DNA from: Oscillospiraceae bacterium
GTDB taxonomy: Bacteria; Bacillota; Clostridia; Oscillospirales; Oscillospiraceae
NCBI GenBank assembly: GCA_910575695.1
Contig: CAJTGJ010000022.1
Span: 1 to 64,000, forward strand
Length of the DNA stretch: 64,000 bases
Direction: 5' to 3'
Positions within the stretch are counted from its first letter, which is position 1; each line of letters opens with the position of its first letter. The notes beneath the pieces were generated by a model that ran no database searches, had not been told where the DNA came from, and saw only the letters and a program-made list of their open reading frames with translations. Shown here in pieces: positions 1 through 64,000 of the stretch. A program made the position numbers and the translations under genes.

Positions 1-261
1 CTCTCCATAGCTGGTGCGCAGCTTCTTGGAACTGTGCCCATTCCGGCTGTTTTCCGTTTCTTTATGCTTGTAGTCGTATTTGCTGTAGCCGAGTGCTTCG
101 CTCAGTTCCGCTTCCAGACCATCTTCCATGAACTCAGCAATCGTCTCTTTGAACAGTTCCTGGATATCTGTCATGCTGCTCACACCACTCAGCTCCAGCA
201 GTTCCCGAATCTTTGTCCGGCGCTCTTGCTCTTCCGGGCTGCGCTCCTTCCTTTTTCCCAT
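1..261 (-). CDS. IS256-family (mutator-type) transposase, N-terminal fragment
   Basis: The first 87 codons of a DDE transposase are present; the rest lies beyond the window edge. Translation starts at an ATG preceded by an AAGGAGG-like site (aaggaggtttacattATG). The visible part has the usual N-terminal region of IS256 transposases: a short basic start (MGKRKERSPEEQERR), then the helical segment DIQELFKETIAEFMEDGLE and the signature region LGYSKYDYKHKET followed by NSRNGHSSKK. The catalytic DDE residues would lie further downstream and cannot be seen. The gene moves its own element; it is probably active or recently active because the frame is clean. Confidence 0.85.
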   Translation of the reverse strand, partial: MGKRKERSPEEQERRTKIRELLELSGVSSMTDIQELFKETIAEFMEDGLEAELSEALGYSKYDYKHKETENSRNGHSSKKLRTSYGE

Positions 262-335
262 AATGTAAACCTCCTTAGTGATGTCCTCTTTCTACACCTC
301 CTTGGTGGTTTACACAATTTTAGGGGGTGTCCCAC
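1..335 (-). mobile_element. IS256-family insertion sequence, left-hand end (partial)
   Basis: The 5' end of a mutator-type insertion element runs off the left edge. It contains the start of a transposase gene and a terminal segment around 309-335 (reads ttttagggggtgtccc on the plus strand) that resembles the inverted-repeat tips of clostridial IS256-family elements. The tip abuts the interrupted ABC ATPase reading frame. The other end, and so the target duplication, is outside the window. The exact boundary is inferred to within a few bases. Confidence 0.75.
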
Positions 336-566
336 ATCCTGCTTTACAGCCCGTTCATCCTTTACATTATCCCTGCCAAAAACATGGATTTCCCCTGCAT
401 CCTTTTCAAGCATATTCAGAATAAGCTGTATCGTCGTTGTCTTTCCTGCGCCGTTCGGGCCAACAAGCCCCATGATATATCCCTTGGGCAAAGACAGGCT
501 GATGTTATTCAACCTGAAATTCTGAAAACTTTTGCCCACACCCTTTAATTCCAAAGTTTCAATCAT
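336..566 (-). pseudogene. ABC transporter ATP-binding protein (YtrB-like), truncated by IS insertion
   Basis: The first ~75 residues of an ABC ATPase are intact: a start MIETLELKGVGKSF, the Walker A loop GPNGAGKTTT at about residues 36-45, and the following helix QLILNMLEKDAGEIHVFG. After ERAVKQDVG the frame enters IS256 sequence, so the Q-loop, signature motif and Walker B are lost from this copy. Its start overlaps the end of the upstream GntR gene by 8 bases, the standard arrangement of YtrA-type regulator plus ABC transporter operons. The intact protein would energise a small export or stress-related transporter; this one cannot function. Confidence 0.8.
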
Positions 567-939
567 TTTGTACCTCCAACAAAAGCCGCAAAAGGCTTAT
601 AATTTCATCATTGGACATTGAAGCCCGTTCAGCAGCTTGTATAGCACAGTTCAGATTTTTTTCCACTTCTTTGATAAGCTGTTCCCGTATGAGATTGGAA
701 CTGCTCGACATCACAAAGAAGCCTTTGCCCTGCCGACTTGTAATAAATCCCTCCTGTTCAAGTTCGTTGTATGCTCTTGTAGTTGTCAATACGCTAATTC
801 TCAAATCTTTTGCCAGCTGCCGGAGTGAGGGGAGCATTTCATTCTCCGATAATTCACCTGACAATATCTGTTCTTTTATCTGTTCTTTTATCTGTTCTTT
901 TATTTGCTCATTTACAAAAGATAAAGTCGAAATAGCCAT
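559..939 (-). CDS. GntR-family transcriptional regulator, YtrA subfamily
   Basis: A 126-residue regulator with one winged-helix domain and a short C-terminal helix, the YtrA architecture that represses the ABC transporter gene behind it. The HTH core reads SLRQLAKDLRISVLTTTRAY followed by the wing GKGFFV. The first helix is abnormal: EQIK is repeated four times because of a 12-base tandem repeat. No ribosome binding site lies close to this ATG. Eight codons upstream an in-frame ATG at 963 sits next to GAGGGG, but a TAG at 940-942 separates the two. The gene may therefore start at 963 in an ancestor and be damaged here, or be translated poorly by re-initiation. With its transporter broken by an IS, it is probably decaying. 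Confidence 0.75.
   Translation of the reverse strand: MAISTLSFVNEQIKEQIKEQIKEQILSGELSENEMLPSLRQLAKDLRISVLTTTRAYNELEQEGFITSRQGKGFFVMSSSSNLIREQLIKEVEKNLNCAIQAAERASMSNDEIISLLRLLLEVQND
865..900. repeat. Tandem repeat, three 12-base units inside the GntR gene
   Basis: Three exact copies of tatctgttcttt (plus strand) in a row, followed by a degenerate fourth copy. The unit is a multiple of three, so it extends the first helix of the GntR protein by whole EQIK units without changing frame. Replication slippage can change the copy number. Confidence 0.9.
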
Positions 940-1061
940 CTAACTCGGATCGTATAGAGCCATTTCCCCTCGACATCTGGAAATAACGCGGTATCAGCGG
1001 CAAACCGCCCCGATGCATCCTCCGACTTTCCACCGGACGGCTGACGCCCCGCCGTCCCCAG

Positions 1062-1102
1062 CAAAAATTAACACCGCCGTCCCATTACGGGACGGCGGTG
1101 TT
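1062..1102 (-). terminator. Rho-independent terminator of the cinA operon
   Basis: A perfect 14-base stem (aacaccgccgtccc) with a 5-base loop lies immediately after the stop codon at 1105, followed on the minus strand by a T-rich tract (aatttttgc). Confidence 0.9.
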
Positions 1103-1104
1103 GT

Positions 1105-2313
1105 TTATGCCAGCAGCGGCGCGGTTACCTGCCGCAAACGGCAGTTCCCCTCATCCATGGCAGACAGCAGTGATTGCAGGAACGCCGCGTCCCCCGGGCC
1201 GCACGCCAGCTCCACCCTGTTGGCCCGCTGGGGGTCCAGCGCCTCCACCAGGGCCGCGCCGGAGCTGTAGTCCTCCCTCCGAAGGTCCCGGTCCCACATC
1301 ACACAGCCCTCCTGGGCCAGCATCTCCCGGCCCTCGCCGTCCACCCCGCCGGCGCTGACCACCAGCGCATGATACCGGGCGATCTCCGCCAGCAGGCGGC
1401 GGCCTTCCTTCAGCTGGGACACACATTCCTCCCCGCTCTCCCCGGTGAGCGCCAGCCCAATCGTGTGCCCTGCCGCCGCAATGCGGCGCACCGCGTCATC
1501 CTGGGCACGAAGCTCCTCGCAGGTGAACAGGAACAGGGCGTATTCCCTCCGGCCCGCCAGCAGACGGGCCACATCCTCTCCCTGCTCCCCCCAGCGGAAG
1601 GCCAGCCACGCCTCTGCCCCAGCCTCCACAGGCGGGTCGGATTCAACAGGCTTCTCTGAGCCGGAGGGGGGCGGCGGGTCTGATACCGCAGGCGCCGCCG
1701 TGGGAGGCGGCGCGGTGGGAGCCGCCGTGGGGGGCACCGGCAGGCTTGTGGGCACAGGCACCTCCACGCTGGCCAGATAATGGCGCAGGTTGTCCTCCAG
1801 CTGGCCGCTGGCCGCGTCCACAAAATCCAGGTCCCGAAGTACCACCGCGTTATTGGTCACCCGGATCAAAATCCCGTAGTCCGTGCGCACCCGGGAGCAG
1901 TTGATGGTGCTAAAAAAGCCGCACAGATAGTCGATGGGCAGAAACACCATGGAGTTGCGCACCATGGCCCGGGCCGATACCGGATTACCCTGCAAATCCT
2001 CGGCGCTGTTGTTCTGTATGTTGAACACGATGCCGATCTGCCCGTTGGACACCAGCACTGTCCGCCGGGTGGTGCTGTACAGGGCGCTCACCCCCAGATT
2101 GATGCCCGTGTCACGGATGGACAGCATGGTATAGGGCACGTACAGCACCCCGCTCATGACAGTGGGCATATTTTCGGCGGTCATGGTCACCACCTTCTCG
2201 TTCACCGCCATCAGGTATACCGCGCCCGGCGCGCCGGAGGCGGGTATGGAGATGCCAAGCGCCAGCGCGGCGCACAGTGCCAGCGCCAGCATCCCCTTTT
2301 TCCAATGCCTCAC
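1105..2313 (-). CDS. Secreted protein with copper-amine-oxidase-type stalk domain and a degenerate deacetylase-like C-terminus
   Basis: About 402 residues from a GTG at 2313, chosen because AAAGGAGG lies 7 bases upstream and the GTG overlaps the cinA stop (GTGA). An N-terminal signal peptide or anchor (GMLALALCAALALGI) leads to a domain of about 110 residues resembling the copper amine oxidase N-terminal stalk fold (DTGINLGVSALYSTTRR, then FLPIDYLCGFF), used by Firmicutes as an extracellular module. A Pro/Ala/Thr-rich linker follows at roughly residues 185-230. The last ~170 residues have the spacing of a polysaccharide deacetylase fold (RIAAAGHTIGLAL), but the metal-binding Asp/His motifs are not visible, so it is probably non-catalytic. 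Function unknown; likely cell-surface. Confidence 0.7.
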   Translation of the reverse strand: MRHWKKGMLALALCAALALGISIPASGAPGAVYLMAVNEKVVTMTAENMPTVMSGVLYVPYTMLSIRDTGINLGVSALYSTTRRTVLVSNGQIGIVFNIQNNSAEDLQGNPVSARAMVRNSMVFLPIDYLCGFFSTINCSRVRTDYGILIRVTNNAVVLRDLDFVDAASGQLEDNLRHYLASVEVPVPTSLPVPPTAAPTAPPPTAAPAVSDPPPPSGSEKPVESDPPVEAGAEAWLAFRWGEQGEDVARLLAGRREYALFLFTCEELRAQDDAVRRIAAAGHTIGLALTGESGEECVSQLKEGRRLLAEIARYHALVVSAGGVDGEGREMLAQEGCVMWDRDLRREDYSSGAALVEALDPQRANRVELACGPGDAAFLQSLLSAMDEGNCRLRQVTAPLLA

Positions 2314-3596
2314 CCTTCCGCCTCCTTTGTGCTGTCGCTGGCCGGGTCCAGCCCCTCCAGCCACCGCCGGACCATGTCCAGGGCATGGTTGACAGCCAGA
2401 TTCCGGGTACGGTCCCTGCGGGCGTTGTGGCTGGCCAGGTTCAGCTTCTTCACCCAGCACCCGTCCGGCGCGGCCAGGGCGGTGTACACCAGCCCCACCG
2501 GGTTGCCCCGGTCGTCCGGGTCGGGGCCCGCCACCCCGGTGACAGACACCGCCACGTCGCAGCCCAGCACCCGCCGGGCCCCCTGGGCCATCTGTTCCGC
2601 CACCTCGGCGCACACCGCGCTCTTTTCGTCCAGCAGGGCCTGGGACACCCCCAGCACCCCCGCCTTGACCTCACAGTGGTAGCTCACCACGCCGCCCTTG
2701 AACACCGACGCCGAACCAGGCACGTCGGTAATGCGCTTGGCGATGAAGCCCCCGGTACAGCTCTCCGCCGTGCCCAGGGTCAGGCCCCGCTCCCGCAGGC
2801 CGTCCAGCACCGCCTGCTCCAGCCCGGACACGTCCGCGCCGTAAATCAGCTCGCCTAAAATGCCCCGCACCTCCGCCTCAATGGGGGCGATAAGGGAGTC
2901 CGCCGCCTCCGCGGTATCCGCCTTGGCGGTGATGCGCAGCTCCACCTCTCCCTCCTTGGCGTAGGGGGCCAGGGTGGGGTTGGCCAGCGTGTTCATCCGG
3001 TCTCGGAGCAGAGATTCCACCGCCGATTCCCCCAGGCCGAACACCCGCAGGGTGCGGGATCGAATCACGCCCTCGCTCAGCCGGGACAGATAGGGTACGG
3101 CCCGCTCCCGGAACATGGGCAGGCACTCGCTGGGCGGGCCGGGCAGCATGACCACATGGGTCCCGGCCTCCTCAAAGGCACAGCCGGGGGCGGTGCCCCA
3201 GTCGTTGTCCAGCACCGTGCAGCCCTCGGGGAGGTATGCCTGCTGGAGGTTGTTTTCCGTCATCTCCCGGCCCGATTGGGCGAAATAACACTGGATGCGC
3301 CGGGCGCACTCGGGATGGTACACCATCTGCTTTCCAAAGGCCTCCGCCAGGGTCTGCTTGGTCAAATCGTCACAGGTGGGGCCCAGCCCCCCGGTGGTAA
3401 TCAGCACGTCCGCCCGACTCCGGGCCAGCTCCACGGCGGCGCGCAGGCGCTCCGGGTTGTCCCCCACCACGGAATGGTACAGCACGTTCAGGCCCAGGCC
3501 GGACAGCTCACGGCTCAAGGCCTGGGCGTCGGAGTTGACGATGTTTCCCAGCAGCAGCTCGGTGCCTACGGACAAAATTTCTACGGTATGGCTCAT
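2310..3596 (-). CDS. cinA: CinA family protein (competence/damage-inducible protein A; nicotinamide-nucleotide amidase)
   Basis: The protein has 428 residues, normal for the family. The N-terminal half is a MoaB/MogA-type molybdopterin-binding fold (VEILSVGTELLLGNIVNSDA, then TTGGLGPTCDDLTK), linked in characterised homologues to ADP-ribose pyrophosphatase activity. The C-terminal ~160 residues form the PncC domain (GLTLGTAESCTGGF, then SVTGVAGPDP) that deamidates nicotinamide mononucleotide in NAD recycling. The ATG at 3596 follows GAGGAGG with good spacing. It leads a two-gene operon with the stalk-domain protein, whose start overlaps its stop. In many Firmicutes cinA sits beside recA; that is not so here. 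Confidence 0.95.
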   Translation of the reverse strand: MSHTVEILSVGTELLLGNIVNSDAQALSRELSGLGLNVLYHSVVGDNPERLRAAVELARSRADVLITTGGLGPTCDDLTKQTLAEAFGKQMVYHPECARRIQCYFAQSGREMTENNLQQAYLPEGCTVLDNDWGTAPGCAFEEAGTHVVMLPGPPSECLPMFRERAVPYLSRLSEGVIRSRTLRVFGLGESAVESLLRDRMNTLANPTLAPYAKEGEVELRITAKADTAEAADSLIAPIEAEVRGILGELIYGADVSGLEQAVLDGLRERGLTLGTAESCTGGFIAKRITDVPGSASVFKGGVVSYHCEVKAGVLGVSQALLDEKSAVCAEVAEQMAQGARRVLGCDVAVSVTGVAGPDPDDRGNPVGLVYTALAAPDGCWVKKLNLASHNARRDRTRNLAVNHALDMVRRWLEGLDPASDSTKEAEG

Positions 3597-3642
3597 CAAA
3601 ACAGCCTCCTCACGGGGTGATTTCCTTTTTTGATTTCCCCTT

Positions 3643-3671
3643 ATTTTATCCCCCAGGCGGGGGGCTGTCAA
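3643..3671 (-). promoter_or_regulatory. Sigma-A promoter of cinA
   Basis: Minus strand: TTGACA, a 17-base spacer and TAAAAT, about 47 bases before the cinA start. Near-consensus. Confidence 0.8.
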
Positions 3672-3709
3672 GGGAAAGCGCCTATGCCGGCGCATTTTAC
3701 CGGCGGCAC

Positions 3710-3738
3710 TTGCGCCGCCTCCCCTGCTATGGTATAAT
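3710..3738 (+). promoter_or_regulatory. Promoter of the SLH-domain protein gene
   Basis: TTGCGC, 17-base spacer, TATAAT. The consensus -10 is about 80 bases upstream of the start codon at 3820, leaving an untranslated leader in which nothing structured was noticed. Confidence 0.65.
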
Positions 3739-3819
3739 ATACTTGTTTACATAATGCCTGTCCATCATATGCCCGCAGGCTGGACGCGGTGCGGGCAGCG
3801 TACGAAAGGAGCATGAATC

Positions 3820-5007
3820 ATGAAAATCAAGAAATTATCCAGCGCGCTGCTGGCCGCCGCCATGGTGTTCAGCCTGCTGTGTATGCCCGCCCTGGCCGCG
3901 GAATCCAACGGCCCGGCGGACGCGCTGACACAGGGCCGGGTCTGGCTGGATTTACCGGAATGGGACGCGGAAAAAAACGTCACCGTCACACTGGTGGGCC
4001 TGGACATTGGCGGCGAGGAGACGGAACAGGAGATTAAGACGCTGAACTATGTTCCCCTGGGCGTCACCTTCTCCGGGGGACCGGACTTTTACCTGTTCGC
4101 CTTTTCCGACCCAGACGGCGACGGGAAATACGAATGCCGGTATAACACCGGCGGTACGGTCCTTCCCCTGCCAACCCAGGACTTCAGCACAGGCGGCAGC
4201 AGTGCAAATTATTTTGCGTGGGGCCTGGGTGAGAACGTTTTGTCCTCAAAGCGCAGCGATTCCAACGCACGCGGCTACCGCACCCTCACCACCGACTACC
4301 TGGTGGACCTGTACGGCCCCAACACCATCGTTGCGTTCTCCATTGAGAACCTCTCGTGGTGGTTCTATCTGACCGGGGAGCAGCAGGGCGAGGGCCTGGG
4401 CAGCGACAGCCTTGCCCGCTACAACATGGCCATCAGCGGCCAGGGCTATCTGACCAGCCCCTGGGCCAGGGACGTGGTGGATGAGGCCGGCAGCAGCGGC
4501 CTGATTCCCGCCCTGGTGGAGGACAACCACGACTTCTATTTCCAGGGCGAGGTCACCCGGGCGGAATTTGCCGCCATCGCCGTGAAGCTGTACGAGGCCA
4601 TGAGCGGCAAGGAGGCCGCTTACTCCGACAGCAACCCCTTCACCGACGTACAGGCCGGGTCGGAGGCGTATCCGTACATCATGGCGGCACGGGATCTGGG
4701 CATCGTCCAGGGCAATTCCCTCACCGAAAACACCTTCGCGCCCGACGCCCTGGTCAAGCGCCAGGACGCGGCGCTGATGCTGGCCCGCGTGTATACCCTC
4801 CTGGGCGGCAGGATCCCCGCCGGAGCGTCCACTGCCTTCTCCGACAACGCCGAGATCCGGGCCGACGCCATGGACGCCGTGGCCTTCATGAGCGATAACG
4901 GGATCATCAACGGTATCGGCGGCAATCGCTTTGCACCCTCCAATGGCGCCACTGTGGAGCAGGCGCTGAAAATCGCCGTCTATATGCTGAACAGCCTGAA
5001 CGTCTGA
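3820..5007 (+). CDS. S-layer homology (SLH) domain surface protein
   Basis: 395 residues with a clear signal peptide (basic MKIKK, hydrophobic core, cleavage near LALAAES at about residue 26). The middle ~200 residues have no family I can name; they are rich in Gly, Asp and Tyr and look like an extracellular beta-rich domain. The C-terminal half carries SLH modules: QGEVTRAEFAAIAVKLYE (about 245), FTDVQAGSEAYPYIMAA leading to FAPDALVKRQDAALML (about 300), and a last unit ending FAPSNGATVEQALKI. SLH modules bind pyruvylated secondary cell wall polymer, so the protein is probably held non-covalently on the wall. Monocistronic, with its own promoter and terminator. Confidence 0.9.
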   Translation: MKIKKLSSALLAAAMVFSLLCMPALAAESNGPADALTQGRVWLDLPEWDAEKNVTVTLVGLDIGGEETEQEIKTLNYVPLGVTFSGGPDFYLFAFSDPDGDGKYECRYNTGGTVLPLPTQDFSTGGSSANYFAWGLGENVLSSKRSDSNARGYRTLTTDYLVDLYGPNTIVAFSIENLSWWFYLTGEQQGEGLGSDSLARYNMAISGQGYLTSPWARDVVDEAGSSGLIPALVEDNHDFYFQGEVTRAEFAAIAVKLYEAMSGKEAAYSDSNPFTDVQAGSEAYPYIMAARDLGIVQGNSLTENTFAPDALVKRQDAALMLARVYTLLGGRIPAGASTAFSDNAEIRADAMDAVAFMSDNGIINGIGGNRFAPSNGATVEQALKIAVYMLNSLNV

Positions 5008-5023
5008 CGCGGCGCGGTCTCAA

Positions 5024-5056
5024 CTCCCCGGGGCAAGGAGCCTCCGGGGAGTTTTC
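5024..5056 (+). terminator. Terminator after the SLH protein gene
   Basis: Stem CTCCCCGG/CCGGGGAG with a 12-base loop, followed by TTTTCG, 17 bases after the stop codon. Confidence 0.8.
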
Positions 5057-5175
5057 GCCTGGCCTCGGGAGAAAATTGGTAAAATTCTGTTTTCGGCTTC
5101 CTATTTTTACTCTCCTGTGATAAAATATATGGGTTGGATTCAAAGACGCAAACGCTATGCCGGGAGGTATGGACC

Positions 5176-5724
5176 ATGGAATTAACAGAAAAAACACTGG
5201 TTAGTGAAAAGGTATTTGACGGAGTGCTGCTCAAGGTCTACCGGGACGAGGTGGAGCTGTCGGGCGGCGGCACATCGGTGCGGGAATTTGTCCACCACCC
5301 CGGCGGGGTGGCGGCTGTGGCCATCGACAACGATGGAAACGTCTATCTGGAGCGGCAGTTCCGCTATCCCTACCGCAAGGTGGTCACCGAGATCCCCGCG
5401 GGCAAGCTGGAGCCGGACGAGGACCCCTCTGACGCCATCCGGCGGGAGCTGAAGGAGGAGATCGGCGCCACCGCCGGTCGCTGGGACCCTCTGGGCTATA
5501 TGATGCCCAGCGTGGGATATACGGACGAGATGCTCTACCTTTATCTGGCCCGGGACCTGACCTTCGGGGACACCCACTGGGACCAGGACGAATTTTTGGA
5601 ACCGTTCAAGCTGCCCTTTGCCGAGGCGCTCTCCCAGGCGGCGGACGGGCGCATCAGCGACGGCAAAACAGTAGCCGCCCTGTTCCGGGCGGACCGGATC
5701 ATGCGGGAGGAAGCAAATGAGTAA
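5176..5724 (+). CDS. nudF: ADP-ribose pyrophosphatase (Nudix hydrolase)
   Basis: 182 residues from the ATG at 5176, which has GGGAGG 8 bases upstream; an in-frame codon further 5' lacks a binding site. The Nudix box is complete (GKLEPDEDP, then RRELKEEIGA at about residues 75-97), supplying the metal-binding glutamates. A proline downstream of the box and the EFVHHPGGVAAVAI strand fit the ADP-ribose-cleaving NudF/YqkG branch, which converts ADP-ribose to AMP and ribose 5-phosphate. Its last 8 bases overlap walR, so nudF heads the walRK transcript. That pairing is unusual; the link between nucleotide clean-up and wall signalling is probably only transcriptional. Confidence 0.92.
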   Translation: MELTEKTLVSEKVFDGVLLKVYRDEVELSGGGTSVREFVHHPGGVAAVAIDNDGNVYLERQFRYPYRKVVTEIPAGKLEPDEDPSDAIRRELKEEIGATAGRWDPLGYMMPSVGYTDEMLYLYLARDLTFGDTHWDQDEFLEPFKLPFAEALSQAADGRISDGKTVAALFRADRIMREEANE

Positions 5725-6421
5725 AAAAATCCTGGTGGTGGAGGACGAACGCAATATCGTGGACATCCTCACCTTCAACCTGATCCGGGAGGGCTACGAG
5801 ACCCTGGAGGCCCTGGACGGCGCGGCGGGGCTGAAGCTGGCCCTGGACGAGGACCCGGACCTGATCCTGCTGGATCTGATGCTGCCCAAAATGGACGGCT
5901 TTGAGGTGTGCCGCACCCTGCGGGAGCAGGGCCGGGCCACCCCCATCATCATGCTCACCGCCCGGGAGGAGGAGACGGACAAGGTGCTGGGGCTGGAGCT
6001 GGGCGCGGACGACTACATCACCAAGCCCTTCTCCATGCGGGAGCTGCTGGCCCGGGTGAAAAGCAATATCCGCCGGTCCGAGATGCTCTCCCAGGCCGCG
6101 CCCAAAAGCGCCGCAAACCGGCTGGATTTCGGCCGGCTCCAGCTGGACACCGACACCATGCTGGTGTACAAGGACGGCAGTCCCCTGGACCTGACCCAGC
6201 GGGAATATGAGCTGGTGAAGGCCCTGGCCTCCAGCCGGGGGCAGGCCCTGAGCCGGGAATCGCTGATGAAGCAGGTTTGGAACTTCGAGGGCTTTGTGGG
6301 CGACGTACGGGCGGTGGACGTAGCCATCCGGCGTCTGCGGGAAAAGATCGAGGACGACCCCGCCGAGCCCAGATTCATCATCACCCGCCGGGGGCTGGGG
6401 TACGCGTTTGGGACGCCGTAG
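5717..6421 (+). CDS. walR: Response regulator, OmpR/PhoB family, WalR (YycF)-like
   Basis: 234 residues. The receiver domain (1-~120) has acidic residues in VVEDERN, the phosphoacceptor Asp in LILLDLMLPKMDG (about residue 54), the conserved Thr in IIMLTARE and Lys in ITKPFSMREL. The winged-helix effector (from ~135) has the LTQREYELVKALA helix and the DNA-recognition region VDVAIRRLREKIEDDP ending in RRGLGYAF. Gene order walR-walK-yycH-yycI identifies it as the cell-wall regulator rather than PhoP. It overlaps nudF by 8 bases. WalR is normally essential and controls autolysins. Confidence 0.92.
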   Translation: MSKKILVVEDERNIVDILTFNLIREGYETLEALDGAAGLKLALDEDPDLILLDLMLPKMDGFEVCRTLREQGRATPIIMLTAREEETDKVLGLELGADDYITKPFSMRELLARVKSNIRRSEMLSQAAPKSAANRLDFGRLQLDTDTMLVYKDGSPLDLTQREYELVKALASSRGQALSRESLMKQVWNFEGFVGDVRAVDVAIRRLREKIEDDPAEPRFIITRRGLGYAFGTP

Positions 6422-6514
6422 CCCCATCCCGGACCGCATTTTTTCATCGCCCGCACAGGCGGAAGGGACAGCCCCTCCCCTGCTCAATCCATTATTCGGA
6501 AAGGAGGCCCATCT

Positions 6515-8299
6515 ATGCGCCGCAACATCCATCTGAAGCTGGTGCTCATCCTGGTGCTGCTCATTGTGTCACTGATGGTGGTGGTGGGCGCGTTCCTGAT
6601 GAACTCCGTCACCGGATACTATATCAACGAATTTTACAGCCAGATCGCCGCCGCTTTCGGTCAGGACAACGCCGATTTTGTCCGGGACCTCCAGAACACC
6701 AGCGAGGACGAGACGGACGGCGCCGCCATGATAGAGGCGGTGCTGTCCGCCTATGAGGGCGTTCTGGGGGTGGACCGGCGCACCCGCAATTTCTATGTGC
6801 TGGACGGGTCCACCGGGCGCTGTCTGGCCGGTTCCGGCCCGGAGCCGGAGGGAGGTCTGGCCGTCACCCCCAACCTGTCCAAAGCCCTGCGGGGCAAACC
6901 GGGCTTTGAGAGCAGCGTCACCGCCGACTACATGGACGCCGCCATCCCCATCACCCGGGGCGGGCAGTCCTACATCGTGTATATCCTGGACAACCGGCAA
7001 ACCGCCCAGGCGCTGAACTCCGAGATGTTCTCCCTTATCATAGAGGCCATGGTGCTGGGGCTGATCATCTCCATCCTGCTGTCCTTCCTGCTGTCCAAAA
7101 CCATGGTGCGGCCCCTCCAGCGGCTCACCGACGGCATCGAGCTTGCCGCCGGGGGGGATTTCTCCCACAAGCTGGAGGTCACCAGCAGCGATGAGATCGG
7201 CCAGCTTACCGAGAGCTTCAACGCCATGGCCAAGCAGCTCCAGTCCACCATCGCCGCTGTGGAGAACGAACGCAACAAGCTGGACACCCTGTTCCTCCAT
7301 ATGGCGGACGGGGTGGTGGCCTTCGACCGGGAGGAACGGGTGATCCACTCCAATCCCGCCGCCGCCCGCCTGCTGGGGCGCACCTTCACCCAGCAGGACC
7401 GGTACGGCGAGCTGTTTGGCGACCTGTACACCTTCACCCAGGCCAAAGCGGCCAAGGCCGGACTGACCGGCTCCCGGACGGTGGACGGGCGCTATCTGGA
7501 GCTGCTGCTGGCCCCCTTCGCCCGGGAGGGCCAGGGCGGCGTGCTGGTGCTCATCCACGACGTCACCGAGCAGCGGGAGGCGGAGCAGCAGCGCAAGGAC
7601 TTTGTGGCCAACGTGTCCCACGAGCTGCGCACCCCGCTGACCAACATCAAGAGCTACGCCGAAACCCTGAACGATGGCATCGGCGACCTGCCCCCGGAGA
7701 TGGAGAAAAAATTTCTGGGGGTCATTCTCAATGAATCCGACCGAATGACCCATATTTTGCAGGACCTGCTTACCCTGTCCCGGTTCGATTCCGGCCGGAG
7801 CGAGCTCCACCTCACCCGGTTCCACTTCGCCAAGGCGGTTGACGACACCTATCAGGCCGTCCTCATGGACGCCCAGAACCATGCCCACACCATCAAGCTG
7901 GATCTGGCCGAATGGCTTCCCCAGGTCCGGGCCGACCGGGAGCGGATCATGCAGGTGATGATGAACATCGTGTCCAACGCCATCAAATACACCCCCGACG
8001 GGGGGCGCATCGTCCTGTCCGCCGGCATCGACGGGGACAAGGTGTGGATGCAGGTGGACGACAACGGCATCGGCATACCCGCCAGGGACCGGGACCGGAT
8101 CTTCGAGCGTTTCTACCGGGTGGACAAGGCCCGCTCCCGGCAGTCCGGCGGCACGGGCCTGGGGCTGTCCATCGCCCAGGAGATCATGCTCCAGCACGAG
8201 GGCCGTCTGTACCTGGTGGACAAAGACCAGCCCGGTCTGACCATCCGCATGGAACTGCCCATCGCCGGACCCAGGGAGGAGGCGGGCCATGAGGGATAA
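6515..8299 (+). CDS. walK: Sensor histidine kinase WalK (YycG)-like
   Basis: 594 residues, with AAAGGAGG 8 bases before the ATG. Domains in order: TM1 (about 7-30), an extracellular sensing domain (~31-170), TM2 (SLIIEAMVLGLIISILLSFLL, about 170-192), HAMP (~195-250), a PAS domain (~260-350, VVAFDREERVIHSNPAA), the HisKA dimerisation helix with phosphoacceptor His in VSHELRTPLTN (about residue 370), and a HATPase domain with N box (MNIVSNAIKY), G1 (DDNGIGIP) and G2 (GGTGLGLSI). It phosphorylates WalR in response to wall status. A 93-base gap separates it from walR, and it overlaps yycH by 11 bases. Confidence 0.93.
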   Translation: MRRNIHLKLVLILVLLIVSLMVVVGAFLMNSVTGYYINEFYSQIAAAFGQDNADFVRDLQNTSEDETDGAAMIEAVLSAYEGVLGVDRRTRNFYVLDGSTGRCLAGSGPEPEGGLAVTPNLSKALRGKPGFESSVTADYMDAAIPITRGGQSYIVYILDNRQTAQALNSEMFSLIIEAMVLGLIISILLSFLLSKTMVRPLQRLTDGIELAAGGDFSHKLEVTSSDEIGQLTESFNAMAKQLQSTIAAVENERNKLDTLFLHMADGVVAFDREERVIHSNPAAARLLGRTFTQQDRYGELFGDLYTFTQAKAAKAGLTGSRTVDGRYLELLLAPFAREGQGGVLVLIHDVTEQREAEQQRKDFVANVSHELRTPLTNIKSYAETLNDGIGDLPPEMEKKFLGVILNESDRMTHILQDLLTLSRFDSGRSELHLTRFHFAKAVDDTYQAVLMDAQNHAHTIKLDLAEWLPQVRADRERIMQVMMNIVSNAIKYTPDGGRIVLSAGIDGDKVWMQVDDNGIGIPARDRDRIFERFYRVDKARSRQSGGTGLGLSIAQEIMLQHEGRLYLVDKDQPGLTIRMELPIAGPREEAGHEG

Positions 8300-9569
8300 G
8301 CGCCGTCGGGCGGTAGAGTGGGGCAAAAACCTCCTCATCGTTCTGCTCACCCTGTCCGCCCTGCTTCTGCTGAGCCAGACCCCGCTGGTTCAGGACAGCG
8401 GCCTGACGGAGCTGTTCCGCCCCGGCTCCTCCCCCGGCGGCGCCTCCGCTGAACTCCCCCAGGCCGAGCCGATCCTTCCCGTCCAGCTGGCGGTGTACCT
8501 GGACGGGGAGCGCTGCGGCCTGCAATACGACGGCGCCCGCATGGAGGAGCTTTTTTCCTCCTTCGGCCCCCTGCTGGGGGAGGCGCTCACCGGGGCCGGA
8601 ACCCCCTCCGCTCTCAGTGAGGCGGAATGGCGCGGCTGCCTCCAGCGCCCGGGGGTGTATTTCGACTTTTCCGGCAACATCCCCCTGGCCGCGCTGGCCC
8701 GGTGGCTGGGCGGCGGCCTGTGTACCATTGAGGACAGCGCCCGCCGGGTAGCGCTGTCCGCGGAAACGGACGGCCACATCGTGCTGTGCTGGCAGAGCGC
8801 CGGGGACGACGGCTTTTACACCTGCCCCACCACCCTGTCCCGCACCCTTCATCTGGACCCGTTGATGGAGGCTGTATCCCCCAATGGGGCCTATTTCGCC
8901 TTTGAGAACCCGGAACTGTCCCAGATCCTGGAGCCATGCACCCTGATCATTGAGGGGGAGCGCTCCGGGGCGCAGTATACCGCCTCCGCTCCCCTGTCCA
9001 CCGCCGCCGGGATCGAGGCCCTGCTGGACGCGCTGTCCTTTAACAGCAGGAACCACGCCCCCAGCAGCCGCGGCGAGGTCTATCCGGACGGTTCCGACCG
9101 GCTGGTGCTGCGGGACAACGGCACCGTGGTCTACCACGCCGCCCAAGGCGAAAAATACCCGGTGGAAAACCGGAACGGCGTCTCCACCGCCGCCCAGGCC
9201 GCCGACGGCGCCCGCGCCCTGGCGGAGCGGGCCATGGGGGCGCTGATCGGGGACGCCCGGCTGTACCTGCTGTCCGTACAGGAGGAGGAGGACAGCTGGC
9301 GGGTGCGCTTCGGCTACCGGCTGGAGGGCAGCGCCGTCTACCTCTATGACGAAGGCTGGGCCGCGGAATTTTTGGTGCAGGGCGGCTATATCACCGACTT
9401 CACCCTCCATCTGCGCAGCTACACCGCCGATGGAAACCATACCCTGCTGCTGCCCATCGACAAGGCGGCGGCTATGCTGCCTGACCTCACCCGGGAAAAA
9501 CGGGAGCTGGTCATTCAATACCGGGACAGCGGCGGGCAAACGGTAATTCCCGGCTGGGAAGCGGTATAA
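8289..9569 (+). CDS. yycH: YycH-like regulatory protein of the WalRK system
   Basis: 426 residues with one N-terminal transmembrane helix (KNLLIVLLTLSALLLLSQ, ~11-30) and a large extracytoplasmic domain. Its position directly after walK with an 11-base overlap, the single-anchor topology and the length match YycH, which in Bacillus binds WalK through its membrane helix and adjusts kinase activity together with YycI. Sequence conservation in this family is low, so the call rests mainly on context. In the mature domain, strands such as YFDFSGNIPLAALARWLG and AAEFLVQGGYITDF resemble the family. Confidence 0.85.
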   Translation: MRDKRRRAVEWGKNLLIVLLTLSALLLLSQTPLVQDSGLTELFRPGSSPGGASAELPQAEPILPVQLAVYLDGERCGLQYDGARMEELFSSFGPLLGEALTGAGTPSALSEAEWRGCLQRPGVYFDFSGNIPLAALARWLGGGLCTIEDSARRVALSAETDGHIVLCWQSAGDDGFYTCPTTLSRTLHLDPLMEAVSPNGAYFAFENPELSQILEPCTLIIEGERSGAQYTASAPLSTAAGIEALLDALSFNSRNHAPSSRGEVYPDGSDRLVLRDNGTVVYHAAQGEKYPVENRNGVSTAAQAADGARALAERAMGALIGDARLYLLSVQEEEDSWRVRFGYRLEGSAVYLYDEGWAAEFLVQGGYITDFTLHLRSYTADGNHTLLLPIDKAAAMLPDLTREKRELVIQYRDSGGQTVIPGWEAV

Positions 9570-9620
9570 CCGCCCCATTCCACACAGGATCAACAGACGA
9601 TAGGCAAGGGAGGCCCGGAC

Positions 9621-10454
9621 ATGGAGTGGTACAGGCTGAAAAGCATTATCATACTCATACTGCTTCTGCTCAACGCCTTCCTGCTGGTGCTGGTGGGTAT
9701 GCGATATACCGAGGCCGCGAAATACGACCGGACCGCGCTGAACCAAACCCTGGAGGTGCTGGAAGCCCGGGGCATCCAGGCCGACCCGGACAGCCTCTCC
9801 CCCGCCGAAAGCCTGCCCCCCCTGACCATGGAGCGGGATCTTGAGGCGGAACAGAAGCTGGCCGCCGCCCTGCTGGGCAGCGAGGTGGATGCGGATAACC
9901 AGGGCGGCGGGCTGTACCTCTACCGCAGCAAACTGGGCGAGCTCAGCCTGCGCGCCGGAGGGGAGCTGTCCGCCCAGCTGGCCCAGGATGAGCACTGGCG
10001 CACCGATTCGCCGGAGAGCCATGCCGCCGGACTGCTGAGGGCGATGGAGCTGACCGCCCGGCAGACTGGCGTCACCACCCAGGGCACGGAGACCGTCGTG
10101 CGCTTCCGCCAGCTTCTGGACCGGATACCTGTGTTCTCCTGCGAGGTGGAGTTTGTCTACAAGGACGGCCTGCTGAGGACCGTCCGGGGGACCCTGCTCC
10201 CCGCCGGGCAGACCGTGCAGGAGGCGGGCAGCGCCCTTACCCTGCCCACCGCCCTGATGCGTTTTCTGGACGGCATCACCGCCACCGGCGACGTGTGCTC
10301 CTCCATCCAGTCCATGGAGGCGGGGTACCGCATCTCCTCCCAGCCCCTGTCCGGCGGCGTACGGCTGACGGCGGTCTGGCTGGTTTCCAGCAATACCGCC
10401 GACTACTATCTGGACGGCGCCACCGGCGCGCTGACCCGGCTGACAGACCAATGA
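9621..10454 (+). CDS. yycI: YycI-like regulatory protein of the WalRK system
   Basis: 277 residues with a single N-terminal membrane anchor preceded by MEWYRLKSI (then LLLLNAFLLVLVG), exactly the topology and size of YycI. The extracytoplasmic part contains the two YycI-like repeats, ending YYLDGATGALTRL. The start has AAGGGAGG 9 bases upstream. It closes the operon and would form a complex with YycH and WalK in the membrane. The further members found in bacilli (yycJ metallo-hydrolase, htrA) are absent here. Confidence 0.85.
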   Translation: MEWYRLKSIIILILLLLNAFLLVLVGMRYTEAAKYDRTALNQTLEVLEARGIQADPDSLSPAESLPPLTMERDLEAEQKLAAALLGSEVDADNQGGGLYLYRSKLGELSLRAGGELSAQLAQDEHWRTDSPESHAAGLLRAMELTARQTGVTTQGTETVVRFRQLLDRIPVFSCEVEFVYKDGLLRTVRGTLLPAGQTVQEAGSALTLPTALMRFLDGITATGDVCSSIQSMEAGYRISSQPLSGGVRLTAVWLVSSNTADYYLDGATGALTRLTDQ

Positions 10455-10461
10455 GCAAGTT

Positions 10462-10496
10462 CCGCCTCCCGGCTTTGGCCGGGAGGCGGTATGTTA
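10462..10496 (+). terminator. Terminator of the walRK operon
   Basis: A perfect 12-base stem CCGCCTCCCGGC/GCCGGGAGGCGG with loop TTTG begins 7 bases after the yycI stop. The T tract is weak (TATGTT), so termination may be incomplete and allow some read-through into the flippase gene. Confidence 0.7.
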
Positions 10497-10541
10497 GACA
10501 GGCCATCCCTCATATAGGATAGACAAGTGATGATTCAACCG

Positions 10542-10574
10542 CCGCCGCTGGGGCCGTAAAACGGCCTGCGGCGG
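10542..10574. repeat. GC-rich two-tier hairpin upstream of the flippase gene
   Basis: CCGCCGC pairs with GCGGCGG, and inside it GGCCGT pairs with ACGGCC around an AAA loop. No T tract follows, so it is not an ordinary terminator. It lies in the presumed leader of the gene starting at 10646 and might stabilise or attenuate that transcript. Confidence 0.45.
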
Positions 10575-10645
10575 ACCTCTCAGGCATAGCACCGCCCATT
10601 GTCAGACCTCAGATGCTTTGTCTGTATCGTGAAGGAGGCGCGCTC

Positions 10646-12187
10646 TTGTCTACTCTGCTGGCTGGCACCCTGCTGCTCACCGCCACCGGACTGTTTTCCC
10701 AGGTGGTGGGGTTTGTATACCGTATGATCCTCTCCCGCATGATCGGCGCGGAAACCATGGGGCTGTTCCAATTGGTGATGCCGGTATTCTCCGTGTTCAT
10801 GTCGCTCACCGCCGTGGGACTGACCATGGCGGTGTCCACCCTGTCCGCCCGCTACCACGCGCTGGAGGACGACGGCGCCGTAAAGGCCGTCCTCCGCCGG
10901 GCGCTGGGGTGCTTTTTCCTGCTGGCGGTCCCCCTGGGCATTGTGGTGGTGGTACTGTCCGACCCCATCTCCGTCTATCTCCTGGGGGATGCCCGCACCC
11001 GTCTGGGCGTGGTGCTGCTGGTGCCCTGCCTGCTGCTCACCGGGGTGGAAAACCTCCACAAGCACTGTTTCTACGGCATTGGCCGGGTGCGCCCCCCCGC
11101 CGCCGCGGAGACCGCCGAGCAGGTCATCCGGGCGGGGGCGGTGCTGGGACTGCTGGCCGCCCTGCTCCCCCGCACGGCAGAGCAGACGGTGGGCATTGTG
11201 GTGCTGGGGATGGTGCTGTGCGAAGTGTTCTCCGCCTGCGCCCTGACCCTGCTGTTCCAGCGGCACTGGAAGCGCTTCCCGCCCTCCCCCGCCCGGGACC
11301 AGGTCAGCCGCCGCCGTCTGTTTGCCATCGCCCTGCCGGTGGGCGCCACCTCCCTGCTGGGCAATCTGCTCAACTGCGCCAACTCGGTGCTCATCCCCGC
11401 CAAGCTGGTGGAGGGGGGCATGGCCCTGTCCGACGCCATGTCCGAATTCGGGGTGCTGTGCGGCATGACCCTGCCCCTGCTGGGCCTGCCCACCGGATTC
11501 ATCGGGGCGCTGTGCCTGGTGATGGTGCCCGACCTGTCCCGGCGCACCGCCCAGGGGGACCGGCGGGCGGCGGCGGGTTTCCTGGACCGGGTGATGTCGT
11601 CCACCTCCCTGCTCATGGCCCCCGCCATGGCCCTGCTGACCGTCATCGGGCCCTCCATGGGCCGGGCCATGTTCCAGGACGACCGGGTGGGAACGCTGAT
11701 CCTCCCCCTGGCGGCGGGGACCCTCCTGGGCTGCTGGCAGTCGGTGCTGTCCGGGGCCCTGAACGGCCTGGGCCTTCAAAACAAAGCGGCCCGCAGCGCC
11801 ATCGTCAGCGACGCGGCCCAGCTGGCATTCACCTTTTTCGCCGTGCCCAAGTGGGGCCTGCCGGGGTTCGCGGCGGGTTTTGTGGTCTCGGGGATTGTGG
11901 GTGCGGGGATGAACCTGGCATCAGTGCTCCGCGCCGCCGGACTGCGGCCCCGGCTCTTCCGCTGGTTCGTCCGGCCCGTGCTGGCGGCGGTGTTCATGGG
12001 CCTGTGGTGCAATCTGCTGTTCCGGGTGATGCTGGACGCAGGCTGCCACCAGGGATGGACGGCGCTGGTGTGCGCCATCCTGGGGCTGGTGCTGTATGCC
12101 GCCGCCCTGCTGGCTCAGGGGCTGTCCGTCAACGTGGTGTTTGCCTGGTTCGGCTCCTGCTTCAAACAGAAAGGGCGTGCTTTATGA
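10646..12187 (+). CDS. SpoVB-like oligosaccharide flippase (MOP superfamily)
   Basis: 513 residues from a TTG at 10646, preferred because AAGGAGG lies 7 bases before it; an ATG 33 bases upstream would place the binding site inside the gene. About 14 hydrophobic segments are spread along the chain, with the family's N-terminal motif GLFSQVVGFVYRMILSRMIGAE. SpoVB/MurJ-type proteins flip lipid-linked glycans across the membrane; SpoVB acts in spore cortex formation. Members are hard to separate by sequence, so a wall-polymer flippase role outside sporulation is possible. The stop overlaps the next start (ATGA), so the two genes are translationally coupled. Confidence 0.85.
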   Translation: MSTLLAGTLLLTATGLFSQVVGFVYRMILSRMIGAETMGLFQLVMPVFSVFMSLTAVGLTMAVSTLSARYHALEDDGAVKAVLRRALGCFFLLAVPLGIVVVVLSDPISVYLLGDARTRLGVVLLVPCLLLTGVENLHKHCFYGIGRVRPPAAAETAEQVIRAGAVLGLLAALLPRTAEQTVGIVVLGMVLCEVFSACALTLLFQRHWKRFPPSPARDQVSRRRLFAIALPVGATSLLGNLLNCANSVLIPAKLVEGGMALSDAMSEFGVLCGMTLPLLGLPTGFIGALCLVMVPDLSRRTAQGDRRAAAGFLDRVMSSTSLLMAPAMALLTVIGPSMGRAMFQDDRVGTLILPLAAGTLLGCWQSVLSGALNGLGLQNKAARSAIVSDAAQLAFTFFAVPKWGLPGFAAGFVVSGIVGAGMNLASVLRAAGLRPRLFRWFVRPVLAAVFMGLWCNLLFRVMLDAGCHQGWTALVCAILGLVLYAAALLAQGLSVNVVFAWFGSCFKQKGRAL

Positions 12188-12843
12188 AACCAAATATTCT
12201 GATTTCCACCGGCGGCGGGGATGCCGCCAATTACATCGCCGCCATCGAAGCCGCCGGAGGGCAGGCGGAAGCCCGCTATCTCCCCGCCCCGGAGCTGACC
12301 TGCGACGGCCTTCTCCTGGCCGGAGGGGAGGACATGGACCCCGCCCTGTTCGGGCAGGCGGACCGGGGCTCCCGGGGCATCGACCGGGCCAGGGACGAGG
12401 CGGAGCTTGCCCTGCTGGACCTCTTTCTGGGGGCGGGCAGGCCGGTGCTGGCCATCTGTCGGGGGCATCAGGTGGTCAATGTGTGGCTGGGCGGCGACCT
12501 GGTGCAGGACCTGGCCCCGGCCCTGACCCCCCTCCACGGCGGCGGGGACAGAGACCGGGTGCATCTGGTCAAGGCCGCAGACGGCTCCCTGCTCCACCGG
12601 CTGTACGGCCCGGTGTTCCCGGTGAACAGCTGGCACCATCAGGCGCTGGGGCGGCTGGGGAAGGGGCTGTCCGCCTCTGCCCGCTCCAAAGACGGGGTGG
12701 TGGAGGCGGTGGAACACCACAGTTTTCCTCTGATTTCCGTCCAGTTCCACCCGGAGCGCATGACCGGGGCCAAGGCCCGACCGGACACGGTGGACGGCGG
12801 CGCCGTTTTCCGGGCCTTTCTCGATATGGCCGGCAAATCGTGA
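12184..12843 (+). CDS. Class I glutamine amidotransferase-like hydrolase (peptidase C26, PuuD-like)
   Basis: 219 residues forming one GATase fold. The nucleophile Cys is in LAICRGHQVVN (about residue 98), and the His and Glu of the triad are in ISVQFHPERM near residue 195. The LLAGGEDMDPALFG segment is typical of gamma-glutamyl-gamma-aminobutyrate hydrolases such as PuuD, but the protein is about 35 residues shorter than E. coli PuuD and no putrescine genes are nearby, so the substrate is uncertain. Coupling to the flippase by an ATGA overlap hints at a role with gamma-glutamyl or peptidoglycan-derived compounds; that is inference. Confidence 0.8.
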   Translation: MKPNILISTGGGDAANYIAAIEAAGGQAEARYLPAPELTCDGLLLAGGEDMDPALFGQADRGSRGIDRARDEAELALLDLFLGAGRPVLAICRGHQVVNVWLGGDLVQDLAPALTPLHGGGDRDRVHLVKAADGSLLHRLYGPVFPVNSWHHQALGRLGKGLSASARSKDGVVEAVEHHSFPLISVQFHPERMTGAKARPDTVDGGAVFRAFLDMAGKS

Positions 12844-12882
12844 AAAAAAACGCGTCTCCCTGCCTGGAGACGCGTTTTTGCG
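12844..12882. terminator. Bidirectional terminator between convergent genes
   Basis: Stem AAACGCGTCTCC/GGAGACGCGTTT with a 6-base loop, an A run on its left and TTTTT on its right. It can end the flippase operon on the plus strand and the phosphoribosyltransferase gene on the minus strand. Confidence 0.9.
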
Positions 12883-12890
12883 ATGTACGT

Positions 12891-13442
12891 TTACAGAGGC
12901 TTCCCGTCGGCGGAAAACAGGGGCAGTTTTTCCAAAAACAGGATGTCGTCCCGTCTGGCGGCGTCTCCCTCGGCCAGGATGGCCATGCGGCCCGCCACAT
13001 AGCCCCCCGCCTGCTCCACCAAGCTCTCCACCGCCGCCAGCGAGCCGCCGGTGGAGATCACATCATCCAGGATCAGGATGCGCTTCCCTTTAATTTTCCC
13101 AGCGTCCGCGCCGTCCATGTACAGCTTCTGCTCCCCCTCGGTGGTGATGGAGCGGTCCACCGCCTCGAACACACCGTTCATATAGGCTTTTTTCTTCTTG
13201 CGCACCAGGAAATACTCGTTGCGGCCGCTCTGGCGGGCCATCTCATGCACCAGAGGGATGGCCTTGGCCTCGGGGGCCACCATGTAGTCGAACTCCGGCG
13301 CAATCTTCAACATTTCCCGGGCGCAGGCACAGGTCAGCTCCACGTCGCCGAAGATCACAAACGCGCCGATCATCAGCGTATCGCTGATGGGGCACAGCGG
13401 CAGGTTGCGGGTGAGGCCCGCCACTTTCATTTCATACGTCAT
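12891..13442 (-). CDS. Purine phosphoribosyltransferase (Apt/Xpt-like)
   Basis: 183 residues of type I phosphoribosyltransferase fold. The PRPP-binding loop reads ILILDDVISTGGSL (about residues 119-132), with the two acidic residues and the TGG turn intact, and the flexible loop precedes it. Such enzymes join a free purine base to PRPP to give the nucleotide. Length and the preceding VAPEAKAIPLVHEMA region fit adenine/xanthine-type enzymes; substrate choice cannot be fixed from sequence. It sits opposite a purine permease gene carrying a guanine-class riboswitch, so it probably belongs to the same salvage route. The 5' leader has a strong GGGCGGC/GCCGCCC hairpin (about 13464-13482). Confidence 0.8.
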   Translation of the reverse strand: MTYEMKVAGLTRNLPLCPISDTLMIGAFVIFGDVELTCACAREMLKIAPEFDYMVAPEAKAIPLVHEMARQSGRNEYFLVRKKKKAYMNGVFEAVDRSITTEGEQKLYMDGADAGKIKGKRILILDDVISTGGSLAAVESLVEQAGGYVAGRMAILAEGDAARRDDILFLEKLPLFSADGKPL

Positions 13443-13501
13443 ATCCCACAGCTCCTATCCTGGGCGGCAGACAGCCGCCCATTGTGATTCCTACGAGAGA
13501 C

Positions 13502-13530
13502 ATTATACTATCCCTGTCCCTTCTTGTCAA
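13502..13530 (-). promoter_or_regulatory. Consensus sigma-A promoter of the phosphoribosyltransferase gene
   Basis: Minus strand TTGACA, 17-base spacer, TATAAT: a perfect match to both hexamers. Confidence 0.9.
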
Positions 13531-13561
13531 AATGTATGAAGTTTTCAGAAGGTGAAAAAAT

Positions 13562-13590
13562 TTGTAGAATTTTTCCGGATTCTGTGATAT
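13562..13590 (+). promoter_or_regulatory. Promoter of the riboswitch-controlled purine permease gene
   Basis: TTGTAG, 17-base spacer, TGATAT, ending about 23 bases before the riboswitch aptamer begins. The divergent promoter on the other strand lies 32 bases away. Confidence 0.65.
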
Positions 13591-13612
13591 CATATTTTTG
13601 TCAACTCAATAT

Positions 13613-13731
13613 CCTTCGGTATAATCGGGGCGGGACCGGCCCCGAGTCTCTACTGCCCAATCAAACCCAGGCAGCTGCCGAAAACAGAACAGGCCCGGAA
13701 AGTCACGTATTTCCGGGTTGCTTTTGTTTTT
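13613..13731 (+). ncRNA. Purine (guanine-class) riboswitch with terminator expression platform
   Basis: The aptamer spans about 13614-13683. P1 is TTCGG/CCGAA and J1/2 reads TATAATC. P2 is CGGGGC/GCCCCG, J2/3 is TCTCTAC (matching the conserved TnTCTAC), and P3 is CTGCC/GGCAG. In the 3' junction the base aligning with position 74 is C, the choice that selects guanine or hypoxanthine over adenine. Loop 2 (GGGACCG) and loop 3 (12 bases with CCC) differ from the usual kissing loops but could pair GGG with CCC. A terminator follows (CCCGGAAA/TTTCCGGG then TTGCTTTTGTTTTT, 13694-13731). Ligand binding would stop transcription of the permease gene. Confidence 0.85.
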
Positions 13732-13776
13732 CCTCCCCCGATTCTGCCGAAGGAAATTCTGGAGAGGGAGTTTTGT

Positions 13777-15210
13777 ATGGAAAACATCTTTAAGCTCAAG
13801 GAGAACGGCACCACGGTACGGACCGAGATCGTAGCGGGCCTGACCACGTTCATGACGATGGCCTACATCATCGCTCTGAACCCCAACCTGCTCACCGGCT
13901 TCGGCGCGGAGGAGTGCGGCGGCCAGCCCCTGTGGAACGGCGTGTTCCTGGCCACCTGCATCGCCTCCGCCGTCGGTATGTTCGTCATGGCCTTCGTGGC
14001 CAACAAGCCCTTCTGTCTGGCCCCCGGCATGGGCCTGAACAGCTTCTTTGCCGCGGTAGTTGCCAACATCGCGGGCCTCACCGGCATGAGCTATGTGGCC
14101 AGCTTCCAGGCGGCGCTGGTCATCATCCTCATTGAGGGCATCGTGTTCATCGTCCTGTCCGTGCTGAACATCCGGGAGAAGATCGTGGACGCCATTCCCC
14201 TGGGCGTCCGGCTGGGCATCGGCCCCGCCATCGGCCTGATGCTGATGAACATCGGCCTGGGCTCCAACGCGGGCATCTACTCCGAGACCGGCGGCCCCTT
14301 CTTTGTCATGCGGGACTTCTTCGGCGCACTCACCCCCAGCGCGGCCCAGTCCGCCATGGGCTCTGGCTACGCCGCCATGGTGCTCACCGTGGTCACCATG
14401 TTCGTGGGCCTGTTCGCCATTGTGATTCTGGCAAAGAAGGGCGTCAAGGGCGCGGTGTTGCTGGGTATGCTGGCGGCCTCCATCCTCTATTGGATCGGCT
14501 CCTTCGTCTTCCTGGACACCAACCCCTTCGCATCCCTGGAAAAGGCCTCCTTCCTGCCCCCCTTCGGCGACATGGCGGCCACTACCCTGTTCAAGTTCAA
14601 TTTCCAGGGTCTCATGGACATCAGCCTGTTCACCGTCATCACCCTGGTAATCACCTTCTGCATGATCGATATGTTCGACACCATCGGCACCCTGGTGGGC
14701 ACCGCCTCCCGGGCGGGCATGGTGGACAAGAACGGCAAAATGCCCCAAATGCGGGAGGCCCTGCTGGCTGACGCCGTGGGTACCGTGGCGGGCGCCTGCA
14801 CCGGCACCTCCACTGTCACCACCTTCGTGGAGTCCGCCTCCGGCGTGGAGGCCGGCGGACGCACCGGCCTGACCGCCCTGGTCTGCGGCATCCTGTTCCT
14901 GGCCTGTATGTTCATCGCCCCCATCGCGGCCATCATCCCCGCCGCCGCCACCTCCGCCGCCCTGATCTATGTGGGCGTGCTGATGCTGATGGGCCTGAAA
15001 AATGTGGACTTCGGCGATATGGACCAGATGGTGCCCGTGGCGCTGATGCTTATCGCCATGCCCATCTCCGGCTCCATCGGCCACGCCATCGGCCTGGGCC
15101 TGATCTACTACACCGTGATCAAGGTGTTCACCGGCAAGGCCAAAGAGGTCTCTGTGCTGACCTACATCATCTCCGCTCTGTTTCTGGTTAAGTTCTTCCT
15201 GATTGTGTGA
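13777..15210 (+). CDS. pbuG: NCS2-family purine permease (AzgA/PbuG type)
   Basis: 477 residues, very hydrophobic, with the 14-TM arrangement of nucleobase permeases. The N-terminal signature GLTTFMTMAYIIALNPNLL and the motif FCLAPGMGLNSFFA are those of the AzgA/PbuG branch that imports hypoxanthine, guanine or adenine by proton symport. The conserved CTGTSTVTTFVESASGVEAG segment lies near residue 340. The start follows GGAGAGGGAG closely. Control by a guanine-class riboswitch supports guanine or hypoxanthine uptake. Confidence 0.93.
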   Translation: MENIFKLKENGTTVRTEIVAGLTTFMTMAYIIALNPNLLTGFGAEECGGQPLWNGVFLATCIASAVGMFVMAFVANKPFCLAPGMGLNSFFAAVVANIAGLTGMSYVASFQAALVIILIEGIVFIVLSVLNIREKIVDAIPLGVRLGIGPAIGLMLMNIGLGSNAGIYSETGGPFFVMRDFFGALTPSAAQSAMGSGYAAMVLTVVTMFVGLFAIVILAKKGVKGAVLLGMLAASILYWIGSFVFLDTNPFASLEKASFLPPFGDMAATTLFKFNFQGLMDISLFTVITLVITFCMIDMFDTIGTLVGTASRAGMVDKNGKMPQMREALLADAVGTVAGACTGTSTVTTFVESASGVEAGGRTGLTALVCGILFLACMFIAPIAAIIPAAATSAALIYVGVLMLMGLKNVDFGDMDQMVPVALMLIAMPISGSIGHAIGLGLIYYTVIKVFTGKAKEVSVLTYIISALFLVKFFLIV

Positions 15211-15233
15211 CGGCAATTTTTCCCCATAAGCAG

Positions 15234-15269
15234 CAGCCCCTGCCTTGCGGCAGGGGCTGTGATTTTTTG
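15234..15269 (+). terminator. Terminator of the purine permease gene
   Basis: Perfect 11-base stem CAGCCCCTGCC/GGCAGGGGCTG with a TTGC loop, then TGATTTTTTG. Confidence 0.9.
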
Positions 15270-15336
15270 TTTTCATGAAAATCAATAGCAAATTTCCCCC
15301 CGCCCTCATAGAATAAGGGGCAAAGGAGGTGTGAAC

Positions 15337-16140
15337 ATGGAAGAAATGATCCCATGCTCGATCAAGGATCAGGAGGTATTCCAGCGTGTATGGCAGCGGG
15401 TCATGGCGGGCCGGGACGGCGCTCAGTGTTCCCTTGAGGCCATGCCCCCCAATATGCAGGGCGATCTGTCCTGCGAGTGCTTAGAGGCCCTGGTCCAACA
15501 GCAGGACGTAAATGTGCCCCAGCCCGCCCCGTCCTGCCCCGGCGGTGAATCCCCTGCTCCGGAAGAACCCATGCCCCAGCCGCCTGTGGAGGAGCCGCCC
15601 ATGCCGGAACCCCCTGTGGAGGAACCATTTGCTCCGGACTGCCCCCAGGCCCCGGCGGAGCCGGACACGCTGCCCAAGGAGGAGGGCTGTCACCGGGGCT
15701 ATGACCTGCCCCAGCTGTGGGAGGGGACTCAGGATGAGACAGACCGCACCGCCCGTCTGCGCCGCCATGTGATGGACGCGCTGGAGGGCTGGCAGTTCTA
15801 CCGCCATCTGGCCCGGCGGGCCAGGGGGACGGACGCCCGTGTACTTAACGGCCTGGCTGGTGAGCTTCACCGCAGCGCTCGGAAGCTGTCAGCCGCCTAT
15901 TTTCTGCTCACCGGACTGCGGTACTGGCCCAGCGAGCTGCTGTGTACCCCGGCTATCCCGTCCTACTGGGGCGCCTTGCGGACACGGCATCAGGCGGAAC
16001 AGCACCAGGAGACGGCCTACCGCATGGCATCGGACGACTGGGACGACGCCGATATGCAGGAGCTGTATACCGAGCTGATCGAGGCCTGTCAGAAGCGCTG
16101 CCGCCAGCTGCGCACCCTGCTGGAGCAGGATTTTTCCTGA
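15337..16140 (+). CDS. Ferritin-like helical protein with proline-rich insert, function unknown
   Basis: 267 residues. The ATG at 15337 has AGGAGG 7 bases upstream; a GTG two codons earlier is too close to it. Residues ~65-115 are a low-complexity Pro/Glu linker containing repeats of PPVEEPPMPEP. The last ~140 residues are helical and resemble a rubrerythrin/ferritin-like bundle (ALEGWQFYRHLARRA paired with ELHRSARKLSAAYFLLTG), but the usual ExxH iron ligands are mostly missing. No signal peptide. Related small helical proteins in Firmicutes are often spore- or stress-associated, but nothing here proves a role. Single gene between two terminators. Confidence 0.6.
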   Translation: MEEMIPCSIKDQEVFQRVWQRVMAGRDGAQCSLEAMPPNMQGDLSCECLEALVQQQDVNVPQPAPSCPGGESPAPEEPMPQPPVEEPPMPEPPVEEPFAPDCPQAPAEPDTLPKEEGCHRGYDLPQLWEGTQDETDRTARLRRHVMDALEGWQFYRHLARRARGTDARVLNGLAGELHRSARKLSAAYFLLTGLRYWPSELLCTPAIPSYWGALRTRHQAEQHQETAYRMASDDWDDADMQELYTELIEACQKRCRQLRTLLEQDFS

Positions 16141-16150
16141 CCGCGCAAGG

Positions 16151-16187
16151 AAAAGGGAGACGCTTCGGTGAAGCGTCTCCCTTTTTG
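16151..16187. terminator. Bidirectional terminator between convergent genes
   Basis: A 16-base stem (aaaagggagacgcttc and its complement) with a GGT loop, an A run on one side and T run on the other. It serves the ferritin-like gene and PFOR. Confidence 0.95.
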
Positions 16188-16206
16188 ACGTTGGATTACG
16201 CTGGGA

Positions 16207-19200
16207 TTACTGATACAGCTCAATGAGCTTTTGCAAATGCTCCCAGCGGGCCATCGCGGCCTCCTCGTTCTTCTTGAACAGCTCATCGGCGCGCTCCGGG
16301 AAGGAACGGGTCAGGGAGCTGTAGCGGGCCTCGTTCAGCAGGAACTCCTGGTAGCCGCCCGCCGGGGCCTTGCTGTCCAGGGTGAACGGATTCTTGCCCT
16401 GGTCCTTGTTGGCGGGGTTGTACCGGAACAGGTTCCAGTAGCCGCAGGCCACGGCCTTCTTCATCTCGCTCTGGCAGTTGGCCATGCCGCCCTTGATGGA
16501 GTGCATCTCGCAGGGGCTGTAGCCGATGATCAGGGACGGGCCGTGATAGGCCTCGGCCTCACGGATGGCCTGGAGGGTCTGGTTCGGGTTGGCGCCCATG
16601 GCCACCTGGGCCACGTACACGTAGCCGTACTGCATCACGATCTCCGCCAGGGACTTCTTGGCGATGGCCTTGCCCGCGGCGGCAAACTGCGCCACCTGGC
16701 CCAAGTTGGAGGACTTGGACGCCTGTCCGCCGGTGTTGGAGTACACCTCGGTGTCGAACACGAAGATGTTCACATCCTCGCCGGAGGCCAGCACGTGGTC
16801 CAGTCCGCCGTAGCCGATATCATAGGCCCAGCCGTCACCGCCGAAGATCCACACGGATTTCTTGTTCAGGTAGTCCTTCCCGTCCAGGATCTCCTTGGCC
16901 AGCTTGCAGGCGTCGCAGTCGCAGAACTCAGCGCCGCCGTCCTTCAGCTCCTTGGCGTGGGCCTGCATCATGGGCAGCTTGTCGCCAAAGACGTCCTTGG
17001 CGGCGGGGCTGTTGACGAACGCGGTCACATCCTCAATGGTGCACAGGCCTTCCTCCAGGGCGGCGATATATGCGGCGGTAGCGGCCTGGTTGGCCTCGCC
17101 GTCGTCCATGGTGTCCAGCCACTTCTGGGCGGCTTCCTTCAGGGGGCCGTAGACGTGGGGCACCGCGATGAGGGCGCGGGTCTTGTCGGCCAGGGCGTTG
17201 CGGATGGCCTTCTGGCCCAGGTGGATGCCCAGGCCGTGCTCAGCGTTGTCCTCGAACAGGGAGTTGGCCCAGGCCACGCCCTTGCCGTCCTTGTTGACGG
17301 TGTAGGGAGAGGTGGCGGCGGGACCGCCCCAGATGGAGGAACAGCCGGTGGCGTTGGAAACGTACATACGCTCGCCGCACACCTGGGTGACCAGACGGGC
17401 GTAAGCGGTCTCGGCACAGCCGGCGCAGGAGCCGGAGAACTCCAGCAGGGGCTGCTTGAACTGGCTGTCCTTGACGGACGCGGTGCCCTCCATGTCGGCC
17501 TTGGGGGCCACCTTGGACACCATATAATCGAAAGCGGGCTGACGGCCGGCCTCCTGCTCCAGGGGCACCATGCTCAGGCTCTTGGTGGGGCAGATGCCAA
17601 CGCAGACGGAGCAGCCCATGCAGTCCATGGGGCTGACGGCCAGAGAGTACTTGTACACGCCCTTGCCCTTGCCGGCCTTGACATCCACGATCCGGGCGCA
17701 CTCGGGGGCGTTCTTTGCCTCCTCGTCGGTGAGGGCGAAGGGACGGATGGTGGCGTGGGGGCAGACGTAGGCGCACTGGTTGCACTGTACGCAGGTGTCG
17801 GGGTTCCAGGCGGGCACGGACACGGCCACGCCGCGCTTCTCATAGGCGGCGGCGCCCTGCTGGAAGGTGCCGTCCACATAGGGAGAGAAGGCGGACACGG
17901 GCAGGCTGTCGCCGTCCATGCGGCCCACGGGCTCCATGACGTTCTCCACCATGGCCACCAGCTCGGGCTTGCCCTCCAGGTGCTCGCCCTTGTCCTCGTC
18001 CTGGGCGGAGGCCCAGGAGGCGGGCACGTCGAACTTCTTGAAGGCGGTGGCGCCGATGTCGATGGCCTTGTGGTTCATGTCCACCACGTCCTGGCCCTTC
18101 TTCAGGTAGGAGTGGGTGGCGGCATCCTTCATATAACCGATGGCCTCGCTCTCAGGCATGACCTTGGACAGCGCGAAGAAAGCGGACTGGAGGATGGTGT
18201 TGGTGCGCTTGCCCATGCCGATCTCAATGGCCAGGTCGATGGCGTTGATGGTGTACACCTGGATGTTGTGCTCCGCGATGTAGCGCTTGGCCACGGCAGG
18301 CATATGCTTATCCAGCTCCTCGTCGGACCACTGGCAGTTGATGAGGAAGGTGCCGCCGTCCTTCACGTCCCGGACCATGGGGAAGCCCTTGACGATATAG
18401 GCGGGCACGTGGCAGGCCACAAAGTCGGCCTTGTTGATATAGTAGGGGGCGCGGATGGGCTGGTCGCCGAAGCGCAGGTGGCTGATGGTCACGCCGCCGG
18501 TCTTCTTGGAGTCGTACTGGAAGTACGCCTGGACATACTTGTCGGTGTGGTCGCCGATGATTTTGATGGAGTTCTTGTTGGCGCCCACGGTGCCGTCGCC
18601 GCCCAGACCCCAGAACTTGACCTCGATGGTGCCCTCGGCCGCGGTGTTGGGGGAGGGCTTCTCCTCCAGGGACATATTGGTGACGTCGTCCACGATGCCG
18701 ATGGTGAACTGGCGCTTCTGCTCCGCCTTGGTCAGCTCCTCATAGACAGCGAACACGCTGGCGGGCGGGGTGTCCTTGGAACCCAGGCCGTAGCGTCCGC
18801 CGATGACGGAGACGTCGTTCCGGCCCGCGTTGGCCAGAGCGGTGACCACGTCCAGGTACAGGGGCTCGCCCTGAGCGCCGGGCTCCTTGGTGCGGTCCAG
18901 CACAGCGATCTTCTTGCAGGTGGCGGGGATGGCGGCCAGCAGCTTGTCCGCGCGCCAGGGGCGGTACAGACGGACCTTGATGAGGCCCACCTTCTCGCCG
19001 TGGGCGTTCAGGTAGTCGATGACCTCCTCGGCCACGTCGCAGATGGAACCCATGGCGATGATGACGCGGTCGGCGTCCTCAGCGCCATAATAGTTAAAGA
19101 GCTGATAATTGGTGCCCAGCTTGGCATTGACCTTGCCCATATACTCCTCCACGATCTCGGGGACCGCGTCATAGTAGCTGTTGCAGGCCTCGCGGTGCTG

Positions 19201-19878
19201 GAAGAAGATGTCGCCGTTCTCGTGGGAACCGCGCATCACGGGATGGTCGGGATTCAGGGCGCGGGCGCGGAACTCGCTGATGGCGTCCCAGTCCGCCATC
19301 TCAGCCAGATCGTCGTAGTCCCAGATGGCGACCTTTTGGATCTCGTGGGAGGTGCGGAAGCCGTCGAAGAAGTTCAGGAAGGGGACGCGGCCCTTGATGG
19401 CGGCCAGATGGGCCACCGCGCCCAGGTCCATGACCTCCTGGACATTGCCCTCAGCCAGCATGGCAAAACCAGTCTGGCGGCAGGCCATCACGTCGGAGTG
19501 GTCGCCGAAGATGTTCAGCGCGTGGCTGGCCACGGTACGGGCGGACACGTGGAACACCCCGGGCAGCAGCTCGCCGGCGATCTTGTACATATTGGGGATC
19601 ATCAGCAGCAGGCCCTGGGAGGCGGTGTAGGTGGTGGTCAGGGCGCCAGCGGCCAGAGAGCCGTGGACGGTGCCGGCGGCGCCGGCCTCGGACTGCATCT
19701 CGATGACCTTCACGGTCTGGCCGAAGATGTTCTTACGGCCGGCGGCGGCCCACTGGTCGACATTATCGGCCATAGGGCTGGACGGGGTGATGGGATAGAT
19801 GCCGGCCACCTCGGTGAAGGCGTACGACACGTGGGCGGCAGCGGTATTGCCGTCCATTGTTTTGAATTTACGAGCCAT
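16207..19878 (-). CDS. nifJ: Pyruvate:ferredoxin (flavodoxin) oxidoreductase
   Basis: 1223 residues, a single-chain enzyme of full family length. It cleaves pyruvate with CoA to acetyl-CoA and CO2 and reduces ferredoxin, the central step of clostridial fermentation. Domain order is complete: N-terminal domain starting FKTMDGNTAAAHVSYAFTEV with YPITPSSPMAD, the gamma domain, two ferredoxin clusters (CVQCNQCAYVCP and CMGCSVCVGICP, near residues 700-760), the cluster Cys pair in CAGCAETAY, and the thiamine diphosphate motif GDGWAYDIGYGGLD with NTGGQASKS. AAGGAGG lies 9 bases before the ATG. Cytoplasmic homodimer; single gene with strong promoter and terminator. Confidence 0.98.
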   Translation of the reverse strand: MARKFKTMDGNTAAAHVSYAFTEVAGIYPITPSSPMADNVDQWAAAGRKNIFGQTVKVIEMQSEAGAAGTVHGSLAAGALTTTYTASQGLLLMIPNMYKIAGELLPGVFHVSARTVASHALNIFGDHSDVMACRQTGFAMLAEGNVQEVMDLGAVAHLAAIKGRVPFLNFFDGFRTSHEIQKVAIWDYDDLAEMADWDAISEFRARALNPDHPVMRGSHENGDIFFQHREACNSYYDAVPEIVEEYMGKVNAKLGTNYQLFNYYGAEDADRVIIAMGSICDVAEEVIDYLNAHGEKVGLIKVRLYRPWRADKLLAAIPATCKKIAVLDRTKEPGAQGEPLYLDVVTALANAGRNDVSVIGGRYGLGSKDTPPASVFAVYEELTKAEQKRQFTIGIVDDVTNMSLEEKPSPNTAAEGTIEVKFWGLGGDGTVGANKNSIKIIGDHTDKYVQAYFQYDSKKTGGVTISHLRFGDQPIRAPYYINKADFVACHVPAYIVKGFPMVRDVKDGGTFLINCQWSDEELDKHMPAVAKRYIAEHNIQVYTINAIDLAIEIGMGKRTNTILQSAFFALSKVMPESEAIGYMKDAATHSYLKKGQDVVDMNHKAIDIGATAFKKFDVPASWASAQDEDKGEHLEGKPELVAMVENVMEPVGRMDGDSLPVSAFSPYVDGTFQQGAAAYEKRGVAVSVPAWNPDTCVQCNQCAYVCPHATIRPFALTDEEAKNAPECARIVDVKAGKGKGVYKYSLAVSPMDCMGCSVCVGICPTKSLSMVPLEQEAGRQPAFDYMVSKVAPKADMEGTASVKDSQFKQPLLEFSGSCAGCAETAYARLVTQVCGERMYVSNATGCSSIWGGPAATSPYTVNKDGKGVAWANSLFEDNAEHGLGIHLGQKAIRNALADKTRALIAVPHVYGPLKEAAQKWLDTMDDGEANQAATAAYIAALEEGLCTIEDVTAFVNSPAAKDVFGDKLPMMQAHAKELKDGGAEFCDCDACKLAKEILDGKDYLNKKSVWIFGGDGWAYDIGYGGLDHVLASGEDVNIFVFDTEVYSNTGGQASKSSNLGQVAQFAAAGKAIAKKSLAEIVMQYGYVYVAQVAMGANPNQTLQAIREAEAYHGPSLIIGYSPCEMHSIKGGMANCQSEMKKAVACGYWNLFRYNPANKDQGKNPFTLDSKAPAGGYQEFLLNEARYSSLTRSFPERADELFKKNEEAAMARWEHLQKLIELYQ

Positions 19879-19947
19879 GGGCGTTTTCCTCCTTGTTTCG
19901 ATATGGGTTGCAGCATGGGATATGCCGTTGTCTCGAATACGCCAGAT

Positions 19948-19976
19948 AGTCTATCACATTTCTGAAAATTTTTCAA
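19948..19976 (-). promoter_or_regulatory. Promoter of the PFOR gene
   Basis: Minus strand TTGAAA, 17-base spacer, TAGACT, about 70 bases before the start codon. Confidence 0.75.
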
Positions 19977-20031
19977 TTCCTTCTTGTGTTTTTTTCGTCA
20001 ATCTTTTGTCCGGCCCCAATCCGGCGGAAAA

Positions 20032-20069
20032 CGCCAAAAAACGGCCCGCCCTCCTGGGGGCAGGCCGTC
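20032..20069 (-). terminator. Terminator of the flavonoid-type operon
   Basis: On the minus strand ACGGCCTGCCC pairs with GGGCGGGCCGT (one G-U pair), followed by TTTTTTGGCG, directly after the stop of the LVIVD protein gene. Confidence 0.85.
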
Positions 20070-20076
20070 AATAGGT

Positions 20077-21444
20077 TCAGTCCTTGTTCTTCAGCCGCAG
20101 GATATACATCCCATCGTGCCAGGTATCGATGTAGATATAGCCCCGGTCGTCCACCACGCAGTCCTCGGTGGTGGCGATCATGGGACCGGGCACGGGCACG
20201 TCAAACAGCAGCTTCTCCGGGTTGGGCGGGATGAAGTAGGCGATCTCCTTGATGTAGTAGGGATCGGACACGTCGAACACCCGCAGCCCCGCGTGGAAGT
20301 AGCAGTTGTAGACCAGATTGGGGTCGTCCTGGAGCCAGGGCTTGCCCATGGGCTCGTGGATGTTGTGGGGGCCGAAGGGGCCGGGGGCACCGATGCCGCA
20401 GTCGTTGAAATTGGGGTAGGGGAAGTCCTCGGGCACCTCGGGATAGGGGAACTCCGCCACCAGGGTGGGATCGGCGGGGTCGGACACGTCGATCATATGC
20501 AGGTTGTTCATGGGCTGGGCGCCCTTGTGCACGCCGTTGAGGATTTTGTCCTTGGTGAAGAAGGGGAAACGCTCCCCCTCGTTGGTAAGGACAGCGAAGT
20601 TCCGGCCGGTGAGGCGCATATAAGTGTGGCACTGGGCGCCGTCAAACTTACCGGCGAAGGGGGGCTGCACCATCAGCTGGGAGATCAGCTTGGGCCGGGT
20701 GGGGTCGGAGATGTCCAGAATGATAGCGCCGCCGCCGAAATAGCCCAGGTACAGCTCGTTGGGGTGGTCGGGGCAGATGTTGCAGGCGTGGCACATTCCC
20801 CAGAACTTCTCCGCGTCATGGCCCACGGCGTAGGTGCCCTCCACCATGCCGTCCTTGAACTGCTTGGGCAGCCACCAGCGGCCCGCCTCCACCGGGTTGC
20901 GGGGATCGGCGATATCCAAAATCCGGACGATGAAGCCCACGAAGCCCGGGCACTCGGCGGGCATATAAATATACCTGCCGCCGTTGTAGGCGAAGCGGTG
21001 CACGCCCATGCCGTTGGGCAGGCCGGTGTGCCAGTGGGAGAGCAGCCTGGGGTGAATGGGGTCCTCCTTCAGATCGTAGATCTGGAGGCCGTCGTCGGCG
21101 GGATCGCCGGGCTTGATACCGTGGAGGAAGGGCACGCCGCCGCCCAGGGCCACGATGAGCTTGTCGTCCGCCACCTGCACCTTGGGGGTGGACTGGGCAA
21201 AGTAGACGTTGGGGTCGCTGACCCAGACAATGCCCACCACCTCGGGCTTGGCGGGGTCGGTGACGTCCACGATGTTCACCCCGGCCCCCTTGAAGGAGCC
21301 GCAGTACATATAATACTTGTCCTCAGTCTTGTAAAGGGCCATCTGGAACGCGTTGATTCCGTTCAGGTCGGAGAAGCCCACAACCTCCATGTTTTTGATG
21401 TAGCCCTGGTTGTTCTCACTTTTGGCATAAAACGGGATGGACAT
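20077..21444 (-). CDS. LVIVD-repeat beta-propeller protein in the flavonoid operon
   Basis: 455 residues without a signal peptide. At least six repeats of the form hydrophobic-D-hydrophobic-SDP are visible: VNIVDVTDPAKPEVVG, IVRILDIADPRNPVEAG, AIILDISDPTRPKLIS, HMIDVSDPADPTLVA, LRVFDVSDPYYIKEIA and a divergent LQIYDLKEDP. LVIVD repeats build beta-propellers related to the selenium-binding-protein fold. Many histidines recur near blade edges (SHWHTGLPNGMGVHR, GMCHACNIC, AQCHTYMRL, GPHNIHEP, CYFHAGLRV, DTWHDG), which suggests a metal site in the central channel. Last gene of the four-gene operon. No function is established; given its neighbours it could be an enzyme or binding protein for flavonoid intermediates. 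Confidence 0.8.
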   Translation of the reverse strand: MSIPFYAKSENNQGYIKNMEVVGFSDLNGINAFQMALYKTEDKYYMYCGSFKGAGVNIVDVTDPAKPEVVGIVWVSDPNVYFAQSTPKVQVADDKLIVALGGGVPFLHGIKPGDPADDGLQIYDLKEDPIHPRLLSHWHTGLPNGMGVHRFAYNGGRYIYMPAECPGFVGFIVRILDIADPRNPVEAGRWWLPKQFKDGMVEGTYAVGHDAEKFWGMCHACNICPDHPNELYLGYFGGGAIILDISDPTRPKLISQLMVQPPFAGKFDGAQCHTYMRLTGRNFAVLTNEGERFPFFTKDKILNGVHKGAQPMNNLHMIDVSDPADPTLVAEFPYPEVPEDFPYPNFNDCGIGAPGPFGPHNIHEPMGKPWLQDDPNLVYNCYFHAGLRVFDVSDPYYIKEIAYFIPPNPEKLLFDVPVPGPMIATTEDCVVDDRGYIYIDTWHDGMYILRLKNKD

Positions 21445-21497
21445 TGGAAATCATTCCTCCTTGCGGATTTTTTGACAGATTAGCGCCCTGCGGCAAT

Positions 21498-21522
21498 GGG
21501 CGCGCCTGCGGCAGGCGCGCCC
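21498..21522. repeat. Strong intercistronic hairpin in the flavonoid operon
   Basis: GGGCGCGCCT pairs with AGGCGCGCCC around GCGGC, between the four-TM gene and the propeller gene. There is no T tract in either direction, so it is more likely an mRNA-stabilising or processing element than a terminator. Confidence 0.6.
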
Positions 21523-21544
21523 ATTCAGCTCTGGTTCGGTCGGA

Positions 21545-22024
21545 TCAGGGATGCCCGCCGGGGAACGCGCCGGGGCCGGGGTCCTTGCTGCACATCATAC
21601 CGGTGACAGCCAGCAGGGGCTTGAAGAAAATGGACACGCTGACGAACGCGGCGGCCAGCATGGGGAGCAGGGACATGGCCCAGATATTGAGCATTCCAAA
21701 CAGGGCGAACTTCAGCTCAATGAACATCATGCTGAAGCTCATGAGCAGCACCAGCAGGAAGGAAATGAAGAAGATGCGCACGAAATAGGCGGGAGCGCTG
21801 TCCATCTTCAGGCCGAGCTTCTGCACGAAGAAGTTGCCGAAGCCAGGCAGGTCAATGAGGGTTTCCCAGGCCATGCATACAAAGAAGCCGGCGAAGGAGC
21901 CTACGATGATGTTCTCTGCGGTGAGCTGATCGGCCAGAGCCTTGCTGACAACAGTCATAATAATGCCGATGACCAGTGCCAGCCAGAAATTGAATACAAC
22001 GGGAAAGCTGGTTTTCTTAAACAC
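21545..22024 (-). CDS. Four-TM integral membrane protein, function unknown
   Basis: 159 residues with four hydrophobic helices, at about 9-33 (VVFNFWLALVIGIIMTVV), 40-58, 80-104 (IFFISFLLVLLMSFSMMF) and 107-135, then a short polar tail. A weak similarity in style to DUF2798-type small membrane proteins is all I can offer. It lies third in the operon, 103 bases after the chalcone isomerase gene and 100 bases before the propeller gene, so it is probably co-expressed. With only four helices it is small for a transporter and might act as an oligomer, in substrate entry, or as an anchor. Confidence 0.65.
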   Translation of the reverse strand: MFKKTSFPVVFNFWLALVIGIIMTVVSKALADQLTAENIIVGSFAGFFVCMAWETLIDLPGFGNFFVQKLGLKMDSAPAYFVRIFFISFLLVLLMSFSMMFIELKFALFGMLNIWAMSLLPMLAAAFVSVSIFFKPLLAVTGMMCSKDPGPGAFPGGHP

Positions 22025-22127
22025 AGTTTTTCATTCCTTTCACGTTAGAAAAAATCTGCGCGTCCCCAGGCAGGGACCGGCGCGGGGCAAACTGCGCCCC
22101 CGCTTAGCGTCGGGAAGAAAGGCGGGC

Positions 22128-22979
22128 TTACCGCATGGTGATGTAGCCCCGGTACTGGGTCAGGTTGTCGCTGGCCGCCATGTCGGACAGGAACATCCCG
22201 ACAATGTAATGGTTTGGCTTCAGGAAGGGGAATTGGGGCTGGGGAGCCTCCTTGGGGGCTTCCTTCGCCCAGTCAGGCTGGGGCATATCCTTCGTGCCCT
22301 CCACCGCGGCGGCGTACCATTCCTCGGGGCCGTCGAACCACAGCTCCACCAGGCGGTGGAACTGGCAGCCCACCACGTCGTGATAAATTTTGCTGGACAC
22401 GAAACGGTTGACCTCGGGGCGGTTCTGGAAATAGGGCACGAACACCTCGTTGAACCACTTCTCCCCTGTCTTTTCGCAGGGCCAGCGCAGGACGAACTGC
22501 CAGCGGTAGTTGGGGCCGTCGTCGATGGTGCGGCCCGCGCCCTTGTAGTCGTCCTGCCAGTTGATGGGCACGTGGGCGAACACGAAGGGAGGCATCCCGT
22601 TGTCCCCGCCGGAGGAGCGGTGGGCGTCGCCGTCCATATTGGCGGTGGGAATGTCGTCGGTGTCGGGCATCATCCCCTGCCAGCGCAGCACCACCGGCGG
22701 CATCCGCTCGGTGAAGGCGTTGACGTGCATCTCCGGGGCCATCTCGTTCAGCGTCCAGTAGTGCTCCGTCATCTGCATCCGGCGGGTGCCGAAGCGCTCT
22801 CCCCCAGGGGGCGTGGGCAGGGCGTTGTAGAAGGCGTATTTATTGCAGTAGGGCGCGAACTTGGAAATGCTGTCGGGCACATGGACAGAGTACAGCCAGT
22901 GCTGGAGGCGGTGGCGGTATTCCTCCTTCACGCAGTCCACATAGATGACACTGCGCATGGGGCGGTATTCAAAGGACAT
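22128..22979 (-). CDS. chi: Bacterial chalcone isomerase (Eubacterium ramulus type)
   Basis: 283 residues. The sequence follows the E. ramulus chalcone isomerase along its whole length as I remember it: N-terminal PMRSVIYVDCVKEEYR, then SVHVPDSISKFAPY, KYAFY, RMQMTEHYW, a GRTIDDGPNYRW segment, and a C-terminus ending NLTQYRGYITMR. His33 in VHVPDS corresponds to the catalytic acid/base histidine described for that enzyme. The family interconverts chalcones and flavanones, and the E. ramulus enzyme also turns taxifolin into alphitonin. The fold is a ferredoxin-like barrel unrelated to plant CHI. The gene follows the FMN reductase gene by 18 bases. Cytoplasmic; oxygen-independent. Confidence 0.9.
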   Translation of the reverse strand: MSFEYRPMRSVIYVDCVKEEYRHRLQHWLYSVHVPDSISKFAPYCNKYAFYNALPTPPGGERFGTRRMQMTEHYWTLNEMAPEMHVNAFTERMPPVVLRWQGMMPDTDDIPTANMDGDAHRSSGGDNGMPPFVFAHVPINWQDDYKGAGRTIDDGPNYRWQFVLRWPCEKTGEKWFNEVFVPYFQNRPEVNRFVSSKIYHDVVGCQFHRLVELWFDGPEEWYAAAVEGTKDMPQPDWAKEAPKEAPQPQFPFLKPNHYIVGMFLSDMAASDNLTQYRGYITMR

Positions 22980-22997
22980 TTTGGATACGCCTCCTTT

Positions 22998-23966
22998 TTA
23001 TTTCTCCGGCTTGGAGGTCTGGATGAAATCACGGTACTTCTGCTTGCGGGCCTTGGCCTCGTCAGTCTGCATCAGGGTGCGGGCCTCGGCCTCGTTGCGC
23101 TGGATGTCGTCGCCGTGGATGAACTTGCCGGGGATAGAATCATGGGCGTGGGGAATCCACTTCTCTTGGTCGAACTCAAAGACGTACTTGCCGTCCACGT
23201 TCTTCATGACGCCCTCGGTGCCGCACAGACAGCAGATGGCCACGCCGTCCTCCTGGAGGTAGAAGTTGTTGCTGTGGCAGTAGGGGCACACACCAGCGGG
23301 GCCCTTGTAGTCCTCGTTGAAGCAGCCGTGGGCGGGGACGAAGGTGCCGTCAGCAATCTTCCTGGCGGCGGCGGCCAGGTCGGCACCCATCTGGTGGGCC
23401 TTGGCGATGGCGTCGTCGTTCATCAGGATGGTGAGGGACCAGGGGAAGCAGTGGTTGTCAATGACGGTCCACTTGGGGGTGAGGGCGTGGGTGGCAAAGT
23501 CGCACTGGATGCGGGTGGCCCAGTCGGAACCGCCGATGCCCATGAAGGTGACCACCTTCTCCTTGAGGTACTTGGGGTCGATGGGCTTGCCGCCGTGCTC
23601 CTCGGCGATTTTGGTTGCGATCATCAGGTTGCCCCGGTCCATGCGGGGGCCAAAGCGGTCCATAATGGTGTGGAACAGGCCGGGAGCGCACTTCTCGAAG
23701 ATGGGAGCAGCCCAGATGATACCGTCGGCATCGAACATCTTATCGATGAGCCACTGGAGATCGTCCTTCAGGACACAGCCGTTGCCCCGGCCGGAGAACA
23801 GGCCCATGACGCAGGCCTTGCAGCCCGTGCAGTGCTTGATGTCCAGTTGGGTGACGTTGATGAACTCGATCTCGGCCCCGGCCTCCTGAGCGGCCATCAG
23901 GGCCTCCTTGCACAGGGAGTCATTGGCGCCGTTGAGCGTTCCGGCGGACAGACCTAATACTTTCAT
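22998..23966 (-). CDS. FMN-dependent flavodoxin-fold reductase, candidate flavone reductase (ene-reductase)
   Basis: 322 residues from the ATG at 23966, preceded by GAGGAGGAG; the frame is open further upstream but has no binding site. Residues 1-~200 are a flavodoxin-like NADPH-dependent FMN reductase domain: GLSAGTLNGANDSLCKEAL for the FMN phosphate, a cysteine cluster CTGCKAC (46-52) with Cys64, and WAAPIFEKCAPGLFHTIMDR. Residues 227-248 form a CxxC-x14-CxxC zinc ribbon. It is the first gene of the operon and adjoins chalcone isomerase. Flavonifractor plautii has an FMN ene-reductase (FLR) that saturates the C2-C3 bond of flavones and flavonols; this gene is my candidate for its homologue, from context plus family, not from alignment. 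Confidence 0.75.
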   Translation of the reverse strand: MKVLGLSAGTLNGANDSLCKEALMAAQEAGAEIEFINVTQLDIKHCTGCKACVMGLFSGRGNGCVLKDDLQWLIDKMFDADGIIWAAPIFEKCAPGLFHTIMDRFGPRMDRGNLMIATKIAEEHGGKPIDPKYLKEKVVTFMGIGGSDWATRIQCDFATHALTPKWTVIDNHCFPWSLTILMNDDAIAKAHQMGADLAAAARKIADGTFVPAHGCFNEDYKGPAGVCPYCHSNNFYLQEDGVAICCLCGTEGVMKNVDGKYVFEFDQEKWIPHAHDSIPGKFIHGDDIQRNEAEARTLMQTDEAKARKQKYRDFIQTSKPEK

Positions 23967-24038
23967 GAAATACTCCTCCTCGTTAATGTTTGCCGGACCA
24001 TATGCGAACCACACATTGGTCAGCTTAGACACAAACTT

Positions 24039-24067
24039 AATATAAATGTTTTTCATCCATGTGTAAA
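24039..24067 (-). promoter_or_regulatory. Promoter of the flavonoid-type operon
   Basis: Minus strand TTTACA, 17-base spacer, TATATT, about 73 bases before the reductase start. The 354-base divergent region 23967-24320 holds this promoter and that of the LysR gene and is AT-rich; no other gene was seen in it. Confidence 0.7.
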
Positions 24068-24259
24068 ATATCAAATCTGTATGGCAGAAATGCAAAATCC
24101 GTTTAGATGGCGGAAGACAGAAAGCTTTCCCCTAAATTATGGAAGCGGCTCCCCCGAAATTTGTGGATTCTTCCCAAAAGAGCGGAATTTGTTATGGGCA
24201 GAATCACGTTTTTTTACAAAAATCTTCATAGCTGTTATGCAAAAAATAGATTAAATGAT

Positions 24260-24288
24260 GTGACAAATGACGAGGGCTCTGGTATACT
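24260..24288 (+). promoter_or_regulatory. Promoter of the LysR regulator gene
   Basis: GTGACA, 17-base spacer, TATACT, ending 32 bases before the start codon. Confidence 0.65.
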
Positions 24289-24320
24289 GGCAGAAAAACG
24301 GCAGAAAAGGACGTGGCGCA

Positions 24321-25235
24321 ATGACGCTAACCCAACTAGAGAGCTTTCTGGTGCTGGCCCAGCGGCTGAGCTTTACCCAGGCCGCAGAAGATCTGTTCAT
24401 CTCCCAGCCCGCCCTGAGCCGCATGATCTCCGCCCTGGAGCAGGAGCTGGGTCTCCAGCTCTTTTACCGAAGCTCCCGCAATGTGTCCCTCACCCCGGCG
24501 GGACGGGCCTTCGCCCAGGAGTGCCCCCGGATCCTGGAAGCCTGCCGCGCCGGGGTGGACGCGGCCCAGCTGGCTCAGCGGGGCTTCCGGGGCCAGATCA
24601 CCGTGGGCATCCTGCGGGACACCTTTGACGCCAGCGCGGTGAAACTCCATCATCAGATGGCGGAAAAATACCCGCAGATCCACCTGTCTTTTCAGGAACT
24701 GAGCCATTCCGACCTGATCCGCTCCCTGATGGCCGGGGAGGTGGACGCCATCATCAACACCGGGGAGACCCTGCCTCCAGACGATGTGGAGTCCATCGTC
24801 CTGCACCGGGACAGGCAGTGCGCGGTGGTCCCGGCCCGCTCCCCCCTGGCCCGGATGCGCAGCCTGCGCATGGAGGACCTCAGAGAGGAAAATTTCGTCG
24901 TCATGTCCCGTACCTCCTCCCTGCCCGGATACGGGCTGGTGTGGAAGATGGCGGCGGACGCGGGCTTCATTCCCAAGGTGGCGGCGGAGGCCAACTATGT
25001 ACCCAGCCTGCTGATGATGGTGGCCTGCGGCATCGGCGTGAGCACGCTGACCGAAAATCTGGAGTATCTGTCCCAACGGATGGTGAGCTTTATCCCGCTG
25101 GTGGGGGTGCCGCTGTCCTGCCACGCCTTTTCCTGGCGCCGGGACAGCCAGAACCCCTCCCTGCCCTTTTTGCTGGATGTGGTCCGGAAAAATCTGGTCC
25201 AGGGCGGGAAACAGCCCGTCGGGACTGCTTATTGA
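24321..25235 (+). CDS. LysR-family transcriptional regulator, probable activator of the divergent flavonoid operon
   Basis: 304 residues, normal for the family. N-terminal winged helix (residues 1-60): LTQLESFLVLAQRLSFTQAAEDLFISQPALSRMI with the recognition helix, then LGLQLFYRSSRNVSLTPAG. The effector-binding domain begins at QITVGILRDTF (~residue 92) and has two alpha/beta lobes (DAIINTGE, GIGVSTLTE). The ATG at 24321 is the only one that fits the HTH start; its ribosome site (AAAGGACG) is weak. It is transcribed away from the reductase-isomerase operon across a shared 354-base region, the classic LysR arrangement, so a flavonoid or breakdown product is the likely co-inducer. Confidence 0.92.
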   Translation: MTLTQLESFLVLAQRLSFTQAAEDLFISQPALSRMISALEQELGLQLFYRSSRNVSLTPAGRAFAQECPRILEACRAGVDAAQLAQRGFRGQITVGILRDTFDASAVKLHHQMAEKYPQIHLSFQELSHSDLIRSLMAGEVDAIINTGETLPPDDVESIVLHRDRQCAVVPARSPLARMRSLRMEDLREENFVVMSRTSSLPGYGLVWKMAADAGFIPKVAAEANYVPSLLMMVACGIGVSTLTENLEYLSQRMVSFIPLVGVPLSCHAFSWRRDSQNPSLPFLLDVVRKNLVQGGKQPVGTAY

Positions 25236-25257
25236 ACCACCAATCGTATCAAAACAG

Positions 25258-25295
25258 GGAGCGTCCCGGGATGGCCTGGACGTTCCTTTCTTCTA
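25258..25295 (+). terminator. Terminator of the LysR gene
   Basis: GGAGCGTCC pairs with GGACGTTCC (one wobble pair) around an 11-base loop, followed by TTTCTTC, 23 bases after the stop. Confidence 0.65.
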
Positions 25296-25428
25296 TGAAT
25301 TAAAGCGGTCTTACACCAAAAAGTCTGAAAAAAATATGACACACTGGCAGATGCCCCCTTGGCAAATGTTCTCCTGTTCCCTCTACTGGAGGAAGAAAAA
25401 AGTTTTGCCCGAATTGGGGGAAAAGGGG

Positions 25429-25485
25429 TTGACAGGGCCAGTCTATTGTAGTAGACTTGCGTTACAGAGGTCGATAGCAATAGAC
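25429..25485 (+). promoter_or_regulatory. Promoter and BlaI-type operator
   Basis: TTGACA, 17-base spacer, TAGACT. The -10 hexamer is one arm of an inverted repeat AGTCTA-N6-TAGACT (25440-25457), and a further copy of the half site, CAATAGAC at 25478-25485, is the exact complement of GTCTATTG at 25441. Repressor binding here would block its own operon. Confidence 0.8.
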
Positions 25486-25506
25486 CCATGAAAGGAGGAC
25501 CAATAC

Positions 25507-25881
25507 ATGGACCATCCAAGACTGGCCGAGGGCGAGTACCGCTTCGCCTGCATCGTCTGGGAGCACGAGCCCCTTCCCTCCGGCAAGCTGGTGGAGCTGT
25601 CCCGGCAGGAGCTGGGCTGGAAAAAATCCACCACCTACACTGTGCTGAAAAAGCTGGCGGAAAAGGGCGTGCTGCGCAACGAAAACGCGGTGGTCACCGC
25701 CGCCGTCCCCAAGGAGGAGATCCTCCGGGAGGAGAGCCGCGCGGTGGTGGACCGCACCTTTGAAGGCTCCCTGCCCTCCTTCCTGGCCCACTTCATGGGG
25801 GGGAAAACCATTTCTGACGCCGAGGCCGACGAGCTGAAGGCCATCATTGACCGCTTCAGAGAGGGGGATCACCATGGTTGA
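25507..25881 (+). CDS. BlaI/MecI-family transcriptional repressor
   Basis: 124 residues. The winged-helix N-terminal domain reads LAEGEYRFACIVWEHEPL then GWKKSTTYTVLKKLAEKGVL, the DNA-reading helix and wing of BlaI proteins. The C-terminal ~50 residues form the dimerisation helices (LPSFLAHFMGGKTISDAEADELK). It has AAAGGAGG 8 bases before the start. It overlaps the downstream M56 peptidase gene by 8 bases; in such pairs the membrane peptidase senses a wall-active signal and the repressor is cleaved. No beta-lactamase gene is nearby, so the target may be this operon alone. Confidence 0.92.
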   Translation: MDHPRLAEGEYRFACIVWEHEPLPSGKLVELSRQELGWKKSTTYTVLKKLAEKGVLRNENAVVTAAVPKEEILREESRAVVDRTFEGSLPSFLAHFMGGKTISDAEADELKAIIDRFREGDHHG

Positions 25882-28120
25882 CCGCTTGAGCGCCCTGTTC
25901 CAATCGCTCGCCCCCCTGTGGGAGATGAGCGTCACCGCCGCTTATGCCTCCGCCATCGTCATGGTACTGCGCCTGCTGCTGAAAAAGCGGGCGCCCAGGC
26001 AGGTCCTGTGCCTGCTGTGGCTGGTGGTGTTCGCCCGGCTGCTGATCCCGGTGACGCTGGAGAGCCCGCTGTCCATTGTCCCAAGCGCCCTGCCGGGGCA
26101 GGAACAGCAGACCGTCCTTCCCAACACGCCCCAGGCCCCGGCGCGGGACAGCATTCAGGGACAGCCCAATGCCGGCACAGCCGACCCTGTCACAAATGAT
26201 CCCGCCGAGCCCTCCCTCGCCATACCCGGGAACGTCACCCCCGCCGCCCTCCCCGGCCAGCCGGAACAAACCGGCTCCCCCTGGCAGGCCGTCATCGCCG
26301 GAGTATGGCTGGCGGGCGCAATCGCCATGGGCGGATACGCTCTGTTCTCCTATCTCCGGCTCCGCCGCCGCCTGTTTGACGCCATCCGCGCCAGGGACGG
26401 CGCGTGGGAGCATCCCGACCTGGATTCCCCCTTTATCCTGGGCGTGTTCCGGCCCCGGATCTACCTCCCCGCCGGACTGGTGGGACAGCCGCGGCAGTTT
26501 ATCCTGTGCCATGAGCGGGCCCACCTGCGCCGCCTGGACCACATCGTCAAGCCGCTGTGCTGGGCTGCCCTGGCCCTCCACTGGTTCAATCCCCTGGTGT
26601 GGGCCTCCTTCATTCTCATGAGCCGGGACATCGAATCCGCCTGCGACGAGGCCGTGGTACGCCAGCTGGGCAGCGGCGTCAAAGCCGACTACTCCGCCAC
26701 CCTGCTGGCCCTGGCCACCGGGCGGCGGGCCCCCTCCCCCTGCCCTCTGGCCTTCGACGAGGGGGACGCCAAGGGCCGCATCAAGAACGTGCTGGGCTAC
26801 TGCCGTCCCGCCCTGTGGGTCATCGTAGTCAGCGTGACCGCGGCGGTGCTGGCGGCGGCGTGCCTGCTCACCGACCCGGTGGCGGCTGAGGCCCCCGACG
26901 GCAGCCCGGACGCCCCCGCCTCCCCAACCCCGGCGAATGTTCTGGCCGACACCCTGCTGGACCCATGGATGAAGGAGGTGCTGGACGGAGAGCGGAATTT
27001 CTCCACCACCTACGCCTTTGACAACAGCCGGACCTACAGCATCAACGACTTGAGATCGTTCTACTACGGGGACGGCCAGCTTCCGGACGAGCGGGTGGAG
27101 ATGGGCCGGCTGGCCATTGTGGACCTGGACCGGGACGGCATCAATGAAATGGTAATCTTCCCCGTGGGCGATAACGAGTATTTATACAGCGTTGTGGGCT
27201 ATCTGATCCTCCACCGCGTGGGGGACGAGGTCTACGGCTACGCCCCCGGCTGGCGCTCCTGTGAGTATATCAAGTCGGACGGGACCTTTACATGGAGCAG
27301 CGGCGCGGCGGACTGGGGCATCAGTTCCATGAGCTTCAATAGCGGCGAACTCGTCAACAACGACATCACCTGGTGCAGCTCCATCCAAGGCCCTGACGAG
27401 CTCTACTTTGTGGACGGCCTGAAGGCCAGCCGGGAAAAATTTGACGCGGCCTACGACGCCCACGCCGCCAAGCCCGAGCCTGTGTGGTACACCTACGCCG
27501 GCGGCGTACTGGACGTCTGGACGGACGACGCGGGGATGCGGACGCTGGACAAAACCATCCCCGAAACAGACTCCGGCGAGGCCGTGCTATGGCTGGATGA
27601 CGCGGAGCAGTTCTGGTTGGAGTGGAATGGCACAACCACCCTGCTAAACAGCTCGATTTCTTCGGAGCAGTTCAGCGATATTCTCTGTCGGGACTTCGAC
27701 GGCGACGGGGAAAACGAGGTAGTGCTGACCTACCAGATAAACGGCTTCCCCCAGCTGGAGCTGTACGAGTGGAACGGCGATACCCCCGTCCTTGCCGGCT
27801 CCTATGACACACAGCAGCTCCTGCTGCGGTTCAACCAGAGCAATGTGGCGGGCTACAACAAGGACACCCGAGGGCTTACCGTCACCTACTCCCACAACGA
27901 ACGCAGTTCGGACAGTGAGGACTACGACCGCCGCTATGTCACCGGCAGCGCACCCTCCCCGAAGGCTTCTTTGACCGCTATGAGCACATCCGGGACGGCT
28001 ACACCCACGCCTACGCCAACCAGTTCAGCCTGTTCCATCTTGTGGACGATGCGCAAATCCATAACGCCTTCAGTTTCGATTTCGACTTCTATCTGTCGGA
28101 CGAAACCATGCAGGAGCTGA
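25874..28120 (+). CDS. M56-family (BlaR1-like) membrane metallopeptidase, frameshifted near the 3' end
   Basis: Start at the ATG 25874, overlapping the BlaI gene. TM helices near residues 15-35 and 38-55, a long Pro/Thr-rich external linker (~65-135), another TM (~140-160), then the zinc protease motif HERAH in LCHERAHLRRLDH at about residue 215 with the distal Glu/Asp in SRDIESACDEAVV, and a last TM near residue 320. A ~400-residue external sensor domain follows, with Asp-rich strands such as IVDLDRDGINEMVI. At about 27950-27960 the frame slips, so the last ~50 residues to the stop at 28120 are read out of frame. The protease half is intact; sensing may be altered, or the slip may be an assembly error. 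Confidence 0.8.
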   Translation: MVDRLSALFQSLAPLWEMSVTAAYASAIVMVLRLLLKKRAPRQVLCLLWLVVFARLLIPVTLESPLSIVPSALPGQEQQTVLPNTPQAPARDSIQGQPNAGTADPVTNDPAEPSLAIPGNVTPAALPGQPEQTGSPWQAVIAGVWLAGAIAMGGYALFSYLRLRRRLFDAIRARDGAWEHPDLDSPFILGVFRPRIYLPAGLVGQPRQFILCHERAHLRRLDHIVKPLCWAALALHWFNPLVWASFILMSRDIESACDEAVVRQLGSGVKADYSATLLALATGRRAPSPCPLAFDEGDAKGRIKNVLGYCRPALWVIVVSVTAAVLAAACLLTDPVAAEAPDGSPDAPASPTPANVLADTLLDPWMKEVLDGERNFSTTYAFDNSRTYSINDLRSFYYGDGQLPDERVEMGRLAIVDLDRDGINEMVIFPVGDNEYLYSVVGYLILHRVGDEVYGYAPGWRSCEYIKSDGTFTWSSGAADWGISSMSFNSGELVNNDITWCSSIQGPDELYFVDGLKASREKFDAAYDAHAAKPEPVWYTYAGGVLDVWTDDAGMRTLDKTIPETDSGEAVLWLDDAEQFWLEWNGTTTLLNSSISSEQFSDILCRDFDGDGENEVVLTYQINGFPQLELYEWNGDTPVLAGSYDTQQLLLRFNQSNVAGYNKDTRGLTVTYSHNERSSDSEDYDRRYVTGSAPSPKASLTAMSTSGTATPTPTPTSSACSILWTMRKSITPSVSISTSICRTKPCRS

Positions 28121-28660
28121 CCTGTGTGGATACCCTGCTCAACAGCGATTACAGTTTCCACTACATGGCGGGCAAACCCGTAGGCAGCATCCATTTTACC
28201 TTGTCCTATGACGGGACGGGCTGGCGGGTGGAGGCGGCGGACGCGCTGGTGATGAGCCATCCGGACGTGCCCGATACTCCCTCTCCGGTCCAGCCTACGG
28301 CAGAAAGCTTGGCTGGAAGCCGCCCTGTTTGAAGGGGCCTATACCGCTTACTTCACCCAGGGAGAACGCGCCTCGTTTGAGGAGAGGCCCAGAGCTGCCC
28401 TGCCTCATGTTGAGATCTGCGGCACCCATGAAAAGGGCGCAATTCAATACTATGTGGGCAATTTGATGTATCACATACACTATTATGATGAAGAAACCAA
28501 TTCCTACGAGGACAATCCCGGAGCCATAGAGGCATATGAATCCGGCGTTTTTCTCGGGCTGGATGCCATCTGTTCCAAGCCTGGACTGAATGAGCTGTGG
28601 ACGGCAAATGAGCTGTGGACGGCATATCAGGAAGCTAACAAATCAAACAGGGCCCCGTCC
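27955..28660 (+). pseudogene. Displaced C-terminal coding sequence of the M56 gene (two frameshifts)
   Basis: After the slip near 27955 the protein continues in the -1 frame (LPEGFFDRYEHIRDGY, FSLFHLVDDAQIHN, then FTLSYDGTGWRVEA) to about 28305. Coding-like sequence then returns to the original frame (AWLEAALFEGAYTAYFTQGE, YHIHYYDEETNSYED) to about 28645. One missing base near 27955 and one extra A in gcagaaagc near 28305 would restore a single frame. No stop is seen before the terminator at 28652, and an 18-base tandem duplication (aatgagctgtggacggca) sits at the end. This is consistent with decay of the sensor tail. Confidence 0.6.
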
Positions 28661-28690
28661 AGCGTAAGCCGGGCGGGGCTTCCTTTTGGC
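28652..28690 (+). terminator. Terminator of the BlaI/M56 operon
   Basis: GCCCCGTCC pairs with GGGCGGGGC around a 10-base loop, followed by TTCCTTTTGG. Confidence 0.7.
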
Positions 28691-28696
28691 GGGACA

Positions 28697-28727
28697 GCAA
28701 AAAAGCTGCCGCAAAGCGGCAGCTTTC
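28697..28727 (-). terminator. Terminator of yceD-rpmF
   Basis: Minus strand AAAGCTGCCGC/GCGGCAGCTTT stem with a TTT loop, followed by TTTTTTGC; 17 bases after the rpmF stop. Confidence 0.9.
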
Positions 28728-28744
28728 TCAGGTCTTCGCAGGCA

Positions 28745-28930
28745 TTACTTCTCGGCGGAGGCAGTAACCTCACGGCCATTGTAGCTCATGCAGTTCTTGC
28801 ACACGCGGTGGGGCAGGGTCACAGTACCACACTTGGGGCAGGTGTTGACACTGGGAGCCTCCAGCTTCCACACGGAGCTGCGGCGCTTGTTGCGGCGCTG
28901 CTTGGATACCTTACTCTTTGGAACGGCCAT
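28745..28930 (-). CDS. rpmF: 50S ribosomal protein L32
   Basis: 61 residues, the normal size. It begins MAVPKSKVSKQRRNKRRS and has the zinc-binding pattern CPKCGTVTLPHRVCKNC (CxxC-x9-CxxC), marking the zinc-containing form of L32. It is a component of the large ribosomal subunit. AAGGAGG precedes the ATG. The gene follows yceD by 41 bases, the widely conserved yceD-rpmF order. Confidence 0.99.
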   Translation of the reverse strand: MAVPKSKVSKQRRNKRRSSVWKLEAPSVNTCPKCGTVTLPHRVCKNCMSYNGREVTASAEK

Positions 28931-28971
28931 TTTGACACCTCCTTATCGGTCAATGTCCGCGGACATACAGC

Positions 28972-29484
28972 TTACTGTTCGTCTTCCCTGTTCTCCAGGA
29001 GCTGGGCCAGCTTGGCCAGCCGGGGGTCGATTTCCTTTTTGCAGCGGCACAGTTCATGGTTCAGATCCGCGCCGCAGCCGGAGCAAAGGCCCCTGCAATC
29101 CTCAGAGCACAGGTTTTTCGTGTCCATCTCGAGGAGGAATACCTCCTGCATCAGCTCGTCCAGCTCCAGCTCGCCCTCCCCGTCGAGCAAAACGATGTCG
29201 CCACTGTCCTCGTTGGCCAGTTCAAAGGCCAGCAGTGTCTCGTAGTCCACCGTTTTTTCCTTTTGGAAGGGCTGGGCGCACCGGTCGCATACCAGCGACA
29301 GCACGGTGCTCAGCCGGACGTTCAGCAGCATGGCCCCAGCCATATTGCGCACCTTGCCCGTGATCCGGACGCCCTGGGCGAAGGGCCGCTGGCCGTTCCA
29401 CTCCGCATCGGAGATGCTCAGCTCATAATCAAACGGCAGAACCGCGCCGGGTTCCCGGGCTAAACGCTTCAAATTCAGCTTCAT
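28972..29484 (-). CDS. yceD: YceD family protein (DUF177), 23S rRNA accumulation factor
   Basis: 170 residues from the ATG at 29484 with GAGGTGG just upstream. Family features: N-terminal MKLNLKRLAREPG, the central beta region ending in the pair CDRCAQPF (about residue 85), then ELDELMQEVFLLEMDTKNLC and a second metal-like cluster DCRGLCSGCGADLN. YceD proteins are needed for normal 23S rRNA levels in the bacteria and chloroplasts studied. It is paired with rpmF under one consensus promoter. Confidence 0.95.
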   Translation of the reverse strand: MKLNLKRLAREPGAVLPFDYELSISDAEWNGQRPFAQGVRITGKVRNMAGAMLLNVRLSTVLSLVCDRCAQPFQKEKTVDYETLLAFELANEDSGDIVLLDGEGELELDELMQEVFLLEMDTKNLCSEDCRGLCSGCGADLNHELCRCKKEIDPRLAKLAQLLENREDEQ

Positions 29485-29513
29485 GATCCACCTCGCATAA
29501 TGGCACAAGTGAT

Positions 29514-29542
29514 ATTATACTAAATACCTTTCCACTTGTCAA
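29514..29542 (-). promoter_or_regulatory. Consensus promoter of yceD-rpmF
   Basis: Minus strand TTGACA, 17-base spacer, TATAAT; both hexamers perfect. Confidence 0.92.
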
Positions 29543-29573
29543 ATCATTTCTTCCATTATTTAAACATTTTTCG

Positions 29574-29605
29574 CAAAAAAACGCGGCCCCCGGGGCGGAG
29601 GCCGC
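29574..29605 (-). terminator. Terminator of the TIGR04086 gene
   Basis: Minus strand GCGGCC/GGCCGC stem flanking a GC-rich loop, followed by GTTTTTTTGC, just after the stop codon at 29613. Confidence 0.75.
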
Positions 29606-29612
29606 AGACACA

Positions 29613-30044
29613 TCATTTTTTCCGGGCGGAAACCCGCTTTTTTCCCGTTTTTCTGCCGCTGAGCAAACCCGCGGCAGCCCCGCCGCACAGACACCCGGCC
29701 AGCTCAATGAGCGCCTGGGGCCCCGGCTGGAAGCCGTCCCCCATCAGCAGGCCCACCGCCAGGATCAGCAGGCAGCAGACGATTCCCACCGCCAGCCCGG
29801 CGATCAGCCGCCGGGAGCTCCACCGGGAGCAGGCCAGCAGCCCCCCCGCCAGACCGCCCACCACACAGGCCGCCGCCGTCACCTGCGCGGCGGAATCCTC
29901 CTTTAGAATCCCGTTGGACACCGCCGCCGCCCCCAGCAGCAGCACCGTCAGCTCCACCCCAAGGGCCAGCAGACCCCCCAGCATCACCGCCGTCACCATC
30001 TGGACCGCACCGGAGCCCTGGGCCTGGGCCTCAGCCTTCCGCAT
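29613..30044 (-). CDS. TIGR04086-type small membrane protein
   Basis: 143 residues with four helices (about 20-40, 50-70, 80-105, 108-130) and a basic C-terminal tail GRKTGKKRVSARKK, matching the uncharacterised TIGR04086 family found next to yajC and tgt in clostridia. The ATG at 30044 was chosen because AAAAGGGG lies 8 bases upstream; a longer reading from 30101 has no site. That ribosome site is the 3' arm of a hairpin, so translation could be gated by RNA folding. Function unknown; position suggests membrane protein biogenesis. Confidence 0.75.
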   Translation of the reverse strand: MRKAEAQAQGSGAVQMVTAVMLGGLLALGVELTVLLLGAAAVSNGILKEDSAAQVTAAACVVGGLAGGLLACSRWSSRRLIAGLAVGIVCCLLILAVGLLMGDGFQPGPQALIELAGCLCGGAAAGLLSGRKTGKKRVSARKK

Positions 30045-30091
30045 AAAAAGCACCCCTTTTCCTATGGCTGGTATACCATATGCAAAAGGGG
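30045..30091 (-). terminator. Hairpin between yajC and the TIGR04086 gene: terminator that also hides a ribosome site
   Basis: On the minus strand GCACCCCTTTT pairs perfectly with AAAAGGGGTGC (11 pairs), followed by TTTTT, and then ATG of the next gene. The loop contains the palindrome TGGTATACCA. The 3' arm includes the AAAAGGGG ribosome site, so the structure can both end yajC transcripts and block translation of read-through transcripts. Confidence 0.75.
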
Positions 30092-30119
30092 TGCTTGTCA
30101 TTCCAGGGAAAACGCGGGG

Positions 30120-30488
30120 TTACTTGTCCTCTTTTTTATCCTTCTTATCCTTTTTGCCGGATTTCTCGGGCACGGCCTCCTCGGTGGCCTGGGTGCCCTT
30201 GCTGGAAACGGCCCACTTGGCAAACTCAATGCGCACCCGGTCGGCCCCGGTCTCCAGCACCAGGGACTTCTCCTTCACCGCGCAGATGGTGCCGATGATG
30301 CCGCCGATGGTGGTAATCTCGTCCCCCACCTTCAGACTGCTGCGCATTTCCTCGGCCTGCTTTTTCCGCTTGTTCTCCGGGCGGATCAGCAGGAAGTAGC
30401 ACACAGCAATCATGACCACGATCATGGCCAGCGATGGGAGCATCGTCCCGGTGCCGCCAGCACCCGCAGCCGCAGAAAGAATAAACAT
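30120..30488 (-). CDS. yajC: Preprotein translocase accessory subunit YajC
   Basis: 122 residues: a single N-terminal TM helix (MLPSLAMIVVMIAVCYFLLI, ~15-35) immediately followed by RPENKRKKQAEEMRSSLKVGDEITTIGG, the family hallmark. The C-terminal tail is highly charged (KSGKKDKKDKKEDK). YajC associates with SecDF to assist protein export. TTGGAGG precedes the start. Downstream of tgt in the transcription direction but with its own promoter; the tgt-yajC neighbourhood is conserved across many bacteria. Confidence 0.96.
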   Translation of the reverse strand: MFILSAAAGAGGTGTMLPSLAMIVVMIAVCYFLLIRPENKRKKQAEEMRSSLKVGDEITTIGGIIGTICAVKEKSLVLETGADRVRIEFAKWAVSSKGTQATEEAVPEKSGKKDKKDKKEDK

Positions 30489-30540
30489 GACTTTTCCTCC
30501 AATGTGTAAAAATGTTAGCTGTCACGTAGACAATAGAATG

Positions 30541-30569
30541 ATTATATCGGAAAGCCCCAGCAAAGACAA
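30541..30569 (-). promoter_or_regulatory. Promoter of yajC
   Basis: Minus strand TTGTCT, 17-base spacer, TATAAT, about 53 bases before the start. Confidence 0.75.
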
Positions 30570-30600
30570 GTCCTTTTTGAAAATAAATTTCAAAAACTTC

Positions 30601-31734
30601 TCACTCCGCCCGGCCCGCCAGCCGCTCCGAATACTCCGCCCGGAACGCGGCGAACTGCCCCCCGTCCAGGGCCTCCCGGATGCGCCGGGCCAGACTGTTG
30701 TAGAAATACAGGTTGTGCATCACCGCCAGCCGCATGGCCAGCATCTCCCCCGCCACAAACAGGTGGCGCAGATAGGCCCGGGAGAAATTCCGGCACACCG
30801 GGCAGTCACACCGGGGGTCGATGGGCCGCTCGTCCAGCTTGAACCGCTCGTTTTTGATGTTCAGCGACCCATCCCAGGTGAACAGCTTGCCGTGACGGGC
30901 ATTCCGGGCGGGCATCACACAGTCGAAGAAGTCCACCCCCCGGGCCACTGCCTCGATAATATTGGACGGCGTGCCCACTCCCATGAGATACCGGGGCTTG
31001 TCCGCAGGCATATGGGGCTCCACCGCCTCGATGATCCGGTACATCACCTCGGTGGGCTCCCCCACCGCCAGACCGCCGATGGCGTAGCCGCCGCAGGGGA
31101 TTTTCGCCGTCTCCCTCATGTGCCACACCCGCAGATCCTCATAGGTGGCCCCCTGGTTGATGCCGAACAGCACCTGCCCCGGATTCACGCAGTCCGGCAG
31201 GGCGTTCAGCCGCTCATGCTCCGCCGCGCACCGCTCCAGCCAGCGCAAGGTGCGCTCGCAGGACGCCTTGGCGTAGTCGTAGGGCGCGGGGTTTTCCACA
31301 CACTCGTCGAAGGCCATGGCCACGTCGCTGCCCAGGTTGGACTGGATGCGCATGGATTCCTCCGGCCCCATGAAAATGCGCTTGCCGTCGATGTGGGAGG
31401 AGAAGGCGACCCCCTCCTCGGTGATCTTCCGCAGATCCGCCAGGGAAAACACCTGGAACCCGCCGGAATCGGTGAGCATGGGGCCGTCCCACCCCATGAA
31501 CCGGTGAAGCCCGCCCATCTGCCGCACCACATCGTCGCCGGGGCGCAGATGCAGATGGTAGGTGTTGGACAGCTCGATCTGACAGCCGATCTCCTTCAGA
31601 TCAAAGGCGGACAGAGCGCCCTTGATGGCCCCCTGGGTGCCAACGTTCATAAATACCGGGGTCTGCACCGTGCCGTGGGGGCAGGTGAACTCCCCCCGCC
31701 GGGCCGCGCCCTCGGTTTTGATTACTCGAAACAT
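30601..31734 (-). CDS. tgt: tRNA-guanine transglycosylase (queuine tRNA-ribosyltransferase)
   Basis: 377 residues from the ATG at 31734 (GAGGGGG 5 bases upstream). It swaps guanine 34 of GUN-anticodon tRNAs for preQ1 in queuosine synthesis. Motifs seen: substrate pocket Asp in MLTDSGGFQVFS (about residue 91), GGLAVGEP, the catalytic nucleophile Asp in FDCVMPARNARHG, and the zinc site CDCPVCRNFSRAYLRHL. Full length. It lies 34 bases after the TfoX-C-like frame and probably shares its promoter. Confidence 0.98.
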   Translation of the reverse strand: MFRVIKTEGAARRGEFTCPHGTVQTPVFMNVGTQGAIKGALSAFDLKEIGCQIELSNTYHLHLRPGDDVVRQMGGLHRFMGWDGPMLTDSGGFQVFSLADLRKITEEGVAFSSHIDGKRIFMGPEESMRIQSNLGSDVAMAFDECVENPAPYDYAKASCERTLRWLERCAAEHERLNALPDCVNPGQVLFGINQGATYEDLRVWHMRETAKIPCGGYAIGGLAVGEPTEVMYRIIEAVEPHMPADKPRYLMGVGTPSNIIEAVARGVDFFDCVMPARNARHGKLFTWDGSLNIKNERFKLDERPIDPRCDCPVCRNFSRAYLRHLFVAGEMLAMRLAVMHNLYFYNSLARRIREALDGGQFAAFRAEYSERLAGRAE

Positions 31735-31768
31735 ACGTTCCCCCTCACAATTTCCGGCGCCATGCTTT

Positions 31769-32039
31769 TCATTCCGCCTTGCGCTTCGGGGACAGCAGGC
31801 TCTTTTTGACCCCCTCCACCGCCTCGGACAGCGCCTCAAGCTGGTGGAGGCAGGCAGTGTTGTCCACCTGGGCGCGTATGCGGAGAAATGCCCTCCTCTG
31901 CCCCCAGCTCACGGAACTGTTCCGGAGTGGTCACGCCGATTTTCTCCAGATTTTCCGCCAGCTTCCGGTCAATGTTGGGCAGGCCGGTCAATTTCTCTAT
32001 CGTATCCCTCTTGGCGCCGCAAGTGCTTCCGGCCCGCAA
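31769..32039 (-). pseudogene. TfoX C-terminal-domain (helix-hairpin-helix) protein, frameshifted
   Basis: A short protein starting at a TTG (32039) with AGGAG 11 bases upstream. The first ~45 residues match the TfoX C-terminal domain (LTGLPNIDRKLAENLEKIG, then TTPEQFRELGAEE), a helix-hairpin-helix module. At about 31890 the frame changes: removing one G from gaggaggg restores AFLRIRAQVDNTACLHQLEALSEAVEG, the expected end of the domain, to a stop at 31769. As written, the protein is truncated with an unrelated tail. A homopolymer sequencing error is possible. Such stand-alone domains occur in clostridia and have no assigned role. Confidence 0.7.
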
Positions 32040-32072
32040 AAGCCGGGGCGCTCCTATCGTTAACGCTTTCTC

Positions 32073-32101
32073 ATACTACCCCATTGTTCTCCAAAAGTCA
32101 A
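32073..32101 (-). promoter_or_regulatory. Promoter of the TfoX-C/tgt transcript
   Basis: Minus strand TTGACT, 17-base spacer, TAGTAT. Transcription would begin roughly 27 bases before the TTG at 32039, which supports that start. Confidence 0.75.
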
Positions 32102-32111
32102 CGGCCTTCTC

Positions 32112-32143
32112 AAAACAAAAGCGGAGGCGTCCTGCCCCCGCTT
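32112..32143 (-). terminator. Terminator of the HTH regulator gene
   Basis: Minus strand AAGCGGGGGC/GCCTCCGCTT (one wobble) with a 5-base loop, then TTGTTTTGAG. Confidence 0.75.
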
Positions 32144-32158
32144 CCCGTTCCGCTCCGC

Positions 32159-32596
32159 TCAGAACAGGGTTTTTTCATTTTCCGCAAACAGGTCGTCATT
32201 GATCTCGCCGGGCTGACGGCGGTGGAGCAGGCCGTAGATGATAATGGCATCCCGCCTCACCTTCGGATACAGCTGTGCGTACCCCGCCTGCTTCAGAATC
32301 TGCTGGAGCTCCTCCAGCGACGCGCCCAGACCGACACACAGCGACACCAGACGGTCCCGGGAAGGAGTGCGCCGCCCGGAAAACACCTGATGCAGGTACA
32401 CCTCGCTCATGCCCGATTTCCGGGCCAGCGCCGCTTTGGTCAGCCCGCATTGCTTGTGGAGCGCCTCCAGCTGCTTTAAAAAATCCGCCTCTATAAAACT
32501 GGCCCGGTTGCCGTTGAGATAGGATTTGATGCTGGACTGCTCCATCAGCTCCTGCTGAAGCTCCCCGGTGGTCTTTTCTCTGCGTTTTTTCTTCAT
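32159..32596 (-). CDS. XRE-like helix-turn-helix regulator
   Basis: 145 residues from the ATG at 32596 (GGAGG 6 bases upstream). After a basic N-terminus (MKKKRREKTT) comes a lambda-repressor-type HTH (QCGLTKAALARKSGMSEVYLHQVFSGRRTPSRD, given here as its key parts: LTKAALARKSGMS and YLHQVFSGRRTP), then LGASLEELQQILKQAGYAQLYPK. The C-terminal segment RRDAIIIYGLLHRRQPGEIND resembles regulators found beside eukaryote-type kinases in gut clostridia. It is divergent from the kinase-like gene at 32725 with overlapping promoters, so it probably regulates that gene and itself. Confidence 0.8.
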   Translation of the reverse strand: MKKKRREKTTGELQQELMEQSSIKSYLNGNRASFIEADFLKQLEALHKQCGLTKAALARKSGMSEVYLHQVFSGRRTPSRDRLVSLCVGLGASLEELQQILKQAGYAQLYPKVRRDAIIIYGLLHRRQPGEINDDLFAENEKTLF

Positions 32597-32609
32597 AGGC
32601 CGCCTCCAC

Positions 32610-32638
32610 TTTACTTTTCCAACCAAATCTGATATAAT
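32610..32638 (+). promoter_or_regulatory. Promoter of the kinase-like gene
   Basis: TTTACT, 17-base spacer, TATAAT, 86 bases before the TTG start; only 2 bases separate its -10 from that of the divergent HTH promoter. Confidence 0.75.
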
Positions 32639-32640
32639 AT

Positions 32641-32669
32641 ATTCTACCAGAACCCGCCCCGCAATACAA
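32641..32669 (-). promoter_or_regulatory. Promoter of the HTH regulator gene
   Basis: Minus strand TTGTAT, 17-base spacer, TAGAAT. It lies back-to-back with the kinase promoter. Confidence 0.7.
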
Positions 32670-32724
32670 TAAGCCCGCTGCATAGTGTGGCAGCTTTTTT
32701 TGATTTGAACAGAAGGTGATTTGA

Positions 32725-33420
32725 TTGTATGTCTGGCTGGAAAACACCCTGCGCACGGAATATGAGCCGATCTGCCTGCTCAAAGAAAGCCCCCGGGGCA
32801 GCGTCCGCCTGATCCGGCACAGGGGCTCCGGCAGGCGCTTTATCCTCCGCCGGTTCACCGGCAACGGAGAGGTCTACCAAAAGCTGCTGGCCTGCTCCTG
32901 CCCGAACCTCCCCCTGGTGATGGAGGCGGCGGAAAAGGACGGGGAAAATATGGTCATTGAGGAGTTCATCCAGGGAGACACCCTGGGTTTTCTGCTGGAG
33001 GAAGCGCTGTTTACCCCCAGGGAGACCAGGGACATCGTCAAACAGCTCTGCAAAGCGCTGTGGGTGCTCCACTCCATGGCGGTCCACCGGGACATCAAGC
33101 CGGAAAACGTCATTCTCCGGGGAAAAGACGCGGTGCTCATCGACTTCGACGCCGCACGCCTCCATAAGCCGGAGGCGGAGGCGGACACCCAGGTGCTGGG
33201 CACCACCGGCTTTGCCGCCCCGGAGCAGTACGGGCTGTCCCAGTCCGATGTGCGCACGGACATCTATGCCCTGGGGGTGCTCATCAATGTGATGCTCACC
33301 GGGGAGCACCCCTCCAGGCGTCTGGCGGAGGGACACATGGGCCGGGTGGTCCAGCGCTGTACCCAGGTGAATCCCGAAAAGCGATACAAAGATGTATTAC
33401 ATTTGATGGAGGCGATTTGA
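32725..33420 (+). CDS. Serine/threonine protein kinase-like protein, atypical
   Basis: 231 residues from a TTG with AAGGTGAT upstream. It is a bare kinase domain without a TM segment. The catalytic loop HRDIKPEN (121-128) and APEQYG activation segment end are intact. The magnesium motif is DFD (140-142) rather than DFG. The usual ATP-contacting Lys of strand 3 appears replaced by Arg (RRFILRRFTG), and the glycine loop is degenerate. The short C-lobe ends GRVVQRCTQVNPEKRY. This branch of kinases is common in clostridia and may still be active. Overlap with the next gene (TTGA) suggests the two work together. Confidence 0.85.
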   Translation: MYVWLENTLRTEYEPICLLKESPRGSVRLIRHRGSGRRFILRRFTGNGEVYQKLLACSCPNLPLVMEAAEKDGENMVIEEFIQGDTLGFLLEEALFTPRETRDIVKQLCKALWVLHSMAVHRDIKPENVILRGKDAVLIDFDAARLHKPEAEADTQVLGTTGFAAPEQYGLSQSDVRTDIYALGVLINVMLTGEHPSRRLAEGHMGRVVQRCTQVNPEKRYKDVLHLMEAI

Positions 33421-34694
33421 ACTTGTCTGAGAAAGCCTGCCCCCACTGCGGAAAACCGCTGAATGAAAAAGCCTCCTTCTGCCCTTACTGTGCAGAACCA
33501 ATCAATGTCCGGAACGAGGTTTGCCCTCCGAGGCGTACGCCTCGGAGGGCGCTGTACAGCGCCCTCCTGATTCTGCTCGCCGCCGCCCTGGCGGCAGCTC
33601 TGGTCCTCTGGCTGCACACCCGGCCAAGATCCTATGATGCCGGCGGCCCCGAGGCTGTCTATCCCGATCAAGACGGCGCTTTCCATCTCTGTTTTTCCAA
33701 AGAGGAGGAACCTCCTGTCCCTGTCCCTCAGAACCGGTATTACTCTGAGCTGAATTACCCCTACCGCTATCCTGTCCGGCTGTACGTCACCCAGGGGGAG
33801 GACGGAACCCTGCTCACGGATGAGTTTATGAAAAATGTGGCGTCCATCACCGCCGAAATCAACTGTTCAGACGCGTATGTGTCCGTCACCTGCACCGAGC
33901 CCCAGCAGCACAATGAATTCTACCCCAACGCCGCCGCCGTGATCTTTGTGGACTACAGCATTGTCACCCCGGGGGAACACGAGGCGGAACTGGTATGCAC
34001 CATCACCATGAACAACGGGGACGTTATCCGTCTGCGCCAAAACCAGCAGTACCCCAGCATCAGCACCTACCGGTACACCGCTCAGGACGCCCCCATGGAT
34101 ACGATCCAGGAGCTTCAGGATTTTGTGGACGGGCTTACCGCCGTCACCAACGAGGCAGACCAGATCTATCTCTATCTGCCGCCCGTGGTCTATGAGGGCG
34201 GCTTGTCCATCACAGAGCGGTCGGTCAGCCTCTGCGGCAGTACCGGGAGCGACGGACAGCGCACCACCTTTACCGGTACCATTCAGGCGGCATACCGGCG
34301 GGGCATCCTTGAGCTTGACAGCATCGACTTTCTTGGCAGCGGCCAGGGCGTGGGCGTCCGCGCCTCAGAATCCGCGCGAGTCCACCTGACCAACTGCCGG
34401 GTAGCGGGCTGGGAAACGGGCTTCCTGGCTGACGCCAGCGGCTGGATCGTGGCCGCTGAAACCGTGTTCGAGGACAACACTGTTGGACTGTGTTTTGACG
34501 CGGAACAGGGCAGCGTGTCTGACAACTTTTACCTGAACAACACCTTCCGAAACAATGGCACTGCCGTCCTGCTGGAACGGGTTCCCAGCGACACCCCCCT
34601 GAAATTCCCTGATACCCTGTTTACCGGCAACGGCACAGATATCGACAACCGCTGCGGCCAGCCGCTGGAGCTGGAGGAAGCCATTTTCCAGTGA
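33417..34694 (+). CDS. Zinc-ribbon, single-TM protein with parallel beta-helix-like outer domain
   Basis: 425 residues starting at a TTG that overlaps the kinase stop; a second TTG two codons on is equally placed relative to GGAGG. Order: double zinc ribbon (CPHCGKPLNEKASFCPYC, residues 7-24), a basic linker PPRRTPRR, one TM helix (ALYSALLILLAAALAAALVLWL, about 44-65), then ~355 external residues. The latter part (from ~residue 265) alternates short strands like LCGSTGSDGQRTTFTGTI and VFEDNTVGLCFD in the style of right-handed beta-helix repeats. With a cytoplasmic zinc ribbon and an outside domain it looks like a receptor or effector for the kinase-like protein. Two perfect palindromes occupy the linker codons. 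Confidence 0.75.
   Translation: MNLSEKACPHCGKPLNEKASFCPYCAEPINVRNEVCPPRRTPRRALYSALLILLAAALAAALVLWLHTRPRSYDAGGPEAVYPDQDGAFHLCFSKEEEPPVPVPQNRYYSELNYPYRYPVRLYVTQGEDGTLLTDEFMKNVASITAEINCSDAYVSVTCTEPQQHNEFYPNAAAVIFVDYSIVTPGEHEAELVCTITMNNGDVIRLRQNQQYPSISTYRYTAQDAPMDTIQELQDFVDGLTAVTNEADQIYLYLPPVVYEGGLSITERSVSLCGSTGSDGQRTTFTGTIQAAYRRGILELDSIDFLGSGQGVGVRASESARVHLTNCRVAGWETGFLADASGWIVAAETVFEDNTVGLCFDAEQGSVSDNFYLNNTFRNNGTAVLLERVPSDTPLKFPDTLFTGNGTDIDNRCGQPLELEEAIFQ
33523..33567. repeat. Two overlapping perfect palindromes inside a coding sequence
   Basis: Palindrome 1 covers 33523-33550 (28 bases, centred on GTAC; arms GCCCTCCGAGGC/GCCTCGGAGGGC). Palindrome 2 covers 33544-33567 (24 bases, arms GGAGGGCGCTG with centre TA). 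They share seven bases, so arms can compete for pairing. They encode the PPRRTPRRALYSAL linker of the zinc-ribbon/TM protein. Confidence 0.95.
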
Positions 34695-34737
34695 GAAACT
34701 GCCTTTCCGCCGCTCCCGCCCCAGCGGAAGTGTCGCA

Positions 34738-34793
34738 AAAAAACGACGGCCCCGCTTTTCCTGTCAAATGGAAATGCGGGGCCGTTTTGATTT
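34738..34793. terminator. Bidirectional terminator between convergent operons
   Basis: ACGGCCCCGC/GCGGGGCCGT stem with a 20-base A/T-rich loop, an A run on the left (terminating uxaC) and TTTTGATTTT on the right (terminating the kinase operon). Confidence 0.9.
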
Positions 34794-36193
34794 TACAGGC
34801 GGAAATAGCGCTTCGCGTTGTGATAGCAGATGTCCTCGACCAGCGCCCCGGCCTGGTCCAGACCGGCGGGGTATTCGCCGTTCTCCATCCAGCCGCCCAC
34901 CAGCTCGCACAGGATGCGGCGGAAATAGGCGTGGCGGGTGTAGCTGAGGAAACTGCGGGAATCAGTGAGCATCCCGATGAAGTTGCCCAGCAGGCTCAGG
35001 TTGGCAAGGCTGGTGAGCTGGTCCTTCATCCCCGTCTTGTTGTCGTTGAACCACCAGGCGCTGCCGTGCTGGAGCTTGCCGGGGATGCCCGGGCCCTGGA
35101 AGGCGCCGATCATGGTGTCCAGCAGCTCGTTTTCGCCGGGGTTCAGGCTGTACAGGATGGTGCGGGGCAGGAGGCCCTCCCTGTACAGCGCGTCCAGCAG
35201 GGCGTACAGCGAGCCGGCGCAGTTGACGTTGTTCATGCAGTCAAAGCCGGAATCCGGGCCCAGTCTGGCGAACATGGCGCTGTTGGGGTTCCTCATGCAG
35301 TTGTAGTGGACCTGCATGGCCCACTCCATGCCGTGATAGCGCCTGGCGCAGAACAGCAGCAGCTCGGTTTTGAAGCCCTCGGCCTCCTCCATGGTGACAG
35401 GCTGGCCGTCCAGGGCCTTTTTCATAACGGCGTCCACCTGCGCCCGCTCCATGGGCCGGAAGGGCACGTAGTCCAGCCCGTGGTCCGCCGCCCGGCAGCC
35501 CGCCTCATCAAATACCTTCATCCGCTGGTCCAGCGCCGCCTCCAGGCTGTCCAGGTCCTTGACCTCGACGCCGGAGCTCCGGCCCAGCTCAGCCAGGAAA
35601 TCCGCCCAGCCGGACTTTTCGATATTCAGCGCCTTGTCCGGGCGGAAAGAGGGCGCCACCACGGTGGAAATGCTGCCGTCCTCAGCCAGCCGCTTGTGCC
35701 ACGCCAGATCGGAAGCGGGGTCGTCGGTGGTGCCCACCATGGCCACATTGCTCTGGCGGAGGATGCCGCGCACACTCATATCCGGCTCCGCCAGCTTTTT
35801 GACGCTCAGATCCCAGACCTCCTGGGCAGTCTCGCCGTTGAGCACCCCTTCATAGCCGAAGTAGGTACGCAGCTCCAGGTGGCACCAGTGGTACATGGGG
35901 TTGCCGATGGCCCGGGGAAGCGCCTCGGCAAACTTCTGGAATTTCTCCCGCTCCGGGGCGTCGCCGGTGATATACCGCTCGTCCACGCCGTTGGAGCGCA
36001 TGACCCGCCACTTGTAGTGGTCCCCCTCCAGCCAGACCTGGTAGATGTTCTCAAACCGGCGGTCTTCAAAAATCTCCCTGGGGTCCACATGGCAGTGGTA
36101 GTCGATGATGGGCATTTTTTCGGCGTAGTCATGGTAAAGCCGCTGGGCGGTGGGGGTGGTCAGCAGAAAATCCCGATCCATAAATGCTTTCAT
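34793..36193 (-). CDS. uxaC: Glucuronate isomerase
   Basis: 466 residues, full length. It converts D-glucuronate to D-fructuronate (and galacturonate to tagaturonate). It starts MKAFMDRDFLLTTPTAQRLYHDY with the metal-site IIDYHCHVDPREI (about residue 30), and ends with GNFIGMLTDSRSFLSYTRHAYFRRILCEL, the C-terminal family signature. The ATG at 36193 has AGGAGG 8 bases upstream. Last gene of the uronate operon, 24 bases after uxuB. Confidence 0.98.
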   Translation of the reverse strand: MKAFMDRDFLLTTPTAQRLYHDYAEKMPIIDYHCHVDPREIFEDRRFENIYQVWLEGDHYKWRVMRSNGVDERYITGDAPEREKFQKFAEALPRAIGNPMYHWCHLELRTYFGYEGVLNGETAQEVWDLSVKKLAEPDMSVRGILRQSNVAMVGTTDDPASDLAWHKRLAEDGSISTVVAPSFRPDKALNIEKSGWADFLAELGRSSGVEVKDLDSLEAALDQRMKVFDEAGCRAADHGLDYVPFRPMERAQVDAVMKKALDGQPVTMEEAEGFKTELLLFCARRYHGMEWAMQVHYNCMRNPNSAMFARLGPDSGFDCMNNVNCAGSLYALLDALYREGLLPRTILYSLNPGENELLDTMIGAFQGPGIPGKLQHGSAWWFNDNKTGMKDQLTSLANLSLLGNFIGMLTDSRSFLSYTRHAYFRRILCELVGGWMENGEYPAGLDQAGALVEDICYHNAKRYFRL

Positions 36194-36217
36194 TGCAAAA
36201 ACCTCCTGATGCATCCG

Positions 36218-37801
36218 TTACCGGGCGGAAACGTACTTGTGGAGGGTGCGGCGCACCGCGCCCGGCCCGGCAAACAGCTCCGCGGCCATGGCCTCTACCC
36301 GCTGGCCCAGGCCGACCTCGTACAGATCCACGCCGAACACATCCTTTCGGCTGTACAGAGCCTTCAGGCAGCTCATGTCCTGCTCCCCTTCCCTGACCTC
36401 CAGCGGGGCCACGATGGGCTGAAGCTCCGACAGCAGGGGGTCGGGAGAGGGCGTAAAGCTGCTGCCCGCGTCGTCCACGCCCTTGAGATACCGGGCGTAG
36501 CCCGCCAGCACCAGGGGGATCAGCACCAGATCGTTCAGATTCAGCCCCTTGGCGCTGTACGCCTTGATGGTCTCGCCAAAGCGGATGGGCAGTTTTTGGG
36601 AGGTGTCGGTGGCAATGCGCTGGGGGGCGTCGGGCATGAAGGGGTTGGGCAGGCGCTTGTTCAGCACCGCGTCAATGAAGTCAGCGGGCTTGAGCACCCC
36701 CGGGTCCACCACCACGGGCATGGCCTCGATATGGCCCATTTTGGTGATGAGGCCCCGCAGGTCCTCGTCCTTCATCTCGGCGGAGATCAGGGTATAGCCC
36801 AGCAGACAGCCGTAGATGGACATGGCGGTGTGCAGGGGGTTCAGGCAGGTACACACCTTCATCCGCTCCACCTTGTCCACCGTGGCCTGGTCGGTGTACA
36901 GCACCCCAACCTTGTCCAGGGGCGGACGGCCGTTGGGATAGCGGTCCTCCACCACCAGGTATTCCGTCTCCTCCGCGTTGACGAAGGGGGCGGTATAGGT
37001 GCTTTTCCCGGTGATGATGGTGTCCCGGTCCTCGAAGCCGTCTTTCTCCAGCATTTCCTGCACCAGGGCGTCGGGCCGGGGGGTGATCTTGTCGATCATG
37101 CTCCAGGGGAAGGATACCTTGGCCTCATCGTTCAGATAGGCCAGGAAGCCGTCCTCCACCAGTCCGGCCTTGTGCCACGCCTCTGCGTAGGCCAGCACGG
37201 CGGCCTTTGCCTTGTCCCCGTTGTGGGAGCAGTTGTCCATGCTCTGGAGGGTCAGGGGCAGGGCCCCGGCCTGATAGCGCTTGTGAAGCAGAACCGCCGC
37301 CTTGCCCATGATAAGCGCCGGGGACAGGCCCCGTTCCAGGTCGGCGGGGGCCACGGAGTAACCCTTCTCGGTGATGGTGAAGCTGACCATCTGGAGGGAC
37401 GGGGCGGTGATGATCTCCTCCAGGCGGGCCCAGTCGCCGGCGAACTGGGGGTCGGCTTTCAGGCTCTCGGTGACGGAGGCCACCACCTTCTTCCGGATGG
37501 TGCCGTCGGACTGGAGCACCACCAGCAGGCTCAGGTTGTCGTAGGGGGCGTAGGCCTTGTCGATGATCTCAAAGTCGAAGCCCTCAGCCACGATAACGCC
37601 CCGGTCATAGGCTCCCTGGTCCAGCAGGTCCTCCAGCAGGGCGGCGGGGAACGCCCGGAAGATGTTGCCCGCGCCGAAGTGGAGCCATGTGGGCTGGTCG
37701 TGGGTCCTGGCCCGGACGGCCTCCAGGTCGAATTTAGGGAGCTGGTAGCCCTCCCAGTCCCCGGTGTCATAACCGGGCTTCAACAGGCCGGTGAGTTTCA
37801 T
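36218..37801 (-). CDS. uxuB: Fructuronate reductase (mannitol dehydrogenase family)
   Basis: 527 residues of the long-chain polyol dehydrogenase family: N-terminal Rossmann-like start with LHFGAGNIFRAFPAALL, then the catalytic Lys region MKVCTCLNPLHTAMSIYGCLLGY. It uses NADH to reduce D-fructuronate to D-mannonate. Tagaturonate reductases (UxaB) look similar; the uxuA neighbour makes UxuB the better name. The start overlaps the uxuA stop by 4 bases. Confidence 0.92.
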   Translation of the reverse strand: MKLTGLLKPGYDTGDWEGYQLPKFDLEAVRARTHDQPTWLHFGAGNIFRAFPAALLEDLLDQGAYDRGVIVAEGFDFEIIDKAYAPYDNLSLLVVLQSDGTIRKKVVASVTESLKADPQFAGDWARLEEIITAPSLQMVSFTITEKGYSVAPADLERGLSPALIMGKAAVLLHKRYQAGALPLTLQSMDNCSHNGDKAKAAVLAYAEAWHKAGLVEDGFLAYLNDEAKVSFPWSMIDKITPRPDALVQEMLEKDGFEDRDTIITGKSTYTAPFVNAEETEYLVVEDRYPNGRPPLDKVGVLYTDQATVDKVERMKVCTCLNPLHTAMSIYGCLLGYTLISAEMKDEDLRGLITKMGHIEAMPVVVDPGVLKPADFIDAVLNKRLPNPFMPDAPQRIATDTSQKLPIRFGETIKAYSAKGLNLNDLVLIPLVLAGYARYLKGVDDAGSSFTPSPDPLLSELQPIVAPLEVREGEQDMSCLKALYSRKDVFGVDLYEVGLGQRVEAMAAELFAGPGAVRRTLHKYVSAR

Positions 37802-38883
37802 TTCTGCTCCGCCTCCTTGTCCATCAGATCCCAGGCGCCCAGCATATACATGATGCCCAGGGCACGGTCATACAGCCCATAGCCGGGGCGCACGGTGCCC
37901 GGGCCCTCGTCCCAAAGGTGCCGCCCGTGGTCGGGGCGGATATAGCCGTCGAAGCCGCAGTCGTGATAGGCCCGCAGTATGTCCAGTATGCCGGTGTCGC
38001 CGTCGCAGTCCCGGTGGCTGGCCTCGGAGAAATCGCCATTGTCGAAGTGCTTGATGTTGCGGATGTGGGCAAAGGCGATGCGGTCGCAGTGCTTGCGCAC
38101 GATGTCCGCCACATTGTTGTCCGGGTTGGCGTTCAGGCTGCCGGAACACAGGGTCAGGCAGTTGCAGGGGTCGTCCACCATGGACAGGAATTTATCCACG
38201 GCGGCGGCGTCCACCATCAGCCGGGGCAGGCCGAAGATGTCCCAGGGGGGATCGTCCATGTGGATGGCCATCTTGATATCGCACTCCCGGCAGGTTGGCA
38301 TGATGGCTTCCAGGAAGTATTTCAGGTTTTCCCACAGCTTTTCCTTGGTGACGGGCTTGTATTTCTCGAACAGCTCATCCAGCTTGGCCATCCGCTCCGG
38401 CTCCCAGCCGGGGAAGGTCATATTGTATTTTTCGGTGAAGGACATGACGTAATCCGCCATCTCCTTCGGGTCGTCGTGAATCTTGCCGGCCTCGTAGTAC
38501 AGCGCCGTGGAGCCGTCCCCCACCGGGTGGAACAGGTCGGTGCGGGTCCAGTCGAACACGGGCATGAAGTTATAGCAGATGACCTTCACACCGAACCGGG
38601 ACAGGTTTTTGATGGTCTGCTTGTAATTTTCGATATACTGGTCCCGGGTGGGCAGGCCGATTTTGATGTCGTCGTGAACATTCACCGACTCCACCACGTC
38701 CATGTTGAAGCCGTAGGGCTTCAGCTGCTGCTGGACCGCAGCGATCTCGTCCAGCTCCCACACCTCGCCGGGCATTTTGTCATGGAGCGCCCAGACAATG
38801 CCCTCCACGCCGGGGATCTGCTTGATGTCGGACAGCTTGATCTGGTCGTTGCCCCTGCCGTACCAGCGCCATGTCATTTTCAT
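37798..38883 (-). CDS. uxuA: Mannonate dehydratase
   Basis: 361 residues, a TIM-barrel enzyme of normal length that dehydrates D-mannonate to 2-keto-3-deoxygluconate. Features: MKMTWRWYGRGNDQIKLSDI start, HDKMPGEVWELDEI, the metal-binding stretch MAIHMDDPPWDIFGLPRL, LCSGSLNANPDN and the terminal YIRPDHGRHLWDE. The genes for KDG kinase and aldolase are not in the window. It follows the first GH31 gene by 36 bases. Confidence 0.97.
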   Translation of the reverse strand: MKMTWRWYGRGNDQIKLSDIKQIPGVEGIVWALHDKMPGEVWELDEIAAVQQQLKPYGFNMDVVESVNVHDDIKIGLPTRDQYIENYKQTIKNLSRFGVKVICYNFMPVFDWTRTDLFHPVGDGSTALYYEAGKIHDDPKEMADYVMSFTEKYNMTFPGWEPERMAKLDELFEKYKPVTKEKLWENLKYFLEAIMPTCRECDIKMAIHMDDPPWDIFGLPRLMVDAAAVDKFLSMVDDPCNCLTLCSGSLNANPDNNVADIVRKHCDRIAFAHIRNIKHFDNGDFSEASHRDCDGDTGILDILRAYHDCGFDGYIRPDHGRHLWDEGPGTVRPGYGLYDRALGIMYMLGAWDLMDKEAEQK

Positions 38884-38919
38884 AGATAACTCACCTCACA
38901 AAATAATCAGGCCAAAGAG

Positions 38920-41448
38920 CTATTGCTCCTTTTCCGCCACCTCGTCGGCCATGCCGATGAGGTCGAATTTTTCCGTGGAAACCACAATATCAAAATCGTT
39001 CTTCTGGGGCTTGAGGCACTTCACCCAGATGGTGCGGTCGGACAGGTTGTAGTACCAGCCGGACTCTGCCTCCTCCCAGTTGTCCCGGACCAGGAAGCGG
39101 GGAATCCGCGCCCCGTCCACAGTGACCCAGTAAGCGCCCTTGCTCTTGCTGACCACCTTCAGCGTCAGCCGCTCCACCGTGCCGGGGTAGCTGCCCTCCT
39201 TGTGGAAGGAGATGATCTTGCGGTCGCCGCCCTTAACGGAAATAGTGGTCTTGGCATATACGCCGTTTTTGTAGTCCTGGGTGTGGCCATCGTCATCGTA
39301 GAATACCATGCTGCTGTCCCCACCGGCGGCGATGGTCAGATCCAGCTGCCTCATGGTATCCGACAGGACGTGGGTCACGTCCTCACTGGTGAACAGGATG
39401 GCGTTTCCCCGCAGAAACATGGGAATGCTGTCCAGCGTCACGGGAACGGTGATGGTCTTTCCGCCCTCATACTCCCGCATGAAGTCGTTCATGTCATACC
39501 ACTTCGTACCGGCGGGCAGGTAGACAGTACGCTCGGCGGCCCCCTTCTCCACCACATTGGCCACCAGCAGGGACGGGCCGAACATGAAGGCCAGATTCTG
39601 GTCCCGGTAGCATTCCACGTCCTCGGGGAACTCCAGGAACAGGGGCCGCATGACGGGCACACCCGTCTGGCTTGCCTGGTACATCAGGGAGTACAGATAG
39701 GGCAGCAGGCGGTAGCGCAGGGCATAGGCCGCTTTCACCTGGGGCAGGCATTCCTCGTACATCCAGGGCTGGGTGACGGTGTTGTCGTCGTTGGCGGAGT
39801 TGATGGTGAACCGGGGCTGGAAGATGCCGCTCTGAATCCAGCGCAGCAGCAATTCACCCTCGGGGGCTCCCCCGGCAAAGCCGCCGATGTCACAGCCCAT
39901 GTTGGCACAGCCGGACAGGCCCATGCCCATGATGGTGGCCAGGTTGAACTTCACCGTCCTCCAATCGGTGAGGTTGTCGCCGCCCCAGACCTGGGCGTAA
40001 CGCTGGATGCCCGCGTAGCCCGCCCGGTTGATGACGTAGGGCCGCTCGTTGGGATACATCTCCTCCAGCGCCTTCCAGCCCACATAGGCCATCATGTTGG
40101 AGTGGATGATCTTCAGCTCCGCCATGGTGCCCTTCTGCCCCTCAAAATCGCACTGGGCGTTCCGGTCGTCGATGCCGTCCATCTCGCAGTTGTCGTTCCA
40201 GACGGTTTTACAGCCCTTGGACAGAATGGTTTCCTTCAGCAGGTGCTTCCAGGCGTCCCGGCCTGCGGGGCCGGTGAAGTCGATGAACCGGCCCTCCCCG
40301 CCCCACCAGCGGCCATAGGCGTCCCCTTCCCCGCCGGGGGCTTTGATAAAGGCGTCGTGGTCCTCGTAGTATTGGGCGTAGGGGTGGTGCTCCAGTACGC
40401 CGGGCTTCAGGTTGGGAATCACGTTGATGCCCTTGGCGTTCATGGCGGCGAAAAACTTCTCCGGGTCGGGGAAGCGCTTGTAATTCCAGTTGAAAGTATA
40501 GCGCAGGCCGTCCGCTTCCCCGGCGGAATAGCCGGAGGCCAGCCAGAAGTTGTCGATATACAGCTTTTCCTGGAGGTGCTTGTCGATGACCTTGTAGATC
40601 TCCTGGTCGCAGCCCTGCTCCAGCTCGGCGTAGTACATGGTGGAGGCGCAGAAGCCCAGAGACTGCTTGGTGGGCAGGGCGGGACGGCCCGTCAGCCAGG
40701 TGTAGCGCTCGATCACGTCCGCCATCCGGGGGCCGTTGAGGAGGAACAGGTCGATGTCTCCGCCGTCCGCCTGCCAGTAGCAGTAACGCTCCCAGTAGCC
40801 GCTGATCTCCTGGCCCATGTCGAACACACAGTCATAGGAATTGTGGTAGAACAGGCCCAGGGCGTGGAGACGGTCCTCGTTGACGCGGATATAAAAGGGG
40901 ATGTGCTTGTACATGGGGTCGCCGTGCTCCGGGTCGTGGCCGATGGCGTCCTTGGGGCTCATCCGCAGGCGGCGCCCCTTTTTGTCCAGGTGTCCTGTCT
41001 TTTCACCAAAGCCGAAGAAATGGTCCTTCTGGCGGTCCATGCAGGAGTAGTGGCTGACGCGGCCCAGCTGGTCGATCTCAAAGGCCCGCTCGGCCAGGTC
41101 CCGGTAGATGCACGTGCCCTCTGCGGTGTAGAGGGAGAAGGACAGCGGCTCCTTCTTCATCACCAGCTTTAAGGTGCCGGTGCGGAAAGTCAGCGTGGAT
41201 GCCCCCTCCTCGCAGGGGACGTCCAGGGGCTGGACGCGCCGGCGCTCCCCCGCGAACAGGGGATCCAGCCGGTCGGGCCAGGCGGTGGTCACCAGGGCGT
41301 AGGACTGCTCGGGAAATGCCCGGGAAAAGGACGCCCGGATACGGATCACATCGTCGCTGAGGAAAGCTAAAAGCACGTCGGCCCGGTCCCCATGGATTAC
41401 ATAGCCCACGGGGGTTTTCTCATGAGAGACATATTGTTTCAGCAGCAT
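38920..41448 (-). CDS. Glycoside hydrolase family 31 enzyme (alpha-glucosidase-like), copy A
   Basis: 842 residues, no signal peptide, so intracellular. GH31 layout: N-terminal beta-sandwich (1-~230), TIM barrel (~240-600), C-terminal beta domains. The nucleophile region reads WNDNCE with Asp419; the acid/base is Asp491 in QVWGGDNLTDW. The first motif differs from the usual DMNE/DFGE versions, so specificity is not predictable. It has AAAGGAG 6 bases before the ATG. It is about half identical by eye to the neighbouring copy B, a tandem duplication that has diverged. In a uronate operon it probably releases an alpha-linked residue from an acidic oligosaccharide; that is inference. Confidence 0.9.
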   Translation of the reverse strand: MLLKQYVSHEKTPVGYVIHGDRADVLLAFLSDDVIRIRASFSRAFPEQSYALVTTAWPDRLDPLFAGERRRVQPLDVPCEEGASTLTFRTGTLKLVMKKEPLSFSLYTAEGTCIYRDLAERAFEIDQLGRVSHYSCMDRQKDHFFGFGEKTGHLDKKGRRLRMSPKDAIGHDPEHGDPMYKHIPFYIRVNEDRLHALGLFYHNSYDCVFDMGQEISGYWERYCYWQADGGDIDLFLLNGPRMADVIERYTWLTGRPALPTKQSLGFCASTMYYAELEQGCDQEIYKVIDKHLQEKLYIDNFWLASGYSAGEADGLRYTFNWNYKRFPDPEKFFAAMNAKGINVIPNLKPGVLEHHPYAQYYEDHDAFIKAPGGEGDAYGRWWGGEGRFIDFTGPAGRDAWKHLLKETILSKGCKTVWNDNCEMDGIDDRNAQCDFEGQKGTMAELKIIHSNMMAYVGWKALEEMYPNERPYVINRAGYAGIQRYAQVWGGDNLTDWRTVKFNLATIMGMGLSGCANMGCDIGGFAGGAPEGELLLRWIQSGIFQPRFTINSANDDNTVTQPWMYEECLPQVKAAYALRYRLLPYLYSLMYQASQTGVPVMRPLFLEFPEDVECYRDQNLAFMFGPSLLVANVVEKGAAERTVYLPAGTKWYDMNDFMREYEGGKTITVPVTLDSIPMFLRGNAILFTSEDVTHVLSDTMRQLDLTIAAGGDSSMVFYDDDGHTQDYKNGVYAKTTISVKGGDRKIISFHKEGSYPGTVERLTLKVVSKSKGAYWVTVDGARIPRFLVRDNWEEAESGWYYNLSDRTIWVKCLKPQKNDFDIVVSTEKFDLIGMADEVAEKEQ

Positions 41449-41467
41449 GGAGAGCTCCTTTCCCGGG

Positions 41468-43960
41468 TCACATCCCGATCAGGTCAAAGTTCTCAAAGGA
41501 GACGGTGAGTGTCACGTCCTTTTTGGGGTTGGGGTACTTGACCAGCACGGCCTTTTTGGTCTGGCTGTAGTACCAGCCGCTGTCCGCCGCCTCAAACTTG
41601 CGGCGGTTCAGGAAGTGCTCCAGCTTTTCCCCGCCCAGGGCCGCCCAGAAGGGGCTGCGGTCCTTGCGGATCATCTCTACCGTCACGTCCTCCACGAAGT
41701 CAGTGTACCCGCCCTCGGCGGAAAAGTCAACCTTTACCACGTCGGCGCCGGACATACGGATGCTGGTCTTGCGGAACACGCCCTTTTGGTAGTCGTTGGT
41801 CACGCCGTCGTCGTCATAGAGGGTATAGGTGCGCTCCACACCGGGGGCCAGGATGATGTGCAGTCCGGAGGCGTGGTCCCGCTCCATGCTCATGAGCTGG
41901 TTGGACGCCATGGGAATGACGGCCCCCTCCCGGATAAACATGGGAATGGTCTCCAGGGCCACGGGCGTCTCGATGGTCTGGCCGCCCTCGTAGCACTTGA
42001 AATTGTCGTTCCAGTCGTACCACTTGCATCCGGCGGGGAGGTAAACCTTCCGGGTCGCAGCCCCTGGCTCGATGACGTTAGCCACCAGGATGTCCCGGCC
42101 GTAGAGGAACTCAAAGCTCTCGTCGTACACGTTGGGGTCGTCCTGGAACTCGTACACCAGGGCACGCATGATGGGCGCGCCGGTCTGGCTGGCCTCGTAC
42201 TCGGCGGAATAGAGATAGGGAGTCATGCGGTAGCGGAGCAGGATGGCGTCCCGGATCAGTCCGGCGGAGCTGCGGTACATCCAGGGCTCGGTAACGGTGT
42301 TGTCGTTGCTGGCGGAGTGGATGGAGAACCGGGGCTGGAAGATGCCGTTCTGCACCCAGCGGACAAACAGCTCCTCATCGGGGGCGGGGCCGTGGAAGCC
42401 GCCGATGTCCGCGCCCTCGTTGGGCTGGCCGGACAGGCCCATGCCGGTGATAATGGGAATGTTGTATTTCAGGGACTTCCAGCTGGTATAGTTATCGCCG
42501 CACCAGTTCTGGGCGTACTTCTGGATACCGGAGGAGCCGCTTCGGCACACCATGTAGGGCCGGGCGTCCGGGTTGTGCTCCACCACGGCGTCTGCGCCGA
42601 TCTTACACATGATGGTGCTCATGATGGGCTTGAGCTGGCCGATGGTGCCCCCCTTGCCGTCGAAGTCACAGCGGCTGTCCTTGTCCAGCAGGCTGTCGTA
42701 CTCGCAGTTGTCGTTCCAGATGGAATCGGTACCGATGTCGATCACGTGCTCGGTGAGGTACTTCTTCCACGCCTCCCGGGCCTCGGGCTTGGTGTAGTCC
42801 CAGAACGCGCCGTCGCCGCCCCACCATTTGCCGACACTATAGGCATCGCTGTCCGGCTCCTTGACAAATACGCCCTTGTCCACGAACTCCTGGAACCAGG
42901 GATGCATCAGCAGGACGCCGGGCTTTACGTTGGGCACGTTCTGCGCCCCCTTCTCATTCATGGCGGCGAAGTATGCCCGGGGGTCCTTGAAACGGTCAGT
43001 GTTCCAGGTGAACACGCACCGTTTGTTGTCATAGCTGGTGTAGCCGGAGGACAGGTGGAACCCATCGATGGGGAAGCCCTCCTCCTTGATGGTGTCGATG
43101 AACTCCAGCACCGCGTCGTCGCTGTCCTTCTCCAGCTCGGGGTAGTACATGGAGGAACCCTGGTAGCCCAGCGCCCGCTTGGGCAGCAGGGCGGGGCGGC
43201 CCGTCAGCAGGGTGTAGTTGTCCACCACCCGGGCCAGGGTGTTCCCGCCCAGCAGGAACAGGTCGATGTCGCCGCCGTCCGCCTGCCAGTAGGTGTAGCG
43301 GGGCCAGTAATTACTCTTTTCCCGGCCCATGTTGAACACGGATTCGTAGAAATTGTGGTAGAACAGGCCCACCGCCTTTTTTGTCGCCCGGCTCAGTCGG
43401 ATATAGAAGGGAATGTGCTTATACAGGGTGTCCATTTTCTCCGCGTCGTAACCCATGGCGTCGGTGGCCCGCTCCCGGAGGAATTCCTTGTTTTTGTTCA
43501 GCAGGCCGGCCTTCTCGCCGAAGCCGTAGAAGCAGTCATCCTCCTCCATGCGGCTGTAGTGGGCCACCCGGCGGTTGGAATCCTCCACAAAGGGGTTGCC
43601 CGCCAGATCCTGGTAGAGCAGAGCCCCCTCGCTGTCGTACAGCCGGAAGGAGATGGGGTCCTTGTCCACCTCCAGGCGGAGCTTTCCGGTGTCGAACGCG
43701 AGGCGGGTTTCCTCCTCGGAGAATTTGGGCAGGAAGGGCTCCACCCGGGTACGCTCCCCCGCAAAGAGGGGATCCAGACGGTCCTCCCAGGCGGTGGTCG
43801 CCAGCACATAGGATTCCTCCGCCAGCTCCTTGTCAAAAGAAGCGCGGACGCGGATGATCTCATCGGTAACAAAGCACAGCTTGATGTCCGCGCAATTTGT
43901 GTGGAGCAGGAACGCGCCGGACAGGCGCTCCAGGCCGGTGACGGCAGAACAGATTTTCAT
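41468..43960 (-). CDS. Glycoside hydrolase family 31 enzyme (alpha-glucosidase-like), copy B
   Basis: 830 residues from the ATG at 43960 (AGGAG 10 bases upstream); the frame is open upstream but without start signals. Same domain layout as copy A. Nucleophile Asp417 in IWNDNCEYD, acid/base Asp489 in NWCGDNYTSW. Shared blocks with copy A include KHIPFYIRL, ADGGDIDLFLLGGN and GIFQPRFSIHSA. Cytoplasmic by absence of a leader. The pair may act on two linkages of one imported substrate or on anomers of related substrates. 19 bases separate the two genes; 140 bases separate this one from dctM. Confidence 0.9.
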   Translation of the reverse strand: MKICSAVTGLERLSGAFLLHTNCADIKLCFVTDEIIRVRASFDKELAEESYVLATTAWEDRLDPLFAGERTRVEPFLPKFSEEETRLAFDTGKLRLEVDKDPISFRLYDSEGALLYQDLAGNPFVEDSNRRVAHYSRMEEDDCFYGFGEKAGLLNKNKEFLRERATDAMGYDAEKMDTLYKHIPFYIRLSRATKKAVGLFYHNFYESVFNMGREKSNYWPRYTYWQADGGDIDLFLLGGNTLARVVDNYTLLTGRPALLPKRALGYQGSSMYYPELEKDSDDAVLEFIDTIKEEGFPIDGFHLSSGYTSYDNKRCVFTWNTDRFKDPRAYFAAMNEKGAQNVPNVKPGVLLMHPWFQEFVDKGVFVKEPDSDAYSVGKWWGGDGAFWDYTKPEAREAWKKYLTEHVIDIGTDSIWNDNCEYDSLLDKDSRCDFDGKGGTIGQLKPIMSTIMCKIGADAVVEHNPDARPYMVCRSGSSGIQKYAQNWCGDNYTSWKSLKYNIPIITGMGLSGQPNEGADIGGFHGPAPDEELFVRWVQNGIFQPRFSIHSASNDNTVTEPWMYRSSAGLIRDAILLRYRMTPYLYSAEYEASQTGAPIMRALVYEFQDDPNVYDESFEFLYGRDILVANVIEPGAATRKVYLPAGCKWYDWNDNFKCYEGGQTIETPVALETIPMFIREGAVIPMASNQLMSMERDHASGLHIILAPGVERTYTLYDDDGVTNDYQKGVFRKTSIRMSGADVVKVDFSAEGGYTDFVEDVTVEMIRKDRSPFWAALGGEKLEHFLNRRKFEAADSGWYYSQTKKAVLVKYPNPKKDVTLTVSFENFDLIGM

Positions 43961-44100
43961 GATAGCTTCACTCCTGTCAAATAGATAGAGCAGACGGCCC
44001 CCAGCCAGCGCGCAATGGGGCACGTTGGCTGGAAGCCGCCTCAGATCCAGAGACTTCTTACGGCCAATCAGGCAGGGCAACTAAGCCGTCAGAGGTGCGC

Positions 44101-45417
44101 TCAGTTCCACCAGAAGGATTCGACCAGACCGCACAGATAGGGGACGATCAGCGGGATCGCGGGGATAAAGGTGACCACCAGCAGGGCCACCACCATGGCC
44201 GCGAAGATGGGCACAATATACTTGGTGACGCCCTCGATCTTCACCTTGCCCACGCCGCAGCCCACGAACAGGCAGGAGCCCACCGGCGGGGTGACGGAGC
44301 CGATGCCCAGGTTCATGATGAGCATCAGACCGAAATGGACGTCGCTCATGCCGATGCTCCGGGCGATGGGCAGGAAAATCGGGGTGAAGATCAGCACGGC
44401 GGGGGTCAGGTCCAGGAACATACCCATCACCAGCAGGAATACGTTCATGATGAGCAGCAGCACATAGCGGTTGCTGGACACGCTCATCAGTCCAGCGCTG
44501 ATGGCGGCGGGAATGCCAGTATAGGACATGACAAAGGACATGATGGAGGAAGCGGCAATGAGGAACAGGATGGTGGCGGAGCTTTTCATGGTGTCCGCCA
44601 TCAGGTCGTACAGGGTCTTGAGGTTCATCTCGCGGTAGATCGCCGCCAGCAGGCCGCAGTACAGGCACATGACCACACCCGCCTCGGTGGCGGTGAACTT
44701 GCCCGTCAGGATGCCGCCCATGACGATGATAACGGCCAGCAGAGAGGGAACGGCGTCCACCCAGATCTTCCAGGCAGGGTCGGTCTCTTTTACCTCAGAC
44801 TTCTTATAGCCCTTCTTGACAGCCAGGAAAATGGCCAGCGCCGCCACAGCGATGCCCAGGATGGCGCCGGTGAGATAGCCACCCATGAACAGCGCCGCCA
44901 CGGACACGCCGCCCGCCGTGATGGAGAACAGGATGAGGGGCCCGCTGGGCGGGATCAGGATGCCGGTGGGGGCGGAGCAGATGTTGACGGCGGCGGAGTA
45001 GTTGGGGTCATAGCCTTCATCCAGCTCCAGGGGGCTCATGATGGAGCCCATGGCGGAGGTGGCGGCCACGGAGGAGCCGGACACCGCGCCGAAGAACATA
45101 TTCGCCAGCACGTTGGTGGTGGCCAGATAGCCGGGGACCCAGCCCACCAGCAGGCGGGCCAGACGGACCAGGCGGCGGGCGATGCCGCCCTTGTTCATGA
45201 TGTTGCCGCCCAGGGAGAAGAAGGGCAGGGCCAGCAGGGCGAAGGAGTCCAGGCCGGAGAAGCAGCGCAGGGAGGCCACCACGGCCAGGGTGTCGGCGGG
45301 AATGCCGCTGGCCAGAGCGGTGATGATGGAGGCGATGCCGATTCCGGCGGAGATGGGCACGCCTGCCAGCAGCATGACGAAGAAGGACCCAAACAGGACC
45401 AAAACGGTGAGCAGCAT
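44101..45417 (-). CDS. dctM: TRAP transporter large permease subunit
   Basis: 438 residues with about 12 membrane helices. Family motifs: FFSLGGNIMNKGGIARRLVRLA, GAVSGSSVAATSAMGSIM, and SAPTGILIPPSGPLILFS; the C-terminal half has MDLTP-like DLTPAVLIFTPIFLPIA. It forms the sodium-driven channel of a binding-protein-dependent secondary transporter for carboxylates. Start overlaps the dctQ stop (TAATG). AAGGAGGGG lies 7 bases upstream. Confidence 0.96.
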   Translation of the reverse strand: MLLTVLVLFGSFFVMLLAGVPISAGIGIASIITALASGIPADTLAVVASLRCFSGLDSFALLALPFFSLGGNIMNKGGIARRLVRLARLLVGWVPGYLATTNVLANMFFGAVSGSSVAATSAMGSIMSPLELDEGYDPNYSAAVNICSAPTGILIPPSGPLILFSITAGGVSVAALFMGGYLTGAILGIAVAALAIFLAVKKGYKKSEVKETDPAWKIWVDAVPSLLAVIIVMGGILTGKFTATEAGVVMCLYCGLLAAIYREMNLKTLYDLMADTMKSSATILFLIAASSIMSFVMSYTGIPAAISAGLMSVSSNRYVLLLIMNVFLLVMGMFLDLTPAVLIFTPIFLPIARSIGMSDVHFGLMLIMNLGIGSVTPPVGSCLFVGCGVGKVKIEGVTKYIVPIFAAMVVALLVVTFIPAIPLIVPYLCGLVESFWWN

Positions 45418-45893
45418 TACGCGTCCCCTCCTTTCTTACTGGTGAAGTACTGGATGTACTTCAGAATACGGGCAATCACGATAAACACGCCGGACAGGGG
45501 CAGGATGGCGTACAGGAAGTGGTAGGACAGGTGCATGACGGGAGAGTTGTTGATGGCGTACATGGACAGCCGGAACCCGCCGAAGATAAAGACAAAGCAG
45601 ACGAAAAACAGGATCATGGCCTCGATGAATACAGCCAGCACCATAGCCGCGGGGCCTTTCACCCGGTCCTTCACCAGGTCCAGGGACAAGTGCTCATCCC
45701 GGTAGAAACAGTAGGCCGAGCCGATCAGGGAGGCCCAGATCAGCACAAAGCGGAGAAACTCATCGGTGACGGTGGAGGGGTGGCCGGCCAGCTTGGTGAC
45801 GATCTGCCAGGTGCCGCCCAGCACCAGCGCCAGCATGAACAGGGCCATCAGAAACCGCATGGCCGTGTCCAGAACTTTTTCAAACTTTTTCAC
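45417..45893 (-). CDS. dctQ: TRAP transporter small permease subunit
   Basis: 158 residues with four TM helices and the DctQ features DEFLRFVLIWASLIGSAYCF (about residues 40-60) and GFRLSMYAINNSPVMHLSYHFLYAILPLSG near the C-terminus (given as family pattern). It supports assembly of the large permease. Between dctP and dctM, with one base of overlap to dctM. Confidence 0.94.
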   Translation of the reverse strand: MKKFEKVLDTAMRFLMALFMLALVLGGTWQIVTKLAGHPSTVTDEFLRFVLIWASLIGSAYCFYRDEHLSLDLVKDRVKGPAAMVLAVFIEAMILFFVCFVFIFGGFRLSMYAINNSPVMHLSYHFLYAILPLSGVFIVIARILKYIQYFTSKKGGDA

Positions 45894-45930
45894 GGTGTCA
45901 TCTCCTCATATCAGATTGCAGAACCGGGCC

Positions 45931-46947
45931 TCAGCCCGCGTTCTGGATGCGCTCCACAAAGGCATAGACCGCAGGGCTGTTTGCCTGGAGGCTGGTATAA
46001 ATGGACTGGCACGCCTCCTGGAACGCGGCGGTGTCCACGTCCCGGATCAGCTCCACCCCGTTGTTCACGGCAGCCTCCAGCACCTCGTTCTCGAAGTCTG
46101 TCCAGGCCTGCTTGTACGCGTCGGTCATCTCGGCGGCGGTGTCCTTCAGAATCTGGCGCTGGTTTTCGCTCATGGCGTTCCACACGTCGGTGGACAGGAT
46201 GATCACATCGGGGATGCGGGTGTGCTCGTCAAAGCAGTAGTACTGGGTCACATCGCTGTGGTCCCGCAGGGCGGTGACATTGTTTTCCGCGCCGCTGATG
46301 TTGCCCTGCTGCATTCCGGTGTATATCTCGCTGTAGCTCATCACCATGGCGGAGCCGCCCAGGGCGTTCATCATGTCGATGGCCATCTGGGAATCCATGG
46401 TGCGGATCTTCAGGCCATTCAGGTCCGCCGGAGTGCGGATTGGGGTGTTGGCGGTGTAGAAGGAACGGGACCCGGAATCCAGCCAGGTCAGCCCGATGAA
46501 TCCGGCGTCCTCCGTCAGCATATACATATCCTGGGCGATCTCACCGTCCATAACGTTGTAATAATGCTGCTGGTCATTGAACACGTAGGGGGCGGACAGG
46601 GCGTTCCACTCGTCCTTGAAGTTGCCCATGACGGCGGCGGATACCTTGGCCATGTCCAGGCCCCCGGCCCGCATGATGGTGATGGTGTCCGTCTCGCTGC
46701 CCAGGGTGCCGTTGGGGAAAATCTGGATGGTGATCGACCCGTTGGACCGCCGTTCCACCTCCTCAGCCCAGGCGGTCATGGCGATATGGACCGCGTGGTC
46801 CTCCGCCAGGCCGTGGGCCAGCCGAAGGTGAAAGACCTTTTCCCCATCGGCGTTGGTCTCTCCGCCGATCCCCTGCCCGCCGCAGGCGGCAAGAGAGCAG
46901 AGAAATACGGCGCACAGCACGCCGGCCAGGAACTTTTTGACTCTCAT
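45931..46947 (-). CDS. dctP: TRAP transporter substrate-binding lipoprotein
   Basis: 338 residues. The leader ends in a lipobox (LCSLAAC, Cys about 23), so the protein is a surface lipoprotein as expected in a Gram-positive. The DctP fold is shown by VFHLRLAHGLAEDHAVH, FPNGTLGSETDTI, the substrate-carboxylate Arg region LNGLKIRTMDSQMAIDMM and MSYSEIYTGMQQGNISGAENN. The context with uxaC-uxuBA points to a hexuronate or uronate-containing sugar as ligand. AGGAGG precedes the start. Confidence 0.95.
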   Translation of the reverse strand: MRVKKFLAGVLCAVFLCSLAACGGQGIGGETNADGEKVFHLRLAHGLAEDHAVHIAMTAWAEEVERRSNGSITIQIFPNGTLGSETDTITIMRAGGLDMAKVSAAVMGNFKDEWNALSAPYVFNDQQHYYNVMDGEIAQDMYMLTEDAGFIGLTWLDSGSRSFYTANTPIRTPADLNGLKIRTMDSQMAIDMMNALGGSAMVMSYSEIYTGMQQGNISGAENNVTALRDHSDVTQYYCFDEHTRIPDVIILSTDVWNAMSENQRQILKDTAAEMTDAYKQAWTDFENEVLEAAVNNGVELIRDVDTAAFQEACQSIYTSLQANSPAVYAFVERIQNAG

Positions 46948-46999
46948 TTCTGACTCCTCCTTATGGTTGGTGTGGGCATTGTGCCCCTCTCCTGCTGAT

Positions 47000-47029
47000 A
47001 TTTTAGTATATTAATATATCTGTTGACAA
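47000..47029 (-). promoter_or_regulatory. Promoter and candidate operator of the uronate operon
   Basis: Minus strand TTGTCA, 18-base spacer, TAAAAT, about 53 bases before dctP. The spacer contains the perfect palindrome TATATTAATATA (47007-47018), well placed for the GntR repressor. The rest of 46948-47185 is AT-rich and holds only the regulator's terminator. Confidence 0.7.
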
Positions 47030-47125
47030 GATGGCAGTTCTGAGAAATTCAAAGCCATTTTTTGTGCAAAATGCCGATACACACTCTTATTCTTATGCAA
47101 AAATCAGAAGTAATACGAACGTACG

Positions 47126-47162
47126 CAAAAAAATTCAGCAGAAACCGTTCGTTTCTGCTGAA
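47126..47162 (-). terminator. Terminator of the GntR regulator gene
   Basis: Minus strand TTCAGCAGAAAC/GTTTCTGCTGAA, 5-base loop, then TTTTTTTGCG. It separates the regulator transcript from the transporter operon. Confidence 0.92.
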
Positions 47163-47185
47163 AAAGAAATATATCGATCAATGTG

Positions 47186-47863
47186 TCACGCTTTCGATTG
47201 GAAATAATGGGGATACACCGCCTGCATTTTCTTCAAATGCTCCTGGTACAGCGTCAGATGGCGCTCCAGCACCTCCACCGCCGTCTGCCCGTCCCGCTCC
47301 ACCATGGCCGCCAAAATGGCCCAATGGTCATCCGCGATGGAATCATCCAGGTTCATCACAAAGCTGAGAACCCGCACCCGCTCAATATGGTGCCGGAGCC
47401 CCTGCATCCAGTCGAAATGCTTTTCCGTCCCGGTAAGCTCAAAGGCAATGCGGTGAAAGGCGTTGTCCAGCTCAAAAAGCTTCGATTTCCGGTCCGGGGC
47501 ATGGGCGTCCAGATAGAACTGATAGACCTGGAGATTCTCCTGATACCGCCGGACCGCCTCATCGGTCACCAGCGGAACGGCCCGGAAAAGCATCTCTTTT
47601 TCCAGTACAAACCGGCTGAACTGCTCCATTTCCACGATCTCAGTGACGATGGGGGCCACATACGTCCCGCTCTGGGGCCGGACCACCACCAGTCTGGCGA
47701 TGCCAAGCATCATGATGGCCTCGTGGATGGGGGTGCGGCTCATCCCCATTTCCTGAGCCAGCTCCTTGTCGTTCAGGCTGTCGTTTGGTTTCAAATCAAG
47801 ATTCAGAATACGGGAGCGGAGGGCCTGATATGCCGTTTCCCGTGCGCTGAGTACACCTGCCAT
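47186..47863 (-). CDS. GntR-family regulator, FadR/FCD subfamily, probable uronate operon repressor
   Basis: 225 residues. HTH at 10-70 (TAYQALRSRILNLDLKPNDSLNDKELAQEMGMSRTPIHEAI, of which LAQEMGMSRTPIHEA is the recognition part). The C-terminal FCD helical domain has the metal-binding pattern Asp/His: LDNAFHRIAFELTG, HHIERVRVL and DDHWAILAAMVERDG. Regulators of this type (UxuR, ExuR, KdgR-like) bind uronates or their keto derivatives. It is upstream of and in the same direction as the TRAP/uronate genes, and downstream of the YcxB-like gene by 26 bases. Confidence 0.9.
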   Translation of the reverse strand: MAGVLSARETAYQALRSRILNLDLKPNDSLNDKELAQEMGMSRTPIHEAIMMLGIARLVVVRPQSGTYVAPIVTEIVEMEQFSRFVLEKEMLFRAVPLVTDEAVRRYQENLQVYQFYLDAHAPDRKSKLFELDNAFHRIAFELTGTEKHFDWMQGLRHHIERVRVLSFVMNLDDSIADDHWAILAAMVERDGQTAVEVLERHLTLYQEHLKKMQAVYPHYFQSKA

Positions 47864-47889
47864 AGTCGCTTCCTCTCTTTAAAATATGC

Positions 47890-48459
47890 TCACCGGGACC
47901 GATGGTCCCGGATCATCTGGCGCAGGTCGGCCAGGTTCATGGTGAAAAACGACCGGCCGCGCCGCCAGGACAGCCCGGTGCGCTCCGCCGCGAAGGCTTT
48001 CAGCTCATCGGCAGTACCGCCCTGGATGGTGGATTTGTCGATCATGCACACCGATTTCCGGCCTAAAAACAGGTACAGGTATTCGTTGTCCTCCACCAGC
48101 CGGTGAAACCGGCTGTATTCCAGGCGCATACTGCCCTCGCCGGACAGGGTGAGAGCATTCTCAAAAAACGTGCACACATTATGGGGCAGCTTCCCCCGGC
48201 GGGCGTCCATGGCCTTGTCCGCCTGGAACGCCGCGGGGGCGTCCCTGCCAATCATCAGCAGACAGCCCGCCAGAAGCAGGACCGCCTGCAGAATCCGGTC
48301 CATCCGCACCGTCAGCGCTGCCGCCGCCAGCACAAAGCCAACCGCCAGCTGTATCAAAATGCGCAGCTGGTGATAGGTCCGGTATTCCGTTTTGAACAGC
48401 TTTTGGAGCGTGGCTTCCGTATGCCGGATACTGCCAACAAATTTTGCTTTGTCTGCCAT
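47890..48459 (-). CDS. YcxB-like membrane protein
   Basis: 189 residues; the ATG at 48459 is spaced 6 bases from GGGAGG, whereas the one at 48465 touches it. Two adjacent TM helices (about 35-55 and 58-75), then a YcxB-type C-terminal domain: FENALTLSGEGSMRLEYSRFHRLVEDNEYLYLFLG in outline (short blocks LEYSRFHRLVE and YLYLFLGRKS). YcxB domains occur in membrane proteins of unknown role. It is co-directional with the uronate regulator and shares a promoter with it, though no functional link is evident. Confidence 0.8.
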   Translation of the reverse strand: MADKAKFVGSIRHTEATLQKLFKTEYRTYHQLRILIQLAVGFVLAAAALTVRMDRILQAVLLLAGCLLMIGRDAPAAFQADKAMDARRGKLPHNVCTFFENALTLSGEGSMRLEYSRFHRLVEDNEYLYLFLGRKSVCMIDKSTIQGGTADELKAFAAERTGLSWRRGRSFFTMNLADLRQMIRDHRSR

Positions 48460-48483
48460 AACCATCCTCCCCGATCAGTTAGC

Positions 48484-48512
48484 ATTCTAATACATTAGAA
48501 CAGACGTGTCAA
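48484..48512 (-). promoter_or_regulatory. Promoter with operator palindrome, YcxB-like/gntR transcript
   Basis: Minus strand TTGACA, 17-base spacer, TAGAAT. A palindrome TTCTAAT-AC-ATTAGAA (48485-48500) covers the -10 box, so a dimeric repressor bound there would block RNA polymerase. The co-transcribed GntR protein is the obvious candidate. Confidence 0.8.
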
Positions 48513-48559
48513 TCCTTAAAATCGGGGGATAATCCGGAACTCCCGCGCCCCGGCGGCGC

Positions 48560-48588
48560 TGGACAACGCTCCCGCGGCATGGTATACT
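48560..48588 (+). promoter_or_regulatory. Promoter of the EutH-like gene
   Basis: TGGACA, 17-base spacer, TATACT, 38 bases before the start. Confidence 0.65.
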
Positions 48589-48625
48589 CCTTAATCATAA
48601 AATTTACGCTGCGGGAGAGGGAAAC

Positions 48626-49720
48626 ATGAACCAGATATTGATGATCGTCATGGCTGCGGGGGCGGTGCTGGGCGGCGCTGACCGCATCCTGGGGAACCGC
48701 TTTGGCCTGGGGGAGCAGTTTGAGCGGGGCTTCCAGCTGCTGGGCCCCATGGCGCTGTCCATGGCGGGAATGATCTGCCTGACCCCGGTGCTGGCAGACG
48801 CGCTGGGCCGGGTGGTCGTCCCCGTTTACCGTCTCATGGGCGTGGACCCGGCCATGTTCGGGAGCCTTTTGGCCATTGATATGGGGGGCTATCAGCTGGC
48901 AAAGGAGCTGGCGGCAGACCCTCTGGCCGGGAGCTACGCCGGACTGGTGGTGTCCGCCATCTTCGGATGCACCCTGGTGTTCACCATCCCCGTGGGCATG
49001 GGGATGATCCCCCGGGCCGACCGGGGCTTTTTTGCCCGGGGCATTATGCTGGGGCTGGCCGCCATGCCGGTGGGGCTGATTATAGGCGGAGTGCTGTGCG
49101 GGCTGTCTCTCACCGCCTGTCTGCACCAGAACCTGCCTGTTTTCGCCCTGGCCCTGCTTCTGGGCCTGGGCCTCTGGCGCATCCCGGAGCGGATGGTGAA
49201 GGGCTTCTGCCTGCTGGCGGAGGGCATCCGGGCTGTCATCACGGCGGGTCTGGTGCTGGCTGCGGTGGAATCCCTCACCGGCTGGAACCCGGTGGGCGGC
49301 ATGGCTCCCATCGGGGAGGCCATGGGCGTGGTGTCCTCCATCGGCGTGGTGATGCTGGGCAGCCTTCCGGTGGCGGAGCTGCTGCGCCGGGCGCTGGAGC
49401 GCCCCTTTGCCCGGCTGGGGGGCAGGCTGGGCGTGTCGCCCCAGAGCCTCACCGGGATGCTGGTGAGCCTGGCCACTCCCCTGCCCGCCCTGTCCGCATA
49501 TCACGATATGGACCCCCGGGGCAAGGCAGCGGTGGGGGCATTTCTGGTCAGCGGCGCAAGCCTGCTGGCCGCACACATGGGCTTCGCCGCCAGCACGGAG
49601 CCGGAACTGCTCCTCCCGCTGATCGCCGGGAAGCTGGGCGGGGCGCTGTCCGGGGCGGCGCTGGCGCTGTGGGTGGACCGGCGTCAGGAGGTCTATCCGC
49701 ATTCGTCCAATACCGGTTAA
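48626..49720 (+). CDS. EutH-family ethanolamine transporter-like protein
   Basis: 364 residues with about ten TM helices. EutH features: GFQLLGPMALSMAGMICLTPVLA, the motif FGSLLAIDMGGYQLAKELA (about residue 75-93), FTIPVGMGMIPRADRGFFARGI, and LATPLPALSAYHDMDPRGK. EutH moves ethanolamine across the membrane in eut operons, but no eut genes are near, so the substrate is open. The start follows GGGAGAGGG. Single gene with promoter and strong terminator. Confidence 0.88.
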   Translation: MNQILMIVMAAGAVLGGADRILGNRFGLGEQFERGFQLLGPMALSMAGMICLTPVLADALGRVVVPVYRLMGVDPAMFGSLLAIDMGGYQLAKELAADPLAGSYAGLVVSAIFGCTLVFTIPVGMGMIPRADRGFFARGIMLGLAAMPVGLIIGGVLCGLSLTACLHQNLPVFALALLLGLGLWRIPERMVKGFCLLAEGIRAVITAGLVLAAVESLTGWNPVGGMAPIGEAMGVVSSIGVVMLGSLPVAELLRRALERPFARLGGRLGVSPQSLTGMLVSLATPLPALSAYHDMDPRGKAAVGAFLVSGASLLAAHMGFAASTEPELLLPLIAGKLGGALSGAALALWVDRRQEVYPHSSNTG

Positions 49721-49723
49721 GAC

Positions 49724-49768
49724 AAAAGCCCCCTCTTTCGGAAAATTCCCGAAAGAGGGGGCTTTTTC
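49724..49768. terminator. Bidirectional terminator
   Basis: AAAGCCCCCTCTTTC/GAAAGAGGGGGCTTT stem flanked by A and T runs; it ends the EutH-like gene and, from the other side, the two-component operon. Confidence 0.9.
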
Positions 49769-49820
49769 GCCCGCAAAACCGCTCCGCCGCAGGCCGGGAC
49801 CGGTCCGGATCGAGTTGCTC

Positions 49821-50606
49821 TCATCCGTCCGAGTAAACAGATCTGTCCGTGTCAACGGAAACCATGATTTTCTCCGTATTGCTGTCCAGGCTGATGTCCA
49901 GCATGGTCGCATTGAAGGAAATTCGATAGGATTGTCCCATTCCCTGGACGGAAAACCGCCTTTCCCAAGGAGTTTTGCCAACGTCATCGTCCAGTTCCAG
50001 CAGCTCGGCCTCCAGCCCCAGCAGGTCAAAATACCGCCGCCCCAGCTCAGGCAGCGCGTCTGGGTCCTTATACGACAGCCACTCGGCCATGTAGGGGTCA
50101 TACAGGCTGAGCTGCAGAGGCAGGCCGCTCCCGGCATCCAGATCTATCGAAACCGAGCCCTGGCCCAGGTTCAGGCCGCCGCTGATGCACCAGATGGGGA
50201 CAGGCTCCTGGCCGCTCATGCTGTCCGTGGGGTCCCAGAGCAGGACGATGTCCATGTTCGTATAATCAAAGATGCGCTCCGCCAGCTCATTGGGAATGAT
50301 CTCCGCCTCAGCCAGACACAGCAGCGCCTCCCGGAGCGCCGTTTCCGGCAGTGTGCCGTCCACCACAGGGGACTGGAAGGAGGGAATCGTCTCAGAGGGG
50401 GTGCGCCAGCGGGCGTACAGCTCCAGCCGCTCCAGCAGGGTGGGCGGCTCCCGGACGGGCAGGGCGTCCGCCTCCAGCACCTCTGCGTGAAGCTGTCCAA
50501 ACTGTCCGGCGTCCCTGGCTTTGGAAATATACGGGGGCAGAGCCGCCGCCCCCGCCACGATCAGGAGGGTCAAAACCGGAAACAGCCACTTTTTCACTTG
50601 TTTCAC
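49821..50606 (-). CDS. Membrane-anchored protein of a two-component operon, function unknown
   Basis: 261 residues with one N-terminal hydrophobic helix (WLFPVLTLLIVAGAAAL, about 7-23), not followed by a cysteine, so an anchored or secreted protein. The rest is soluble, acidic, and ends with a beta-rich segment YRISFNATMLDISLDSNTEK. The start overlaps the sensor kinase stop (ATGA), so it is translated with the kinase. It may act as an accessory to the sensor on the outer face of the membrane, as YycH/YycI do for WalK. I do not recognise the family. Confidence 0.75.
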   Translation of the reverse strand: MKQVKKWLFPVLTLLIVAGAAALPPYISKARDAGQFGQLHAEVLEADALPVREPPTLLERLELYARWRTPSETIPSFQSPVVDGTLPETALREALLCLAEAEIIPNELAERIFDYTNMDIVLLWDPTDSMSGQEPVPIWCISGGLNLGQGSVSIDLDAGSGLPLQLSLYDPYMAEWLSYKDPDALPELGRRYFDLLGLEAELLELDDDVGKTPWERRFSVQGMGQSYRISFNATMLDISLDSNTEKIMVSVDTDRSVYSDG

Positions 50607-51997
50607 GCGCCCCCGCCCCCTTTCAGGCAGATCCGCACCGTGGCGCCCTCGCCTGGCGCGCTGTCAAATTCCATCGTCCCGCCGTGGAGCTCCACGATCC
50701 GGCGGCACAGCGCCAGCCCAAGCCCCGCGCCGCCCTGGGCCCTGGCCCGGGACTTGTCCACCATATAAAACGGCTCGGTGATACGGCCCAGCTCCTCCGC
50801 CGGGATGCCCATGCCGGTGTCCGTCACCTGAATCAGATAGCCCCCCTCCCCTGCCCGGCCGGTGAGGGTCACGCTTCCGCCGGACGGCGTGGCCTTCCGG
50901 GCGTTGTCCAGCAGATTGAGGCACACGCTTTTCATCAGATCCGGCTCGATGATTGCGGGAGCCTCCTCCGCGTCAATGTCCAGACGCAGTCCGGCCTGCT
51001 CCATGGCGGGCCGCATGGCATTCCCCGCCTGCTCCAAAAACAGCCGCATGGACGCCGCCCGCAGGGGAAAGTCCTGCCTGTCCAGCACAATCAGCTCCAT
51101 CAGCTTGCCCGACAAAGCCTCCAGCCGCTTCCCCTCCCGGAAAATGTACCCGGCGCACTCCCGCACCTGCTCCGGCCTGCTGTCCCGGGACAGCAGGAGG
51201 TCGGCGTAGCCGATGATGGAGGTCAGGGGCGTTTTAATCTCGTGGGCAAAGCTCCCGGTGAAATCCTTCTGCCGCTGGGCCGCTCGGGTGAGCTCCTCCA
51301 TCTGCTCCCCCAGCCGGACCGCCATGGCGTTGAAATCGGCGGAGAGCTGGCCCAGCTCATCGCCGCTGGACACCGGGACCCGCTGGCTCAGCTCCCCGTC
51401 CGCCAGCCTCCGGGCAGCGGCGGACACCCGGGTCAGCGGCGCGCAGATCAGGTGGGACACCGCCAGCGACAGCACCGCCACCCCGGCGATCAGGGCCAGC
51501 ATCACCCAGAAAAAGCTCCGGTACTGGACATCGCGCTGGATGAACAGGGTGGTGACATCCCGGCAGTTTTCCAGGTATACCGTTTCGTCCAGCAGCGTGA
51601 ACGCGCTGGCCCCGTGGAGAACCGCCGCGCCCCCCGTATCCCGCTCCAGCACCCAGCCCCGCTGGTTTTCCGCCAGCGGCCCGGTGAGGGGCGCGGCCTC
51701 CACCCCCAGCACGTCGCTGGACCCCAGGTTCCTGCCGCCGCTGTCGCTGAGCCGGAAGGCCACCTGCAGGGCGATGCTGTCCGCCAGCCGGGACAGCTCC
51801 TCCCGCCCGGTGAGGACCTCCCCCTCCGCCGTCTGGAGCAGGACATAGCGCAGCATATCGTTTTCCTCGTACAGCGACTGCACCTCCTGGTCCAGGGAAG
51901 CGCGGAACTGGCTGTCGATGAGCACAAACCCGCCGGTGGAACAGGCCAGGATGGTGACGGACACCATGGAGCAGAACAGCTTCCAAAACAGCTTCAC
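50603..51997 (-). CDS. Sensor histidine kinase
   Basis: 464 residues. TM1 (about 8-28), an external domain (~30-165), TM2 (FFWVMLALIAGVAVLSLAV, ~167-187), HAMP (~190-240 with PVSSGDELGQLSADFNAMA), HisKA with phosphoacceptor His in FAHEIKTPLTSIIGY (about residue 258), and HATPase with N box CLNLLDNARKA, G1 DTGMGIP and G2 GGAGLGLAL. It follows the response regulator gene by 2 bases. Signal unknown; wall or antimicrobial stress is common for such systems. Confidence 0.93.
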   Translation of the reverse strand: MKLFWKLFCSMVSVTILACSTGGFVLIDSQFRASLDQEVQSLYEENDMLRYVLLQTAEGEVLTGREELSRLADSIALQVAFRLSDSGGRNLGSSDVLGVEAAPLTGPLAENQRGWVLERDTGGAAVLHGASAFTLLDETVYLENCRDVTTLFIQRDVQYRSFFWVMLALIAGVAVLSLAVSHLICAPLTRVSAAARRLADGELSQRVPVSSGDELGQLSADFNAMAVRLGEQMEELTRAAQRQKDFTGSFAHEIKTPLTSIIGYADLLLSRDSRPEQVRECAGYIFREGKRLEALSGKLMELIVLDRQDFPLRAASMRLFLEQAGNAMRPAMEQAGLRLDIDAEEAPAIIEPDLMKSVCLNLLDNARKATPSGGSVTLTGRAGEGGYLIQVTDTGMGIPAEELGRITEPFYMVDKSRARAQGGAGLGLALCRRIVELHGGTMEFDSAPGEGATVRICLKGGGGA

Positions 51998-51999
51998 GC

Positions 52000-52656
52000 T
52001 TACACCTCCAGCCGGTAGCCGATCTTATACACCGCCACCAGACGGTTTTCCAGCCCCAGCTTTTTCCTCAGCCGCTGTATGTGCAGGTCCACCGTGCGGC
52101 TCTCCCCCATGAAGTCCTCCCCCCACACCTTCCGGTAGATGCTGTCCCGGTAGAGGGCCACATTTTTGTTCTGGAAAAACAGGAGCAGAAGGTCATACTC
52201 CTTGGCCGTCAGCGCTACGGGCCCGCCGTTCCGGCGCACCGTCCGGGCGGCGGTGTCGATCTCGATGTCCGGCGGAAGGGACAGCACCCGGCCCGTCTTG
52301 CCGCACCGGCGCAGCACCGTCTCCACCCGGGCCAGCAGCTCCATCAGTTCAAAGGGCTTGGTGATGTAGTCCTCCGCCCCCAGGCGCAGGCCCCGCACCC
52401 GGTCCTCCACGGTCCCCTTGGCGGTGAGGAAAATTACGGGGACCTCCAGCGCCTGACAGTATTCCAGCACCTCATAGCCGTCCGCCCCGGGGAGCATGAT
52501 GTCCAGCAGGACCAGATCGTAGCTGTCCCGCTCCAGCATATCCGACGCCGTGATGCCGTCGGCGGCCCAGGCGCACTGGTAGTCCGGGCCGTCCAGCGCG
52601 GTCTTAATCAGGTTGGCTATGGCGGCCTCGTCCTCAGCAATCAGAATTTTGTTCAT
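52000..52656 (-). CDS. Response regulator, OmpR family
   Basis: 218 residues. Receiver: acidic pair in IAEDEAAI, phosphoacceptor Asp in LVLLDIMLPGADG (about residue 52), Thr in VIFLTAKG, Lys in ITKPFELMEL. Winged helix from ~125: VALTAKEYDLLLLFFQNKN and the recognition region ESRTVDLHIQRLRKKLG. GGGAGGTGG precedes the ATG. First gene of the RR-HK-accessory operon. Direct repeats upstream suggest autoregulation. Confidence 0.94.
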   Translation of the reverse strand: MNKILIAEDEAAIANLIKTALDGPDYQCAWAADGITASDMLERDSYDLVLLDIMLPGADGYEVLEYCQALEVPVIFLTAKGTVEDRVRGLRLGAEDYITKPFELMELLARVETVLRRCGKTGRVLSLPPDIEIDTAARTVRRNGGPVALTAKEYDLLLLFFQNKNVALYRDSIYRKVWGEDFMGESRTVDLHIQRLRKKLGLENRLVAVYKIGYRLEV

Positions 52657-52687
52657 TGGCCCACCTCCCGGTTCTTTGATACAGCTC

Positions 52688-52722
52688 TATTATACATCCT
52701 TTGTCCATCATTTTTGTATCAT
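52688..52722 (-). promoter_or_regulatory. Promoter region with 11-base direct repeats, probable response-regulator site
   Basis: A TATAAT box (minus strand, 52688-52693 region) lies 30 bases before the response regulator gene; no good -35 is present. Instead two 11-base direct repeats, TTGTCCATCAT (52701-52711) and TTTTGTATCAT (52712-52722) on the plus strand, match at 8 of 11 positions. One-turn spacing is typical of OmpR-family dimers, and a poor -35 fits an activated promoter. Confidence 0.6.
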
Positions 52723-53136
52723 TTTTTTCCCGGCGCAAAAAAGAGGAGGGCTGGTCAGCCTGACCCTGGCCTCGCTGCAGGCTTTGCTGTAAATTTGATT
52801 GACAATATATGTGAACTGCATTTCCTCCGCAGTTGGGCACAGCACCCACTCCGGATTGTTCCGGGTATTGCGGCTGGCGATCATCACGCCCCGCTCGTCG
52901 CAGATACGGGTGGTGGTGTCGTCCCAGCTCACATAGATGCTGGCTGTGTAAAACGGGCCGAACAGGCTGGTGATGGTCTCGCCCCGCACCCCCTTGTCCG
53001 CCAGCTCGTCCGCCAGCACGGACACACGGGCAATGGCGTCCTCCCCGCGGCCGCAGGGGCGCGGGCGTATTCCCCGGCCCTTTTTCCGCCCTGCGGACCG
53101 CTCGGTCCTGCCCCGCCGTATAGTTATGTCAAGCAA
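52708..53136 (-). CDS. Hypothetical protein, doubtful
   Basis: An open frame of up to 142 codons. The N-terminal ~30 residues are Arg/Gly-rich and unconvincing; from about residue 31 (GEDAIARVSVLADELADKG) to the end it has protein-like composition, including FGPFYTASIYVSWDDTTTR and EWVLCPTAEEMQFTYI. No clear ribosome site was found, and its 3' end runs into the promoter of the response regulator. It may be a small real gene starting internally, or the remnant of one. No family recognised. Confidence 0.35.
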   Translation of the reverse strand: MLDITIRRGRTERSAGRKKGRGIRPRPCGRGEDAIARVSVLADELADKGVRGETITSLFGPFYTASIYVSWDDTTTRICDERGVMIASRNTRNNPEWVLCPTAEEMQFTYIVNQIYSKACSEARVRLTSPPLFCAGKKMIQK

Positions 53137-53398
53137 ATCCGCACTTTTGCATAGGAAAGAACTTCAATTGCAGGTTTTCCATATTTTTACTTTTCTCAGG
53201 AACCTCCACAGCTTCCACAATCCCGAATGTTGAAAACATTGTTGAAGTTGTGGATAACTTTCCGTATGTGAATTTATATCCAGCGTTATGGTCAACCGAT
53301 TTGCCCCCCACCCCGCCCCCGGAACCCGTTGCAAATCCACCTCCTTCCCTCGGGCAAAAAATTTGCGCCGGGGAACAGTTATACGCTGTGTATAGCCC
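53137..53398. other. Non-coding stretch upstream of the fhs promoter
   Basis: No convincing gene. It contains an inverted repeat AATGTT-GAA-AACATT (53227-53241) and one perfect DnaA-box-like word TGTGGATAA (53249-53257) in an AT-rich patch. Confidence 0.4.
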
Positions 53399-53427
53399 TT
53401 GACGGAATCCCCCCGGCATGATAAACT
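53399..53427 (+). promoter_or_regulatory. Promoter of the ZTP riboswitch-fhs transcript
   Basis: TTGACG, 17-base spacer, TAAACT; transcription would start just before the aptamer. Confidence 0.8.
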
Positions 53428-53432
53428 ATGTC

Positions 53433-53546
53433 TGCTGTATGACTGACGGAAGTGGACGAACCACATGGAGTACAGCGGCGCTTGACGCGCTTGATTGCCG
53501 ACCGTCTGGGCGCACTGACTGAACATCGGTGCGCCCTTGCTGTTTG
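53433..53546 (+). ncRNA. ZTP riboswitch (pfl motif) with terminator
   Basis: The aptamer has the two conserved parts of the pfl motif: GACTGACGG leading into the GTGG-ACGAA-CCAC hairpin and ATGGAG at 53441-53470, then, after a variable linker, GCCGACCGTCTGGGC at 53497-53511, whose CCGTC pairs with GACGG. The end of the aptamer overlaps a terminator (GGGCGCAC/GTGCGCCC, then TTGCTGTTT, 53508-53545). Ligand (ZTP or ZMP, signalling 10-formyl-THF shortage) would hold the aptamer and prevent the terminator, switching fhs on. Confidence 0.9.
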
Positions 53547-53580
53547 GACGCACCCCCCAACATTTTAAGGAGGCAACGCC

Positions 53581-55245
53581 ATGAAAACCGACATTGAAAT
53601 CGCTCAAAGCGCCAAAATGCTCCCCATCAGCGAGGTGGCCGCCAGGGCCGGCATCGACGGGAACCTGCTGGAGCACTACGGCAGGGTCAAGGCGAAGATC
53701 GACATCGGCCCCCTGCGGGACAGGCCCCGGAAGGGCAGATTGATCCTGGTCACCGCCATCAACCCCACCCCCGCCGGAGAGGGAAAGACCACCACCAGCG
53801 TGGGCCTGGCGGACGCGCTGAATAAACTGGATAAAAATGTACTGCTGTGTCTGCGGGAGCCCTCCCTGGGCCCGGTATTCGGGGTAAAGGGCGGCGCGGC
53901 CGGGGGCGGATACGCCCAGGTGGTGCCCATGGAGGACATCAACCTCCACTTCACCGGGGATTTCCACGCCATCGGCGCGGCCAACAACCTGCTGGCGGCG
54001 ATGCTGGACAACCACATCCAGCAGGGCAACGCCCTGGGCATCGATGTGAAAAAAATCACCTGGCGGCGGTGCGTGGACATGAATGACCGCCAGCTCAGAA
54101 ATATTGTGGACGGCCTGGGCGGGCGGATGCAGGGGGTGCCCCGGGAGGACGGCTTCGACATCACCGTGGCGTCGGAGATCATGGCGGTACTGTGTCTGTC
54201 CGACGATTTGAAGGATCTGAAGGCCCGTCTGGCCCGGATTATCGTGGGCTACACCTATGACGGCAAGCCCGTCACCGCCGCTGATCTGAAGGCCCAGGGG
54301 GCCATGGCGGCGCTGTTGAAGGACGCCATCAAGCCCAACCTGGTGCAGACGCTGGAGAACACCCCGGCCCTGGTCCACGGCGGGCCCTTCGCCAACATCG
54401 CCCACGGCTGTAACTCCGTATCCGCCACTGACACCGCATTGAAGCTGGCGGATTATGTGGTCACCGAGGCGGGCTTCGGCGCGGACCTGGGGGCGGAAAA
54501 ATTCCTGGATATCAAGTGCCGCGCGGCGGGGCTGAATCCTGACGCGGTGGTTATTGTGGCCACCGTCAAGGCGCTGAAGTATAACGGCGGCGTACCTAAA
54601 GCTGAACTGGGCGGGGAAAATCTGGACGCCCTGGAAAAGGGTCTGCCCAACCTGCTCAAGCACGTGGAGAACATCACCCAAGTGTACGGCCTGCCCTGTG
54701 TGGTGGCCATCAACCGCTTTGTCAACGACAGCGATGCGGAACTGGCCCTGATCCGGGACAGGTGCAGGGAGCTGGGCGTCAACACGGCCCTGTCCGAGGT
54801 GTGGGGCAAGGGCGGCGAGGGCGGCATTGAGCTGGCTCAGGAGGTACTGCGCCTGTGCGAACAGCCCCATGACTTCCGTTTTGCCTATGAGCTGGACCAG
54901 CCCCTGCGATCTAAGATTGAGGCCATTGTCAAGCGGGTGTACGGCGGCGCGGGCGTCAGCTATTCCGCCGCCGCGTCCAAGGAGCTTGACCGGCTGGAGG
55001 CCATGGGCTTCGGCTCCCTGCCCGTGTGCATGGCCAAAACCCAGTATTCCCTGTCCGACGACCAGACGAAGCTGGGCCGTCCGGAGGGCTTCACCATCAC
55101 CGTATCCAAGGTGAAGGTGTCCGCCGGGGCGGGCTTTGTGGTGGTGCAGACCGGCGACATCATGACCATGCCCGGCCTGCCCAAGGTCCCCGCCGCCGAG
55201 AAGATCGACGTGGACGAGAACGGCGTTATCAGCGGCCTGTTTTAA
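53581..55245 (+). CDS. fhs: Formate-tetrahydrofolate ligase
   Basis: 554 residues, full length. It makes 10-formyl-THF from formate, THF and ATP for purine synthesis and one-carbon metabolism. Motifs: [20 protein letters not shown] (P-loop, about residues 57-76), [20 protein letters not shown] (family signature, about 97-116), and [25 protein letters not shown] is 8 bases upstream. It is controlled by the ZTP riboswitch in its leader, which fits its role in relieving 10-formyl-THF shortage. Confidence 0.98.
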
Positions 55246-55251
55246 GGGCTT

Positions 55252-55279
55252 ATTCCTTTTTCTCGAGAGAAAAAGGAAT
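55252..55279. repeat. Inverted repeat after fhs
   Basis: ATTCCTTTTTCTC and its exact complement separated by GA, 6 bases after the fhs stop. The stem is A/T-rich and no T tract follows, so it is at best a weak terminator or a 3'-end stabiliser. Confidence 0.6.
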
Positions 55280-55450
55280 CGAAAAAGAGCTTTCAGCTCG
55301 TCTCCTCCATGGAATGATATCGGTTCATTCTGCGACGGCGGCGGACAGTTTAAAAATTTGAGAAAAAATCAAAATTTTCGGCAAAAGGGTCGGCCCCTGC
55401 AAGCGGCCCGCTGCCGGCAATTACAAAGAGCGCTTTATAGGAGAAACACC

Positions 55451-56644
55451 ATGAACACAAAAACCATGCTGGCCGCCCTCCAGGGCATCACGGCCTACAA
55501 GGACATCCTCACCCTGCCCGTGATGGAGTGCGCCCTGCGCCTGGTCACCCGCACCGTCCTCGGGGACGGCCTGGGCGGGCTGGAGGCGTATACCGACCTG
55601 TTCTACCGCCTGCGGATGGAGGACTTCCCCGGGCTGGGGGCCTGGCTGGCGGATGCCCTGCGGTGGTCGGACAGCCCCTATCCCCGGCTGGTGGAGCGGG
55701 ACGGGCGGGACCCGGCGCTGGAAAAGGCGGCGCGGCTGGACATATCCGCCCTTGAGGTGCTGGCCAGCGTGGACTGCGACAAGTGGCTGGCCCAGCTGGG
55801 ACGGCTGCTGGACAGCGATTACCAGGGCGTTGTCACCTCCCTGCCCCGGTGGCAGGGGGGCGTGCCCTTTTCCTTCGATTCCCTCACTCAGGCCTATCAA
55901 AAGGAAGGCGCGGGGAAATTCGCCCGGTACCGGGCTTTTGTATGGGACAGCGGCCAGCTGATTCCCGTGGCCCATCCCGACTGCCCTGCCGCCAGCGAAC
56001 TGCTGGGCTACGACAGCCAGCGGGCCGAGGTGGAGCGCAACACCCGGGCCCTGCTGGAGGGCCGGTATGTCAACAACGTCCTGCTCTACGGCGAGAGCGG
56101 CACCGGAAAATCCGCCACGGTGAAAAACCTGCTCACCCTGCCGGGGATGGAGGAACTGCGCATCATTGAGGCAGACAAGGCGAACCTGGGCGGCCTGCCC
56201 GCCCTGATCCGCACCCTGGACGGGCGGCGGCAGAAGTTTATCGTGTTCATTGACGATCTGACCTTCGACCGGGACGATCCTACATATTCTGTGCTGAAAA
56301 CCATTTTAGAGGGCGGCGTGGAGCGCCGTCCCCGGAACGTGGCGGTGTACGCCACCTCCAACCGCCGCCACCTGGTGCGGCAGACCATTTCCGAACGGGC
56401 CGGGGACGAGATGGACCGCTCGGAAACCATCCGGGAAAAGACCTCACTGGCCGACCGGTTTGGGGTGCGGATCCTGTTCCAGGGGCTGAACAAGGCGGAA
56501 TTTCTGGCGCTGGTGGATATGCTGGCGGGCCAGCGCGGGGCAGAGCTGCCCCCGGAGGAGCTTCACCGCCAGGCTGTGGCCTGGGAGCGGTTCCATGGCG
56601 CTCAGACGCCCCGGACCGCATTGCAATTCATCCTGTCGCTGTAA
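55451..56644 (+). CDS. DUF815 family ATP-binding protein (AAA-type)
   Basis: 397 residues from the ATG at 55451 (AGGAG 7 bases upstream). The first ~170 residues are helical; the AAA core from ~190 has Walker A LLYGESGTGKSATVKNLL, Walker B KFIVFIDDLTFDRDD and a sensor region VAVYATSNRRHLVR. DUF815 proteins are widespread and poorly studied. The 205 bases after fhs hold only the inverted repeat at 55252-55279. Confidence 0.92.
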   Translation: MNTKTMLAALQGITAYKDILTLPVMECALRLVTRTVLGDGLGGLEAYTDLFYRLRMEDFPGLGAWLADALRWSDSPYPRLVERDGRDPALEKAARLDISALEVLASVDCDKWLAQLGRLLDSDYQGVVTSLPRWQGGVPFSFDSLTQAYQKEGAGKFARYRAFVWDSGQLIPVAHPDCPAASELLGYDSQRAEVERNTRALLEGRYVNNVLLYGESGTGKSATVKNLLTLPGMEELRIIEADKANLGGLPALIRTLDGRRQKFIVFIDDLTFDRDDPTYSVLKTILEGGVERRPRNVAVYATSNRRHLVRQTISERAGDEMDRSETIREKTSLADRFGVRILFQGLNKAEFLALVDMLAGQRGAELPPEELHRQAVAWERFHGAQTPRTALQFILSL

Positions 56645-56760
56645 AACGCGGGAACTATGGAGAGGCATCGCTCCTTTACCACATTTTAATCTCTTAACCC
56701 AAAGTGCTCCGCAATTTTCCGTTGGCTTCTTCCTCCTGACACCATTCCCTTTATAGTCAA

Positions 56761-56806
56761 CCCCCCCTATGTAGCTCTGAGCCTACACAGGGGGGCTTTT
56801 GTCTCT
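56761..56806 (+). terminator. Terminator of the DUF815 gene
   Basis: CCCCCCTATGTAG pairs with CTACACAGGGGGG (one mismatch), followed by CTTTTGTCTC. The ~115 bases between the stop codon and this hairpin show no gene. Confidence 0.7.
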
Positions 56807-56879
56807 TGTCCGTTTTTATTGGGGCGGTATTATTCAAATGCGCCAAACGGCTTATGCCGTGGAGCCCGCCCGTTTTTTC

Positions 56880-57479
56880 TTACGCAGCCCGTTCCAGGCG
56901 GGAAAATACCGGCCCAAACAGCTTCTGCGCCGCCAGTGCGCTCACCGCGCACAGCAGAAACAGCCATAAAAATCCAATTAGCAGAAACAGCTCCGGCAGC
57001 AGCAGCGCCAGCACAAAAGGCGCCACGTTTAATACAGCGGCTGGAAGCGCCCGAACCGGGCAGCCCAACGCTATGATCAGCGCATTTTTGGCTGTGTCCA
57101 GGACGGCGCCGCCAAAACGCGGCAGCAGCAAAAAAACCGTTGCGGACCAGGTCAGCAGCATATATGCCGCCACCACCAGCAGCACCATGGCCGGAAAATA
57201 GGCCGGCCCCGTCCATGCGCTGACCAGCCAGAAGTTCAGTCCCAGTCCGGCAGCCAGAAGGAGCACGCACACCCACAGCACAGCAGCCTGACGGAAATTT
57301 TTCCGAAATGCCGCCAAAAAGTCCGTGGTGACGTTTCCCATTCCCTCGCTCCTCCGCCACAGGGCATAGTTCAGGGCAGCAGCCGAGGCTCCGGCCGTCA
57401 CCACAGGCAGGCTGCACAGAACAAACAGCATATTGAGCTGGATCAATTCGCCCACTTTTTCCATTCCCGTGAATTTCAT
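56880..57479 (-). CDS. YesL-like (DUF624) membrane protein
   Basis: 199 residues with five to six hydrophobic helices. DUF624 features: N-terminal MEKVGELIQLNMLFVLCSLPVVTAGAS pattern (blocks LIQLNMLFVLCSLPVVT), the turn WRRSEGMGNVTTDFLAAFRKNFRQA, and a C-terminal FGPVFSRLE. YesL-type genes are commonly found with ABC sugar permeases; their role is unknown. Start at 57479 in the only convincing position, 25 bases after the kinase gene; last in the cluster. Confidence 0.85.
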   Translation of the reverse strand: MKFTGMEKVGELIQLNMLFVLCSLPVVTAGASAAALNYALWRRSEGMGNVTTDFLAAFRKNFRQAAVLWVCVLLLAAGLGLNFWLVSAWTGPAYFPAMVLLVVAAYMLLTWSATVFLLLPRFGGAVLDTAKNALIIALGCPVRALPAAVLNVAPFVLALLLPELFLLIGFLWLFLLCAVSALAAQKLFGPVFSRLERAA

Positions 57480-57504
57480 GGTCTTTTCCCCTCCTCTGGC
57501 CTGG

Positions 57505-58434
57505 TCACACCGTCCCGCTTCCCAGTTCCCGGCAGGCCAGGCGCACCGCACCTTCCAGCGGGGATCCCTCACAGGGGCGATAGGCCATCCCCTTCTCCAG
57601 CAGAATATCCTTCAGCGCTTTCGTTACCAGCGTGCCGCAATGGGTCAGCCCGCCGGTAAGGGACACCGGAACCTCCCCGGGAAACCGCAGCTGTCCCCGC
57701 ACTGCGTCAGCCAGCTGTGCCAGCTCCCGGCAGGCCTGCCGGTACAGCTCCTGCGCCGCCTTATCCCCTTCCTGGGCCGCCTGGAACAGCCAGACCTGAA
57801 GCCGGGCTGTCCGATCCCGGTAGGGCAGATACTCTTTTTCCATCTCGACAATAAAGGAAAGGTCGTCAGACAGCGCTAATTTTTCTTTCAGCAGCTCATA
57901 TAACGGGCCCTTATCCGCACGGCCGTCCGCCTCCTTGCAGAAAAGCCCCATGGCCATCTTCCCCAGCCAGTAGCAGCTGCCTTCGTCGCTGAACTGTTCT
58001 GACCACCCGCCGCTGCGGGCGGAGGCGCCGTACCCGTCCTCGCCATAGGCGATGGCTCCTGTGCCAGCCACAATGTTGATCCCGGGCCGGCCCGACAGCG
58101 CACCGTAGCAGGCAATTTGTGCGTCGTTGACTACCACAGTCCGCATATCGGGGAACGCCTCTTTTACCACGGAGCGCAGCGCCTGGTCGCCCTGCTCATT
58201 CTCCCCATAGCCAGGCGCACCCACTGCCGCACAGCGCACCTGATGAAACGGGACGCCGCTCTCCTCCAGCACCTTCCCCGCCCCAGCGCGCAGCCGGCTG
58301 GCTACTGCGTCCATACCATGCTCCCGATAGCTGATGCTCTCCAGCACGGTCTGGGCCAGCAGCGTCCCGTCCCGGCCTGCCAGAGCAACGGCGGTTTTTG
58401 TGCCGCCGCCGTCTACACCGATCACATACTCCAT
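57505..58434 (-). CDS. BadF/BadG/BcrA/BcrD-type sugar kinase (N-acetylglucosamine kinase-like)
   Basis: 309 residues, ASKHA fold. The phosphate-1 motif VIGVDGGGTKTAVAL is at the start, VVNDAQIACYGALSG and IVAGTGAIAYGEDG supply the phosphate-2/adenosine loops, and a Trp/Ser SGGWSEQFSDEGSCYWLG segment is typical of N-acetylglucosamine kinases of this family. It would phosphorylate an imported amino sugar. 5 bases from the upstream permease gene. Confidence 0.88.
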   Translation of the reverse strand: MEYVIGVDGGGTKTAVALAGRDGTLLAQTVLESISYREHGMDAVASRLRAGAGKVLEESGVPFHQVRCAAVGAPGYGENEQGDQALRSVVKEAFPDMRTVVVNDAQIACYGALSGRPGINIVAGTGAIAYGEDGYGASARSGGWSEQFSDEGSCYWLGKMAMGLFCKEADGRADKGPLYELLKEKLALSDDLSFIVEMEKEYLPYRDRTARLQVWLFQAAQEGDKAAQELYRQACRELAQLADAVRGQLRFPGEVPVSLTGGLTHCGTLVTKALKDILLEKGMAYRPCEGSPLEGAVRLACRELGSGTV

Positions 58435-58439
58435 CTGGC

Positions 58440-59282
58440 TTACCCCTTAATCCCGCCGGCCGTCATGCCTTCGATAAACTGCTTCTGCATCACCGCAAAC
58501 AAAATACACACCGGGATGATGACCATGGCGGAGGCCGCCATCAGCATAGCATATTGGCTGCCCCGATCCCAGATCATAGACTGAATCCCCACCGGCAGAG
58601 TAAAGTACTTCCGGGAGTCCGTACTGATCAAAGGCCACAGGAATGAGTTATAGGAGGCCATGAACAGAAAGATAACCAGCGTGGAAACGGTGGACTTTGC
58701 CATCGGCATAGCTACCGACCACCAGGTGCGCAGCTGCCCGCAGCCGTCAATCTCCGCCGCCTCCAGGTAATCGTTGGGCAGGTCCAGGAAGAACTGCCGC
58801 ATCAGGAAAATGCCGAAGATGTTGCAAAAATAGGGAACTGTGAGCACCAGGTAGGAATCGGTCCACTTCACTGCCACCATCAGCTTGTAGACGGTGGGCA
58901 TAAGCGTTTCATAGGGGATCATCATACAGGCCAGCACCACCAGAAAAATGGCCTCCCGGCCCGGAAACTGGTACTTGGCAAACACATAGCCCACCAGGGC
59001 ACTGCTCAAAACGCCGACCACTGTGTTCAGCAGGGACGTCCAAAGGCTGTTGAAATAATACTGCCCAAAAGGCATCTGCTTAAACACATTGGAAAAGTTA
59101 TGGAAATTAAAGTTTTCGGGCAGGAACGTCGGGGGCATTTGGTACAGCTCGCCCTGGGTTTTAAATGAACACAGCAGCATCCACACCGTCGGGAAGAACA
59201 TGGCCACCGCGCCTATGCTCATCACGGCCAGAATGACCCAATAGCCCTTGGAGCGGCGTTTTTTCAGCTTAACTGCCTTCAT
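58440..59282 (-). CDS. ABC sugar transporter permease (MalG/CUT1 type)
   Basis: 280 residues with six helices. The ATPase-coupling EAA loop reads YLEAAEIDGCGQLRTWWSVAMPM (about residues 180-202; core EAAEIDGCG). CUT1 importers bring in oligosaccharides. Start overlaps the preceding permease stop by 4 bases. No ATPase gene is present, as usual for CUT1 systems that share MsmK-type ATPases; no binding protein is in the window. Confidence 0.94.
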   Translation of the reverse strand: MKAVKLKKRRSKGYWVILAVMSIGAVAMFFPTVWMLLCSFKTQGELYQMPPTFLPENFNFHNFSNVFKQMPFGQYYFNSLWTSLLNTVVGVLSSALVGYVFAKYQFPGREAIFLVVLACMMIPYETLMPTVYKLMVAVKWTDSYLVLTVPYFCNIFGIFLMRQFFLDLPNDYLEAAEIDGCGQLRTWWSVAMPMAKSTVSTLVIFLFMASYNSFLWPLISTDSRKYFTLPVGIQSMIWDRGSQYAMLMAASAMVIIPVCILFAVMQKQFIEGMTAGGIKG

Positions 59283-60268
59283 GCCTGAACCGCCTCCTTC
59301 TTCCGCGCAGCGTCAAGCGCCTTTGCGGCCTTCTGCCCCGGCTTTTTCTCCCGGGTCAGCACCCACTGAACCAGGCTGAAGAACAGGATAATCAGCATCA
59401 GTACCAGAGATGTGGCGCTGGAATAGCCCAGATTCCCCTGCTGAATGCCCTGCTGGTAGATATAGAACAGCAACACCGACGTACTGGTGCCCGGCGTGCC
59501 GTCGGTGAGCAGCTTCACCGGGGTGAAGAACATGAACGCGCTGGTAGTGAGCATGATGCACACAAACAGCAGCTGGTTTTTCAGCATGGGCAGCGTCACA
59601 TACCAGAATTTTTGCAGCGCGTTGGCGCCGTAAACATCCGCCACTTCGTACAGCGTCTTGTCTATCCCCCGGATCGCGGCCAGCAGGATAACAGCATAGT
59701 AGCCGAAAATGCTCCAGATGTGGATCACGCACAGGCTGGGAAGGGCCTGGCTCACCGAGCGCAGAAACTGCATCTTCTCAAAGCCGAAAAACTCCAGCAC
59801 TGCGTTAAAAATACCGTACTGCTCATGGTACAGCCACTTCCACACCAGACACACCGCCGTCATGGACATGATGTTGGGCAGGAAAAACACAAAAGTGTAG
59901 AGGTTTCGGAACCGTTCGCTCAGGGCATTCAGGCCCAGCGCGGTCAGCATGGCCAGGACCAGGGAAACCGGCATGATAATCAGCGCCGCCTTCACCGTGT
60001 TCCAGATGGAGATCAGTGCAGTGGGATTGGTAAACATCTTCTCATATTGATAGAGGCCTACCATCTGAAAGCTGCTGTAGGCCATTTTTGCGTCCGTGAA
60101 ACTGTAGAAAATGACCGAACCCAGCGGAATCAGCATATACACCATCATCCACACCGCAAAAGGCAGCAGGACAGCCATGGTAAACATCATCCGCTTGTTT
60201 TTCCGTGTCATATAACCCCTGTCGGCCCGCTCAGACCTTGCGGGAGGCTGGAGCTTTGCTCGTTTCAT
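59279..60268 (-). CDS. ABC sugar transporter permease (MalF/CUT1 type)
   Basis: 329 residues: a basic N-terminus, TM1 (MFTMAVLLPFAVWMMVYMLI, about 30-50) and five further helices. EAA loop: LYEVADVYGANALQKFWYVTLPML (core EVADVYGAN, about 215-225). Partner of the MalG-type permease. 37 bases after the GntR gene. Confidence 0.94.
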   Translation of the reverse strand: MKRAKLQPPARSERADRGYMTRKNKRMMFTMAVLLPFAVWMMVYMLIPLGSVIFYSFTDAKMAYSSFQMVGLYQYEKMFTNPTALISIWNTVKAALIIMPVSLVLAMLTALGLNALSERFRNLYTFVFFLPNIMSMTAVCLVWKWLYHEQYGIFNAVLEFFGFEKMQFLRSVSQALPSLCVIHIWSIFGYYAVILLAAIRGIDKTLYEVADVYGANALQKFWYVTLPMLKNQLLFVCIMLTTSAFMFFTPVKLLTDGTPGTSTSVLLFYIYQQGIQQGNLGYSSATSLVLMLIILFFSLVQWVLTREKKPGQKAAKALDAARKKEAVQA

Positions 60269-60305
60269 ACGTAACCCCTTTCCACGGCTCGGGGCGGTAC
60301 GGCTG

Positions 60306-61040
60306 TTACTTCAGTTCCACCGAGTAGCTGAAGAAGTCTCCACGTACTACGCTGACGCAGTACTCCACGATAACCGCACCGCTGTAAGTCGTCCTTGTCA
60401 GACCGATTGCAGCCGCGTCAATACGCACATTCAGCAAATCGCTCTGCTCTTTGTTTACGTTGATCGCTTTAAAGGTCTCTCTTGCGGAGTCCACAACGAC
60501 TCCATGGGCTTCCAGCGTCTTATAAAGCCCATTTTCGTTAATCATATCCTTGGAAATGGCCGGCGCGAAGTTCACCGGAATGTAAGAGGTCTCCACAGCG
60601 TATGGCCCATGCTCTGTGCAGCGGATCCGGTAGACGCGGTGTACCTGCTCCCCCACCACAATTTGCAGATGGTTGGCCAGATCCGCATCCGCGCTGACGC
60701 TGGACAGCTCCATGACCCGCGCCTGCTCCTGGATGCCCTGCCGGCGCAGCTCCTCGCTGAACGAGTAAAACTTGCACAGGCGCTGCTCCACAGTCTGCTC
60801 CCGGACAAAGGTTCCCTTGCCCTGGATTTTCACCAGGTACCCCTCCATCTGAAGCTCCTCCAGCGCCTTTCGCACCGTGATCCGGCTGACGCCGAACATT
60901 TCACAGAATTCCGATTCCACAGGGATCCGGCACCCGGCTGTCCACTCCTTGGAGCGGATCCTGCGCCGGATCTCCTCTTTTACCTGCACATATTTCGGGG
61001 TGTGGCTCATCGTCATAAAGGTATCACCAACGGTGTACAT
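60306..61040 (-). CDS. GntR-family regulator, HutC subfamily (UTRA domain)
   Basis: 244 residues. HTH in residues 15-80 (VKEEIRRRIRSKEW, FGVSRITVRKALEELQ, GKGTFV) and a UTRA ligand-binding domain from ~95 to the end (VYRIRCTEHGPYAVETSYIP and EYCVSVVRGDFFSYSVELK patterns). UTRA regulators respond to phosphorylated sugars, so a product of the SIS or kinase step is likely the signal. AGGAGG is 7 bases upstream. Confidence 0.92.
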   Translation of the reverse strand: MYTVGDTFMTMSHTPKYVQVKEEIRRRIRSKEWTAGCRIPVESEFCEMFGVSRITVRKALEELQMEGYLVKIQGKGTFVREQTVEQRLCKFYSFSEELRRQGIQEQARVMELSSVSADADLANHLQIVVGEQVHRVYRIRCTEHGPYAVETSYIPVNFAPAISKDMINENGLYKTLEAHGVVVDSARETFKAINVNKEQSDLLNVRIDAAAIGLTRTTYSGAVIVEYCVSVVRGDFFSYSVELK

Positions 61041-61069
61041 ACAATTTCCTCCTGCTTTTGCATTAAGTT

Positions 61070-61085
61070 GTTATAAAGTTATCAC
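61070..61085 (-). promoter_or_regulatory. Candidate operator of the HutC-type regulator
   Basis: Near-palindrome GTTATAA-AG-TTATCAC (one mismatch) 30 bases before the regulator gene; it overlaps possible -10 boxes (TATAAC or TAACTT on the minus strand), with a TTGAAA at 61099-61104. The exact promoter is unclear. Confidence 0.5.
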
Positions 61086-61152
61086 AAGCAGGAAAAAGTT
61101 TCAAGTATATACGCCGATTATTCTTCTGTATTCTCTTCCCCTTTGCCCGCGC

Positions 61153-62325
61153 TTATTCCTCGTGGATGATAATGCCCTGCACCACCCGGTTCACCTCGCC
61201 GCCGGGACAGGGGTTATCCGTGGTGATCCCCAGCTGGCACGACTTTTCAAAGGAGAGGATCTGAAGAAACAGCAGGCAGAATATGTACGCGTTGATCTCG
61301 CAGCCCGCGTACTCCGCCGGCGTTTGGCAGCGGTACACATAGTCCGCCCCACCCAAATCGTGCTGCGTACCGGTGTCCGTTACCACCGCAACCCTGTTTT
61401 CCACCTTCTGGTCGGTCAGCTCCTGGATCATGTCCAGGTCGTACAGCCTCGCCAGCTTCAGCGGAGAGGTCATCATCACCGTCAGCGTCTTGTTGTTCAG
61501 GATGGTTTTCGGACCGTGGCGGAAACCGGTGGGGGTGTCGTAGGAGGCGCAGATGCGGCCGTTGGTGAGCTCCTGGCTCTTTACCGCACCCTCCCGCGCC
61601 AGCCCCCGCAGACAGCCGAAGCCCAGGTAGACAATGCGTTCGTATTCCCAGGCGGCTATCTCAGCGGCCTTCTCCTGCATGGAGGAAAGCTGGCTCGCCG
61701 CGCTGTCCGCCAGGGTGGGCAGGTAAGCAATGCGCCTGCCCATCTCGTCCCCGGAAAACAGCACCCAGGTGGCCAGTGCCATGCAGCTGATGCTGCACGT
61801 CATGGCAAAGCCCTGGTCGCAGGCCTCCTGGGGGATGTGGATCACCTTGGAGCGCTCCGGATCCAGCGGGAGCCGGGACAGGGCGCTGTCGCTGTTGCAC
61901 ACCAGAACCAGGTTGTACAGCTCGCTGACGTGCTTCTGGGTACAGCGGATGGCGGCGCAGCTTTCCGGGCTGCTGCCGGAGCGGGAGTAGGACACCAGCA
62001 GCGTGGGCACATCGCACAGGATGGCCTCCGGCGTGGCCACAATGTCCGTGGTGTGGTGCACCTCGGAACGGATGCCGAATTCCCGCATCAGCAGCATACT
62101 CATGCTCTCGCCGATAAAGGCGGATGAGCCTGCCCCGGTAAATATGATCCGCAGATCCTTCACCGCCAGCACCTTATCCATGAACTGCCGCAGCTGCCGC
62201 TGGTTTTCAGAGAGCATGGCGGCCAGCTTTTTCCAGACCGCGGGCTGGTTGTCAATCTCCTGGGCCGTCACCAGCGCCATATTCCTCTTCAGGTCTTCCC
62301 TGTTGTGGTTCAATATTGTATCCAT
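61153..62325 (-). CDS. SIS-domain sugar isomerase/deaminase (AgaS-like)
   Basis: 390 residues with two SIS domains. First: IIFTGAGSSAFIGESM (about residues 58-73) and LLVSYSRSGSSPES; second: IVYLGFGCLRGLAREG and the TPTGFRHGPKTI motif that carries the catalytic residues in AgaS/GlmS-type isomerases. AgaS enzymes isomerise or deaminate amino-sugar 6-phosphates (galactosamine 6-phosphate). Fits with the amino-sugar kinase downstream. 4 bases after the dehydrogenase gene. Confidence 0.88.
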   Translation of the reverse strand: MDTILNHNREDLKRNMALVTAQEIDNQPAVWKKLAAMLSENQRQLRQFMDKVLAVKDLRIIFTGAGSSAFIGESMSMLLMREFGIRSEVHHTTDIVATPEAILCDVPTLLVSYSRSGSSPESCAAIRCTQKHVSELYNLVLVCNSDSALSRLPLDPERSKVIHIPQEACDQGFAMTCSISCMALATWVLFSGDEMGRRIAYLPTLADSAASQLSSMQEKAAEIAAWEYERIVYLGFGCLRGLAREGAVKSQELTNGRICASYDTPTGFRHGPKTILNNKTLTVMMTSPLKLARLYDLDMIQELTDQKVENRVAVVTDTGTQHDLGGADYVYRCQTPAEYAGCEINAYIFCLLFLQILSFEKSCQLGITTDNPCPGGEVNRVVQGIIIHEE

Positions 62326-62329
62326 ATTA

Positions 62330-63313
62330 TCACCTACAAATCATATTCAAATTGTCCGTATGGCCGGACAGCACCGCGGCACAGTTTTCCGCGGACAGGA
62401 CAGCCACGTCATGGATTTGCTTATCCGCCAGCCCGCCGATATGCGGGGTGAGCACCACATTCTCCAGTCCGAACAGCGGGCTTTCCAGCAGCGGCTCCTC
62501 CTCATAGGCGTCCAGCGCCGCCCCGGCAATTTGGCCCTGGCGCAGGGCCTCGCACAGTGCGCCGGTGTCCACCAGCCCGCCCCGGGAGGGATTGATGAGC
62601 ACCGCCGAGGGCTTCATCATGCCAAGGGTATGCCGGTTAATCATGTGGCAGGTCTTCGGCGTATTGGGACAGCACAGCACGATGATGTCCGACTGGGAAA
62701 AGAATTCCGCGTCGTCCAGATAGGTCAGGCAATACCGCCTGGCCAGCTCCGGCTTGCGGCTGCCGCTTTTGGCAACCAGGCGCATATCAAAGCCCATGGC
62801 CCGGCGGGCCACGGCCTGTCCGATGGCGCCCATGCCCACAATGCCCAGTGTTTTGCCGGACACCGCCATAGACCGCTCCACCCCCTGGGCCCATCGTCCG
62901 GCGCGGATCGCCGCATCCCCCCGGGGAATATTGCGCATCAGGGAGAGGATCAATCCCCAGGCCAGGTCAGCCACTGCGTCAAAGTTCCTGCGGGGGACGT
63001 TGACCAGCTGCACACCGTGCCGCCGGCACGCCTCCAGATCTACGTGGTCATACCCCGCGCAATTGAGCGAGATAACCCGCAGCCCCCGGGCTGCCGAGAG
63101 GAAGTTTTCCGTAATGGGTACGTCCGCGCCCATCACCACCCCCACCGGCTTTTCCGGCAGGGCGTTCCAGAAGGCGACCAGCTCCTCCTCCCCCGCGTCC
63201 TTACGTTCCCCGCCGGCCCAGAGCACCGGCTCCAGGCCGGCACTGCGCAGCGCCTGGAACGCGTCCGGCTCCTGCTCAAAGGAGAAGGAGATAATGAGAA
63301 CCTTATTTCCCAT
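62330..63313 (-). CDS. D-2-hydroxyacid dehydrogenase family protein
   Basis: 327 residues from the ATG at 63313 (GGATGG 5 bases upstream; an ATG three codons earlier abuts AAAGG). NAD-binding motif GIVGMGAIGQAVARRAMGF (about residues 152-170), catalytic Arg in INPSRGGLVD, Glu and His in the C-terminal part ending VVLTPHIGG. Members reduce 2-keto acids or oxidise sugar-derived 2-hydroxyacids. Its presence between a GH4 and an SIS isomerase gene is unusual and suggests a sugar-acid substrate. Confidence 0.9.
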   Translation of the reverse strand: MGNKVLIISFSFEQEPDAFQALRSAGLEPVLWAGGERKDAGEEELVAFWNALPEKPVGVVMGADVPITENFLSAARGLRVISLNCAGYDHVDLEACRRHGVQLVNVPRRNFDAVADLAWGLILSLMRNIPRGDAAIRAGRWAQGVERSMAVSGKTLGIVGMGAIGQAVARRAMGFDMRLVAKSGSRKPELARRYCLTYLDDAEFFSQSDIIVLCCPNTPKTCHMINRHTLGMMKPSAVLINPSRGGLVDTGALCEALRQGQIAGAALDAYEEEPLLESPLFGLENVVLTPHIGGLADKQIHDVAVLSAENCAAVLSGHTDNLNMICR

Positions 63314-63325
63314 CGTATCCATCCT

Positions 63326-64000
63326 TTAACTGAAATACTGGGGCAGACAATCCCGGTACTCGGCCAAAAAGTCCTCTGCCAGGGCTCTGGCGGTCTTGAC
63401 ATCGGCAACCGCACCGTCCAGCAGCATGGCCTCCACCCACATATCCCGGCTGCCGGTGAGGGCGGCGGTGACGGTGGGATTCACGGGGGCCAGGCGGCGG
63501 GCGATAATGCCCTTAAGCTCATCGGAAAAACCGGTCAGGCGCATGGGGCAGAAGCCGACGCCGGCGGCTACGCCGGGAATCTCAAGAACGGCATCGTCTG
63601 GCAGGCCCTTCACCGCACCATCGTTGGGAATGTTCACGGAGAAGGTCTTGCGCTCGTCCAGAATCAGGGAGCGGATCATTTCAACCAGCTGCTCGTGCTC
63701 GCCCTCGGCACGCTGGAACAGGGTCTCGTCCACTTCGACGCCCTCCTCGCCCTGGCGAAGCATATCCTGGTAGGTCTTCTCGCCCCGGGCGATGACCTCC
63801 TCAATGGGGAAGGCGTCTATGCCCAAGGTGCGGGTGTAAAACTGCCCGCCGGGGAAGCGCTCGGGGAAAAACTCGCTGGCGTGGCGGTCCACCACCGCGG
63901 GCAGCGCGCCGTAGCGCTCGAACAGCTCCCAGGACAGGGGGTTGTCCAGATAGTGCGGGATTTCGGTGTCGTCCAGCTGGGAGTTGAAGAAGTTATACTC
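63326..64000 (-). CDS. Glycoside hydrolase family 4 enzyme, C-terminal part
   Basis: The last 224 codons are in the window; the N-terminal NAD-binding region lies beyond the right edge. Typical GH4 segments: EYNFFNSQLDDTEIPHY, a family-typical FSVNIPNDGAVKGLPDDAVLEIP (core NIPNDGAVKGLP), and the helical C-terminus. GH4 enzymes use NAD and a metal ion to cleave glycosides by a redox-elimination route; specificity (6-phospho-glucoside, galactoside or galacturonide) needs the missing half. First visible gene of the cluster, 12 bases before the dehydrogenase. Confidence 0.88.
   Translation of the reverse strand, partial: EYNFFNSQLDDTEIPHYLDNPLSWELFERYGALPAVVDRHASEFFPERFPGGQFYTRTLGIDAFPIEEVIARGEKTYQDMLRQGEEGVEVDETLFQRAEGEHEQLVEMIRSLILDERKTFSVNIPNDGAVKGLPDDAVLEIPGVAAGVGFCPMRLTGFSDELKGIIARRLAPVNPTVTAALTGSRDMWVEAMLLDGAVADVKTARALAEDFLAEYRDCLPQYFS

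Follow-up and report, generated by a model that had tools for sequence, protein, structure and literature searches.

The window, i.e., the whole stretch of 64,000 nucleotides of an Oscillospiraceae genome that was analysed, carries a run of four genes on its minus strand. The run begins with FLR (22998..23966, minus; 322 aa, ATG at 23966), a member of the FMN_red family, and continues with CHI (22128..22979, minus; 283 aa), a small membrane protein of 159 aa (21545..22024, minus) and an LVIVD propeller protein of 455 aa (20077..21444, minus; PF08309). The gaps inside the run measure 18, 103 and 100 bases. A divergent LysR-type regulator (24321..25235, plus), with HTH_1 (PF00126) and LysR_substrate (PF03466) domains, is separated from FLR by an intergenic region of 354 bp (23967..24320; 60% A+T). 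All five genes are present at the positions given by the initial annotation.

Directly 3′ of the LVIVD gene, a hairpin with a 12-bp stem is followed by U6. The terminator scan overlooked this probable intrinsic terminator, and it was detected by folding positions 20020–20076 of the minus strand (-32.3 kcal/mol, z -4.1; none of 200 shuffled sequences did as well). The run, therefore, most likely ends there, and the PFOR gene is a separate unit; this single-chain gene (16207–19857), when considered as an operon member, was ruled out as it sits beyond the strong hairpin. At the other end, a consensus scan gave a 10-of-12 sigma-70 match at 24067–24039 (minus) upstream of FLR and another at 24260–24288 (plus) before LysR; these promoter-like sites are weak evidence, five having been found in the scan versus 1.7 expected. 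It is plausible that one promoter drives the whole run from FLR to LVIVD. A LysR box was also sought in the intergenic region, which yielded poly-T-like matches only, and these were not used.

As the initial annotation suggested, the reductase aligns with the FLR of Flavonifractor plautii; lack of a significant alignment would have counted against that annotation, which thus stood up to this check. A phmmer comparison with PDB 7d38 gave an E of 1e-122, with 186 of 309 aligned residues identical (60%), and it spans the full length, including the C-terminal domain (query 1–322 versus chain 1–309). The residues G106, W149, H271 and I275, mutants of which show strongly reduced activity or none (PMC7862272), are all conserved in the window protein. 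The same holds for the FMN contacts N15, I89, E91, K92, D103, G146 and S147, while the departures from the F. plautii protein are M10 to T, S14 to A, V144 to I and T279 to E. By homology, the product is predicted to be an FMN-dependent flavone/flavonol C2–C3 ene-reductase.

Similarly, the Chalcone_N domain (PF18232) of CHI scores 184 bits (cut-off 25; E 8e-55). Its alignment with the E. ramulus CHI (46% identity, E ~1e-80) keeps the catalytic His33 and the relay Asp36, likewise His73 and Gln101, which agrees with the earlier description of this protein as an E. ramulus-type isomerase with a conserved His33. The Glu91–Arg125 salt bridge of the lid is not matched; Glu91 is kept, and Arg125 falls opposite Gly124, where the alignment is poor and gapped. 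The published account deems the lid non-essential for catalysis, and the salt bridge is a detail rather than a family-defining feature. Going by its homologues, the protein probably isomerises chalcones or contracts taxifolin to alphitonin.

The small membrane protein has about four hydrophobic stretches and gave no match with Pfam and NCBIfam profiles. Its slot is occupied by an MFS transporter in two close relatives (L059 and L075), and a role in uptake or efflux, by which a substrate or product would cross the membrane, is likely. A LysR gene that falls into one cluster with that of the window lies within the fetched stretch of 24 of the best 80 LVIVD loci, LysR genes being common anyway; the regulator may act as a sensor of a flavonoid or a product. 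It had been proposed that the two additional genes of the run may encode undescribed steps. For the LVIVD gene, co-occurrence and synteny support the proposal well, whereas the findings on the small membrane protein suggest transport only.

The LVIVD protein matches PF08309 with 47.8 bits (cut-off 20.2), through several weak repeats of which no single stretch passes alone. Such repeats are described in cell-surface proteins (PMC2447325), whereas the window protein has no long hydrophobic stretch and is thus probably cytoplasmic. An alignment of 41 LVIVD sequences shows H149, H219, H273, H360, H363, E289, E427 and D428 to be invariant. Among PDB sequences, the LVIVD profile has its top match, with several blade-like stretches, in the haloalkylphosphorus hydrolase (5hrm, 5ioj), a metal-dependent beta-propeller hydrolase; the match is weak and partial (whole-chain E 1.5e-8; best stretch 16.9 bits, E 0.023), and the invariant H219 aligns with a His of this enzyme. 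Two other identities were tried and rejected, namely methanethiol oxidase (NCBIfam score 20.1 against 650 bits required) and choice-of-anchor B (22.1 against 100). A search of open-licence PubMed Central found no study of this LVIVD protein; flavonoid and LVIVD together turned up a single paper, the title of which shows no relation to the subject.

Across genomes, LVIVD and CHI occur together. In a family sample of 200 genomes, LVIVD was present in 10 of 10 genomes with CHI versus 2 of 190 without it (nominal Fisher p 3e-15). In a phylum sample of 398, all three genomes with CHI have LVIVD and are the sole ones with an LVIVD protein above 500 bits; the window's genome is counted in both samples. 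Weaker LVIVD proteins (at most 220 bits) are encoded in six phylum-sample genomes in which CHI is absent, and the wider LVIVD family thus has other roles. Some paralogues adjoin glycyl-radical enzymes (L050, L051) and VOC proteins.

The surroundings of LVIVD were compared at the best 80 of 149 loci found in named genomes, each with a stretch of up to 10 kb on either side and with the window's own LVIVD, CHI and FLR left out of the counts. Genes in the relatives were mapped with a codon-bias caller; a longest-ORF map gave wrong-strand ORFs in G+C-rich DNA. CHI lies near LVIVD at 34 of these loci and FLR at 32. The CHI count consists of 33 genes and one fragment (L074); it leaves out L101 and L102, which have only a member of CHI2, a distant family, and would otherwise be 36. 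CHI is not nearby at the other 46 loci, and 44 of them were covered by a genome-wide search for CHI (left out were L102, from the L101 assembly, and L133, from the L094 assembly, which has CHI nearby). Among 42 genomes with an LVIVD locus lacking a nearby CHI, 27 have a CHI above the cut-off at another place and 15, including Treponema and Scybalocola faecavium, have none. On the LVIVD tree, a quick tree with long branches, loci adjacent to CHI/FLR group together (17 changes versus 26.1 after shuffling, none of 500 shuffles giving so low a number). The loci are, therefore, not independent, and any p-value computed as though the genomes were independent is too small. In one relative (G118), the LVIVD protein is 93% identical to that of the window and CHI 86%. 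Relatives are also found outside guts, in the wetland-soil MAG records CTSoil_007 and CTSoil_081. That the LVIVD protein belongs with FLR–CHI as a core partner is new here.

Another set of genes found beside LVIVD comprises a 2-oxoacid:ferredoxin oxidoreductase (VorABG or IorAB), Ptb and Buk. At the best 80 of 149 loci, 16 have the oxidoreductase and/or Ptb/Buk nearby (PorA or IorA at 14, Ptb or Buk at 15, both kinds at 13). FLR–CHI–LVIVD lies within ~2 kb of IorA-IorB-Ptb-Buk in the single-contig genome G496 and in Leptolinea (L087). Treponema has an LVIVD-Ptb-IorAB-Buk locus, yet no CHI over the cut-off, and these genes adjoin LVIVD at four loci without CHI and FLR (L085, L090, L095, L100). 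In the window's genome, an assembly with 6% contamination, a Buk-Ptb-VorGBA-Fd set is located on contig C48, separate from that of the window; its NCBIfam scores are 430 for VorB (cut-off 399), 449 for Buk (289) and 306 for Ptb, the last being below 399. A close VorB, sharing 66% identity or more with this one, was found in 11 of 18 LVIVD-positive versus 0 of 16 LVIVD-negative genomes (nominal p 1e-4). Of the seven LVIVD-positive genomes in which it is missing, two have IorAB, and one (G149) is 66% complete; G065, G073, G144 and G582 have VorB matches of at most 50% identity. The VorB of E. ramulus is 86% identical to that of the window's genome, and Ptb/Buk do not lie beside its Vor genes.

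The reading that we favour, by a slight margin over even odds, is that of a flavonol-degradation operon in which the LVIVD propeller hydrolyses alphitonin, with Vor/Ior–Ptb–Buk acting downstream; the propeller and the later steps are placed here by gene association. From flavonols of the quercetin type, FLR would form dihydroflavonols, e.g., taxifolin, by reduction, and CHI would open and contract the C-ring of taxifolin to give the auronol alphitonin, both steps being shown in print for homologues and extended here by homology. The propeller may then hydrolyse alphitonin, via a ring-open 1,2-diketone, at the A-ring bond, giving phloroglucinol and 3,4-dihydroxyphenylpyruvate; the latter is named as a hypothetical product of alphitonin cleavage (PMC11170127). 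VorABG or IorAB would convert the arylpyruvate to arylacetyl-CoA and reduced ferredoxin, from which Ptb and Buk would form 3,4-dihydroxyphenylacetate (DOPAC) and ATP. The sum, quercetin + 2 H2O -> phloroglucinol + DOPAC + CO2, would be redox-neutral, because the two electrons taken up by FLR equal the two released by the oxidoreductase. The open-licence PubMed Central literature, in the portions searched, names no enzyme for alphitonin cleavage. As this missing enzyme, which splits the flavonol skeleton in two, the LVIVD protein makes a good candidate. We propose more tentatively, at somewhat less than an even chance, that it is the missing auronol hydrolase of anaerobic flavonol degradation, a cytoplasmic metal-dependent beta-propeller that breaks the C–C bond joining the trihydroxyphenyl ring of alphitonin to its diketone. 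It would feed a dedicated arylpyruvate:ferredoxin oxidoreductase–Ptb–Buk branch that conserves energy and supplies the electrons of FLR, thus closing a redox-neutral, ATP-yielding flavonol fermentation in Bacillota and Chloroflexota, and partly in other phyla.

It is rather unlikely that the locus is the known FLR–CHI module, with the cleavage of alphitonin left to a phloretin hydrolase (DAPG_hydrolase family) whose gene lies elsewhere and with LVIVD serving otherwise, e.g., in flavonoid binding or delivery or in electron supply to FLR. The bond that phloretin hydrolase cleaves is likewise of the acyl-phloroglucinol kind, and the window's own genome encodes a protein of this family (PF18089, contig C17, 268 bits), which may act on alphitonin in place of LVIVD. 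The electron chain of FLR is described as still to be explored (PMC7862272). Nevertheless, the LVIVD protein is conserved like the enzymes, as the comparison with G118 indicates, carries five invariant His and recurs by Vor/Ior–Ptb–Buk where CHI and FLR are absent, and inspection by eye found no redox cofactor motif in it.

The same association data would also suit a metal-dependent enzyme acting elsewhere in the flavanonol branch (e.g., isomerising the chalcone or diketone, or using flavan-3-ols or other auronols as substrates), while Vor/Ior–Ptb–Buk would still oxidise the arylpyruvate. Some LVIVD genomes lack CHI, and the paralogues beside glycyl-radical enzymes and VOC proteins point the same way; however, alphitonin cleavage is the known step without an assigned enzyme between CHI and Vor/Ior, and we consider this placement improbable. 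There is, likewise, a small chance that Ptb–Buk and Vor/Ior serve the fermentation of branched-chain amino acids or of phloroglucinol to butyrate and that regulation alone keeps them adjacent, as the assignment of the C48 protein to a family named VorB might suggest. Against this, two different types, VorABG and IorAB, occupy one slot, and a close VorB is missing from all the LVIVD-negative genomes searched. The name of IorAB refers to an aryl pyruvate, and its range among aryl pyruvates is wider. Acetate and butyrate kinases do go up in C. scatologenes on phloroglucinol, but that account of the phloroglucinol pathway, in the sections drawn on here, names no 2-oxoacid oxidoreductase (PMC10470551).

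The route by which some gut bacteria convert quercetin to 3,4-dihydroxyphenylacetate branches off at alphitonin. With one conserved candidate gene and a defined downstream module, both alphitonin cleavage and the electron chain of FLR become directly testable. In metagenomes, LVIVD could mark DOPAC-forming as against other flavonoid degraders, and it may provide a link between gut and wetland polyphenol degradation.

Among the known systems, the flr-fcr-phy genes of Clostridium butyricum likewise bring together flavone reduction and ring cleavage in an operon-like arrangement. Unlike in the window, no CHI is identified there, taxifolin is converted to a dihydrochalcone, and auronol ring contraction was not observed, as far as the sections of that report drawn on here go (PMC11868195). 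The E. ramulus CHI (PDB 3zph, 4d06) shares with the window CHI the PF18232 domain and the four residues named above, and differs from it by changes of Asp79 to Glu, Phe93 to Met and, in the lid, Arg125 to Gly. In F. plautii, the flr-chi locus (A4U99_05915/05920, PMC7862272; L086) has FLR, CHI, the small membrane protein and LVIVD with a divergent LysR, in an order identical to that of the window. The sections of that account drawn on here cover FLR, CHI, EnoR and PHY and give the LVIVD gene no role; the flr-chi association was already used there to find FLR, and the operon as such is, therefore, not new (PMC7862272). FLR is 60% and LVIVD 68% identical between the two, and thus the window represents a different organism. 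As the order is repeated in F. plautii and other genomes, a chance arrangement is untenable, and the initial reading of a flavonoid-degradation operon is supported by this shared order together with the homology of FLR and CHI and their conserved key residues.

The initial annotation proposed a flavonoid-degradation operon, and the five genes on which it was built are real and lie at the positions it gave. As read from the sequence, the flavone/flavonol ene-reductase gene (FLR), the chalcone isomerase gene (CHI), a gene for a 159-aa membrane protein and the gene for the PF08309 propeller protein (LVIVD) form one run of four that spans 23966 to 20077 on the minus strand. The LysR gene stands opposite this run, with 354 bp between. 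The 3' end of the run is marked by a 12-bp hairpin and a U tract (fold z -4.1). The promoter-like site upstream of FLR is weak evidence, since the scan gave 5 sites in total against 1.7 expected. Directly past the LysR gene lie genes for a BlaI-like repressor (PF03965; 25507-25881, plus strand) and a BlaR1-like M56 peptidase protein (PF05569; 25847-28120, plus strand). A glycoside hydrolase family 31 gene is present at 38920-41448 (minus strand), with no link to the flavonoid operon here.

The reductase, earlier regarded as a good candidate for the C2-C3 reduction, is 60% identical end to end to the FLR of Flavonifractor plautii (7d38, listed as an FLR structure in PMC7862272). This was the one distinct PDB sequence matched at E <=0.001, and by this alignment G106, W149, H271 and I275 are retained. 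Similarly, CHI aligns with the Eubacterium ramulus enzyme at 46% identity. It retains His33, as was claimed, along with Asp36, His73 and Gln101, whereas Asp79 is replaced by Glu, Phe93 by Met, and Arg125 lies opposite a Gly. A distant second CHI-like family (roughly 256 aa; identity to CHI 21% and 22% at the two loci measured) adjoins a VOC/glyoxalase protein or LVIVD (L083:12776-13552, L047:8462-9247, L089:6470-7240, L101 and L102); it is possibly another flavonoid isomerase.

The LVIVD propeller is a core partner of CHI and FLR. In the family sample of 200 genomes, own genome included, CHI was found in 10, LVIVD in 12 and both in 10 (Fisher p 3e-15, which overstates independence as the genomes are related). 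Two genomes have LVIVD but no CHI: in G190 a contig begins with FLR-LVIVD, and CHI may be lost off its edge; the G079 protein is only 39% identical. In the phylum sample (398 genomes, own included), the three genomes with CHI are also the only ones with LVIVD above 500 bits, and weaker relatives (<=220 bits) occur in six more. A scan of named species gave 149 LVIVD relatives, and the fetched stretch of up to 10 kb on each side was surveyed for the best 80 of these. CHI was a neighbour at 34/80 loci, FLR at 32/80, PorA or IorA at 14/80, Ptb or Buk at 15/80, and both of these latter kinds at 13/80. LysR genes, which are common anyway, were present at 24/80 and a relative of the 159-aa membrane protein at 9/80; every other clustered family counted, the Vor set apart, was present at 7/80 or fewer. 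Where CHI was lacking near the locus, 27 of 42 genomes, including E. ramulus, carry it over the cut-off elsewhere; in the other 15 it was not found over the cut-off. A quick tree was built from 79 LVIVD proteins, 35 of them labelled adjacent. On it the label requires at least 17 changes, 14 of them forced by starred branches; therefore, the linkage has been made or broken many times. Adjacency is also clustered on the tree (17 changes against a shuffled mean of 26.1), so the loci are not independent. Paralogues at L050 (53%) and L051 (39%) have genes for a glycyl-radical enzyme, the activase of that enzyme and a VOC protein in their vicinity, possibly a different aromatic pathway with the same propeller family.

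Several LVIVD loci also carry genes for a CbiA-like P-loop protein, a 67-aa ferredoxin, VorABG-type subunits of a 2-oxoacid:ferredoxin oxidoreductase and phosphotransbutyrylase (Ptb), with butyrate kinase (Buk) wherever the fetched stretch extends far enough. Such loci are found in Flavonifractor spp. (L060, L064, L065), CE91-St43 (L084), Hungatella (L105), Christensenella (L135) and an Enterococcaceae MAG (L106), among others. The P-loop (CbiA/CobQ-like) and ferredoxin genes lie 5' of VorABG at L138:9786-10764, with equivalents at L060, L105, L145, L146 and L147. IorA-IorB with Ptb and Buk occupy the Vor slot in Leptolinea (Chloroflexota, L087), Clostridia SZUA-443 (L092), Clostridium puniceum (L104, L150), the single-contig genome G496 and Treponema (L085), whose genome is without CHI. 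By NCBIfam, these subunits are indolepyruvate:ferredoxin oxidoreductase; the L087 IorB is over a cut-off, and the two IorA scanned, N-terminally short as called, scored 570 and 589 against 651. A CoA-hydrolase/transferase gene upstream of FLR-CHI-LVIVD (L088:953-2293) is perhaps an alternative to Ptb/Buk.

The source genome carries Buk-Ptb-VorGBA-ferredoxin-CbiA on another contig, C48, with a divergent MFS gene of lactate/oxalate type (under cut-offs). Of the genomes with LVIVD, 11/18 encode a VorB that shares 66% identity or more with this copy, against 0/16 of those without LVIVD (p 1e-4). E. ramulus has one (86%), its Vor genes being without Ptb/Buk in the fetched stretch; a PLP-dependent decarboxylase gene (Orn/DAP/Arg type) lies 3' of its LVIVD gene (L131:11540-12808) and a LysR gene 5'. 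In the Scybalocola faecavium genus (Catenibacillus in PMC11170127), a close VorB occurs in 3/3 LVIVD-bearing genomes, one of which (G621) gave no CHI over the cut-off, and the one genome without LVIVD (G639) is without it. Contig C22 (that of the window), C48 and C17, the last with a phloretin-hydrolase-family gene, would come from one organism. The bin may instead contain two, as the assembly of 5.06 Mb (296 contigs) has 6.08% estimated contamination and two congeners measure 2.8 Mb (G066) and 2.5 Mb (G145), both without CHI, LVIVD or any VorB match. The closest LVIVD relatives are from records named Oscillospiraceae or Bacillota MAGs, followed by Flavonifractor spp.

We infer a pathway for this organism, with its reactions, transport and regulation, from these genes together with published chemistry. 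CHI converts taxifolin to alphitonin via a chalcone and a diketo tautomer (PMC9694015). Catenibacillus decagia forms 3,4-dihydroxyphenylacetate from quercetin, taxifolin and alphitonin, and dihydroxyphenylpyruvate was given, alongside phloroglucinol, as the hypothetical product of alphitonin cleavage (PMC11170127). No enzyme is named for this cleavage in the portions of the literature searched. LVIVD is the natural candidate because its gene sits between CHI and the arylpyruvate oxidoreductase-Ptb-Buk set. The stoichiometry supports this candidate: in the balanced sum, C15H10O7 + 2 H2O = C6H6O3 + C8H8O4 + CO2, the two electrons used by FLR equal those released by arylpyruvate oxidation, and one ATP is thus possible per flavonol. 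Across 41 aligned LVIVD proteins, H149, H219, H273, H360, H363, R150, R174, E186, E289, E364, E427 and D428 are invariant, and the spread of His residues along the chain is suggestive of a central metal site. The top PDB match of the LVIVD profile, through weak repeated stretches, is haloalkylphosphorus hydrolase (E 1.5e-8), a His of which lies opposite H219.

Further support for the flavonoid reading comes from wetland soil. The MAGs CTSoil_007 (Holophagaceae, L081) and CTSoil_081 (Bacillota, L103) have LVIVD loci, with CHI elsewhere in both genomes. By name only, they are equated with the Holophaga MAG CTSoil_7 and the Sporomusales MAG CTSoil_81, which were prominent in late condensed-tannin microcosms and from which CHI and FCR were recovered (PMC8084988). 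These taxa expressed indole-pyruvate oxidoreductase, suggested as the enzyme converting phenylpyruvates to phenylacetates, and C-ring cleavage was ascribed to phloretin hydrolase; the available parts of that paper make no mention of LVIVD.

In Catenibacillus scindens, the product is instead dihydroxyphenyllactate, for which dihydroxyphenylpyruvate was suggested as the source (PMC11170127); reductive cleavage by Fcr followed by phloretin hydrolase would yield it directly. The linkage of FLR with CHI is already published, because FLR was discovered among chi- and phy-associated genes, with apigenin as the substrate used on the 14 candidates (PMC7862272); taxifolin and alphitonin do not occur in the main text of that paper. 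The F. plautii genes bear the locus tags A4U99_05915 (FLR) and A4U99_05920 (CHI) in PMC7862272, and strain ATCC 29863 (L086) has the same four genes and divergent LysR gene as the window.
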